Below, piece by piece: positions 1-38,354 of a stretch of DNA of 38,354 nucleotides (the stretch's first letter is position 1; every line of letters begins with the position of its first letter). Origin of the DNA: a virus; IMG/VR virus record IMGVR_UViG_3300037487_000207, positions 1 through 38,354 of that record; one strand, written 5' to 3'. The position numbers were made by a program, and so were the translations under genes. The notes beneath the pieces are model-generated. The model saw nothing but the letters and a program-made list of their open reading frames with translations, did no database searches and was not told the DNA's origin.

Positions 1-126
1 CTTGTTCCCTGAAGCCATCCCCGAAGGTGGGAAAGAGGCTGGGTTTCTCAACAGAGCACCCGGCCTCAAGTTTCTGCAATCGGTAGGTGTTGGCCCCATC
101 CGTGCTCTGTGGTCACACCAGACCAA
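1..126. repeat. Terminal overlap, copy 1 (circular closure)
   Basis: The first 126 bases recur at the other end of the window with a single difference (T at position 10, C at position 38238). The reading frame of the gp10-like gene runs through both copies, and the difference is silent (CCT or CCC, proline). This is what an assembler produces from a circular or circularly permuted genome, which suits a headful-packaging P22-like phage. A true direct terminal repeat is less likely because it falls inside a structural gene. Confidence 0.9.
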
Positions 127-1372
127 CGGCAACGACTTCTATGTGGTGTCGGGTACTGAGGTGTACAAACTCACCAGCTTGACGGGTACACCTGTCAAGA
201 TTGGCAATGTGTCGGGTACTGGCCCCGTGTCGATTGCAGACAATGGCACTCAGTTGTTCTTCGCCTGCAACGGCCCCAGCTACATTTACAACGAAGTCAC
301 CAACGTATTCGCACAGATCACTGACCCTGACTTTCCGGGTGCTGTGACTGTCCAGTACCTTGATGGCTACTTCACATTCAATGAGCCAAACAGTCAGCGT
401 CTATGGGTCACGAGCTTGTTAGATGGCTTGTCTGTTGACCCATTGGACTTTGCCAGTGCAGAGGGTTCACCTGATGGTGTTGTCGCTGTAGCAGTTGACC
501 ATCGGGAACTGTGGGTGTTCGGTACAGACACCATTGAGGTCTGGTATGACGCTGGACTGGCTAGTTTCCCCTTTGCACGCATTCAGGGAGCCTACAACGA
601 GATTGGTTGTGCTGCCCCATACTCGGTAGCCAAACTCGACAATGCCCTGTTCTGGGTAGGTGCCGACCCTCGTGGTTACGGCATCGTGTACAAGAACAAC
701 GGATACACAGGTGTTAGGGTTTCTACCCATGCCATCGAGTACGCGATCCAGCAGTACACCGACATCTCGGATGCCATTGGGTACACCTATCAGCAAGAGG
801 GTCACGCCTTCTATGTGCTGATTTTCCCTAGTGCCAATGCCACATGGGTTTACGATGTGTCCACTCAAGTTTGGCACGAGCGTGCTGGGTTTGAGAATGG
901 TGCGTTCACTCGCCACCGTTCCAACTGCCAGTGCAACTTTGGCTACACGACCATTGTTGGTGACTTTGCCAATGGCAACATCTACTCGTATGACTTGGAT
1001 GTGTACGCCGATAACGGTCAATCGCAGAAGTGGTTGCGGTCATGGCGTGCGCTGCCACCGGGTCAGAACAACCTGAACCGTACTGCCCAGCACAGTCTGC
1101 AACTTGATGCTGAAGCTGGTGTCGGTCTGAATCTGGGTCAGGGTTCTGACCCCGAGGTGATGCTTCGCTGGTCAGACGATGGTGGTCACACTTGGTCTAA
1201 TGAGCACTGGAAGCCAATGGGTAAGATTGGTCAGTATGGCTTTCGTACACTGTGGCGCAGGCTTGGTATGACCATGAAACTGCGTGACCGGGTGTACGAG
1301 GTGTCAGGTACTGATCCTGTCAAGATTGCCCTCATGGGTGCGAATCTTATCGTGAGTCCGACCAAAGCATAA
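2..1372 (+). CDS. P22 gp10-like packaged-DNA stabilisation (tail hub) protein, C-terminal part
   Basis: In P22, gp10 binds below the portal and gp4 rings, closes the DNA channel and anchors needle and tailspikes. The sequence opens with NLFPEAIPEGGKE, followed by APGLK, as in this family, and continues as a beta-rich repeat protein with many Gly, Trp and Tyr residues. The gene is cut by the window edge: position 1 is the third base of an AAC codon, and the missing N-terminus is at 38158-38228. Joined across the closure it gives about 480 residues, close to the 472 of P22 gp10. It follows gp4-like and HAD genes as expected, apart from an HNH insertion. TTG at 2-4 is probably not the real start. 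Its TAA stop overlaps the next ATG (TAATG). Confidence 0.85.
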   Translation: MFPEAIPEGGKEAGFLNRAPGLKFLQSVGVGPIRALWSHQTNGNDFYVVSGTEVYKLTSLTGTPVKIGNVSGTGPVSIADNGTQLFFACNGPSYIYNEVTNVFAQITDPDFPGAVTVQYLDGYFTFNEPNSQRLWVTSLLDGLSVDPLDFASAEGSPDGVVAVAVDHRELWVFGTDTIEVWYDAGLASFPFARIQGAYNEIGCAAPYSVAKLDNALFWVGADPRGYGIVYKNNGYTGVRVSTHAIEYAIQQYTDISDAIGYTYQQEGHAFYVLIFPSANATWVYDVSTQVWHERAGFENGAFTRHRSNCQCNFGYTTIVGDFANGNIYSYDLDVYADNGQSQKWLRSWRALPPGQNNLNRTAQHSLQLDAEAGVGLNLGQGSDPEVMLRWSDDGGHTWSNEHWKPMGKIGQYGFRTLWRRLGMTMKLRDRVYEVSGTDPVKIALMGANLIVSPTKA

Positions 1373-2160
1373 TGGCAACCACACTCAATATCACCAGCAT
1401 TCCAGCACCTCGTGTTGCTCTCATTGATGAGCGCACGGGTACTATTTCGCGTGAGTGGTATCGGTTCCTGTTAAACCTGTTTGTCTTGACTGGATCGGGG
1501 TCTAACCCCACTTCGCTGGAAGACTTGCAGCTTGGCCCTGTGACTCAGGAGATTGATACTGGAAAACTTGACCCGACACCATCTGGCTTTGCCGCCTATG
1601 CCGCTGGGTCTGCCCAAGAGTCTCAGATTGCTGAGATACAAAAGCAGTTGGAAGCACTGGCATCTAGTACAAATGTGAGTGAGGTTCAATCTGAACTGGC
1701 TGAAGTCTGGAAACAGCTTCAAGCACTGGAACTTACACCACCACCCGGGTCAGCCACCGACTCGTTGACCAGTGTGGTGGGCATTTTAAAAAGCAATGGT
1801 GTCACCATATCGGCGGCTGTAGCCAATACAGACTATGTGCCTTTGTCCACGGTGCTGACCAAGACTGCTGATTACACGATCACCAACACCGATACTTGGA
1901 TTATCAACAACAAGTCAGGCTCTGCCCTGACGTTGACGTTTCCAGCAGCATCGGCTTGGCCCGGTCGATACATCACAGTCAAAAATCTGCAAACTCAGTC
2001 AGTTAACTCAGCCTCCAGCAACATTGCCCCCATCGACAGTGCCACTGCTGGAACCGCTATTCTGTTGCCAGTGATCGGCAATTGGGCGACAATGGTATCT
2101 GACGGCACTAACTGGGTCATCATGCAGCAAGCCCCCAACAACATTCTTCTTTTGGAGTAA
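1372..2160 (+). CDS. Putative tail needle or tail structural protein with coiled coil
   Basis: This 262-residue protein starts in a TAATG overlap with the gp10-like stop. Residues 1-45 carry a conserved-looking phage segment (REWYRFLLNLFVLTGSG). Residues about 80-125 form a Glu/Gln/Leu heptad region, a probable coiled coil. The rest is beta-rich, with many Thr, Ser, Asn and Val residues, and ends in NWVIMQ. In P22 the gene after gp10 is gp26, a trimeric coiled-coil needle of 233 residues with an N-terminal anchor and distal tip; size, position and domain order match. This is inference from synteny and layout, not clear sequence homology. It could instead be a fibre-like structural protein. 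Confidence 0.5.
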   Translation: MATTLNITSIPAPRVALIDERTGTISREWYRFLLNLFVLTGSGSNPTSLEDLQLGPVTQEIDTGKLDPTPSGFAAYAAGSAQESQIAEIQKQLEALASSTNVSEVQSELAEVWKQLQALELTPPPGSATDSLTSVVGILKSNGVTISAAVANTDYVPLSTVLTKTADYTITNTDTWIINNKSGSALTLTFPAASAWPGRYITVKNLQTQSVNSASSNIAPIDSATAGTAILLPVIGNWATMVSDGTNWVIMQQAPNNILLLE

Positions 2161-2163
2161 CCC

Positions 2164-2499
2164 ATGACCGTTACCGTTCGCGTTCTTATCCCTGCAAAGA
2201 TTGCAGAGGCAACCCAAGTCACTCAGTACACAGCTACGGGCGTCACTACCATCATTGACAAGTTCACGGCGACAAACTACAGCGCCAGTGCTGCTACGAT
2301 CTCGGTGAACTTGGTGACTGCTGCCGACACTGCTGGCAACCAGAACTTGATTACCAAGACCAAGACACTCCAGCCAGCAGAGGTCTACACGTTCCCTGAA
2401 CTGGTGGGTCAGGTGCTTATGGCGAGTGGGTTTATCAGCACGATTGCTGGTACAGCCACCTCGATTAACATTCGTGCCAGTGGGCGTGAGGTCAGCTAA
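2164..2499 (+). CDS. Small virion-associated protein, unknown
   Basis: A 111-residue protein three bases after the preceding stop. The composition is rich in Thr, Ala, Val and Ser, and alternating polar and hydrophobic residues suggest a small beta-sandwich. No catalytic motif, signal peptide or membrane segment is seen. Its place between the needle candidate and the ejection proteins suggests a minor tail or head component. I do not recognise the family. Confidence 0.6.
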   Translation: MTVTVRVLIPAKIAEATQVTQYTATGVTTIIDKFTATNYSASAATISVNLVTAADTAGNQNLITKTKTLQPAEVYTFPELVGQVLMASGFISTIAGTATSINIRASGREVS

Positions 2500-2509
2500 T
2501 GCAACCGAA

Positions 2510-2515
2510 TATAAT
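2510..2515 (+). promoter_or_regulatory. Possible -10 box before the ejection genes
   Basis: A perfect TATAAT lies in the 37-base gap before the first ejection gene. The matching -35 position (about 2487-2492, TGAGGT) is poor, so this may be chance. The downstream gene has a strong ribosome binding site (TTAGGAGAAC). Confidence 0.25.
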
Positions 2516-2536
2516 GCCCTCAATTAGGAGAACACC

Positions 2537-3640
2537 ATGAGTTTGTGGACAAAGTTACGCGATGCGGTGGAATCAGTGGCAGTGGTTGCTGGTAATTACT
2601 TCCTGCCGGGTTCCTCCCTCGTCACCTCTCAATTGGTAAGTGATGGGTCTAAAGAACAACTGGGTTCCACAGTGGGGCAACTTGCTCAGTTAGGTTCTGC
2701 TGGTTTTGGCATTAACGCTGGTAATCTGTCAAATTACGCCACAGCTTTTGACAAAGTTGCATCAGTGGCTGGAGGTGCGTTTGACTCAGCCAGTGCCGCA
2801 TTGGGCGGTGGAGGCCAACTTACGGGTCAGGCGGCGGTGGATGCGTTTAATGCTGGGGCACTCAGTGCTGACGAATTTGCAACCTTGGCTGCTGGATCGG
2901 GAACAACGTCCCAAGCATTATTGTCTGGTGTGGGCTTGAGTAAATATCTCATGCCTGCTGCATCTGTTGCCAGTTCGTTGCTTGGTGCTAACGCTGCACA
3001 ACAATCAGCATCAACTCAAGCCGAAGCACAATCCCAAGCCAATAAACTGCAATATGGAATGTTCCAAGAGCAAAAGGCTCTACAAGAACCCTATCGTCAA
3101 GCTGGTCTGACAAGTCAGAATAGATTGATGGAACTGATGGGACTTGGTGGTAATGCTCAAGCTGAAGGATACGGTAAGTACGCCAAAGACTTCGGTATGG
3201 CAGATTATCAAGCTGACCCCGGTTATGCGTTCCGTCTGTCCGAAGGGTTAAAAGGGTTGGATCGTCAAGCTGCTGCTCGTGGTGGTTTGATCTCTGGTGG
3301 TGCTCTTAAAGCGGCTACCCAATATGGTCAGGAAATGGGTTCACAGGAATACCAAAATGCGTTTAACCGTTATCAGCAGAACCGTACAAACCAACTGCAA
3401 CCCCTCGGTAACTTGATGGCATCGGGTCAATCTGCTGCCAGTAACCAAGGCGCTGCCGCTGGTGCTTATGGTACTGCTGGTGCTGCTGGACTAACCAATA
3501 TCGGTGCAGCGCAGGCGGCAGGCCAAATGGGTACAGCGAATGCTCTTTCAAGTGGTTTGAGTAATTACATGAACTACTCATCCAACCAAGATTTGGCTAA
3601 TGCGTTGCGTCAATCTCAGTCAGCTTACAACCAAGGTTAA
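2537..3640 (+). CDS. Putative DNA ejection (internal virion) protein
   Basis: This 367-residue protein has a strong ribosome binding site (AGGAG) before ATG. It is rich in Ala, Gly, Gln and Ser. The N-terminal third is hydrophobic with glycines, and residues about 155-190 hold a Gln/Ala-rich helix leading into FQEQKALQEPYRQAG, a segment seen in many podophage internal or DNA-transfer proteins. The C-terminus is low complexity (Gly-Ala-Gln). It is the first of three adjacent Ala/Gln-rich genes placed where P22 carries gp7, gp20 and gp16, which leave the virion ahead of the DNA and form a conduit across the envelope. Which of these it matches cannot be decided here. Confidence 0.6.
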   Translation: MSLWTKLRDAVESVAVVAGNYFLPGSSLVTSQLVSDGSKEQLGSTVGQLAQLGSAGFGINAGNLSNYATAFDKVASVAGGAFDSASAALGGGGQLTGQAAVDAFNAGALSADEFATLAAGSGTTSQALLSGVGLSKYLMPAASVASSLLGANAAQQSASTQAEAQSQANKLQYGMFQEQKALQEPYRQAGLTSQNRLMELMGLGGNAQAEGYGKYAKDFGMADYQADPGYAFRLSEGLKGLDRQAAARGGLISGGALKAATQYGQEMGSQEYQNAFNRYQQNRTNQLQPLGNLMASGQSAASNQGAAAGAYGTAGAAGLTNIGAAQAAGQMGTANALSSGLSNYMNYSSNQDLANALRQSQSAYNQG

Positions 3641-3642
3641 TT

Positions 3643-5037
3643 ATGCCAATTGATCCCTCAATCTCACTGGGTTACAAGGGCATGGATATGCCAAACCCTT
3701 TGAATCAAATGGCACAAGTGTCACAGATTCAAGCGTCTCAACGTCAAGGTCAAGCTGCTCAAATGCAACTTGACGAGATGAAGAATGACCGTATGGAAAT
3801 GGCTAAACTGCAACAAGAAATGGTTGCTAAAGGCGGTTCTCCTGACTTGTCCAAACTTGCTCAAGCCTTTATTCAATCGTCTAGCCCAACTCATCAAAAG
3901 ATGGGTATTGAACTTCTCCAAAAGTTGCAAGCTCAATCCCAAGATAGAGAACTGATGGGATTGCCACCACAGGGTGCTGCACCAACTGCTCCTACTGCTG
4001 CACCAATGGCTCCTACCGCTGCACCGATGCGTAATGGTGCGTTGGGTAGTGGTACATTCGGTATGACCCCTGAGCCAGCACCAGTTAATGCTCTTGCCCC
4101 TGCTGCTGCTGCTCCTGTTGCTCCAGTCAATGCTCTTGCTCCTGCTGGGGCTGACAACACCGCAAAGATTAACCAAGCCAAGGCGATGCTGCTGTCTGCT
4201 AATCCGGGTATTCGCACTGCGGGTGAACAGCAACTGAAAATGCTGACATCTCAAGCACCCGATGCGGCATTAATGCAGCAATTGGGCTACCCACTTACTC
4301 AAGCAGGGTATCAATCATTTCGTGACGCACAACGACAAGATCGATTGAAGACTCCTGCTGAAATGACACAGGCACTTGAACTGGCAAGAGCTAATCGCGC
4401 TCCCGGTGCAAACATTTACTTGCCACCACAGGAAAAAGCCGAGCAAGGCGCTCGTGGAACTTTACTGGTTAAGGAATACGGTGATATTTCAAACGCAGCC
4501 AAACTTGCAGCTAAAACCTTACCATCGATTGACACCAACTTAAATATTCTCAATAATGGATTTAAGACAGGTTTCGGTACTGAGACCATAGCAGCAGGTG
4601 CTAATGTATTATCTGCATTGGGTGTACCTAACGCGGAAAAATTCGCAACCAATTCTCAAAAGTTTCTTGGAAGTGCAACACAAGCCGTTTTACAAAAGCA
4701 GCTTGAGCAAAAAGGCCCACAAACTGAATCTGACGCACAACGTATTCAGCAAACAGGTGCTCAACTTGGCAATACTGTTCAGGCAAATCAGTTCATGTTA
4801 TCGGCAGCTAAGGCACAACTTAAACGTGATATGGATCAGCGTGGGTTTTACGACAGTTGGTGGAAACAGAATAAGACATATGACGGTGCTGAATCAGCAT
4901 GGTACACGGGTGAAGGTGGAAAATCTTTGTTCGATCGTCCAGAGCTTAAAGCATACAAGGAGCCAACTGCTGCAACCGCCGCAACAGCCGCAGGTAGACC
5001 AAGCCTCAGTTCAATCTTTACTGTGCCAAGAAGGTAG
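3643..5037 (+). CDS. Putative DNA ejection (internal virion) protein
   Basis: A 464-residue protein starting three bases after the previous stop. Residues 1-95 are helical and rich in Gln and Met. Residues about 105-165 are a low-complexity Ala/Pro hinge with repeats such as APTAAPMAPTAAPM and VNALAPA. The C-terminal half is mostly helical and ends in a conserved-looking WWKQNKTYDGAESAW stretch, seen in podophage proteins of this position. No enzymatic motif is visible. The neighbours and composition suggest an internal protein delivered into the cell during infection. Confidence 0.6.
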   Translation: MPIDPSISLGYKGMDMPNPLNQMAQVSQIQASQRQGQAAQMQLDEMKNDRMEMAKLQQEMVAKGGSPDLSKLAQAFIQSSSPTHQKMGIELLQKLQAQSQDRELMGLPPQGAAPTAPTAAPMAPTAAPMRNGALGSGTFGMTPEPAPVNALAPAAAAPVAPVNALAPAGADNTAKINQAKAMLLSANPGIRTAGEQQLKMLTSQAPDAALMQQLGYPLTQAGYQSFRDAQRQDRLKTPAEMTQALELARANRAPGANIYLPPQEKAEQGARGTLLVKEYGDISNAAKLAAKTLPSIDTNLNILNNGFKTGFGTETIAAGANVLSALGVPNAEKFATNSQKFLGSATQAVLQKQLEQKGPQTESDAQRIQQTGAQLGNTVQANQFMLSAAKAQLKRDMDQRGFYDSWWKQNKTYDGAESAWYTGEGGKSLFDRPELKAYKEPTAATAATAAGRPSLSSIFTVPRR

Positions 5038-5039
5038 AT

Positions 5040-6650
5040 ATGGCAGATCAATTCCGCGACCAAATTAATACCGCACGCCGTGCAGGTTACTCAGACGAGG
5101 AACTTGTAGGGTATCTGAGAGAAAAAGACCCTCGCGTTACGCAAGCATTAGATGCGGGATATAAACCTGCTGAAATTTTGCAGCATCTTGCACCTAATCT
5201 ATCGACAGGTGAGGAACTTATGCGTAAGGCAGGGGTTGCTGTTCGAGGGGCGACTGAGGCTTTAGCACCAGTCGCCGCTGGTGCTGGTGCTGGTATGTTA
5301 ATGGGTGGGCCTGTCGGTGCTGGTGTGGGTGCATTGGCTGGTGGTTTGGCAGTGCCTTTAGCAGACGCTGCAACGATGGCCTACAATAAATTGTTTGGTG
5401 GTACAGCCCGTACCCCATCAAGCACCATCTCGGCAATGTTACCCGGCCCACGAGCCGAAACACCAGTCGAGCGAGTAGTTCAAACCAGTGCTGGTGCTTT
5501 GGGTAGCACTGGTGGTGCTGTTAAGGCAGGTCAGGGTCTTGCTCAACTAGCAAAAATCCCCACCCCCGCTGGAACAGCGCCTACCGTTGCACCGGGCATT
5601 GCTGCAATAGGTCAAGAGGCATCACGGCTACCTATTGGACAATTGGTTACAGCACCTCTTGCGACAGGTGTGGGCCAAACCGTATCAGAAGTAACGGGAA
5701 GTCCATTGGCTGGATTGGCTACTGGATTGGCTACTGGCGCTGCATCGGGTGCGCGACCAGTTAAGCGTGGTGCAGTACCCTCCACTGAGGAACTAGCGGC
5801 GCGATCTCAAGCCAATTACGACATTTTGGACAAATCAGGCTTTGAGTTAGATGGTCAACAATTTGCATCACATATGCAAGGGATGGCTCCAAAGCTCCGT
5901 TCGTCTGCTGGATATGACCCACGAATAATGCCCAAAGTTGACGTTGCGTTAAGTAATCTAACAACGACAGCGCCGAAAACGGTTCAAGAGTTAGACACAT
6001 TACGCACGATTATTGGAACGGCTGCTAAAAGTGCAGATGCTTCTGAACGCAAAGCTGCCAAACAGTTGCTTGACGAATTTGATACTTATGTAACAACAGC
6101 ACCCCCAAGTGCAATTGTTTCAGGCAATAAAACAGCAATGGATGCGTGGAAAGAGGCTCGTGCTGATTACTCAAAAATGAAAAAAAGTGAGCTTATTACA
6201 GACATCATCAGTGATGCTGAATTGGCTAAAGGGACACAGGAAAGTAGTATTGCATCACAACTATCATCGTTGGCTAAAAATGATAAAAAAATGCGTTTTT
6301 TCACACCTGATGAACAAGCTGCAATTCGTGAAGCTGCCAAGGGTGGTAAATTGCAGTCAATGTTAAACGTAATGGCTAAGTTTTCACCCGTAACTCCAGC
6401 GGCTGCAATTTTCACAGCCGTTAATCCCCTTGGTGCATACACCGCTGGTGCTGGTATGGCTGCTAGATCACTAGCCGATCAACGGCGTATTCAGCAAGCC
6501 AACGCTCTTGCCAATCGTATGCGCCTTGGTGAAACCCCAAAAATAATTGAAGGTGCTACTGCAAACGTGCCTACATTTCTATCACGCAGTATTGCAAATC
6601 AGTTAAACCCTACGACACTGCTGCCATCCACCAACGCACTGGCCCCGTAA
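5040..6650 (+). CDS. Putative DNA ejection (internal virion) protein with Gly-rich membrane-like segment
   Basis: A 536-residue protein beginning just after the previous stop. Residues 1-55 contain a helical repeat (AGYSDEELVGYL, later AGYKPAEILQHL) typical of long phage internal proteins. Residues about 72-112 are strongly hydrophobic and glycine-rich (AGAGMLMGGPVGAG) and could insert in a membrane. Residues 150-250 are Ala/Gly-rich, and the last 280 are mostly helical. There is no visible transglycosylase motif. Base composition turns more AT-rich in the second half. It is the last of the three ejection-type genes and is followed by the lysis genes. Confidence 0.6.
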   Translation: MADQFRDQINTARRAGYSDEELVGYLREKDPRVTQALDAGYKPAEILQHLAPNLSTGEELMRKAGVAVRGATEALAPVAAGAGAGMLMGGPVGAGVGALAGGLAVPLADAATMAYNKLFGGTARTPSSTISAMLPGPRAETPVERVVQTSAGALGSTGGAVKAGQGLAQLAKIPTPAGTAPTVAPGIAAIGQEASRLPIGQLVTAPLATGVGQTVSEVTGSPLAGLATGLATGAASGARPVKRGAVPSTEELAARSQANYDILDKSGFELDGQQFASHMQGMAPKLRSSAGYDPRIMPKVDVALSNLTTTAPKTVQELDTLRTIIGTAAKSADASERKAAKQLLDEFDTYVTTAPPSAIVSGNKTAMDAWKEARADYSKMKKSELITDIISDAELAKGTQESSIASQLSSLAKNDKKMRFFTPDEQAAIREAAKGGKLQSMLNVMAKFSPVTPAAAIFTAVNPLGAYTAGAGMAARSLADQRRIQQANALANRMRLGETPKIIEGATANVPTFLSRSIANQLNPTTLLPSTNALAP

Positions 6651-6688
6651 TAGTCTAAAATGTCAAAAATCACTAATTGACCCACATC

Positions 6689-6937
6689 ATGACACCAGAT
6701 GAACGTGCCGAATTTGCCGCAGAAATAGCAGCAGCGATCAGAATCCGAAGTACCGACACCGGGCTATCAGAGGAAGAACAACGGTGGGTTCGTCTGGCAA
6801 TTCAGGCAGAAGTTCAACGAATTGAGTTTAGAAAAACCGTAATCGAGAAAACCCTACTCAGTCTTATTTGGGCTGGTGTTGTCGGTCTTGGTTACATCAT
6901 TCTCGGATGGGCTACGAGTCATGGTTACAAGCCTTAA
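6689..6937 (+). CDS. Putative holin, small membrane protein
   Basis: Eighty-two residues from ATG 6689; a TTG at 6677 is a poorer choice. Residues 1-55 are charged and helical, and residues about 57-76 form one membrane segment (LLSLIWAGVVGLGYIILGWA) followed by a short polar tail. It lies directly before, and overlaps by 17 bases, the lysozyme gene, the usual place for a holin. One membrane span with a long N-terminal cytoplasmic helix would suit a class III holin or an accessory lysis protein. The role comes from context. Confidence 0.6.
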   Translation: MTPDERAEFAAEIAAAIRIRSTDTGLSEEEQRWVRLAIQAEVQRIEFRKTVIEKTLLSLIWAGVVGLGYIILGWATSHGYKP

Positions 6938-7346
6938 CGAGCAACTTCGCAGGGATGAGGGTGAAGTCTTATCGGCTTACCCTGACAGCCTTGGATACCT
7001 CACCATCGGTGTAGGCAGGCTCATAGACAAGCGCCGTAACGGTGGCATCACACCAGATGAATCGGCTTACTTGCTGAACAACGACATCAAGCGTAAGACT
7101 GCTGAAGTCTTTGCAGCCCTACCGTGGGTCAAGGACTTAGATCAGATCAGGCTCAACGTCCTTATCAACATGGCGTTTCAAATGGGCACAGAGGGTCTAC
7201 TGGCCTTCAAGAACACACTCGCTCTGATCCAAGGTGGCAACTACGATAAGGCCGCAGAGAACATGATTCTCAGCAAATGGCACAGTCAGACACCCGCACG
7301 ATGTGAACGCCTAGCCAAGCAGATGCGAACAGGGGTCTGGCAATAA
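6921..7346 (+). CDS. Endolysin, T4-type lysozyme (GH24)
   Basis: A 141-residue muramidase that would cleave the NAG-NAM bond of peptidoglycan. The family's catalytic triad spacing (E-8-D-5-T, as in T4 lysozyme) is present as Glu13 (RRDEG), Asp22 (YPDSLGY) and Thr28 (LTIGVG), counted from ATG 6921. The C-terminal helices (NVLINMAFQMG and the Trp before the end) also match. No signal peptide or SAR segment precedes the catalytic region, so release would depend on a holin. An in-frame start upstream (6876) would lie deep inside the holin gene and is less likely. The stop overlaps the next start (TAATG). Confidence 0.9.
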   Translation: MVTSLNEQLRRDEGEVLSAYPDSLGYLTIGVGRLIDKRRNGGITPDESAYLLNNDIKRKTAEVFAALPWVKDLDQIRLNVLINMAFQMGTEGLLAFKNTLALIQGGNYDKAAENMILSKWHSQTPARCERLAKQMRTGVWQ

Positions 7347-7861
7347 TGGATTGGCTGGCTACTCTCAAGTCAGTTGCCCCAACAGTTGCTTCAGCCATGT
7401 TCGGGCCTCTCGGTGCAGTCGCCGTGGCATCCGTTGGGGAATTGTTGGGCGTGTCCGATGCCACAAAAGATAAGATAAGCGATATTATCTTATCTGGACA
7501 GATGACACCTGATCAGATTGGTAAGCTGAGAGAACTCGAACTGGAGTACCAGAACAACGAGAAGGAACGTGGGTTCAAGTACGCTGAACTCAGCTTCAAG
7601 GATCGTGACTCAGCACGCACAGCCAACGTGTCAGGCGGTACTCAGAAGCCCTTGTTCTGGTTGAGCCTGCTGCTGCTATCTATTACCCTTGGCACGGAGT
7701 GTATGGTGCTGTTTAAGGGTTATCCCGAGGGTACTGACCCATTGGTGGTGGGTCGTGTACTGGGATTGATGGATGCCGTTGCCATGCTTGTACTCAGTTA
7801 CTGGTACGGCACGACAAACGGATCGGCTATCAAGAACGAACTACTCGTTGCGAAGACCTGA
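7346..7861 (+). CDS. Holin-like membrane protein (3TM GTA-holin type)
   Basis: A 171-residue protein. An N-terminal hydrophobic helix (about 15-35) is followed by a charged helical middle with KFDRDSAR-like residues (FKDRDSARTAN), then two C-terminal membrane segments at about 103-122 and 136-156 ending in SYWYGTTNGSA. This layout is that of the 3TM holin family found in gene transfer agents and many phages. It follows the lysozyme by a one-base overlap. Its last 21 bases run antisense into the end of the - strand operon. A second lysis protein next to the 6689 gene may act as antiholin or as the true holin. Confidence 0.6.
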   Translation: MDWLATLKSVAPTVASAMFGPLGAVAVASVGELLGVSDATKDKISDIILSGQMTPDQIGKLRELELEYQNNEKERGFKYAELSFKDRDSARTANVSGGTQKPLFWLSLLLLSITLGTECMVLFKGYPEGTDPLVVGRVLGLMDAVAMLVLSYWYGTTNGSAIKNELLVAKT

Positions 7862-8083
7862 CCGGGCTTCCAAACACTCCAGCAGCTTGTCGAGGTAATG
7901 GCGTGCTTTCTGCACATCCCTGAGTCCATCCTTGTCCTTGTACCGGGCAATGTACTTGATGACGTTGCCCCGCAGGAAGCCTTCAAATTGTTCTGGACTC
8001 ATCCATGACTCCATTGCATCCCAAGGCTGCACCTTTTTGCTTTTGTAGTGATCCCCACCGACTTGTAACTCATTTGCACTCAT
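7841..8083 (-). CDS. DUF3310 family protein
   Basis: Eighty residues matching the DUF3310 pattern: GGDHYKSKKVQPWD near the N-terminus, then FLRGNVIKYIARYKDKDGLRD and a C-terminal helix with HYLDKLL. Members are common in phage early regions, and T7 gp1.7, a nucleotide kinase, is related; an enzymatic role here is not shown. It is the last gene of the - strand operon, overlapping its upstream neighbour by ATGA and the convergent holin-like gene by 21 bases. No terminator is visible between the converging units. Confidence 0.8.
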   Translation of the reverse strand: MSANELQVGGDHYKSKKVQPWDAMESWMSPEQFEGFLRGNVIKYIARYKDKDGLRDVQKARHYLDKLLECLEARSGLRNE

Positions 8084-8550
8084 TTCATCTCCTTGGTTAA
8101 TTGAATATCGTGTGAACGGGGTTTCCCATCCAGTATCTTATGTAGCCGTTTCTCAGTCAAACGGTGGCAGTGGATCATGGTTCTGGCAGGCAGCGACTCC
8201 AGCACCATCGCATAGTCTTCCAGCAAACCCCTGACAGCTTGCATACCCACACCATCCAGTCGAATGGGTTTGCCTTCAAAGCTACGCTTACCCGCTTGTG
8301 CAAGGGCGCTCATGGCATCAAACAGCAAGTTATTGGTGTCCTCCACCCGTCCACCTTCGATCAGGGTCTCCATCAGGTTCACCGCATCCGAGCACACCGC
8401 CCAGTCATCACGAGTGGGTTCTGCTGACGTTTCCATAGCAATCAAGCCTTCCCACATTCGCGTCAACTGGTGGCGGCGTTGCTTCTCGCTCATGGGTTCT
8501 GTGGGGCTGGCTAACATGGTGTCCAGCATCGAGTAGGTTTTTAATCTCAT
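8080..8550 (-). CDS. Early phage protein, unknown
   Basis: A 156-residue soluble, mostly helical protein with no recognised motif. Several His residues near the C-terminus (IHCHRLTEKRLHK) are notable. It overlaps both neighbours by four bases, so translation is probably coupled along the operon. I do not recognise the family. Confidence 0.7.
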   Translation of the reverse strand: MRLKTYSMLDTMLASPTEPMSEKQRRHQLTRMWEGLIAMETSAEPTRDDWAVCSDAVNLMETLIEGGRVEDTNNLLFDAMSALAQAGKRSFEGKPIRLDGVGMQAVRGLLEDYAMVLESLPARTMIHCHRLTEKRLHKILDGKPRSHDIQLTKEMK

Positions 8551-8750
8551 TTTTTAAACGTAGGTAAGGGAAACCAGTGCGTGAAGAACTTATCAGCCGG
8601 GTCGTAGTGCCCCTTTTGAGCGACCCCGGCACGCTGGTTAATCAACCACATACTTGCACCTCGTGGTGTGTACTCGTCAATCTTTATCCAGTGACAGCTT
8701 GGGGCCACTACCGCAGCGCCGTAGGCTGTTAGCTTGTACTCAGTGGTCAC
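8547..8750 (-). CDS. Small early protein, unknown (GTG start)
   Basis: Sixty-seven residues. The start is GTG at 8750, chosen because it overlaps the upstream stop as GTGA, the same arrangement as the ATGA joints elsewhere in this operon. Many aromatic residues (Trp, Tyr, Phe, His) and a C-terminal FFTHWFPLPTF suggest a compact domain. No known motif. Confidence 0.65.
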   Translation of the reverse strand: MTTEYKLTAYGAAVVAPSCHWIKIDEYTPRGASMWLINQRAGVAQKGHYDPADKFFTHWFPLPTFKK

Positions 8751-8893
8751 TTTAGCAACTCCATTGTCATTACATCCATTGACACCAATATACGTTCAGA
8801 TAGGTCATCTGTCAGTTTGTTTTTATTTGCAAAGCTCCACGACTCAAGAGCCGACAGCAGCTTAATCACTTCTAGTATTTGTTCTTTGGTCAT
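8747..8893 (-). CDS. Small early protein, 48 residues, unknown
   Basis: A short gene supported by four-base overlaps at both ends: ATGA with the 8890-9141 gene and GTGA with the 8547-8750 gene. The product begins MTKEQILEVIKLLSALESW and looks helical and soluble. No function can be assigned. Confidence 0.65.
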   Translation of the reverse strand: MTKEQILEVIKLLSALESWSFANKNKLTDDLSERILVSMDVMTMELLK

Positions 8894-9141
8894 CGCTCGT
8901 CCTTCACGTCACCCCAGTCACCTATAAGTCCCATATAGGACACATCCATCTCTCTTTTGATTTGGTTTATGGTTTGGTTCCGTCCCAGTCGATACGCATT
9001 TTCAATTGCTTTCTGAACGTCCTCAGTCCAATGCTTCTCTGCTATGTCCCAGACATTCCAGCCGTTGATGTAGGGGGCTATTAGTTTCTTGCCATAAGAC
9101 CCTTTGCGTCTCACAACTTCCAGTTTCATTTCAAATTTCAT
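8890..9141 (-). CDS. Early phage protein, unknown
   Basis: Eighty-three residues, basic in its first half, with a helical stretch around residues 40-65 (AIENAYRLGRNQTINQIKREM). It overlaps its neighbours by four bases on both sides. Nothing catalytic is visible. Confidence 0.65.
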   Translation of the reverse strand: MKFEMKLEVVRRKGSYGKKLIAPYINGWNVWDIAEKHWTEDVQKAIENAYRLGRNQTINQIKREMDVSYMGLIGDWGDVKDER

Positions 9142-9335
9142 ATTATTTTGTTTCCGTAGTCGTCAAAAGTTCGTCCGTTCGGTGGGCAGCAAGTGTGGAT
9201 ACTTACCGGGCCAAGCGCACTCATAAGCCGCTTACCGCAGCGTTGGCAGAAGTTTCGCTCTAGGGCTTGGTCTAGTTGTGTTTCAAGAACTCCAGCGTCA
9301 TAGCCGAGTTTGAATGCTTCGCGTTCTTTAGTCAT
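9138..9335 (-). CDS. Small zinc-ribbon-like protein
   Basis: Sixty-five residues with a possible zinc-binding set: CQRC at residues 30-33 and a CC pair near 49-50, preceded by HT. Residues 1-28 are helical and acidic to neutral. Such small ribbons in phage early operons are usually of unknown function. It overlaps the next upstream gene by eight bases. Confidence 0.6.
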   Translation of the reverse strand: MTKEREAFKLGYDAGVLETQLDQALERNFCQRCGKRLMSALGPVSIHTCCPPNGRTFDDYGNKII

Positions 9336-9864
9336 GATTGAGTTCCTTTAGTTTGGCTTCGACGGCTACAGCAAATTGCAAAACAAGCCTGTAATCTTGT
9401 GGGCGCAATGACTGTCCAGATACATCTTCGTAAACAAGTTCAGAGGCTTTCTCTGTCAGCCCAACCCACTCGCGCTTTGGTGGGGTGGTGTAGAGAGGCC
9501 CATCGGAAAGCACTTGCTCAATTGTGCAGTGCTGTACGCCTGCAATTGTGTAAATATGACCCACAGGCTCCTGCTCTAACTTTGGTGGGGCGGTGTAGGT
9601 GTATTGCTGTGCGTAAAGTCTGTGCTTACCAACTGGCAGCGATAGATGTTCAATTCTCCAGTCATTCCCAAGCACATTAATCACGGCCACACACTCAGGC
9701 TCCTGCTCTGGCTGTGCCAATGCTTCTTTGATGGCGGTTATGGCTTTTGTTTCAAGGCAGAAGCAAATCCCAATTTCGTGATCGCATCCAGTTTCTCCCC
9801 CTGCTTGCATAAGCTGATATTCCAGCGCCTCAAGCGCCAGCTTCAGTGTTTCTGTTTTATTCAT
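9328..9864 (-). CDS. Early phage protein with degenerate PP-K repeats, unknown
   Basis: A 178-residue protein with a helical N-terminus (LKLALEALEYQLM), a Cys/His-containing stretch (GCDHEIGICFC), and repeated segments of the type LYTTPPKREW and YTAPPKLEQEP. Modular early proteins with this repeated LYT-PP pattern occur in many phages of Gram-negative bacteria, and their role is not known. It starts in an ATGA overlap with a 32-residue ORF. Confidence 0.65.
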   Translation of the reverse strand: MNKTETLKLALEALEYQLMQAGGETGCDHEIGICFCLETKAITAIKEALAQPEQEPECVAVINVLGNDWRIEHLSLPVGKHRLYAQQYTYTAPPKLEQEPVGHIYTIAGVQHCTIEQVLSDGPLYTTPPKREWVGLTEKASELVYEDVSGQSLRPQDYRLVLQFAVAVEAKLKELNHD

Positions 9865-9959
9865 AGCGGAGCCTCTTCGTAATTATTAGGGTTGAACTTA
9901 GGCAGCGGTGCATTTGGCTGTCGTACTGGCAGCGTTAAGGGGAAGGGCCAGTTGTTCAT
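9861..9959 (-). CDS. Tiny early ORF, 32 residues
   Basis: A proline- and asparagine-rich peptide starting MNNWPFPLTLPVRQ. It is supported by overlap: its ATG overlaps the upstream stop and its TGA overlaps the next ATG, so it continues the coupled chain. Without that arrangement it would be too short to call. Confidence 0.5.
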   Translation of the reverse strand: MNNWPFPLTLPVRQPNAPLPKFNPNNYEEAPL

Positions 9960-10132
9960 TTCTTTATTCCCGTCCACGCAGTACGCGGCTCATTCGAGTG
10001 CTTGATGTAGAAGTGAATCAAGTAGTTAAAGATTTGGATGTAGCTCATCCTGATGCCAGTGTGCTTGGCTAAGGTTTCGCGTATCAAGTCAACATCTTGG
10101 TTCACGCTTACTGTTATTCGTTTTGTGCTCAT
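9956..10132 (-). CDS. Small ribbon-helix-helix-like protein
   Basis: Fifty-eight residues beginning MSTKRITVSVNQDVDLIRE, a short beta strand (RITVSV) followed by two helices, as in Arc/MetJ-type ribbon-helix-helix DNA-binding proteins, which act as dimers. The basic C-terminus (TAWTGIKK) is odd for a bare RHH domain. It is joined to both neighbours by four-base overlaps. It could be an early-gene repressor. Confidence 0.55.
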   Translation of the reverse strand: MSTKRITVSVNQDVDLIRETLAKHTGIRMSYIQIFNYLIHFYIKHSNEPRTAWTGIKK

Positions 10133-10425
10133 ACCGAGAATCCCCGTGACTTCATTTGCAAGTGGTCATCAGCACCCGGACGTACTTGCTGGGATACCTC
10201 ACCGTCACCAGTACGATAAGTTGAACGATCCCAAATATTGGATTTGTTAGGCAACGCTTGACCGGGCAACTTAGGCATCAGTACAGCGCCACCGCTTACA
10301 TATCGCTTGGGGTTCTTGTCGCTCAGTGGCGGCAACACATGGCTCAGGCTCTGGCGATTCTCACGCAGTACGGTACGGGTGCGTTCAGCAACAGTGCGGG
10401 CAGTCTTGTCGATAGGCTTGGTCAT
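10129..10425 (-). CDS. Early phage protein, unknown
   Basis: A 98-residue basic, polar protein with few predicted secondary elements (MTKPIDKTARTVAERTRTV at the start). It overlaps both neighbours by four bases. No motif is recognised. Confidence 0.6.
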   Translation of the reverse strand: MTKPIDKTARTVAERTRTVLRENRQSLSHVLPPLSDKNPKRYVSGGAVLMPKLPGQALPNKSNIWDRSTYRTGDGEVSQQVRPGADDHLQMKSRGFSV

Positions 10426-10613
10426 TTTGATCCCCCGATATGCAGATAAGCTGTGAGGCGCTTGATGCGGTCATTGTGGTACTCAGCCATACGTTTGGCG
10501 TATTCTTGGCTTGTCTGGGCTTCTAACAGGCTTCGTTCGGCTTCCTCTAGTTCCTTCAATGCCAGCACTTCGGCACTGGGTGTGCGGAACATTTCCATCA
10601 ATTTATTAAACAT
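10422..10613 (-). CDS. Small coiled-coil early protein
   Basis: Sixty-three residues, almost wholly a charged helix (ALKELEEAERSLLEAQTSQE), likely a short coiled coil, with a basic end. Proteins of this look are common in phage replication regions without known function. A 36-base gap precedes it, holding an AAAGGA ribosome binding site. Confidence 0.65.
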   Translation of the reverse strand: MFNKLMEMFRTPSAEVLALKELEEAERSLLEAQTSQEYAKRMAEYHNDRIKRLTAYLHIGGSK

Positions 10614-10649
10614 TACATTTTCCTTTTGGTTACGGTGTACAACAGTGTA

Positions 10650-12062
10650 TCACAGCTTTCTTGACTGTCTGTATTCTTTTATTGCATTTCTCAAACTACT
10701 TTGGCTTTCTGCTTTGGTATCGAGTGCAATCCCCTGTGCTTGGTCAAGTGTGTCTTGCATCATGATCCTGTGACAGATCACTGGCACACCTTGACCCTGC
10801 CTACGAACTCGTGCGTTCATCTGTTCATACAGATCAAGGCTCCAGTTAAGCCCATACCAGACTACGATGTGTCCGTTGGCTTGCAACCCGTCGATGCCGT
10901 GACCCATGCTGGCAGGGTGTCCAATCATCAACAAGCAGTCGTTGGTCTTCCATCGGTGCATGGCGTTGACCAAACTTGCCTCAGACTTACACTCGGTCAG
11001 GTTAATCGGACGCAAGTGTTTAAACTTGGTCATGATTCGTTCAGCGTCAGACCGATAGGCATACGAGCACAGCACAGGGCTACCGTTGGCCTCGTCAATA
11101 ATTTCCTCCAGTGCCTCCAGCTTGAGGTCATGGATCGGTTCCCACATGGGCATCCCTGCCACCGGGTACATTGCGCCGTTGCTGAACTGGAGACACTTGT
11201 TAGTCAGTGAGGCTTGGTTAAACACCTCCACCTCAGCGCCACTGTCCAAGCGTAAAAAGAACTCCTTTTCCATCAGGTCATACCGAGCACGCAGACCTAG
11301 AGGCATTTCAATCTCGACATTGTTGACAATCAAATCAGGCAGCGGGTTGTAGTCCTCAGCAGACATCTCAAGCGTGATGTCACCAATCAGCTTCTTGATC
11401 GTGTCCTCGGTGTCATCATAGGCAATCTCTTTATACGGGCCAATCTTGCGGTAGAACCGTGTCCTGAACGCAGTCTTGGACACACCTAGTCGCTCACCCT
11501 TGTCGATCACCAGAAACTGCCCATGCAGGTCTTTGTAACCGTTGCTGGCTGGTGTACCCGTCAACCCGGTAGACCAGACAAAGTGATCTAGAATCTTCTT
11601 GGTGGCCTTCACTCGGTCAGTCGCAGAGTTTTTCATCTTGCTAATCTCATCCCACACGATGCCGTTAAAGGGGAGGGGTCTGTCCTTCTTGATGAAGTAG
11701 GTCTGGATCGTCTCCGCTAACCATTTTAGGTTTTCAAAGTTGGTTATGTAAATATCCGCAGGTCGAAGTAAAGCACGGGTGCGCTGATCTTTGGTTCCTG
11801 TAACAACACTAAATGTTAGATGTTTAGTATGTTCCCATTTCGCAGCCTCTTGTCTCCAAACAAGTCTCACCACTCGAATGGGGGCAACTATCAACACACC
11901 TTTTAGAAATTGCATTTTCACAAGATGTGCAATTGTGGTTAATGTAATGACGGTCTTCCCAAGTCCCATACTGATCCACATCATTGTGTGAGGATTGGAA
12001 CATTGGTGGTTGACGGCCTTCTTTTGGTAGTCGTGCAGTAAGTTTGGAGTAAGCAGTTTCAT
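10650..12062 (-). CDS. SNF2/DEAD-type superfamily 2 helicase
   Basis: A 470-residue ATP-dependent helicase or translocase. From ATG 12062: a Q-like segment (LHDYQKKAV, about 9-17), Walker A MGLGKT (32-37), motif Ia IVAPIRVV (58-65), Walker B WDEIS (137-141; DEIS instead of DEAH), motif III STGLTGTP (164-171), and motif VI near QMNARVRRQGQ in the C-terminal RecA domain. Phages pair this protein with VRR-NUC in replication or recombination modules. The start at 12062 makes an ATGA overlap with the VRR-NUC gene, as throughout the operon; ATG 12071 is also possible. Confidence 0.88.
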   Translation of the reverse strand: MKLLTPNLLHDYQKKAVNHQCSNPHTMMWISMGLGKTVITLTTIAHLVKMQFLKGVLIVAPIRVVRLVWRQEAAKWEHTKHLTFSVVTGTKDQRTRALLRPADIYITNFENLKWLAETIQTYFIKKDRPLPFNGIVWDEISKMKNSATDRVKATKKILDHFVWSTGLTGTPASNGYKDLHGQFLVIDKGERLGVSKTAFRTRFYRKIGPYKEIAYDDTEDTIKKLIGDITLEMSAEDYNPLPDLIVNNVEIEMPLGLRARYDLMEKEFFLRLDSGAEVEVFNQASLTNKCLQFSNGAMYPVAGMPMWEPIHDLKLEALEEIIDEANGSPVLCSYAYRSDAERIMTKFKHLRPINLTECKSEASLVNAMHRWKTNDCLLMIGHPASMGHGIDGLQANGHIVVWYGLNWSLDLYEQMNARVRRQGQGVPVICHRIMMQDTLDQAQGIALDTKAESQSSLRNAIKEYRQSRKL

Positions 12063-12352
12063 TTTGACCATCCCATTACATCAATCATTAATTTACCGTC
12101 AGCCACGTTGTCCACGACAAAGACAAGCACGTTCTGCTGGCGCAATTTCCCATGCTCACGCTCCTGTGCTGGTGTGGGCTTCTTACCCCCTCGTTTGAAC
12201 TCGCAGAAGAACACACGACCATCGGGTGCAATGAACAGGCGGTCAGGTACAGCGGCACGGGCAGGACTGGTGAACTTGTATGTCAGCATTCCCTTGTCGC
12301 GTGCATACAAGCAGACCTTGGCCTCTATGTCCTTTTCAAGTGGATCGCTCAT
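12059..12352 (-). CDS. VRR-NUC domain nuclease
   Basis: A 97-residue stand-alone VRR-NUC domain, a PD-(D/E)XK nuclease. Visible catalytic positions are Glu10 in the first helix, PDR at 36-38 (VPDRLF), Glu51-x-Lys53 (EFKRGG) and Gln63. Phage stand-alone members cut branched DNA such as Holliday junctions as dimers. It sits between polymerase and helicase with four-base overlaps on both sides, so the three are probably made together. Confidence 0.85.
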   Translation of the reverse strand: MSDPLEKDIEAKVCLYARDKGMLTYKFTSPARAAVPDRLFIAPDGRVFFCEFKRGGKKPTPAQEREHGKLRQQNVLVFVVDNVADGKLMIDVMGWSK

Positions 12353-14184
12353 GCTAGACCCAGTGTAAGTTTTTCAATCTCTTGGATGTAATAGTCGTAA
12401 TCAATCGGTAGCACTGAGTGAGCAATATCATTACACACCTGAACATTCCACCCAGACTCAACGCCAATCGGACGCCACTTGAGTGGGTTTTTGGCAAGGG
12501 GTGGCATCCACTTAACCAAGGGTTTACCCTCCTTGGCAATGTAGTACCTGCAAATGTTCTGCACCTTTGTCTCACCCCATGCAAGGTGACTAGACCGGGG
12601 AACCTTGGCACGCAGCATAAAGTCCATCTTGTCGGGCCAGTTCTCCACAGTCTCACGAATGGGTGCGCCGTCAATCAGTACCTTCTCGGCAACCTTGGCA
12701 ATGACCATGCCACCAGCGTTTTGATGCCACTCAAGGTCATGCTCGTATGCGCCTTTGCGTTTTATACGCCCATCCTCGTATACAGCGATATAGTTATTTA
12801 CATCCCGGATCATCATGGTCTTGTAAATGGCTTCCTCAAGCTGCAACCCGGTGCGATCCTGCCAAGCTACTCGGGCAATGTCGATCAGCCACTTGTTAGC
12901 CCTTGGAACACTGACAGTCAGACCATCGGTGTTCACCTGTATCAGCTTTAAGCCGTCGATGTGCATCAGTCCTTCGGCCAGTAGGCACAGAAGCAGTTGA
13001 CCATTTAAAGTTATTGACATAGTGAACAGGGGGTCGTAGAACACGCTGAACTTGTTATTGCTGTCGCCGTATGTACCGTTGAGCGCCAGCTTCAGCATGG
13101 CGTTCTCTGCGCTACCCTTGGGGTAACTCTTGCGCTGCTCGTATAAGTCTTTGTAGATTGAGCAGAATGTCTCGCCTAAGTGAGCCGGGTGAAAACCATT
13201 AACGATGGCAAGATTCGGATAATAAGAACTAACGTCCAGATCAACAATAACAAATTCGTTATTGGAATCCATGATCTCTGACTCAACAGAACCGTGAATG
13301 CCACCAAGTCCGAACACAAAAGTAAACCCGTTAACCATAGCCGTGACTTCATTGAAAATCCCCTTAGTTTCGGTAATGGTCTGACCTTTGAGCCAGTTCA
13401 GGATACGGGTGAACTCAGGCTGCTGGAAGTCAATCCACGGCAGGATGGCATCTCTAAGCGCGATGCTGGAACGCTTGCTCTGCTTGGGTGTGCGCCCCAT
13501 CGGGCCATACTCATAAGTCGAAACACCAGCTTCCTCTAACTTCATAATGAAGTAGTCTTTGCCGATCTTGGTGTCGTTGTGGTTCATAAAGTCACGACCA
13601 TACTTGACGGTCAATTCTTCACGGAACCGAATCATGTCCAGCGTCTTAAAGTAGAACTTCTTGGTCTGGGACACATCATGTGCGTTGTACTGCTTCAGCT
13701 TGGGCAGTTGGTCTTGTGTCAACTCAGTGCCCACCTTGAACGGTAAGTCTTCAATGTTGTCACTTCGCATATTGAATTCAAGCACCTTCAGGCCAGTAGC
13801 CCGTGCCTTGTTGTCGAAGTGGTGAATCTTGAACAGGTCAATCTGTTCGACATAGCGATCACTGGGCTTCACTGAATGCATCCATCGGTCATCGTCATCC
13901 TGACCAAAAATAATAGCCTGAGCCTTTTGGTACAGGGTATTGGCATCACTGTTACCCATCTTCATCAGCATATGCAGGATCGGATAATCGAATCCAAGGC
14001 TATTAAAGCCAATCATGCGCGAGTTTGTATCTTTGAGGTGCTGGACGAATGTGATGATTTCCTTGCTGTCGTTTCGCCAAGGGCTAATCTCAAAGGCCCA
14101 CGTTATCGGGTAGTCAACGTGCTCCACTGCCATCGTGAACACGTTGGGATATGTTTCCAAATCCCATACATAGTCGTTACTCAT
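12349..14184 (-). CDS. Family B DNA polymerase with 3'-5' exonuclease
   Basis: The main replicative polymerase, 611 residues from ATG 14184. Exonuclease motifs: Exo I D8-x-E10 (DLETYP), Exo II N61 to D66 (NSLGFD), Exo III Y166 to D170 (YNAHD). Polymerase motifs: A DVSSYYP (D317), B KLALNGTYG (365-373), C VNTDGL (417-422). Motif C has Asn where most family B enzymes have the first Asp, while the second, catalytic Asp420 remains. At about 600 residues it is compact. An upstream in-frame ATG (14265) would overlap the preceding gene by 89 bases; 14184 gives an eight-base overlap and lies in a repeated start sequence. Confidence 0.9.
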   Translation of the reverse strand: MSNDYVWDLETYPNVFTMAVEHVDYPITWAFEISPWRNDSKEIITFVQHLKDTNSRMIGFNSLGFDYPILHMLMKMGNSDANTLYQKAQAIIFGQDDDDRWMHSVKPSDRYVEQIDLFKIHHFDNKARATGLKVLEFNMRSDNIEDLPFKVGTELTQDQLPKLKQYNAHDVSQTKKFYFKTLDMIRFREELTVKYGRDFMNHNDTKIGKDYFIMKLEEAGVSTYEYGPMGRTPKQSKRSSIALRDAILPWIDFQQPEFTRILNWLKGQTITETKGIFNEVTAMVNGFTFVFGLGGIHGSVESEIMDSNNEFVIVDLDVSSYYPNLAIVNGFHPAHLGETFCSIYKDLYEQRKSYPKGSAENAMLKLALNGTYGDSNNKFSVFYDPLFTMSITLNGQLLLCLLAEGLMHIDGLKLIQVNTDGLTVSVPRANKWLIDIARVAWQDRTGLQLEEAIYKTMMIRDVNNYIAVYEDGRIKRKGAYEHDLEWHQNAGGMVIAKVAEKVLIDGAPIRETVENWPDKMDFMLRAKVPRSSHLAWGETKVQNICRYYIAKEGKPLVKWMPPLAKNPLKWRPIGVESGWNVQVCNDIAHSVLPIDYDYYIQEIEKLTLGLA

Positions 14185-14194
14185 TACTTTTACC
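14177..14194 (-). repeat. 18-bp direct repeat, copy at the polymerase start
   Basis: On the - strand this reads GGTAAAAGTAATGAGTAA, identical to 14484-14501. It covers the polymerase ATG and the stop codon of the 104-residue gene. Confidence 0.9.
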
Positions 14195-14491
14195 GGGTAA
14201 ATATTGCACCATGTCAAGTGATTTAAATTTGTCAATTGCGGCTTTGGCTTGAAGGGTTGCGTCATATCGAATCTTTCTTACATTGGTGGATTCAATTGCA
14301 CCAATATCTAAAACTCGCATGATTTCATGAATCAATTTTTCAAAATCATCATCTGACAAAACGCTTGCCAACTTCGGAATTAGTTGAAAATTAACGTATG
14401 CCGTAGAAGACCCATCAACAATTTTGTAAGCGGTGTCGTAAATTTCAAGCCTTGGTGACAAAAACACCCGATACTTATGTTTCTTACTCAT
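14177..14491 (-). CDS. Unknown 104-residue protein inserted before the polymerase
   Basis: A soluble alpha/beta protein starting MSKKHKYRVFLSPRLEIYD, with an acidic helix (LSDDDFEKLIHEIMRVLD). No motif is recognised. Its start and its stop both lie inside copies of the same 18-base sequence, the second of which also supplies the polymerase start. This suggests the gene arrived by an event that duplicated the ribosome binding and start region. The coding sequence looks more AT-rich than the genes around it. Confidence 0.7.
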   Translation of the reverse strand: MSKKHKYRVFLSPRLEIYDTAYKIVDGSSTAYVNFQLIPKLASVLSDDDFEKLIHEIMRVLDIGAIESTNVRKIRYDATLQAKAAIDKFKSLDMVQYLPGKSNE

Positions 14492-14501
14492 TACTTTTAC
14501 C
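14484..14501 (-). repeat. 18-bp direct repeat, copy at the 104-residue gene start
   Basis: Identical to 14177-14194 and in the same orientation, 307 bases away. It covers the ribosome binding region, ATG and first codons of the 104-residue gene. Confidence 0.9.
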
Positions 14502-14509
14502 AGTCAGGT

Positions 14510-14568
14510 GGGGAGTCTGTGCTTGAACATTAACCACAGTTACCAGTCTCAGGCTTTCGCCACTCCCC
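14510..14568 (-). ncRNA. Predicted three-way-junction leader RNA upstream of the polymerase segment
   Basis: Read on the - strand, three perfect helices fit together without overlap. P1 pairs GGGGAGT (14562-14568) with ACTCCCC (14510-14516). P2 is GGC-GAAA-GCC (14552-14561), with a GNRA tetraloop and no gap to P1. P3 pairs CTGTG (14535-14539) with CACAG (14517-14521) around a 13-base loop and abuts P1. Only J2/3 (14540-14551, TGAGACTGGTAA) is single-stranded. It lies between MazG and the 104-residue gene, in a gap otherwise without coding sequence, just upstream of the ribosome binding region. It could be a translational operator, such as the one T4 polymerase binds in its own mRNA, or another cis-acting RNA. 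It matches no riboswitch I know. Confidence 0.55.
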
Positions 14569-14575
14569 GATTTAC

Positions 14576-14878
14576 TTACCCTTTGACAAATACACCGTTA
14601 GGTAACAGTGTGCCCTTGCGGTCTTTGATCTCGTCATACGCCAACTCCACGCACGCCAGAATGTCAGTGTGTTGAAGGGCGCAATAGTTGATCAGGCACA
14701 CCATCACATCGCCCACACCATCGAGAATCTCAAGTCGATCATCCTTAAGGGTGGCATCGGCCAGTTCACCCAACTCACTCATCATCTTGAGCAACTGGGC
14801 CTCTGGTGTCGAGTTGGGGATGATCTTGCGATCAACAGCCCACTGAATGATTTTCAGTTCAACACTTGCGAAGCTCAT
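14576..14878 (-). CDS. MazG-like nucleotide pyrophosphohydrolase
   Basis: A 100-residue all-helical protein of the MazG/NTP-PPase type. It has the acidic metal-binding pattern SELGELAD (Glu35, Glu38) followed by LDGVGDVMV (Asp53, Asp57), then helices with LINYCALQH. Such phage enzymes hydrolyse (d)NTPs to monophosphates, and may tune nucleotide pools or alarmone levels. It overlaps the upstream SSB gene by ATGA. The gap after it holds the predicted leader RNA. Confidence 0.8.
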   Translation of the reverse strand: MSFASVELKIIQWAVDRKIIPNSTPEAQLLKMMSELGELADATLKDDRLEILDGVGDVMVCLINYCALQHTDILACVELAYDEIKDRKGTLLPNGVFVKG

Positions 14879-15558
14879 GAGTTGCCACCCAAGAACGATG
14901 GCAGGCCAGCAGGTGCGCCAAACGGTGCAGCAGGCATACCGAAGCCAACAGGAGCAGGCGCGGCCTGTGCAGGGGCACCAACAGAACCAAACATACTCGA
15001 CGCATCGGTAGCACCTTCACCGAATGCAGTATCGTCACCAGCAAACTGGAGAGCAACCAAATCGCAACGAATACCGTTACCATGCTTGTTCACTTGGAGC
15101 CAAGGCTTCACGGCAGCGTTGACACGGCATCCACCGTACATCTTGCGAGTTAGGTTCTGGTACGCCATAGTGTTGTTCGGGTCAATGGCTTGACCATTGG
15201 CTTCAATGATCTGGGGCTGTGTTTCACGACCTGTGGTGACATACACGTTGCCAGCATAGCCATCGTAAGGCTTAAATGTTTTCTTGTTAACCTTTTCCTC
15301 ACCGACACCAAAGCAACGCAACTTGCGATCGGCTTGGATCATGCCCATCACGGTGCTGGTGTGCTCAAGCCACTTAGCCAAGGCCATAGCACCATAACGC
15401 TGCATGAACTGAGCGAAGCCGGGGTGATCTGCTGGCATCAACAGTTCACAGTTGTAACTGATGCGTTCCTTACCAGTGACCTCGTTGACCTGACGTTGAG
15501 GTTCAGCGATGTGAGGGAAGGACAAACGGACATTTGACAAAAAGATAATATCTGACAT
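14875..15558 (-). CDS. DUF2815 family single-stranded DNA-binding protein
   Basis: A 227-residue protein. The N-terminus (FLSNVRLSFPHIAEP), the central YDGYAGNVYVT and the segment MYGGCRVNAAVKPW are typical of DUF2815, an OB-fold ssDNA-binding family of phage replication modules. The last 50 residues are a flexible Ala/Pro/Gly-rich tail ending near the short SFLGGNS; SSB tails often bind partners, but this one lacks the usual acidic tip. It lies between the DUF2800 nuclease and MazG. Confidence 0.85.
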   Translation of the reverse strand: MSDIIFLSNVRLSFPHIAEPQRQVNEVTGKERISYNCELLMPADHPGFAQFMQRYGAMALAKWLEHTSTVMGMIQADRKLRCFGVGEEKVNKKTFKPYDGYAGNVYVTTGRETQPQIIEANGQAIDPNNTMAYQNLTRKMYGGCRVNAAVKPWLQVNKHGNGIRCDLVALQFAGDDTAFGEGATDASSMFGSVGAPAQAAPAPVGFGMPAAPFGAPAGLPSFLGGNS

Positions 15559-15575
15559 TTTTTACTTTCGTTAAT

Positions 15576-16898
15576 TTACAGTAACCATGCTGGCAGTGTT
15601 TCCACTACTGGCGCTTCTACCGCACTGAACATCGGTGCGGCATTCAAGACCACGGCAACCCGTGAGTCTGATTCGGGAACAACGGTCAAAGAGCCAGCCA
15701 ACTTGGTGACGTACTCAGTTTCCATTGTTTTCAATTGACGTTCTGACAGTTGCTTGGTAACGACTTCGCCACCGACTGTCTTAGACCATGTGAGCTTCTC
15801 GGCCTTGGCTGGACTGACCAGCTTAGTCTCATACACATTGCCCTTGGGAACACCCATCTTGATTAGCTTCTGTGCGATCTCATCCTCAGTCAGTGACCAA
15901 GCACGGGAACCACGACCATTCACCAGCTTCAGACCCGGTACAGACTGACCAGCCTTCATACGACGAAGGGCTTCCTTCTCGACAGCTTCAAGCAACTGGC
16001 GCATCAGGGGGGCAGCTTCCATGATCTGGGTAAGCTGTGCATTGTCCATTGTGGTGGGGTCTTTGTCGGCTGACTGTTGCGCGACATCTAGCACTTGAGG
16101 TTGTGCGACTGGTTGAAACATGATACCGATCTCCTTCATTACATTACCTGCCAGCGCGGTACAAGAACCTTTAGCGCGGCAGAATTTACATTGACTTTCA
16201 CCCGGTACGAGTGGGGCATCTATGGCATCGGTAGCTGCTGCTTCCTTTACCATTTGACCTATCTTACCAAGAATATCCTTAGTGCTGACCTCGTGTGATG
16301 AAATAGTTGGAAGATTTCTTGTTGCCAGTTTAGGCTGGATGATGGTCATCCGAATACGCGTGATGGGATAGGCGGCATTCACAGGCAGTTTAAAGCCAGC
16401 CAACACACCCATTGCATACTGCTCAAGCTGATCGTTGTCCTTGGCGCTTACGATGCCCATACCGTCTTTGTAGTCGATCAGTTCAAGCAAGTCACCACCA
16501 ATAATCTGCACGTCCACTGTGCCGCCCATATCATCACGACCTAACAGGTAGGCAGGCTCGACACGGCACTCAGTCAACACCTTCAGGTTCAAGTGACCTT
16601 CTTTGACCAAGGCTGTAGTTTGCCCAGTGATGTAGTCCAGTGCAACCTGTACACGGGCAGCACGGGCAGCGTCTACAGTGAACGCCCCCTCGTGATCTGT
16701 CATGGTCTGACCAATCAGCACCGAAGCGTAAATGGAGCCAGTCTTTAGGCACTTCTCCAACAACGAGTGGGTGTGAGTACCATCTACAGCAGCAGGGCCA
16801 GAACCCTCATCAGGGAACTTGGCTTGTTCCCGGATGGAACCGGGGCAGCGTTTCCACTGCCCCCGCTTACTCGGGGAAAGAGTAGCATGGGCAGTCAT
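15576..16898 (-). CDS. DUF2800 family Cas4/RecB-like exonuclease
   Basis: A 440-residue protein. After LSPSKRGQWKRCPGS at the N-terminus come a conserved histidine region (DGTHTHSLLEKC, 39-50), GGTVDV with Asp129, and LELIDYKDG with Asp142 and Lys144, the core of a PD-(D/E)XK nuclease. Cys18 and the later cluster Cys237, Cys240, Cys246 (CKFCRAKGSC) are placed as in Cas4 and AddB, where four cysteines hold an iron-sulfur cluster. Phages use the family with an SSB in recombination-linked replication. It starts one base after the upstream stop. Confidence 0.85.
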   Translation of the reverse strand: MTAHATLSPSKRGQWKRCPGSIREQAKFPDEGSGPAAVDGTHTHSLLEKCLKTGSIYASVLIGQTMTDHEGAFTVDAARAARVQVALDYITGQTTALVKEGHLNLKVLTECRVEPAYLLGRDDMGGTVDVQIIGGDLLELIDYKDGMGIVSAKDNDQLEQYAMGVLAGFKLPVNAAYPITRIRMTIIQPKLATRNLPTISSHEVSTKDILGKIGQMVKEAAATDAIDAPLVPGESQCKFCRAKGSCTALAGNVMKEIGIMFQPVAQPQVLDVAQQSADKDPTTMDNAQLTQIMEAAPLMRQLLEAVEKEALRRMKAGQSVPGLKLVNGRGSRAWSLTEDEIAQKLIKMGVPKGNVYETKLVSPAKAEKLTWSKTVGGEVVTKQLSERQLKTMETEYVTKLAGSLTVVPESDSRVAVVLNAAPMFSAVEAPVVETLPAWLL

Positions 16899-16899
16899 C

Positions 16900-17400
16900 T
16901 TAGGCTTTCAGTGCTTCAATGCCGATGAACAGAGCACCGTAGTGGGCAGGGTTCACATCGTTAATATTCTGATAACCAAGGGATACCAACACACCCTGAA
17001 TGCCAGCGCCCTTTACAGCACCAAGCGCCTTGTACGAGGTCATCACGAAGTCAATCAAGCCCTTGGGGTCACTGAATGGTGCAGTACCGGGTACAACTGG
17101 AGCAACCACAGGAGCCGCAAAACTAGGTGGGGCTGGCATAACTGGTGCACTAGAAGGGGATACCGCAACAGGTGCAGGCGCTGCAATGACCACGGGGGCT
17201 GGTGTAACCATCACGGGGGCAACTGGGATAGGTGCAGGCTTTGGGGATTCCACCTTGACAGCCACAGCAGCCACGGGAACGACTACACTTGCAACCTTTT
17301 CACGCACTTCAGCGGGAAGATGGTCAACGAGTGATTGGATCACTTTAGTGTTGGCGAGGATGGCTTGGGCAATTGTGAGGATAACTTCATTGTTGAACAT
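16900..17400 (-). CDS. Two-domain protein with long Pro/Ala/Val linker, unknown
   Basis: A 166-residue protein in three parts: a helical N-terminus (1-40, MFNNEVILTIAQAILANT), a low-complexity linker of Pro, Ala and Val (about 42-108), and a folded C-terminal domain (about 112-166) with LIDFVMTSYKAL and HYGALFIGIEAL. The linker probably tethers two binding domains, for instance nuclease or SSB to another replication protein. The family is not recognised. It overlaps the preceding RHH gene by 14 bases and directly precedes DUF2800. Confidence 0.65.
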   Translation of the reverse strand: MFNNEVILTIAQAILANTKVIQSLVDHLPAEVREKVASVVVPVAAVAVKVESPKPAPIPVAPVMVTPAPVVIAAPAPVAVSPSSAPVMPAPPSFAAPVVAPVVPGTAPFSDPKGLIDFVMTSYKALGAVKGAGIQGVLVSLGYQNINDVNPAHYGALFIGIEALKA

Positions 17401-17578
17401 AGAGACTTTCTTTACGAGGGTTTGGTTTTACTGAGAGGCGGTCATCCATGAACGCTTCTATCATTTCGCGCAAGACTTCTGATACACCACCGTATCTTGT
17501 AGCCTTGTCGTGAAATTTCTTGTGATCGGCAGGTTTAATCCTGACGGTCAAAAACTTGGTGCGGGGTTTAGTTGCCAT
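17387..17578 (-). CDS. Ribbon-helix-helix (Arc-like) DNA-binding protein
   Basis: Sixty-three residues. A basic start (MATKPRTKFLTVRIKPAD) gives the strand of the ribbon, followed by helices HKKFHDKATRYG and GVSEVLREMIEAFMDD, the RHH pattern. As the first gene of the - strand replication operon, just below its promoter, it is a good candidate for an autoregulator of the divergent 17604-17633 region. Confidence 0.7.
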   Translation of the reverse strand: MATKPRTKFLTVRIKPADHKKFHDKATRYGGVSEVLREMIEAFMDDRLSVKPNPRKESLYVQQ

Positions 17579-17595
17579 AATTTAATTCCGTTTTG

Positions 17596-17627
17596 TTGCC
17601 CAAATAATAGCACACATCGGATACACT
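17596..17627 (+). promoter_or_regulatory. Possible + promoter for the primase gene
   Basis: TTGCCC (17596-17601) lies 18 bases from GATACA (17620-17625), or 20 bases from TACACT (17622-17627). Transcription from here would begin around 17633, so translation would use ATG 17668 rather than 17635. It overlaps the - strand promoter, so the two directions may compete. Confidence 0.35.
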
Positions 17628-17633
17628 GTGCAA
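17604..17633 (-). promoter_or_regulatory. Sigma70-type promoter of the - strand replication operon
   Basis: On the - strand, TTGCAC (17628-17633) and TATTAT (17604-17609) are 18 bases apart, a good sigma70 match directly upstream of the RHH gene at 17578. It lies in the 56-base gap between two divergent genes. Confidence 0.6.
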
Positions 17634-17667
17634 CATGGACAACAAAATAAATTCAGAACGGGAAAAT

Positions 17668-20139
17668 ATGAGTGCAATGCCACAAGTTACACAACACCCT
17701 GCATCAGTTGACGCCTACATACGCCACGGGTGGTCACTTGTACCTATCCCCAATGGAACCAAAGGGCCACGCACACCCGGATGGAACCTCAAGGAGAACG
17801 CTATCAAGTCACAGGCTGACCTGCCTGCTGGCTACGGTATCGGTCTGGCTCATGCTTACTCAGGCACGATGGCGTTTGACATTGACGAGTGGGAGATGAC
17901 TGTCGAAGAACTGACACCACAGGGTGTCGATTTACAGGCACTCTACAACGCCAACGATGCCGTGATTGTGGACAGTGGGCGTGCTGGTCACGGTAAGCTG
18001 CTGTACTCCCTCCCGTTTGGCCTAATCCTCCCATCGAAAAAGATCACTATCAAGGGCGTGACAGCCTATGAACTCCGATGCGCCACTGTCAATAATCTGA
18101 CAGTTCAAGACGTACTGCCTCCCAGCATTCACCCAGATACCCACCAGCCCTACCGCTGGGCAGGCAAGGGCCACTGGACACGCTTACCCACTATCCCCCA
18201 GTCCCTGCTTGACCTTTGGCAAGGCTTACTCGAAACTGACAAAGAGCGCACCATGCCATCAGGCGATGCCATCCCTACATCATGGGATGAGATCAAATCG
18301 GCTGTTGAGCATATCCCCGCTGACTGTTCCCGTGAAGAGTGGGTGCAAGTGGGCATGGCGATCCACTGGGCAGCTACTCAGGCAAACCAGAACGACTATG
18401 GCCTGCAACTCTGGAATGACTGGAGTAAGCAATCGGCTACCAAGTACCCCGGCCCACGCGATATGCTGCATCAGTGGGAATCATTCAAGACCAATAAGCC
18501 ATCGGCTATTCGTCTAGGGTCGCTTTTCCACATTGCCAAGCAGCATGGCTGGTTCAAGCCTGCCCCCGATGTCGCATCATTGTTCAGTGCACTGGAAAGC
18601 CCCGACAAGCCCACTGAGTTGTTGGTTGACCTCAAGCCCCTGCCCCCGGTCATGGACTTGTCACTATGGCCTGCTGTGCTGTCGCGCCGTGCCACCGAAG
18701 TGAGCGAAACGGTTGGCTGTGATCCGCTTATCCCCTTGTTCGCTGGCCTTGGTGCTGTCTGTGGTGTCGTTGATGCCCAATCGAGGTTAGAACTTGTGAA
18801 GGGTTTTAAAGTGCCACCCGTGCTCTGGTTGATGACCATCGGGCCACCCGCAGGCAAAAAGTCCCCCGGCTCTAGCCCCATGCTGGCCCCCATTAGGTCA
18901 ATCGAGATCGAAGATCGTCCACGGTTTAAAAAGGAACTGCTGGACTGGCAGGGTCTTGAGGCCATGCACACCAATAGCATGAAAGCGTTTCTAGAGTTTT
19001 CAGGTGGTGCTGACAGTATGCTGGGTGCTGACCAAGCCCCCATTGTCAACGAACTGCCGCCCCAGCCCGTCAACCTACGTATCACTGTTGAGGATGTCAC
19101 CAGTCAGAAGCTGATTCGATTAGCTGCTGACCGTCCCCGTGGCCTGCTTTGTTACCTTGACGAAATGAACTCATGGGTAAACAAACTGACTGACCGGGCC
19201 AGTGGTGAAGACCGTAGCGCATGGGTGCGTGCTTATGAGTCCAGTCACTATGAAATGGATCGAGTGGCTGCTGGGTCAATCACTGCTGACAACCTTGCCG
19301 TGTCCATTTACGGGAACATTCAACCCCAAGTCTTTAAAGAGAATTTAGCAAATATGGCAGGAGATGGACTGATCCAACGCTTCATTCCATGCGTGCTTAA
19401 TACAAATCTGACCCGCCCATCTGTTGAAATCCCCGACTTTCTCTTGAACGAGTCAGCATGGGAACAAACCCTACGGATCATCTATTCCCTGCCCATCACG
19501 GCTTACACGTTATCCCCTGAAGGCAAGGCACTGTTCCAAGAGTTTCAACTTTGGTATGACAAACAACGTCAGGACGAGCAGCTCTTACAGTCTGACGATA
19601 CCTTCATGACCGCATTCGGTAAGATAGAAGGCCTCGCAGGGCGGCTTATGTTGGTTTTCCACCTTATGGAGTCACCCTTCACGATGTCGCTCTCTGCTGA
19701 CCTTGTAGCCCGGTGCATACGCATTGCCAAGGAATACCTAATCCCTGCATTCCGTTATGCACTATCTGATTTAGGCGGTATGTCCAATTTCGACACTTGG
19801 GTGCAGGAATACATCATCCACCATGCCGATAAGGAAACCCTGACACTATCCGAGATTAAGCGTTCAGGCAGGCGTCAACTGGGCAAGACAAACGGATTCC
19901 AAGCGGATCAAATGGTTGTCAACGCCCTTTACGCACTGGAGAAAAGCCGCTGGGTGTTGAGGCTTGATGATGGATCAAAGGAACATCAGCACATTGCAAC
20001 ATGGGCCATTAACCCGGCTTTGAGGACTCAGTTTAGCGACTACCGAACCGAAGTTATCAACGCAAAACAACGCAGGCTTGAGGAGATATACAAACTGAGC
20101 ACGAAGGAGAAACCCAAGGTGAAGGGTTATCAAGCATAA
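17668..20139 (+). CDS. Primase-polymerase / DUF3987 helicase fusion
   Basis: An 823-residue replication initiator. Residues 1-190 form a prim-pol domain with the metal-binding pair FDID (Asp71, Asp73) and later RCATVNN and VLPPSIH. Residues about 205-290 are a PriCT-2-type linker (EEWVQVGMAIHWAA). The rest is a DUF3987 P-loop ATPase with variant Walker A GPPAGKKS (392-399) and Walker B LLCYLDEM (493-500), probably a hexameric helicase. It is divergent from the polymerase operon and ends at a strong terminator. ATG 17668, after ACGGGAAAAT, is preferred; ATG 17635 lies almost at the predicted transcript start. Confidence 0.85.
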   Translation: MSAMPQVTQHPASVDAYIRHGWSLVPIPNGTKGPRTPGWNLKENAIKSQADLPAGYGIGLAHAYSGTMAFDIDEWEMTVEELTPQGVDLQALYNANDAVIVDSGRAGHGKLLYSLPFGLILPSKKITIKGVTAYELRCATVNNLTVQDVLPPSIHPDTHQPYRWAGKGHWTRLPTIPQSLLDLWQGLLETDKERTMPSGDAIPTSWDEIKSAVEHIPADCSREEWVQVGMAIHWAATQANQNDYGLQLWNDWSKQSATKYPGPRDMLHQWESFKTNKPSAIRLGSLFHIAKQHGWFKPAPDVASLFSALESPDKPTELLVDLKPLPPVMDLSLWPAVLSRRATEVSETVGCDPLIPLFAGLGAVCGVVDAQSRLELVKGFKVPPVLWLMTIGPPAGKKSPGSSPMLAPIRSIEIEDRPRFKKELLDWQGLEAMHTNSMKAFLEFSGGADSMLGADQAPIVNELPPQPVNLRITVEDVTSQKLIRLAADRPRGLLCYLDEMNSWVNKLTDRASGEDRSAWVRAYESSHYEMDRVAAGSITADNLAVSIYGNIQPQVFKENLANMAGDGLIQRFIPCVLNTNLTRPSVEIPDFLLNESAWEQTLRIIYSLPITAYTLSPEGKALFQEFQLWYDKQRQDEQLLQSDDTFMTAFGKIEGLAGRLMLVFHLMESPFTMSLSADLVARCIRIAKEYLIPAFRYALSDLGGMSNFDTWVQEYIIHHADKETLTLSEIKRSGRRQLGKTNGFQADQMVVNALYALEKSRWVLRLDDGSKEHQHIATWAINPALRTQFSDYRTEVINAKQRRLEEIYKLSTKEKPKVKGYQA

Positions 20140-20141
20140 AA

Positions 20142-20161
20142 AAAGCCCCGCAAGGGGCTTT
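20142..20161. terminator. Bidirectional intrinsic terminator
   Basis: A perfect 8-bp stem AAAGCCCC/GGGGCTTT with a GCAA loop. On the + strand TTTCT follows; on the - strand the run of seven T residues follows. It sits three bases after the primase stop and 18 bases from the stop of the converging 20179-20406 gene, so it serves both operons. Confidence 0.88.
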
Positions 20162-20178
20162 CTAACGTCTGCATGGGG

Positions 20179-20406
20179 CTACTTATATTGCCGCGCCATC
20201 AATTGCTTGGTGTCATAACCAAATGTGGTTGATCCAATAACTGAAGTATCACGTTCAACAAACCACAATCGTTTGTTTGTATCATATCCATCGGCATCTT
20301 TTACAGAGCGTGAGTAAACACTATGATTCTCAACACCAAGAGAAACAGATGTTTGAATAGCATCATCCTGATTGTCCAATGGGCCAACTACGGTAATTGT
20401 GCTCAT
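20179..20406 (-). CDS. Small early protein, unknown
   Basis: Seventy-five residues, beta-rich, starting MSTITVVGPLDNQDD. No recognised motif. It is the last gene of the second early operon, overlapping the regulator upstream by four bases and ending at the shared terminator. Confidence 0.65.
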   Translation of the reverse strand: MSTITVVGPLDNQDDAIQTSVSLGVENHSVYSRSVKDADGYDTNKRLWFVERDTSVIGSTTFGYDTKQLMARQYK

Positions 20407-20648
20407 TTTGTATCCTTCGCAGGCATGAATTGGGCGTGCATATCGGGCGCCATCACTTCAAGCATTTCGAGGATATCAATCAATCGAATAGTTGCAGGGG
20501 AAACAGCACGCGATCCGTTCTCCCATTTGATGAGTGCATGGGTTGATACGTTGAGCATATCGGCACAATCAGCTACACTCAGGGCCAATCGGGTACGCAT
20601 TTCCTTGATCCGATTTAAAGGGGTTTTAAGGGGTTCTGAGGTTGTCAT
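20403..20648 (-). CDS. XRE/Cro-like helix-turn-helix regulator
   Basis: Eighty-one residues with a five-helix HTH core at about 15-65: RLALSVADCADMLNVS, then THALIKWENGSRAV, the recognition helix and its WENG turn. It is compact, with no protease or dimerisation domain, so it resembles Cro rather than a CI repressor. With no integrase seen, it more likely times early or late transcription than lysogeny. Confidence 0.8.
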   Translation of the reverse strand: MTTSEPLKTPLNRIKEMRTRLALSVADCADMLNVSTHALIKWENGSRAVSPATIRLIDILEMLEVMAPDMHAQFMPAKDTK

Positions 20649-20660
20649 GGTATATCCGGG

Positions 20661-20720
20661 TTAAAGGTTGAAAACAAGGGCTGCAAGGGCCGCTATAAGG
20701 GCCACAAATAGGGCTAACAA
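20661..20720 (-). CDS. Possible 19-residue hydrophobic peptide
   Basis: A TTG-started ORF overlapping the preceding TAG stop encodes (M)LALFVALIAALAALVFNL, a single membrane span. A GGGAA sequence seven bases upstream could bind the ribosome. It is very short and has a weak start, so it may be chance, but the uninterrupted hydrophobic Ala/Leu pattern is striking. Confidence 0.25.
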   Translation of the reverse strand: MLALFVALIAALAALVFNL

Positions 20721-20881
20721 AGTGTTTCCCGTTCCAATCGCTTAATTTGCTCCTTCAAATCGTCTATTTCGCATATCAACGCATCATTTTCACTTTGCAG
20801 GTCAACGATGCGAGCGAATAAACCCGCCAGTCGTGTATCGCCTACTGCATACGCGATTGCTTCAAATTCAATATCAGTCAT
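20714..20881 (-). CDS. Small coiled-coil protein, 55 residues
   Basis: Starts MTDIEFEAIAYAVGDTRLAG and ends in a heptad-rich helix (LQSENDALICEIDDLKEQIK) likely to form a coiled coil. A strong ribosome binding site (TTAGGAGAATAAGTA before ATG) supports it. No function is known. Confidence 0.65.
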   Translation of the reverse strand: MTDIEFEAIAYAVGDTRLAGLFARIVDLQSENDALICEIDDLKEQIKRLERETLC

Positions 20882-20884
20882 TAC

Positions 20885-21070
20885 TTATTCTCCTAATTGT
20901 GAAATGTCAGAGTAAAACAGCTCAGGGTTATATCCTTGATCCGTTTCTATGGATATGGTGCGACCTTCACCGCTTATATATTCGCAGTGATAAGCCACTA
21001 TCTCGCCGCGCCTAAGCATGGCGATTGCTTCGTTATGGGCGGTTATATATGGATCATTTTTGATGCTCAT
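20885..21070 (-). CDS. Small early protein, unknown
   Basis: Sixty-one residues, with a helix (AHNEAIAMLRRGEIVAYHCE) followed by strands. It overlaps the upstream gene's stop by four bases. No motif is recognised. Confidence 0.6.
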   Translation of the reverse strand: MSIKNDPYITAHNEAIAMLRRGEIVAYHCEYISGEGRTISIETDQGYNPELFYSDISQLGE

Positions 21071-21255
21071 TCCGTTTCTTTCTTGGCTAAGTAGTTACAC
21101 CGGGCTATGGCAATAGATAACCCATCAGGCGTGTGAGCGTAGGCACTATCCGAAACGCTATGTGTTAACCCGGTTTTAAATACCGTGTAAGCGTCACGGG
21201 TTGATAACACCCAGTATTTTCCGGCTTCATGTCTGATGTCTATTTCGCGGATCAT
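21067..21255 (-). CDS. Small early protein, unknown
   Basis: Sixty-two residues with a beta-rich first half (KYWVLSTRDAYTVFKTG) and a C-terminal helix (LSIAIARCNYLAKK). A good AAGGGGATAACT site precedes ATG. The fold cannot be named. Confidence 0.6.
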   Translation of the reverse strand: MIREIDIRHEAGKYWVLSTRDAYTVFKTGLTHSVSDSAYAHTPDGLSIAIARCNYLAKKETE

Positions 21256-21265
21256 AGTTATCCCC

Positions 21266-21427
21266 TTAATTGTTCAAATGGTCGTCAAGTATCAGGATGC
21301 AATCGAGTAAAGCATCACCTATCTTTTCATTCTGAGGGAACCAATTGGACAGTGCACTCAGGCAGGCCAATAGGTCATGTTCATCACGCACGGCGCGAAG
21401 TGATGCGAGTAGTTGGGCTTGGATCAT
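21266..21427 (-). CDS. Small acidic helical protein, 53 residues
   Basis: Starts MIQAQLLASLRAVRDEHDLL and is helical throughout. Its ATG overlaps the stop of the 93-residue gene (ATGA), which supports it as a coupled gene. Function unknown. Confidence 0.6.
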   Translation of the reverse strand: MIQAQLLASLRAVRDEHDLLACLSALSNWFPQNEKIGDALLDCILILDDHLNN

Positions 21428-21705
21428 TTGGAAAGCTCGATACCGTACATGAGTGCGCTTATCTTGTCGGACAGTTCACGCGCTGGGCCGTGACCGCCGA
21501 ATATATTGTTCACGCCAGTACCGCCCGACGCGCTCATGCGGTGCAGTGCATAGCCCCCATATGCGCATGATAGGCAATACACGCCGGGGTTTCCCCCGAT
21601 AACTTTGCCCGTATCGTCAACACGATAAATCGGCACGCCATCCAAGCCAACTAGGGTATTAAGGTTTTTGATTTGAGCTTCGAGAAACTTTTGAGTGATA
21701 CGCAT
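21424..21705 (-). CDS. Conserved-looking phage early protein, unknown
   Basis: Ninety-three residues. The pattern MRITQKFLEAQIKNLN, then YCLSCAYGGYALHRM, GGTGVNNIFGGHGPARELSDKI, resembles small proteins found in early regions of many proteobacterial phages, whose role is not known to me. The glycine-rich middle suggests a compact fold. It follows a hairpin-containing gap. Confidence 0.7.
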   Translation of the reverse strand: MRITQKFLEAQIKNLNTLVGLDGVPIYRVDDTGKVIGGNPGVYCLSCAYGGYALHRMSASGGTGVNNIFGGHGPARELSDKISALMYGIELSK

Positions 21706-21731
21706 AAATTGTCCTAACGTTACAGTGAGCC

Positions 21732-21778
21732 AAAATTGACCCCGTAGCCCCTCAGCAAAGGGCTACAGTGGAAATTTT
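21732..21778 (-). promoter_or_regulatory. Intercistronic hairpin
   Basis: A 7-bp stem GTAGCCC/GGGCTAC (21744-21750 with 21760-21766, nine-base loop) is flanked by a second outer pairing AAAATT/AATTTT. It lies in the 71-base gap between two early genes. No T run follows on the - strand, so an mRNA processing or stability element is likelier than a terminator. Confidence 0.45.
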
Positions 21779-21977
21779 AGGCTTTGGTTGGGGTGACTAC
21801 CTTACCCATGTGATCCGCTTGATCCAAGGCTTCGAATAGGCGGTCAGCTAACGAATGCCAAACCTTCGAGCCTAGTTCGTGCACGCCCTCAAGTGAGACA
21901 GCCATTGAACGGGCCTTTTGAGCGTTGGCGTGTAGGTCATTGTGCATAGTGTCGAATTGTGCGTTGTTCATAATCAT
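21777..21977 (-). CDS. Small early protein, unknown
   Basis: Sixty-six residues, helical (MHNDLHANAQKARSMAVSLEG). The ATG at 21977 overlaps the preceding stop by four bases; a second in-frame ATG two codons later is also possible. No motif. Confidence 0.6.
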   Translation of the reverse strand: MIMNNAQFDTMHNDLHANAQKARSMAVSLEGVHELGSKVWHSLADRLFEALDQADHMGKVVTPTKA

Positions 21978-22132
21978 TTAGTTCCCATGATCCGCACCCG
22001 GTCGGTGCGTGCAAAGTAAAAAACGCGGTCAACGTTGACCAGTAGCGCGGTGCGAGGGGACTGCTTCACGCATTCGTTACCGTTACAAACAAAGCGCGTG
22101 CCAATTGGGAGGGATGCAAAAATTGTATTCAT
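21974..22132 (-). CDS. Small early protein, 52 residues, unknown
   Basis: Starts MNTIFASLPIGTRFVCNGNE and is beta-rich (TALLVNVDRVFYFARTDRV), ending VRIMGTK, like a small SH3-type or barrel fold. It is coupled to the next gene by ATGA. It has two Cys residues but no metal-site pattern. Confidence 0.6.
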   Translation of the reverse strand: MNTIFASLPIGTRFVCNGNECVKQSPRTALLVNVDRVFYFARTDRVRIMGTK

Positions 22133-22133
22133 G

Positions 22134-22232
22134 TTATTTCACCAAGCAGTCAAAATAAGCAAGCATCAGGCAGAGACTGGCGGCTAATGTGATGACCGTA
22201 AAGATGAGGGGGAGAGCGAGAGAGCGGATCAT
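22134..22232 (-). CDS. Small single-span membrane protein, 32 residues
   Basis: MIRSLALPLIFTVITLAASL, continuing as a hydrophobic span to a short polar end. A usable AAGG ribosome binding site lies nine bases before ATG, and the stop is one base before the next gene. Early phage peptides of this kind can act on host membrane proteins, but no role can be assigned. Confidence 0.55.
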   Translation of the reverse strand: MIRSLALPLIFTVITLAASLCLMLAYFDCLVK

Positions 22233-22278
22233 TTTGTTTACCTTACGTTACATGGCGACTTTGCCATGAGTTCATTGT

Positions 22279-22293
22279 AACCCATTGGGTTGA
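22279..22293. promoter_or_regulatory. AACCC-N3-GGGTT palindrome, site 1
   Basis: AACCCATTGGGTTGA in the gap below the AP2-like gene. On the - strand it abuts a TACAAT -10-like box (22274-22279), where a bound protein would block the downstream small genes. On the + strand, TTGATG (22290-22295) and TATAAG (22313-22318), 17 bases apart, also resemble a promoter. Confidence 0.5.
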
Positions 22294-22321
22294 TGTTTTA
22301 CGGTTTAAACGATATAAGTTT

Positions 22322-22816
22322 CTATTGAACCCGTTGGGTTGATTGATTATGACTATTCTGCAACTTGTGCATGAACACCGCGCCGTCTCGTTCAGCTTCG
22401 GTTGCAAAGTAGCCCAAGTGTTTAACAGTAGCGCCCACACGCACCACGGCACGAAAAGGTTTGGAATTAGCCCGTGGTGCACGTTTAACTAGTTCGCCCG
22501 TTCTAACCCAGTGCAGAACAATTGACGCGCTAACAATTCGCCCGTTCCATTTAACCTGATTGGCGCAAGGGGTGAAGCGTTCAAATTCAAAGGGTTCATT
22601 GTTGGACTTGTACATTGTCCAAAGTTCACGGCGTTTTAATTTACCGTCAATTTCAACGAATGAACTATTGATTAGCTCAGGTTTCATTCGCTCAATCTTC
22701 GCGGGTTTCATAAGCGAGCGTAAAACGGTGCTACTCAACGAGTTGATAGTGTCAAAGTCCAGTTGCTCAAATTTGGGCAGGGTTAGTGCAAGTTCTACAA
22801 GTTCATCATGATTCAT
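22322..22816 (-). CDS. AP2-like DNA-binding protein, probable HNH-derived regulator
   Basis: A 164-residue protein with a good ribosome binding site (AAAGGATAAAC). Residues about 85-108 (WNGRIVSASIVLHWVRTGE) resemble the part of AP2-HNH homing endonucleases that normally precedes the HNH metal centre. The HNH catalytic residues are absent, and the chain goes straight into an AP2-like domain (FRAVVRVGATVKHLGYFAT, then EAERDGAVF). The N-terminal 80 residues are helical and unknown. It looks like a homing endonuclease reduced to a DNA binder. It heads the early operon next to the repeated palindromes, so it may be a phage transcription regulator. A palindrome also lies inside its 3' end (22328-22342). 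Confidence 0.6.
   Translation of the reverse strand: MNHDELVELALTLPKFEQLDFDTINSLSSTVLRSLMKPAKIERMKPELINSSFVEIDGKLKRRELWTMYKSNNEPFEFERFTPCANQVKWNGRIVSASIVLHWVRTGELVKRAPRANSKPFRAVVRVGATVKHLGYFATEAERDGAVFMHKLQNSHNQSTQRVQ
22328..22342. promoter_or_regulatory. AACCC-N3-GGGTT palindrome, site 2
   Basis: AACCCGTTGGGTTGA, within the last codons of the AP2-like gene, 49 bases from site 1. Confidence 0.5.
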
Positions 22817-22981
22817 GTTTATCCTTTAGTGTGATGTTTTCATGTTACCACGTTTCTTGTTAGATTGTGCCATTGTGACTTTATAAAGGGTATATACATT
22901 TAGGGAAAGTGAAAAATAAGTACAAATTGAAAACATAGTCTAAATATATATCCCCCTGCGGAGGGAGGGTGTCACACTCGT

Positions 22982-23035
22982 ACAAGATACAAGGGTAACA
23001 AAACTATCATTTAACAATGTTACCTTGTATCTTGT
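22982..23035. repeat. Inverted repeat (imperfect hairpin)
   Basis: ACAAGATACAAGGGTAAC (22982-22999) is the reverse complement of GTTACCTTGTATCTTGT (23019-23035) apart from one extra G, with 19 bases between. The right arm is part of the 44-bp direct repeat. Confidence 0.75.
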
Positions 23036-23060
23036 GCGTTAACCATGCCCATTGGGTTGA
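23017..23060. repeat. 44-bp direct repeat, copy 1
   Basis: A 25-base core (23017-23041, ATGTTACCTTGTATC through GTGCGTTA), six bases that differ between copies or border the core, then the palindrome GCCCATTGGGTTGA (23047-23060). Copy 2 begins exactly 77 bases later. Confidence 0.85.
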
Positions 23061-23064
23061 CTGT

Positions 23065-23090
23065 ACCCGTTGGGTTAGGACACTGGGTTA
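23065..23090. promoter_or_regulatory. AACCC-N3-GGGTT-type palindrome and half-site
   Basis: ACCCGTTGGGTTA (23065-23077) is 18 bases after the palindrome of direct-repeat copy 1, and a half-site CTGGGTTA (23083-23090) follows. Together they make a row of closely spaced protein-binding-type sites. Confidence 0.45.
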
Positions 23091-23093
23091 GTC

Positions 23094-23137
23094 ATGTTAC
23101 CTTGTATCTTGTGCGTTATTTAGGCCCATTGGGTTGA
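23094..23137. repeat. 44-bp direct repeat, copy 2
   Basis: The core 23094-23118 is identical to 23017-23041; after a short differing spacer comes the same GCCCATTGGGTTGA (23124-23137). Spacing is conserved between core and palindrome, so the two probably act as one unit. Confidence 0.85.
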
Positions 23138-23261
23138 TATGACTCATGAAAAAATGGCCGACCCCCACCCACCCCGGGGAGGCCGGGCCTTGCGTCATGT
23201 GGCTACGGTTACGGTGGCCTGAGACACAATTTTTTTATTTTTCAAATTTATCATCATTCAT

Positions 23262-23274
23262 AACCCAATGGGTT
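23262..23274. promoter_or_regulatory. AACCC-N3-GGGTT palindrome, site nearest terS
   Basis: AACCCAATGGGTT, in the opposite orientation at its centre from the other copies, 20 bases before the first TTGACACACT. Confidence 0.5.
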
Positions 23275-23294
23275 CCGAGTCACATCCACCCAAG

Positions 23295-23341
23295 TTGACA
23301 CACTGCACATTTGACACACTTACCCACCCCTCGTGCATAAT
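23295..23341 (+). promoter_or_regulatory. Putative late promoter with doubled TTGACACACT
   Basis: TTGACACACT occurs at 23295-23304 and again at 23311-23320. The second TTGACA is a perfect -35, with CATAAT (23336-23341) 19 bases on, or TGCATA at 17 bases. Transcription would start just before ATG 23351, leaving little or no leader for the terminase operon. The repeat could also be an activator site. Confidence 0.45.
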
Positions 23342-23350
23342 CAAGACACT

Positions 23351-23911
23351 ATGAATAATCAAACCATAGGCGAGATTGATACACCACTCGAACTACCTGA
23401 CTGGCTCAGTGCTGGCGATCTGCCTTTACCCTCTACCCCGCTGTCCGTTGCCAATGCCAAGAGCAATCGGGAACTCATCTACATGAAGTTCGCCAATGCC
23501 TTCGAGGGTATTCTCGATAAGGTGGCCTCGGGCTACTCATTAAAGAAGGCTCTGGAAGAGGACTTTCGGCAATTCGAAGCTGGGATGTTTATCCAGTGGA
23601 TGAAGAAGACGGGTGATCTATATAGTAGGTACGTCAGCGCCAAGGAGATGCGTAGTGAACTGTGGGTGAGTGACTTGATCGACATTGCCGATGCTGACGA
23701 CTCGATGGAGGACGTTCAGCGGTCACGGCTCAAGATCGACACTCGGAAGTGGATCATTGCATCGGACAATCGTAAGACTTACGGCGATACCAAGACCATA
23801 GACATTGGTGGACAGATCAGTATTCTTGGTGCGCTGGCTGCGGCTCAGAGTCGCACGATTGACCTGATAGACGATGTAACAGATGTACCACTGATCGGGG
23901 GAGATGACTAA
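23351..23911 (+). CDS. Terminase small subunit
   Basis: A 186-residue protein. The C-terminal half (EMRSELWVSDLIDIADADD, then RSRLKIDTRKWIIASDNRKTYGD) is the signature of Sf6-type small terminases, which recognise the packaging site as a ring and deliver it to the large subunit. The N-terminal 50 residues are Pro/Leu-rich and variable, and the middle (ILDKVASGYSLKKALEED) is a helix-turn-helix-like region. ATG 23351 was chosen; a GTG 18 bases upstream is in frame but lies in the promoter. Its stop overlaps the large-subunit start (TAATG). Confidence 0.82.
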   Translation: MNNQTIGEIDTPLELPDWLSAGDLPLPSTPLSVANAKSNRELIYMKFANAFEGILDKVASGYSLKKALEEDFRQFEAGMFIQWMKKTGDLYSRYVSAKEMRSELWVSDLIDIADADDSMEDVQRSRLKIDTRKWIIASDNRKTYGDTKTIDIGGQISILGALAAAQSRTIDLIDDVTDVPLIGGDD

Positions 23912-25437
23912 TGCAGAAGCCTATATATTCCCCAAGCGATGAACAGAGTTTGATGAGTCAGTTGTGGAGCACACAGCTTGCCGATGACCCTGAGAGCTTC
24001 GTTCTGTTCTGTTTTCCGTGGGGTGTTGTTAATACACCACTTGAGAAGTTCAAAGGCCCACGGGCATGGCAGCGGAAGATACTCCGTTCGGTGAGTGCAC
24101 ATATCAAGGCTAATCGCGGTCAACTGGACATGGAGGCGTTGAGGGCTGCTGTATCTAGTGGTCGGGGGATCGGGAAGAGCGCACTGGTTAGCTGGCTGAT
24201 CTTGTGGATGCTGTCCACTCGTATTGGTAGTAGTGTCATCGTCTCGGCTAACAGTGAGAACCAGTTACGCACGGTTACTTGGGGTGAGTTGACCAAGTGG
24301 GCCACGATGAGTATCAACGCTCACTGGTGGGAGGTATCGGCTACCAAGCTGATCCCCGCTGCGTGGATAACCGACTTGGTGGAGCGTGACCTCAAGAAGG
24401 GTACTCGGTATTGGGGTGCAGAGGGGAAGCTGTGGAGTGAAGAGAACCCGGACAGTTATGCAGGTGTTCATAATATGGATGGGATCATGGTGATCTTCGA
24501 TGAAGCATCGGGTATCCCTGATGGGATTTGGTCGGTTGCTGCTGGATTCTTTACCGAGAAGATTCTGGACAGGTACTGGTTTGCCTTTAGCAATCCCCGG
24601 CGAAACAACGGGTACTTCTTCGAGACGTTTAACGGGAAGCGGGAGTTTTGGAACGGGAGCATCATTGATGCGCGTACCGTAGAAGGCACGGACAAGTCGA
24701 TCTATGACCAGATCATTGCTGAGTACGGGGAAGACTCCATACAGGCCCGAGTCGAGGTGTACGGCGAGTTCCCAGCTTCGGGTGAGGATCAGTTCATCTC
24801 CCCGGTGACTGTCGAGGATGCGTTTAAACGGGCGAAGTACAAAGACTTGACTGCCCCTATCGTTATTGGCGTTGACCCGGCCCGTGGGGGCATGGATAGC
24901 ACGGTGATACTGGTGCGTCAGGGTCGTGACATCATTGCGATCAAACGGTACAAGGGTGAGGACACCATGAGCGTGGTGGGCCACGTCATTGAGGCGATTG
25001 AGGAATATAAGCCTACGCTGACCGTGATTGACGAGGGTGGGCTGGGCTACGGGATTCTGGACAGGTTGACCGAACAGCGTTACAAGGTGCGTGGGGTGAA
25101 CTTCGGGTGGAAAGCCAAGAGTCCTGTGATGTACCAGAACAAACGGGCTGAGATGTGGGGTGCAATGAAGGACTGGCTCAAGACTGCCAGCATCCCGACT
25201 GACCGACAACTGAAGGCAGACTTGACTGGCCCCATGCGGAAAACGAACTCCAGCGGGTCGATTTTGCTGGAGAGTAAGAAGGAGATGAAGGCCCGTGGAC
25301 TAGCCTCGCCGGATGCGGCCGACGCTCTTTGCGTAACATTTGCGTTCCCGGTGGCCCATCGGGATTACAATCAGGCAACTACACGCCGGGTAAATGCACA
25401 ATCTGGCGGCGCAACCACTTCATGGATGGGGTCATAA
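23911..25437 (+). CDS. Terminase large subunit (packaging ATPase-nuclease)
   Basis: A 508-residue headful-type packaging motor. Walker A GRGIGKS (84-90), Walker B MVIFDEA with catalytic Glu (193-199), and coupling segment AFSNPRR (225-231). The RNase H-like nuclease has metal-binding Asp322 (IGVDPARGG), Asp374 (TVIDEGG) and SPDAADAL (467-474). Length matches P22 gp2 (499). It hydrolyses ATP to pump DNA into the procapsid through the portal and cuts the concatemer. It is coupled to terS upstream and to an 11-codon ORF downstream by one-base overlaps. Confidence 0.93.
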   Translation: MQKPIYSPSDEQSLMSQLWSTQLADDPESFVLFCFPWGVVNTPLEKFKGPRAWQRKILRSVSAHIKANRGQLDMEALRAAVSSGRGIGKSALVSWLILWMLSTRIGSSVIVSANSENQLRTVTWGELTKWATMSINAHWWEVSATKLIPAAWITDLVERDLKKGTRYWGAEGKLWSEENPDSYAGVHNMDGIMVIFDEASGIPDGIWSVAAGFFTEKILDRYWFAFSNPRRNNGYFFETFNGKREFWNGSIIDARTVEGTDKSIYDQIIAEYGEDSIQARVEVYGEFPASGEDQFISPVTVEDAFKRAKYKDLTAPIVIGVDPARGGMDSTVILVRQGRDIIAIKRYKGEDTMSVVGHVIEAIEEYKPTLTVIDEGGLGYGILDRLTEQRYKVRGVNFGWKAKSPVMYQNKRAEMWGAMKDWLKTASIPTDRQLKADLTGPMRKTNSSGSILLESKKEMKARGLASPDAADALCVTFAFPVAHRDYNQATTRRVNAQSGGATTSWMGS

Positions 25438-25472
25438 TGCCACTCACGAAACCAACACCGAAGACAAAATGA
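25437..25472 (+). CDS. Possible 11-residue coupling ORF
   Basis: ATG shares a base with the terminase stop (TAATG), and the TGA overlaps the GroES start (ATGA). It would encode MPLTKPTPKTK. The exact joints at both ends suggest a translational bridge between two genes 31 bases apart. It may equally be a chance reading. Confidence 0.35.
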   Translation: MPLTKPTPKTK

Positions 25473-25714
25473 ATCTTGTTCCACTGAGCGATTGCATCCT
25501 GATTAAGCAAAATGTTGCCAAACAGGGACTTATCCTACTGCCTGAGAGCAAAATGTACTCTGGCATCATCGTTGCTGCTGGCAAAAAGGCCACTGATGTT
25601 ACAGTAGGTGACAATGTGCTGTTCGGTGAACACTCGGGTCAGAAGGTTACTCACGAGGGTAATGACTACCTGATGATGCGTGAAAAAGACGTAATTGGAA
25701 TCTTCAATGAATAA
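25469..25714 (+). CDS. GroES-like co-chaperonin
   Basis: An 81-residue GroES-fold protein, shorter than the host form of about 97. It has the N-terminal strand PLSDCILIKQ, a mobile-loop segment (NVAKQGLILLPES) that would contact GroEL, then GIIVAAGK, VGDNVLFGEHSG and the C-terminal strand EKDVIGIF. T4 gp31 and similar phage co-chaperonins redirect host GroEL to fold the coat protein; no groEL is seen here, so the host one would be used. ATG 25469 was chosen since upstream residues lie inside the terminase gene. It overlaps the portal gene by eight bases. Confidence 0.85.
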   Translation: MNLVPLSDCILIKQNVAKQGLILLPESKMYSGIIVAAGKKATDVTVGDNVLFGEHSGQKVTHEGNDYLMMREKDVIGIFNE

Positions 25715-27905
25715 CTCTTCAATGTACGATGTGGCGAAGGTCGCTGCTGGTAGCGTCAAGTCTGGTGATAAAGCAGACATTCTGACCACCATGCGGTCAC
25801 GTTTGACGATGGCGATCTCCGCGCTGTCCGAGTCTCGTGAAGATGAGTTGGATGACTTGCGATTCTTTGCAGGCTCTCCTGATAACCATTGGCAGTGGCC
25901 TGCTGATGTCTTGGCTACCCGTGGCGCTGTTCAGGGTCAGACCATCAATGCACGCCCTTGCCTCACTATCAACAAGCTGCCTCAACACGTCCGTCAAGTT
26001 ACCAACGACCAGCGTCAGAACCGTCCCAGCGGCAAGGTAATCCCTGCCGATGACAAGGCCGATGTAGCCGTTGCTGAAATCTTTGATGGCATGGTTCGTC
26101 ATATTGAGTACATCTCCGATGCTGATGTTGCCTATGATACGGCCTGTGAGAACCAAGTCGCCTATGGTGAAGGCTATATTCGTCTTTTGACCGAGTATTG
26201 CACTGACGATTCATTCGATCAGGACATCAAGATTGGTCGGATTCGCAATTCCTTCAGCGTTTACATGGATCCGATGATCCAAGATCCCTGCGGCTCTGAT
26301 GCTGCATGGTGTTTCATCACCGAAGACGTGCTGAAGGCTGATTATTCCCGTATGTTCCCCGATGCAGTGCCTATTTCGTCACTGAACTCCCTTGGCGTTG
26401 GCGACCAGTCGCTGGCACAGTGGGTGAGCGAGGATACTGTGCGTATCGCTGAGTATTTCTACTACGAGCACAGTAAAGAGAAGCTGAATCTGTACACAGG
26501 CAACATTACTGCTGTGGATGGCTCACCCGAAGACAAGAATCTCAAGCAGATTTACGGCAAACCGAAGCGTACCCGCGATGTGGACATCAAGAAGGTCAAA
26601 TGGTGCAAAACCAATGGCTACGAGATGCTGGAAGAGCAGGATTGGGCTGGAAAGTGGATTCCTGTGGTGCGTGTGGTAGGAAACGAGTTCGAGGTGGACG
26701 GTAAACTGTTCGTTTCTGGCTTGGTTCGTAACGCCAAAGACGCTCAACGGATGTACAACTACTGGGTGAGCCAAGAAGCTGAGATGCTTGCTTTGGCCCC
26801 TAAAGCCCCCTTCATTGGCTACGGTGGTCAGTTTGAAGGCTACGAGAACCAGTGGAAGACAGCGAATACGACCAACTGGCCCTACCTTGAGGTCAACCCA
26901 GACGTCACAGACGGTGCTGGTGCTACATTGCCCTTGCCACAGCGTGCCCAGCCCCCTATGGCCTCGTCTGGACTGCTTCAGGCTAAGGCTGGAGCCTCTG
27001 ATGACATCAAGAGCACCACGGGTCAGTATGACTCAAGCCTTGGAGCCACTAGCAACGAGCGTTCGGGTAAAGCAATCTTGGCCCGTGAGAAGCAGGGCGA
27101 CACAGGCACTTACCACTTCGTTGACAACTTGGCCCGTGCTGTTCGTTATATCACTCGTCAGTGCGTGGACATGATCCCAAAGATTTACGACACCGAGCGT
27201 GTTGCCCGAATCATTGGTGAAGACGGTACATCCACAATGGTCAAGACAAACCCTGTCCAAGCTGAACCAGTCAACAAGATCATCAATCAAGACGGTATCG
27301 TGATTGAGAAAATCTATAACCTCGGTGTTGGCAAGTACGATGTGTGCGTCACCACTGGCCCCGGTTACATGACCAAGCGCCAAGAATCTTTGGAAGCCAT
27401 GAGTCAGTTGCTTCAGGGTAATCCCGAACTCTGGGCTGTTGCTGGCGACCTGTTCATCAAGAACATGGACTGGCCCGGTGCACAAGAGATGTCGGCACGC
27501 TTTGCCAAGACCATTGATCCTAAACTGCTGTCAGACCAAGACGATCCAGCCCTCCAAGCTGCCAATCAGCAGATGGAAGCGATGGGTAAAGAGATGGAAC
27601 AGATGCACCAGATGCTCCAGAATGTCAGCAAGTCGATGGAAGTGCGTGACATGGAGATCAAGGAGCAGGCCAACCAGATCAAGATGTTTGATGCTGAGAC
27701 CAAGCGTATCTCAGCAGTACAGGCTGGCATGAGCGAAGAGCAGATTCAGGATATTGCGATGGGTGTGGTTGCAGCGGCTATGGAGTCCAACAACATGATG
27801 AGTGGTATGCCTGAGATGCGTGAGTCACCCGAAGAGAACATGGGTGAAATGCCAGAACAGATGCCAGAACAGATGCAACAACCAATGCAGGAGATGCCTC
27901 AATGA
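25707..27905 (+). CDS. Portal protein (P22 gp1-like)
   Basis: A 732-residue portal, nearly the length of P22 gp1 (725). The N-terminal part has DDLRFFAGSPDNHWQWP and a polar wing domain; the middle has GYIRLLTEY; the stem and crown region contains DDIKSTTGQYDSSLGA and NERSGKAILAREKQGD, typical of P22-type portals. A long helical barrel with Met/Gln/Glu-rich repeats (PEQMPEQMQQPM) ends it. It forms the dodecameric ring through which DNA enters and leaves. TTG 25695 is in frame, but ATG 25707 is preferred. It ends in an ATGA overlap. Confidence 0.9.
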   Translation: MNNSSMYDVAKVAAGSVKSGDKADILTTMRSRLTMAISALSESREDELDDLRFFAGSPDNHWQWPADVLATRGAVQGQTINARPCLTINKLPQHVRQVTNDQRQNRPSGKVIPADDKADVAVAEIFDGMVRHIEYISDADVAYDTACENQVAYGEGYIRLLTEYCTDDSFDQDIKIGRIRNSFSVYMDPMIQDPCGSDAAWCFITEDVLKADYSRMFPDAVPISSLNSLGVGDQSLAQWVSEDTVRIAEYFYYEHSKEKLNLYTGNITAVDGSPEDKNLKQIYGKPKRTRDVDIKKVKWCKTNGYEMLEEQDWAGKWIPVVRVVGNEFEVDGKLFVSGLVRNAKDAQRMYNYWVSQEAEMLALAPKAPFIGYGGQFEGYENQWKTANTTNWPYLEVNPDVTDGAGATLPLPQRAQPPMASSGLLQAKAGASDDIKSTTGQYDSSLGATSNERSGKAILAREKQGDTGTYHFVDNLARAVRYITRQCVDMIPKIYDTERVARIIGEDGTSTMVKTNPVQAEPVNKIINQDGIVIEKIYNLGVGKYDVCVTTGPGYMTKRQESLEAMSQLLQGNPELWAVAGDLFIKNMDWPGAQEMSARFAKTIDPKLLSDQDDPALQAANQQMEAMGKEMEQMHQMLQNVSKSMEVRDMEIKEQANQIKMFDAETKRISAVQAGMSEEQIQDIAMGVVAAAMESNNMMSGMPEMRESPEENMGEMPEQMPEQMQQPMQEMPQ

Positions 27906-28264
27906 AATGCGCTGACTTCATCGGAATGTTGTTTTTGGCACGGGATGTAACCCATTCCGTGCACTTGAATACTCGGTCTTACTCAAAGCACAAAGCCCTG
28001 CGTCATTTTTACGATGACATCATTGACCTAGCCGATGGGTTTGCTGAAGCCTACCAAGGGCGGCATGGTCTAATCGGGCCTATCTCCCTTGTCTCTGCTA
28101 AAAAGACCACCAATGTCACCGAGTTTCTTCAGGGTCAACTTGAGGAAATTGAGAAATGCCGCTACGAGATGGTTGATAAAACGGACACGCCGTTGCAGAA
28201 TCTGATTGACGGCATTGTTGAACTTTATTTATCGACCCTCTACAAGTTAAGGTTTCTATCATGA
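27902..28264 (+). CDS. DUF5856-like phage protein
   Basis: A 120-residue helical protein starting MKCADFIGMLFLARD. The His and Asp/Glu positions (VHLNTRSYSKHKAL, FYDDIIDLADGFAEAYQG) recall the DUF5856 family and, loosely, ferritin-like four-helix bundles. Members lie among structural or nucleotide genes of tailed phages; the role is not known. It is coupled to the portal and the next gene by ATGA overlaps. Confidence 0.65.
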   Translation: MKCADFIGMLFLARDVTHSVHLNTRSYSKHKALRHFYDDIIDLADGFAEAYQGRHGLIGPISLVSAKKTTNVTEFLQGQLEEIEKCRYEMVDKTDTPLQNLIDGIVELYLSTLYKLRFLS

Positions 28265-29004
28265 GCACCAAATACGTTTCCCAGACACAGTACGGTAAAA
28301 CCGAACAGTTTGACCTTCAAGTTGGTCGGGGTCAAATTCCCGGACACCAGTCCGTGTTCCTGTTTGGTTACAGTGCCAGCATCACCAATGCAGCGTTTAT
28401 CCCTGCATGGGAGAACACTGCTGCCTACACTTACCCAGCCTCTGCTGTTGCCATGAGCATCGTCAGCACCTCTGCGTCCGACACTGCTGTGCAGATTATT
28501 GTGCTTGGTTTGGATGCCAACTACCACCGAATCAGCGAAACTGTGACGTTGACGGGTACAACCCCGGTAGTGACAACTGCTTTGTTTTTCCGTGTAAATC
28601 AACTCGATGTGCTGCCAGATAGCGTTAACCCAGTTGGTGTGATTACTGCCAAGAACGGTGGCGTCACTTACGGTCAGATCGCTGTGGACACAGGTCAGAG
28701 CAATATGTCCATTTACACTGTGCCTGCTGGCTACACGCTGTACGGGAATCACGTTGGTGCATGGTCATCCACCTCTGTTACATCGGGTGTCTATGCTACG
28801 TTCCGCGCTCAAACGCTTTCCCCTGCTGGTACAAAGTACATTGTTTCACAAGCTCCATTCCTGAACACGTTTGAGTTTGCTTCTAATTTCCCACTGACCT
28901 TTACTGAAAAGACGGATGTGCAGTTTCAATTCAAATCGAGTGGTGCGGGTTTAGGTATCGGCACTATCTTTGAAGGCGTGCTCATCAAGAACTTTACGGA
29001 TTAA
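28261..29004 (+). CDS. Virion structural protein, unknown
   Basis: A 247-residue beta-rich protein with abundant Thr, Ser, Val, Gly and aromatic residues, without signal peptide or catalytic motif. Segments such as ASAVAMSIVSTSASDT and YTVPAGYTLYG suggest two immunoglobulin-like or jelly-roll domains. Its place between portal and tailspikes suggests a head or tail decoration. No family is recognised. Confidence 0.6.
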   Translation: MSTKYVSQTQYGKTEQFDLQVGRGQIPGHQSVFLFGYSASITNAAFIPAWENTAAYTYPASAVAMSIVSTSASDTAVQIIVLGLDANYHRISETVTLTGTTPVVTTALFFRVNQLDVLPDSVNPVGVITAKNGGVTYGQIAVDTGQSNMSIYTVPAGYTLYGNHVGAWSSTSVTSGVYATFRAQTLSPAGTKYIVSQAPFLNTFEFASNFPLTFTEKTDVQFQFKSSGAGLGIGTIFEGVLIKNFTD

Positions 29005-29006
29005 TC

Positions 29007-29276
29007 ATGGCAAACTATATGCAACTCGCAGCTACCACCCAAGTCAAGGTGGGCGCTGGCAAACTGTTCGGAATCTTTGTGTCAGCTAGTTCTAGCGGCA
29101 CTCTGACTGTTTACGATACAAGCGCTGGAAGTACCAGCGATCCGAAGATTTCCAATACAATCACCGTAGCGGCTGGCTCTCAGTACCTGAGTTTCCCAGC
29201 AGGAATCTTTTTCAATAAGGGTCTGTACATCGTACTTGGCGGTACATCTGCTGAATTTACGGTTGTTTACGACTAA
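29007..29276 (+). CDS. Small virion-associated protein, unknown
   Basis: Eighty-nine residues, all beta in appearance (GKLFGIFVSASSSGTLTVYD, then PAGIFFNKGLYIVLGG). The pattern resembles small phage structural proteins or adaptors. It begins two bases after the previous stop and lies before the first tailspike. Confidence 0.6.
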   Translation: MANYMQLAATTQVKVGAGKLFGIFVSASSSGTLTVYDTSAGSTSDPKISNTITVAAGSQYLSFPAGIFFNKGLYIVLGGTSAEFTVVYD

Positions 29277-29291
29277 TCTGGAGCAATAAAT

Positions 29292-31187
29292 ATGTCAGTA
29301 GCCCTCTCTCCCATCGGTGGTGCAGGCGCACAGTTCTTTGACAATAATGGAGTTCCATTAGCTGGCGGCAAACTGTACACCTATGATGCGGGGACTACGA
29401 CACCCCAAGTAACTTACACAAGTATTGCGGGTACGACAGCAAACAGTAACCCTATTATCCTGAACGCAGCAGGTCGGGTTTCCGGTGAAGTATGGCTGAC
29501 TTCCAACATTGGATACAAGTTCATCCTCAAGACCTCGACAGATGTGCTGCTTGGTACATGGGACAACATCTACGGCTACTCCAGTGGCTCACTGGCGTAT
29601 GCGGCAACCGAAGTGCAAACGGCTACGGCTGGTCAGACTTTGTTTGTCCTATCGTCCATGTACTACAACCCCGGTACAAACACACTCGCTGTTTATGTAG
29701 ACGGTGTTAATCAAGTAATTGACAATGCTTATGTGGAATCAACATCAACGTCTGTTACGTTTATGTCAGGTCTTCATCTTGGCGCACTGGTCAAGTTTGT
29801 TAACTTGAATGCTGCCTCAGTTGATGCCAGTACAGTGTCCTACGCACCCGGTGGAACAGGAGCCGTAGCGACCACCGTGCAAGCTAAGTTGCGGGAGTCT
29901 GTGAGTGTGATGGACTTTGGTGCTGTGGGTGATGGGGTTACTGATGATACTGCTGCTATTAATGCGGCTTTAAATGCTTCAAGAAATGTTACTGTACCTC
30001 AAGGCGGGTATTTAATTACTTCAACCATTGTTATCCCACCCTCGAAACGTCTTATTTTTGACGTTACTGGAGGTACTGCATCCACACTGCCAACAGCCTC
30101 ATTTATCAAATCTTCCAGCATGACAACTCATGCAATACAAGTTAGCTCAGGAGCAACTTTAGAAAATGGGCAATTGGTCTGCCAGATTGGTAACACGGGC
30201 GATGGTGTTGTGCTGGCGGGAAATTCTGCAAGGGTGTTGAGGTTTGCCGTTCGTTCTGCTGGTAGAGATGGTTTTAGTGTTGCCACTGATGTGGATTCTA
30301 CTAACTTAAACAATTGCGAAATTTTCCAATGCTATGCAAATGGATCGGGTCGTTATGGATTATTTATAAATGACAGTAGAAATGTACCACCAGATGCCAA
30401 CCTAATTACAGTCACGCAATTTTTTGCCCAATCCAATATCAGTGATGGAATTAGATTAGGACATTGCAATTGGGTAACGTTACTTAATTGTTTGACAGAG
30501 GTTAATGGTGGCTATGGTCTTTATATCTCCAACACAATAAAACCATACGATACTGTTGCAGAAGCAAAATATCACACAATTGTTGGTGGTGATTTTAATG
30601 AAAGCAACACCAATGGGTCATTTTATTTTGGTGGATACCAGTGTGTTGCAAGTGGTGGATTTGCCAATCAAAATATAGTATTTTCAGGGCTTCGCAATAG
30701 TTTTATTTCTGGTGGTGTGGATACCGAATTTGACAGATTAAATACTCCACAAGTTAAATTTCCAAGCGTGCAAGTACCATCAGCAGATGTGAATACGCTT
30801 GATGACTATGAAGAAGGAACTTTTACGCCTGTTTTGATTGGCCTGACAACTGCGGGAGTTGGTACATATTCTACGCAGTTGGGAATTTACACAAAGATCG
30901 GTAACGTAGTTAATTACGCCATTAGCCTTATTTGGACAGCACACACTGGAACTGGAGGTATGCGAATTACAGGATTGCCTTTTGTACCATCTCCTCTTGA
31001 GTTTAATAATAGATTTTCAGCAGCTATTACTTGGAATGAACTTGTTTATACCGCTACACCTATGGCGTTCATAAACGGTCAATTATCTTCCGTCTATCTT
31101 CGTCAAGCGGCGTCCAATTCCACAGCTACCGATATTCCAATGGATACTCAGGCGTCAATTTGGATAACAGGTAGTTACCTTGTTTAA
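29292..31187 (+). CDS. Tailspike with head-binding domain and pectate-lyase-like beta helix
   Basis: A 631-residue spike with a strong ribosome binding site (CTGGAGCAATA). Residues 1-95 are a phage head-binding-type domain (FFDNNGVPLAGGKLYTYDAG, ILNAAGRVSGEVWL). A linker leads to MDFGAVGDGVTDDTAAINAAL (about 210-230), the start of a pectate-lyase-like right-handed helix to about 470. Near residue 507 a C-terminal domain begins with YEEGTFTP. It would bind or degrade host surface polysaccharide. The helix-coding part is clearly more AT-rich than the first third, suggesting exchange of the receptor part. Confidence 0.85.
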   Translation: MSVALSPIGGAGAQFFDNNGVPLAGGKLYTYDAGTTTPQVTYTSIAGTTANSNPIILNAAGRVSGEVWLTSNIGYKFILKTSTDVLLGTWDNIYGYSSGSLAYAATEVQTATAGQTLFVLSSMYYNPGTNTLAVYVDGVNQVIDNAYVESTSTSVTFMSGLHLGALVKFVNLNAASVDASTVSYAPGGTGAVATTVQAKLRESVSVMDFGAVGDGVTDDTAAINAALNASRNVTVPQGGYLITSTIVIPPSKRLIFDVTGGTASTLPTASFIKSSSMTTHAIQVSSGATLENGQLVCQIGNTGDGVVLAGNSARVLRFAVRSAGRDGFSVATDVDSTNLNNCEIFQCYANGSGRYGLFINDSRNVPPDANLITVTQFFAQSNISDGIRLGHCNWVTLLNCLTEVNGGYGLYISNTIKPYDTVAEAKYHTIVGGDFNESNTNGSFYFGGYQCVASGGFANQNIVFSGLRNSFISGGVDTEFDRLNTPQVKFPSVQVPSADVNTLDDYEEGTFTPVLIGLTTAGVGTYSTQLGIYTKIGNVVNYAISLIWTAHTGTGGMRITGLPFVPSPLEFNNRFSAAITWNELVYTATPMAFINGQLSSVYLRQAASNSTATDIPMDTQASIWITGSYLV

Positions 31188-31189
31188 AC

Positions 31190-31813
31190 ATGACTAACGC
31201 CAAAATATCAGCTTTAACGGGGGCTACAACCCCACTTGCTGGAACTGAAACATTACCCGTAGTTCAGGGTGGTGTGACTAAAAAAGTTTCTGTTGCCAAT
31301 CTAACCTTGGGTCGTGCAGTAAATACAGCCGGTGGTACTTTTACCGATAACCAGACCCAAGGCACAGCAGCCAAAGGCATCAATTTCACCGCCAACACAC
31401 CAGCAGCAGGAATGACATCGCAGTTGTTGAACTGGTATGAGGAGGGGACATTTACACCTTATTGGTCATCTGACACTGGTGGTGAATGGGCTGGTAAAAC
31501 AACAAGTTCCGGTTTCTACACAAGAATTGGCCGAGTCGTCCATATTTACGGAACTGCCACTTATTCTTCAAAAGTCGTTGGAGCTGCTGGAACTATCCGT
31601 ATAAGAGGATTTCCCTTTACACCTAATCCAAGTAATATTGGAGCACCTGAGTTGGGTTATGGCAATGTGATACCAGATTCAGGTAACTATAAAATTCGAA
31701 TATCAGGAACAGATCTTTTGTTCTATGCAGCAGGAACATTGCAAGGTAATGCCTTAATTGCGTTGATGCCTGCATCTGGTACTTACCAGTTTAATTTTTG
31801 CATTACTGTTTAA
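31190..31813 (+). CDS. Receptor-type tail protein with EEGTFTP domain
   Basis: A 207-residue protein. Residues 1-45 (KISALTGATTPLAGTETLPV, then VTKKVSVANL) form an adaptor seen at the start of many phage tail fibres. From about residue 84 (WYEEGTFTPYW) it matches the C-terminal domain of the preceding spike, including YTRIGRVVHIYG and IRGFPFTPNP against YTKIGNVVNY and ITGLPFVPSP. It lacks a beta helix. It may sit on the spike complex as a short receptor-binding or capping subunit. Confidence 0.7.
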   Translation: MTNAKISALTGATTPLAGTETLPVVQGGVTKKVSVANLTLGRAVNTAGGTFTDNQTQGTAAKGINFTANTPAAGMTSQLLNWYEEGTFTPYWSSDTGGEWAGKTTSSGFYTRIGRVVHIYGTATYSSKVVGAAGTIRIRGFPFTPNPSNIGAPELGYGNVIPDSGNYKIRISGTDLLFYAAGTLQGNALIALMPASGTYQFNFCITV

Positions 31814-31821
31814 GGAAGAAA

Positions 31822-33567
31822 ATGAGTTTAACTAAAGCAACATACTCGATGATTAATGGTGCTGAAATCAATGTACTTGATTACGGCGCTGATCCTACGG
31901 GTTTAACTGATTCAACAAATGCAATTCAAGCAGCAATTAATTACGCTTGTTCTCTGGTGCAAGTTGCCCCTGATGGTATTGGTGATGCTGTAAATGGTGC
32001 TAATGTTGTACTAAAAGGTGTGTTTAACATAACGCAACCTTTGGTTATAAACAAATCCAACGTTTGTTTAATTGGTCAAGGCGGCGCAACTATTATGGTT
32101 GGGTTTACTTCTAACACAGGCTATAACGGTGCAAAACCCGCATTGATTGTTGGAACTGGAACTCTTTGGCAAACAAGTGGAAGTATTGGCGCATCTACAA
32201 AATACAATCAAATTTCAAATATTATCTTTAAACGTGATCGTCGTGTAGTCGGTAACTTAGGCTACATTGGTATTTTGGTTTCAGGAACACGAAACGTAAC
32301 AGTTCGCAACTGCTTAGTTGAAACAGCATTTGTTGGCCTCTTGCTTGAAAACTCATCTGAATTTTATAGCGACCAATTTAATTGCATTGGTTCAACATAC
32401 GGGATTGTTATGGACAATCGTGGCAACCGTATTGCAGCGAACAGCGTCTTGAATGTAGCTTGCACCGACAATGATGTAAGTTCCAACAAGATAGACATGG
32501 CGACCGTGTATTACGCGCAGCACACTGGCGTGCTGGCGATCAATACAGGCTCCACAGATTTCAACGGTATGACCTTGGGTTTGTTTGCAGACAACCCAAA
32601 CGTAGCTTCGCCCGGACTAGGGTTTCCTGTTGACGCTGTTGGTTTCCATATATGGGGGGCAAACGTCAAATGGACTAGGGCAATGAACTTGGACAGTTTT
32701 GTTTTTGAGCCAAGCCCGTCCGAGATTAAAAACTGCATCCGTATTGAATCCACCACACAAGACAACCCAATTCAGGGCGTAACAATGAACAATATGCACG
32801 TTCAGACCTACGCAGCAAACCCCGTTGGTGGAATCCTTACAACTTTACTTCGTGTTGTGCAAAGTGGTAATGGCGATGTTCATAACATCCTACTTAGCAA
32901 CTCAGGGTTTACTTATCAATCGGCAGGCCGCTACACGGGAACAATGTGTGATGTGATTGGTTTGGCTGGCGTTCGCTTTGAGAATTGTTACCCAGCCTCC
33001 GCTTTTGTGCTTTCAAACCTTGGTCAATACGGAAACTTAGACCCACTTGAAGTTGTCGAGCACACCGACATCGACGCATTCCCTCCAACTGGTTGGACTG
33101 CTGTTGGAACAACCACTGGCTGCACCAAAGTTGGTGGAAGCTCTGGTGTTGTCCCATACCTTCAATTCACAGGTGACGCAGGCGCAATGTATATTCAAAA
33201 GTCATTTGACTTGCTGAAGTACGTTCCTCAAATGAAGTCTGTTTTTATCTCGTTCCTTGCTTTTGGTGACGCAGAACTTTGGTGCGTTGCTCGTGTAAAT
33301 GGCGCAGCCGACACAGACAGCAACATCATCAACGGTACAAACCAAGGTCGATACGGTCAAGCAATCGTTCCAAATACTGTGAATGTAAACGGCTATCGCA
33401 GACTGGTGTTTTGCTTTAATCCGTTCTCGGCAAGCTACGGATTTAACACAGTGCGCTTTCAGATCGGACGCGGCGCTAACGTAGACCCGAACACGCTTGT
33501 AAGAATCCAAGACATCCGTGTTGGTTACTTTGTTGGCGATCCAGTGCCTTACAACCCATTCTCTTAA
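31822..33567 (+). CDS. Second tailspike, pectate-lyase-like
   Basis: A 581-residue protein from ATG 31822 (AAGGAAGAAA before it; earlier in-frame ATG 31798 lies inside the previous gene). Residues about 14-36 (EINVLDYGADPTGLTDSTNA) start a pectate-lyase-type beta helix with GVFNITQPLVINKSNVCLIG. There is no head-binding domain, so it must attach through another spike, as in branched systems. A C-terminal carbohydrate-binding-like beta sandwich follows (from about 415). Base composition changes near 32480 from AT-rich to more balanced, as though the two halves have separate histories. Confidence 0.8.
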   Translation: MSLTKATYSMINGAEINVLDYGADPTGLTDSTNAIQAAINYACSLVQVAPDGIGDAVNGANVVLKGVFNITQPLVINKSNVCLIGQGGATIMVGFTSNTGYNGAKPALIVGTGTLWQTSGSIGASTKYNQISNIIFKRDRRVVGNLGYIGILVSGTRNVTVRNCLVETAFVGLLLENSSEFYSDQFNCIGSTYGIVMDNRGNRIAANSVLNVACTDNDVSSNKIDMATVYYAQHTGVLAINTGSTDFNGMTLGLFADNPNVASPGLGFPVDAVGFHIWGANVKWTRAMNLDSFVFEPSPSEIKNCIRIESTTQDNPIQGVTMNNMHVQTYAANPVGGILTTLLRVVQSGNGDVHNILLSNSGFTYQSAGRYTGTMCDVIGLAGVRFENCYPASAFVLSNLGQYGNLDPLEVVEHTDIDAFPPTGWTAVGTTTGCTKVGGSSGVVPYLQFTGDAGAMYIQKSFDLLKYVPQMKSVFISFLAFGDAELWCVARVNGAADTDSNIINGTNQGRYGQAIVPNTVNVNGYRRLVFCFNPFSASYGFNTVRFQIGRGANVDPNTLVRIQDIRVGYFVGDPVPYNPFS

Positions 33568-33579
33568 TGGGAGCGATCA

Positions 33580-33621
33580 ATGCTTAAAGTTATTTCTTTT
33601 GCATTGACGTATAAATCATGA
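33580..33621 (+). CDS. Possible 13-residue leader ORF
   Basis: ATG follows a strong GGGAG site at six bases and encodes MLKVISFALTYKS, whose TGA overlaps the ATG of the membrane protein. The good ribosome binding site and ATGA joint suggest translational coupling. Confidence 0.4.
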   Translation: MLKVISFALTYKS

Positions 33622-33818
33622 ACAACATCCTCCAACGCCTAAAAAGCAAAACTTACTGGGTTGCCATAATCGGCGCTTTATTAACAGCCGTGGAGGTCAA
33701 CAGTGGCTTTCTCGGTTCGTTCATACCAATGCCTTATCGGAATTACGTTATCCTGCTGTGGCCCGTTTTAATGGTCTTGCTGCGAGAAGTAACCACTTCT
33801 GCTTTGGCAGATAAATAG
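33618..33818 (+). CDS. Small two-span membrane protein, holin-like
   Basis: Sixty-six residues with two hydrophobic segments at about 13-32 (YWVAIIGALLTAVEV) and 42-57 (NYVILLWPVLMVLL), a basic start and a charged end. This is a size and shape seen among class II holins, but the lysozyme is about 11 kb away across the closure. It may instead be a virion membrane or superinfection protein. Confidence 0.6.
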   Translation: MNNILQRLKSKTYWVAIIGALLTAVEVNSGFLGSFIPMPYRNYVILLWPVLMVLLREVTTSALADK

Positions 33819-33821
33819 TCA

Positions 33822-33827
33822 TATAAT
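33822..33827 (+). promoter_or_regulatory. Possible -10 box for scaffold and coat
   Basis: A perfect TATAAT. The -35 region is weak (TTCTGC at 19 bases or CTGCTT at 17). Transcription from here would begin near 33834 and give a leader containing both hairpins before the scaffold gene. Confidence 0.4.
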
Positions 33828-33840
33828 TAAACAAACCGTA

Positions 33841-33872
33841 CCAGCGAGGTTCACTGGGGAATCGAAGGATTC
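33841..33872 (+). promoter_or_regulatory. Tandem hairpins over the scaffold ribosome binding site
   Basis: CCAG/CTGG (33841-33844 with 33854-33857) and GAATC/GATTC (33859-33863 with 33868-33872, loop GAAG) lie one base apart. The ribosome binding site AAGGA (33865-33869) is in the loop and right arm of the second hairpin, three bases before which the first ends. ATG follows at 33876. P22 scaffolding protein represses its own synthesis after transcription; the layout would allow similar control. Confidence 0.5.
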
Positions 33873-33875
33873 AAA

Positions 33876-34619
33876 ATGTCAGAAGAAGTATTAGCGGAGT
33901 CACTACCCGTGCCAGCATCGGATGAGACGGCCTCAACTGAAGTTGTAGTTTCAACGCCGGAAACGCCAGAAGTAGCGCCCAAGACATTCTCGCAAGAGGA
34001 ACTTGATGCTGCCATAGGCAAACGCCTTGCCCGAGAGCAACGCAAATGGGAACGAGAACGTCAGGTTGCACCAGCAGCACCCGTTGATATTCCACCTGTC
34101 GATCAGTTTGATTCCGTCGAGGCTTACGCCGAAGCACGGGCTGTCAAGTTAATCGAACAGCGTGAACAGCAACGGCAACAAAGCGACATTCTTGAGAGTT
34201 ATCACGAGCGTGAAGAGGAAGCCCGTGGGAAGTATGATGACTTTGAACAGGTCGCTTATAACCCCAAGCTCACTATTACCAACGTGATGGCTGAGACGAT
34301 TCAGAACTCTGATGTTGGCCCCGATGTAGCTTACTACCTTGGCACTAACCCCAAAGAAGCAGATCGTATTGCCCGTCTGTCACCTTTCTCGCAGGCAAAA
34401 GAGATCGGGAAGATCGAAGCTAAATTAGCTGACAATCCTCCCGTAAAGAAAACGTCCAGTGCTCCAGCGCCTATTGCGCCAGTTACTGCTCGTGGCACTA
34501 GCGGTGCAGCTTTCGATACAACTGATCCTCGTTCAACGAAGACCATGAGTACGTCAGACTGGATTGCTGCTGACCGAGCACGACAGGCCAAGAAGTGGGA
34601 AGCACAACGTAACCGCTAG
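33876..34619 (+). CDS. Scaffolding protein
   Basis: A 247-residue charged protein (rich in Glu, Ala, Gln and Arg) with few aromatic residues. It has a disordered N-terminus (1-45), a coiled-coil-like region (GKRLAREQRKWERER, then REQQRQQSDIL and YHEREEEARGKYDDFEQV), and a basic C-terminus (RARQAKKWEAQRNR), the part that contacts coat in P22. P22's is 303 residues. It directly precedes the coat gene, as expected. It would guide procapsid assembly and leave before packaging. Confidence 0.82.
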   Translation: MSEEVLAESLPVPASDETASTEVVVSTPETPEVAPKTFSQEELDAAIGKRLAREQRKWERERQVAPAAPVDIPPVDQFDSVEAYAEARAVKLIEQREQQRQQSDILESYHEREEEARGKYDDFEQVAYNPKLTITNVMAETIQNSDVGPDVAYYLGTNPKEADRIARLSPFSQAKEIGKIEAKLADNPPVKKTSSAPAPIAPVTARGTSGAAFDTTDPRSTKTMSTSDWIAADRARQAKKWEAQRNR

Positions 34620-34643
34620 TTTTATACTTCTTAAGGAACATTT

Positions 34644-35855
34644 ATGTCCAATTCGATCCTAACCATTGACATGATTACCCGCAAATCGCTGGAAATCTTG
34701 GAAAACAACCTTGTGCTTACTCGCAACGTGAACCGTCAGTATGATGACAGTTTCGCTGTTGAAGGCGCTAAAATCGGCTCCACTCTGCGTATCCGTTTGC
34801 CTGACCGTGCTCTCGTTACTGATGGCGCTGCTTTGCAAGTGCAAGATGACAACGAACAGTACACCACTCTCTCGGTGTCTAACCAAAAGCACATCGGTGT
34901 CAACTTCAGCTCTGCTGAACTGACCATGCAATTGGATGACTTCGCAGAACGTGTGCTCAAGCCTCGTATCAGCCAGTTGGCTTCCAGCATTGATGCTGAC
35001 GTTGCAAATGCTTACAAGAGCATTTACCAATCTGTCGGTACTCCCGGTACTACACCATCGACCTCTTTGGTTCTGTTGCAAGCGCAACAAAAACTGAACG
35101 AGTCGGCTGCTGGTATGTCCCCACGTTACGCTACCGTCAACCCTGCTGCTAACGCTGGCTTGGTCGAAGGTATGAAGGGTCTGTTCAATCCAACAGACAC
35201 TATCAGCAAGCAGTTCCGTAACGGCATGATGGGTACTGGCGTGTTGGGCTTTGACGAGATCAATATGTCTCAGTCGATCAAACAGCACACCACTGGTTCA
35301 CGCGATGCTTCCGCTGCCACCACTGTGACCGCTACTATCAGCTCACAAGGTTCCGTTACTCTTGGCTTGACTCAAGCCTCTGTGACCACAACCATCAAAG
35401 CTGGTGACGTGTTCACTGTTGCTGATTGCTACGCAGTCAACCCACAGACCCGTGAAACCACTGGTTCTTTGCAACAATTCACCGCTGTGGCTGACGCTAC
35501 TGCTGTGGGCGGTGCTTGGACTGTTACTGTGTCGCCTGCCATGTACACCGCTGCTCACGCACTGGCTACCATCGACAGCTTCCCAGTTGCTGGCAAAACA
35601 GTGACCTTCCTCGGTGCTGCTTCTAGCCAATTCGCACAGAACTTGGTTTACCACAAAGATGCGATCACCTTCGCAACTGCTGACTTGTTGCTGCCTCAAG
35701 GTGTTGACATGGCTTCACGTCAAGTGCATAACGGTATCTCGTTGCGTATCGTGCGTCAGTACGACATCAACAATGACCGTATGCCTTGCCGTATCGACGT
35801 GCTCTATGGCTACAGCGCGATCCGTCCAGCAATGGCTGCTCGTATCTGGGGTTAA
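34644..35855 (+). CDS. Major capsid protein (P22 coat-like, HK97 fold)
   Basis: A 403-residue coat protein (P22 gp5 is 430). The N-terminal segment (ITRKSLEILENNLVLTRNVN) is the P22-type N-arm; GSTLRIRLPDR, FAERVLKPRISQLASSID and the C-terminal ISLRIVRQYDINNDRMPCRIDVLYG are also typical of the family. A strong AAGGAAC site precedes ATG. An insertion domain is probable at about residues 225-325. It ends at a strong terminator-like hairpin. The gene looks more codon-optimised (GCT, GGT, AAC) than its neighbours, as expected for the most abundant protein. Confidence 0.92.
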   Translation: MSNSILTIDMITRKSLEILENNLVLTRNVNRQYDDSFAVEGAKIGSTLRIRLPDRALVTDGAALQVQDDNEQYTTLSVSNQKHIGVNFSSAELTMQLDDFAERVLKPRISQLASSIDADVANAYKSIYQSVGTPGTTPSTSLVLLQAQQKLNESAAGMSPRYATVNPAANAGLVEGMKGLFNPTDTISKQFRNGMMGTGVLGFDEINMSQSIKQHTTGSRDASAATTVTATISSQGSVTLGLTQASVTTTIKAGDVFTVADCYAVNPQTRETTGSLQQFTAVADATAVGGAWTVTVSPAMYTAAHALATIDSFPVAGKTVTFLGAASSQFAQNLVYHKDAITFATADLLLPQGVDMASRQVHNGISLRIVRQYDINNDRMPCRIDVLYGYSAIRPAMAARIWG

Positions 35856-35862
35856 TTGAAAT

Positions 35863-35886
35863 GGGGCTTCGGCCCCTTTCTTCGTT
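35863..35886 (+). terminator. Intrinsic terminator with UUCG loop after coat
   Basis: GGGGC-TTCG-GCCCC (35863-35876), followed by TTTCTTCGTTT. C(UUCG)G loops are very stable. Placed between coat and the next gene, it would reduce but need not abolish downstream transcription. Confidence 0.75.
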
Positions 35887-35908
35887 TCACATTTAAAAGG
35901 AATTTATC

Positions 35909-36301
35909 ATGGCTATCCCTAATGGTTCTGGTGGTTATCAAGTCGGTGACGGTAATCTTGACGAAGTTGAGTTGTTTATCCAAGGTGTCCCAGTTGCCAA
36001 GACTGCTGCTGCTGTCCTGACTGCTGCTGAACTCACAAATGGCATCATCACTTACACAGGTGCTGCTGCCGCACTCACGCTGCCAACTGTGGCACTGCTT
36101 GAGGAACTGGTTTCTAGCGCCAAGGTCAACAGCTCGTTCGAGTTCACCATCATCAATACTGGTGCAACTAATGCCGCCACCCTTACTGCTGGTACAGGCT
36201 GGACATTGGTCGGTGTTGCAGCCGTTGTCGCTGTTACGTCTTCCACATGGCGTGCTCGTAAGACAAATGGTGGTGCTTGGACAGCGTACCGTTTGGCCTA
36301 A
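35909..36301 (+). CDS. Putative head decoration or structural protein
   Basis: A 130-residue protein with a strong ribosome binding site (AAAAGGAATTT). It is almost all beta and Ala/Thr/Val-rich, with a compact C-terminal segment (TAGTGWTLVGVAAVV, then WRARKTNGGAWTAYRL). Its place between coat and gp4, and its own terminators on both sides, suggest a high-copy capsid component. Homology to a named decoration family is not evident. Confidence 0.6.
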   Translation: MAIPNGSGGYQVGDGNLDEVELFIQGVPVAKTAAAVLTAAELTNGIITYTGAAAALTLPTVALLEELVSSAKVNSSFEFTIINTGATNAATLTAGTGWTLVGVAAVVAVTSSTWRARKTNGGAWTAYRLA

Positions 36302-36307
36302 TTGAAC

Positions 36308-36330
36308 AGGGGGCTTCGGCCCCCTTTCTA
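36308..36330 (+). terminator. Second UUCG terminator
   Basis: AGGGGGC-TTCG-GCCCCCT (36308-36325), a perfect 7-bp stem, followed by TTCTATC. Nearly the same hairpin as at 35863, probably duplicated with the structural gene or arising in parallel. Confidence 0.75.
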
Positions 36331-36334
36331 TCAC

Positions 36335-36532
36335 ATGAACATTTACTTAAAACACCCTGTCCACGGTACAAAAGTTGCCACAATGGAACTTGAAGCACTG
36401 TACGATGAGAAACTTGGTTGGGTGCGGTATACTGTCGGCACGCCCACTGCTGAACCAGTCGAGGTGGCTCCTGTAAACGCATTGGAAGTTAAGCGCAAAT
36501 ACACACGCAAGGTCGTGACCGAAGGAGTTTAA
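36335..36532 (+). CDS. Small virion protein, unknown
   Basis: Sixty-five residues beginning MNIYLKHPVHGTKVATMELE, with a Val/Pro/Glu-rich and then very basic end (ALEVKRKYTRKVVTEGV). Such short proteins before the head-tail gene are frequent in P22-like genomes. ATG lies four bases after the T-rich end of the terminator, with no clear ribosome binding site, so expression may be low. Function unknown. Confidence 0.55.
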   Translation: MNIYLKHPVHGTKVATMELEALYDEKLGWVRYTVGTPTAEPVEVAPVNALEVKRKYTRKVVTEGV

Positions 36533-36533
36533 T

Positions 36534-37247
36534 ATGGCAAGCACAGCGGGCGACCAGATCAACGGCGCTTTACGCCTCATCGGTATGCTGGCTGAGGGAG
36601 AAGTCCCATCTGCCGAAACTTCACAAGACGCACTGACAGCCATGAATCAGATGATTGATTCGTGGAATACTGAGCGTCTTTCCGTCTTCGCAACCCAAGA
36701 CCAAACTTACATCTGGCCTGCTGGTGTTCTGACCCAGACTATCGGCCCAACAGGTACGTTCCCCGGCAATCGTCCAGTCCTGTTTGACGATTCAACGTAC
36801 TACCGTGACCCAAGCACCAACGTGTCGTTTGGCATAAAGTTCATCAACCAGCAGCAGTACAACGGCATTGCAGTAAAAACTGTAACGTCCACCTACCCTC
36901 AAGTCTGCTGGGTGAACATGGAGTACCCGAACGCCACAATGACCGTCTATCCCAAGCCCACTCGGGAACTGGAATGGCACATTGTCTCGGTCACTGAACT
37001 CACTCAACCCGCTACGCTGGCAACTCAGTTGTCCTTCCCACCGGGTTATCTGCGTGCGTTTAAGTACAATCTGGCCTGTGAAATCGCTGCTGAGTTTGGT
37101 GTAGAACCCAGTCGGCAAGTGTCTCGGATTGCCATGAGCAGCAAGCGCAATCTGAAGCGCATCAACAATCCAGACGATGTGATGTCGATACCCTACGCAC
37201 TGGTTGCTACTCGTCAACGGTTCAATGTTTACGCTGGTAATTATTGA
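36534..37247 (+). CDS. P22 gp4-like head-tail (tail accessory) protein
   Basis: A 237-residue protein. The N-terminus (AGDQINGALRLIGMLAEGE), LTAMNQMIDSWNTERL, and the C-terminal helical part (GYLRAFKYNLACEIAAEFG, then IAMSSKRNLKRINN) fit the P22 gp4 family, the first ring added to the portal after packaging. P22 gp4 is shorter (166), and extra residues lie in the middle. A GGAG site precedes ATG. It overlaps the HAD gene by one base (TGATG). Confidence 0.85.
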   Translation: MASTAGDQINGALRLIGMLAEGEVPSAETSQDALTAMNQMIDSWNTERLSVFATQDQTYIWPAGVLTQTIGPTGTFPGNRPVLFDDSTYYRDPSTNVSFGIKFINQQQYNGIAVKTVTSTYPQVCWVNMEYPNATMTVYPKPTRELEWHIVSVTELTQPATLATQLSFPPGYLRAFKYNLACEIAAEFGVEPSRQVSRIAMSSKRNLKRINNPDDVMSIPYALVATRQRFNVYAGNY

Positions 37248-37492
37248 TGCTAGTCGCTCTTGATTACGACAAAACATACACCGCTGACCCTGTGTTGTGG
37301 GATGAGTTTATTCAATCCGCGCATACTCGTGGTCATGTTGTAAAAATTGTCACAATGCGTAGACCTGACGAGGTGATTGAAAATGTTCCCGTTGAGGTCG
37401 TGTACACCAGTAGAAAAGCAAAGTCTGCGATGGTGCAAGCTGACATCTGGATTGACGATAGTCCACATTGGGTATATCAGGATTCTCTATGA
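37247..37492 (+). CDS. Small HAD-like phosphatase domain
   Basis: An 81-residue mini-HAD protein: D6-Y-D8 (ALDYDKTYT), Thr36 in IVTMRR, and Asp70-Asp71 in IWIDDSPHW, the spacing of HAD motifs I, II and IV. The cap domain is missing. It may be a nucleotidase or polynucleotide 3'-phosphatase-like enzyme. In many phages a small HAD gene lies between gp4- and gp10-type genes. The stop overlaps ATG 37489, the likely original start of the gp10 gene. Confidence 0.65.
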   Translation: MLVALDYDKTYTADPVLWDEFIQSAHTRGHVVKIVTMRRPDEVIENVPVEVVYTSRKAKSAMVQADIWIDDSPHWVYQDSL

Positions 37493-37494
37493 TT

Positions 37495-38121
37495 TCATCT
37501 TGCGTGCCACCACGACTTCCCCATCCAGATGGCTGTAACCATGTGAATGGATACACCGTGTTTCACAGCTATCTCTTTGCGTCTTTCACCTGTTTGTTTA
37601 GCATACCAAATATCCCTAGCTTGTTCGAAAGTCAACTTTTTAGATTTCCCAAGCTCGTACAGGGCGTGTTGCATATTTCCCCTTTGACTAATGTATTCAA
37701 GATTTTTGGCAACATTGTTTTGCTTATTCCCGTCTATGTGGTTTACGTAACGACCGATTGGTCTATTTCCGATGAAACTAGCCGCGACCATAGAATGAAT
37801 AGTTTTATGAGAATTTTCAGCATTTTTCACAAGCGTGACAAACAAATATCCATCCCGTCGAAGTGCTGGAGTAAGTATATGAGTTGCATCGTTGTAAGCA
37901 GCACCTCTCAAAATTTTACTTATAATGGTCTGGGAAATATGAAACAACGGGGCTATTTTTCTAGCACTAATGCCTGTTTTGCTAAGTTGATGAATTTCAA
38001 GAATCTGGTCTGGACTCAATGTTCGTTGAAACTCACCCAATGGTCTAATGCTTTTAACATTACCCAAATTACTGATGTGATACAGCGGTTCAAAATTTAC
38101 CACAGGTTGCCAAAGTTCCAT
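37495..38121 (-). CDS. HNH homing endonuclease with NUMOD4 and HTH domains
   Basis: A 208-residue DNA endonuclease from ATG 38121, with AAGGA six bases upstream. Residues 1-30 are NUMOD4-like (MELWQPVVNFEPLYHISNLG), 36-75 a helix-turn-helix, 88-155 the HNH domain with His109 (IHSMVAASF), His128 and Asn132/136/140 (NHIDGNKQNN, NLEY), and 163-200 a second HTH or NUMOD-type region. Family members cut phage DNA at sites they invade. It is antisense to the surrounding operon and its ends match the gap between HAD and gp10, so it is an insertion. An in-frame extension to 38307 would read antisense through gp10 and is not expected. Confidence 0.85.
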   Translation of the reverse strand: MELWQPVVNFEPLYHISNLGNVKSIRPLGEFQRTLSPDQILEIHQLSKTGISARKIAPLFHISQTIISKILRGAAYNDATHILTPALRRDGYLFVTLVKNAENSHKTIHSMVAASFIGNRPIGRYVNHIDGNKQNNVAKNLEYISQRGNMQHALYELGKSKKLTFEQARDIWYAKQTGERRKEIAVKHGVSIHMVTAIWMGKSWWHAR

Positions 38122-38142
38122 TTGAGTATCCTTAACAGTTGA

Positions 38143-38354
38143 AAACTGGAGTATATCATCAAGACACCCTTCCTTGGCGCATCTTATGTAGCCCGTAGCA
38201 TCAACGCTGCTGACAATCGCTGTGTCAACTTGTTCCCCGAAGCCATCCCCGAAGGTGGGAAAGAGGCTGGGTTTCTCAACAGAGCACCCGGCCTCAAGTT
38301 TCTGCAATCGGTAGGTGTTGGCCCCATCCGTGCTCTGTGGTCACACCAGACCAA
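38143..38354 (+). CDS. gp10-like protein, 5' part (start codon lacking)
   Basis: This open frame joins with 2-1372 through the terminal repeat. The conserved N-terminal part (IIKTPFLGASYVARSINAAD, then NRCVNLFPE) is encoded from 38155, but the frame has no ATG or GTG between the TGA at 38140 and the repeat; only CTG (38146) and TTG (38230) occur. GGAG at 38148-38151 would be a plausible ribosome binding site for a codon at 38155 or 38158 (both ATC). The missing start probably lies at 37489, separated by the HNH insertion. How, or whether, the protein is still made is unclear. Confidence 0.7.
38229..38354. repeat. Terminal overlap, copy 2 (circular closure)
   Basis: The match to bases 1-126, with C at 38238 in place of T. 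It is at the end of the linearised sequence. Confidence 0.9.

Follow-up and report, generated by a model that had tools for sequence, protein, structure and literature searches.

A backward HNH gene at the gp10 start of a podovirus-like genome keeps its opposite strand open, probably as a ribosome bridge

A free-standing HNH gene inserted backwards at the start of the phage gene gp10 leaves the strand opposite to it free of stop codons in the HNH codon register, and comparison among relatives shows that this openness, rather than any particular peptide, is what selection maintains. The case described here comes from a circular podovirus-like genome, referred to below as the window, meaning the whole 38,354-nt stretch of viral DNA analysed. 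Antisense insertions in operons are usually regarded as disruptive, and antisense open reading frames as noise. The open plus-strand frame under the HNH gene, hereafter the through-ORF, was absent from the initial annotation of this DNA and is our main finding; we consider that it probably serves as a ribosome bridge keeping translational coupling across the backward mobile gene.

The window ends in a terminal overlap, positions 38229-38354 repeating 1-126 with one mismatch, and the contig is therefore circular and gp10 complete at 480 codons. The single mismatch (10 T versus 38238 C) is synonymous and reflects either strain variation or assembly. The G+C content is roughly 49%. The late operon, whose genes are linked via overlapping stop and start codons, ends in the order gp4, a small HAD-like gene, the antisense HNH gene and gp10 (Table 1). 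The gp4 TGA overlaps the HAD start (TGATG), and the HAD ORF ends in CT ATGA, where the TGA stop at 37490-37492 overlaps an ATG at 37489. The HAD label is based on a DYDKT motif; the best Pfam match of this ORF is PKC_C2 (E 4e-6), a model that looks misnamed or mixed. Dozens of relatives carry a HAD cassette in the gp4-gp10 interval, and some of them (L123-L126) start gp10 with TTG.

Table 1. Features at the gp4-gp10 junction of the window
Feature	Position	Strand	Remarks
gp4-like tail accessory factor	36534..37247	+	ORF; weak Pfam P22_Tail-4 match; directly upstream of gp10 in HNH-free relatives
Small HAD-like gene	37247..37492	+	Between gp4 and gp10 in many relatives too
ATG over the HAD stop	37489..37491	+	Former gp10 start, now the through-ORF start; HAD-bearing HNH-free relatives place the gp10 ATG exactly here
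Through-ORF	37489..38142	+	217 codons, then TGA; opposite strand of the HNH gene, in its codon register; proposed ribosome bridge
HNH homing-endonuclease-like gene (NUMOD4 + HNH_3)	37495..38121	-	208 aa; antisense to the late operon; without TTA, CTA or TCA codons
Possible ribosome-binding site of the HNH gene	38129..38133	-	AAGGA on the minus strand; predicted from sequence
TGA closing the through-ORF	38140..38142	+	In frame with gp10, whose proposed start lies 15 bases downstream
GGAG Shine-Dalgarno of gp10	38148..38151	+	6 bases before AUC 38158, a spacing common to every A-type insert
Possible extended -10 promoter of the HNH gene	38150..38158	-	TGATATACT on the minus strand; overlaps gp10 Shine-Dalgarno and start; predicted
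AUC replacing the ancestral gp10 AUG	38158..38160	+	Proposed start codon; alternative, AUC at 38155
gp10 5' part (packaged-DNA stabilisation / head closure)	38158..38228	+	Crosses the circle junction into 1-1372
gp10 remainder	1..1372	+	Pfam Phage_stabilise, E 2e-7

The insert has the domains and the distribution of an HNH homing endonuclease. The window protein matches NUMOD4 (E 5e-9) and HNH_3 (E 6e-8), scoring 32.7 bits against PF13392 (cut-off 24.8) and 36.8 bits against PF07463 (cut-off 23.4), and the insert occurs sporadically at one site, with many relatives carrying it and many lacking it. Comparison with the insert-free close relative L001, which has ~94-95% DNA identity to the window and 100% in the compared gp10 protein and lacks both HAD and HNH, demonstrates the insertion, as its alignment with the window is interrupted precisely at 37240 and 38158. 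Beyond the HNH ORF the insert has only ~40 bases. Its putative extended -10 element was not flagged by a consensus promoter scan. The set assembled for the gp4/gp10 site comprises 77 distinct antisense HNH inserts, in which types A and B form an HNH/NUMOD4 group and type C an HNH/AP2 group; ends of the TGNTATACT type recur in A and most B inserts. At fourteen loci (L143-L156), an antisense HNH gene 52-64% identical to that of the window occupies the same place.

A plus-strand stop in this register arises wherever the antisense HNH gene has a TTA, CTA or TCA codon, and these codons are almost absent. Across the inserts, the HNH genes contain TTG 482 times, TTA 3, CTA 0 and TCA 3 times, while the same genes prefer A-ending codons about 3:1 elsewhere (AAA:AAG 940:333, GAA:GAG 515:178, CAA:CAG 363:112). 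The in-register plus frame is stop-free in 72 of the 77 inserts, whereas the other two plus frames never are (mean stops 7.4 and 11.2); the five exceptions have one or two internal stops, and in four of them an ATG or GTG lies no more than ~10 bases from a stop. After clustering at 80% protein identity, the 28 clusters hold 6 antisense-stop codons versus 188 expected, the expectation being computed from each gene's own A-ending codon use; since the inserts are related by descent, summed log-probabilities serve for description only. For the window HNH gene alone, the probability of having none is ~9e-8 given its own A-ending codon use and 0.0016 given window codon use. HNH homologues outside the phage group mostly contain 2-19 TTA, CTA or TCA codons, but many of them are more A+T-rich, and the internal codon control therefore matters. 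The rule is common to the HNH/NUMOD4 (A, B) and HNH/AP2 (C) inserts.

Both ends of the open frame are also placed non-randomly. In each of the relatives compared first, the frame ran unbroken from an ATG at or close to the preceding stop up to a stop at the start of gp10. The first in-register ATG lies less than 60 bases from the gp4 end in 75 of 76 inserts, compared with 19/76 and 12/76 for the other frames. As comparison across the set likewise establishes, the terminal stop sits at gp10: it overlaps the gp10 start codon in 67 of the 77, in the +1 arrangement (ATGA/ATAA) in 56 and in the -2 arrangement (TAATG type) in 11. This is the stop/start overlap of translationally coupled genes, for which the window, with stop and start 15 bases apart, is a borderline case. 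Overlaps in the ATGA, ATAA and TAATG style are common coupling arrangements (PMC10666635, PMC12548453).

Taking these observations together, we propose that the HNH gene landed backwards at the gp10 start codon and would have been tolerated since its complementary strand is an open reading frame. Ribosomes finishing gp4 (HAD in the window) would restart at the old gp10 ATG, cross the insert by translating a meaningless antisense frame, terminate at or near its far edge, and then reinitiate at gp10, aided by the GGAG that the insert provides, the restart codon being AUA or AUC throughout type A and mostly AUG elsewhere. Translation across the insert may additionally guard the message against Rho-dependent termination. 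The crossing and the feeding of gp10 by termination-reinitiation are what we infer from this arrangement, together with AUC 38158 (or 38155) as the window start.

HNH-free relatives, with HAD or without, begin gp10 with ATG AAG/AAA/CAG/CAC ACN CCN, a few using TTG or GTG, and this ATG overlaps or adjoins the stop of gp4 or HAD; those bearing HAD read GATTCTCT followed directly by ATGAAGACC, and the window reads GATTCTCTATGATTT. Window gp10 resumes as ATC ATC AAG ACA CCC, preceded in frame by TGA (38140) AAA CTG GAG TAT ATC ATC, with no ATG, GTG or TTG in the gp10 frame between that TGA and AAG ACA CCC. The initial annotation had noted the HAD stop overlapping ATG 37489, the reversed HNH gene next to it and a gp10 resuming without a usual start, and these coordinates hold in the sequence, as does its arithmetic that a 663-base insert would part gp10 from ATG 37489 in frame. 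That ATG is indeed positionally the old gp10 start, but the MIIKTP junction predicted on its removal is not the family's N-terminus: relatives start MKTP, and no homologue has the predicted MII. The comparison of homologues it called for places the ancestral start at ATC 38158, which exactly replaces the ATG of HNH-free relatives, and lends support to its suggestion of a non-AUG start, an AUC after GGAG.

Comparison among relatives indeed establishes AUG loss throughout type A. At all 14 loci of L143-L156, ATA or ATC stands where gp10 had its ATG, in the context GGAG(T/A)ATATC-AT(A/C), and the distinct A-type inserts besides the window comprise 8 with ATA and 2 with ATC (10/10 non-AUG). A pattern scan that left the third codon position free found an additional ATC case (L327) and ATG in the A-type context once only, in a B-type insert (L314). 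Most B and C inserts start gp10 with AUG; A-type inserts never do. An in-frame TAG at -12 in most ATA cases leaves only GAG TAT ATC ATA as candidates to start. AUC and AUA are poor start codons. In the simplest reading of these alignments, gp10 would initiate at AUC or AUA 6 bases after GGAG, with the AUC 3 bases upstream as the alternative; AUU, AUC and AUA are rare bacterial start codons (PMC6397469). A scan of the window found no tRNA genes at all, and thus no phage-borne tRNA that could read AUC as a start, and the RNA around the window gp10 start folds no better than shuffles (z -0.3), giving no sign of a sequestering hairpin.

As to why type A lost its AUG, one idea is that the endonuclease cut site includes the gp10 ATG, so that the change would confer self-protection. 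A demand of the HNH promoter was considered and rejected, as ATA makes TATGAT on the minus strand and ATC does not, and the explanation fails for the window. Placed on the HNH tree, the start-codon state requires ~5 changes, a number that does not establish independent origins of AUA/AUC, since the flanks of L249 have apparently recombined. The L249 HNH is 96% identical to that of the AUG-start relative L336, and its gp10 N-terminus and ATA start match the A-type L144; the start allele thus seems to move by flank recombination.

The strongest rival, which we hold possible but clearly less probable than the ribosome bridge, is that the open frame only prevents polarity, in which Rho loads onto late mRNA left untranslated, or shields the late message in the region where it can pair with HNH transcripts, and that gp10 starts independently at GGAG plus AUA, AUC or AUG with no reinitiation. 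Selection for openness but not for a peptide suits this explanation, as do the 6-base spacing between GGAG and start codon, seen in A-type inserts and many of type B, and the window stop 15 bases upstream of its gp10 start. Coupling drops sharply with distance, and a gap of ~20 bases left almost none of it in reporter tests in E. coli and Haloferax (PMC10666635); in the window it could thus be weak and GGAG may act alone. Against it, the 67/77 terminal stops overlapping the gp10 start at +1 or -2 are placed more tightly than polarity alone needs, although part of this precision is automatic, since in the +1 frame any codon 2 with an initial A yields ATGA; moreover, an independent gp10 start would lead one to expect a strong AUG. 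Coupling and Rho protection, as benefits, are fitted alike by the sequence data.

A true antisense overlapping gene encoding a functional protein would also explain why a long open frame is conserved and has an ATG and a terminal stop of its own, but we judge it very unlikely. Third positions of the HNH genes are the most variable, which marks HNH as the protein-coding frame. Fourfold-site identity in HNH, scored without the Leu and Ser boxes, is 0.32-0.40 versus 0.29-0.42 in gp4/gp10 for the same pairs at moderate divergence, a level of saturation about equal in the two sets. Each such HNH site is also position 1 of a through-ORF codon, so that the antisense peptide is not conserved, only its openness, and the protein-level constraint on both frames that an overlapping gene predicts is not seen. 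In addition, the products beneath unrelated HNH families are unrelated, and the window product has no Pfam match.

It is equally improbable that gp10 starts downstream in an N-terminally shortened form, at TTG 38230 or at an internal ATG such as that near codon 22 in several relatives. Among the non-AUG alleles, divergence over gp10 codons 2-22 is 0.50 at third positions against 0.20 at the first two, so that comparison reveals protein-level constraint upstream of such starts; the N-terminal part is therefore translated.

Still less probable is removal of the insert as RNA (an intron) or ribosomal bypassing that joins ATG 37489 to AAG 38161, as the initial annotation had entertained. The left ATG and gp10 do share a frame in the window, but relatives show all three phase relations between the through frame and gp10, the insert has only its ~40 bases besides the HNH ORF, no Rfam ribozyme or intron family scores above cut-off, and the right edge supplies the GGAG; with the endonuclease antisense to gp10, the insert falls outside the self-splicing intron and intein classes. 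Neither splicing nor one fixed recoding event is needed. Its further suggestion, a population variant, is right in that L001 lacks the gene, but many lineages carry the insert stably and in compensated form. That the stop-free frame arose simply from codon bias or base composition is scarcely credible: other long antisense ORFs do occur in the window, and L177-L179, outside the phage group, have none of the three codons, but window genes use them normally (TTA 86, CTA 54 and TCA 142 times), the HNH genes themselves favour A-ending codons unless an antisense stop would arise, and the positions of the first in-register ATG and terminal stop are non-random as well.

The rule largely recurs at a second hotspot, where a further HNH type lies antisense between scaffold-like and P22-coat-like genes in ~33 relatives (e.g. 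L143, L458-L500); the flanks are homologues of window 33876-34619 and 34644-35855, between which the window has no such insert. Here, 17 of 33 inserts have no internal stop in the opposite-strand frame, and most of the remainder have one, at codon 2 or 3 from the left edge or directly before an ATG. The terminal stop often lies 4-49 bases upstream of coat, placed less tightly than at gp10, and coat has its own Shine-Dalgarno, both of which favour the polarity or shielding explanation. At a third antisense HNH site, beside a homologue of window 2164-2499, L434 has 1 and L439 0 antisense-stop codons. The annotated environmental podovirus MW202483 (L537) carries at 1903-2391 an antisense endonuclease with 0 antisense-stop codons; its through frame terminates well upstream of gp10, which apparently starts at TTG after GGAG. 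Antisense HNH candidates outside the phage group (L157, L170, L209), their orientation roughly called, contain stops, and we apply the stop-free rule to this phage group without extending it to antisense HNH genes generally.

These comparisons describe a selfish gene whose opposite strand is under strong, measurable selection merely for translatability, and offer a natural test case of termination-reinitiation versus polarity and a route for homing genes into essential operons without splicing. They also point to a virion gene apparently started on AUA or AUC, a kind of gene that gene finders miss or truncate. We give about even odds to the broader view that, beside splicing and sense-strand intergenic lodging, this would be a third way into an essential operon: a backward insert that acts as a content-free, translatable bridge relaying ribosomes, found with two HNH architectures here and with a third elsewhere in the operon, the essential gene of one lineage being obligately AUA/AUC-started. 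In the open-access literature searched, we found no description of an antisense HNH gene with an open opposite strand.

The closest known systems are mobE of Aeromonas phage Aeh1, inserted in nrdA, and T4 mobA/gene 60, in which a free-standing HNH gene likewise interrupts an essential phage gene that is kept functional by adapted translation signals (PMC2988022). However, those nucleases split the host gene into separate coding regions, whereas here the HNH gene is antisense, the host protein whole and the opposite strand kept open. Sense-oriented seg/mob endonucleases of T4 are linked to their neighbours by overlapping stop and start codons too (UAAUGA for mobE, PMC2988022), but there the coupled ORF is the nuclease, and here it is a meaningless antisense frame. 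The through-ORF ends share the ATGA, ATAA and TAATG overlaps of termination-reinitiation coupling (PMC6728339, PMC10666635, PMC12548453), but what lies upstream here is no selected protein, and type A has AUA or AUC as its downstream start. Inteins and group I introns with homing endonucleases also house a nuclease gene in an essential gene; they are spliced out, while here nothing appears to be removed.
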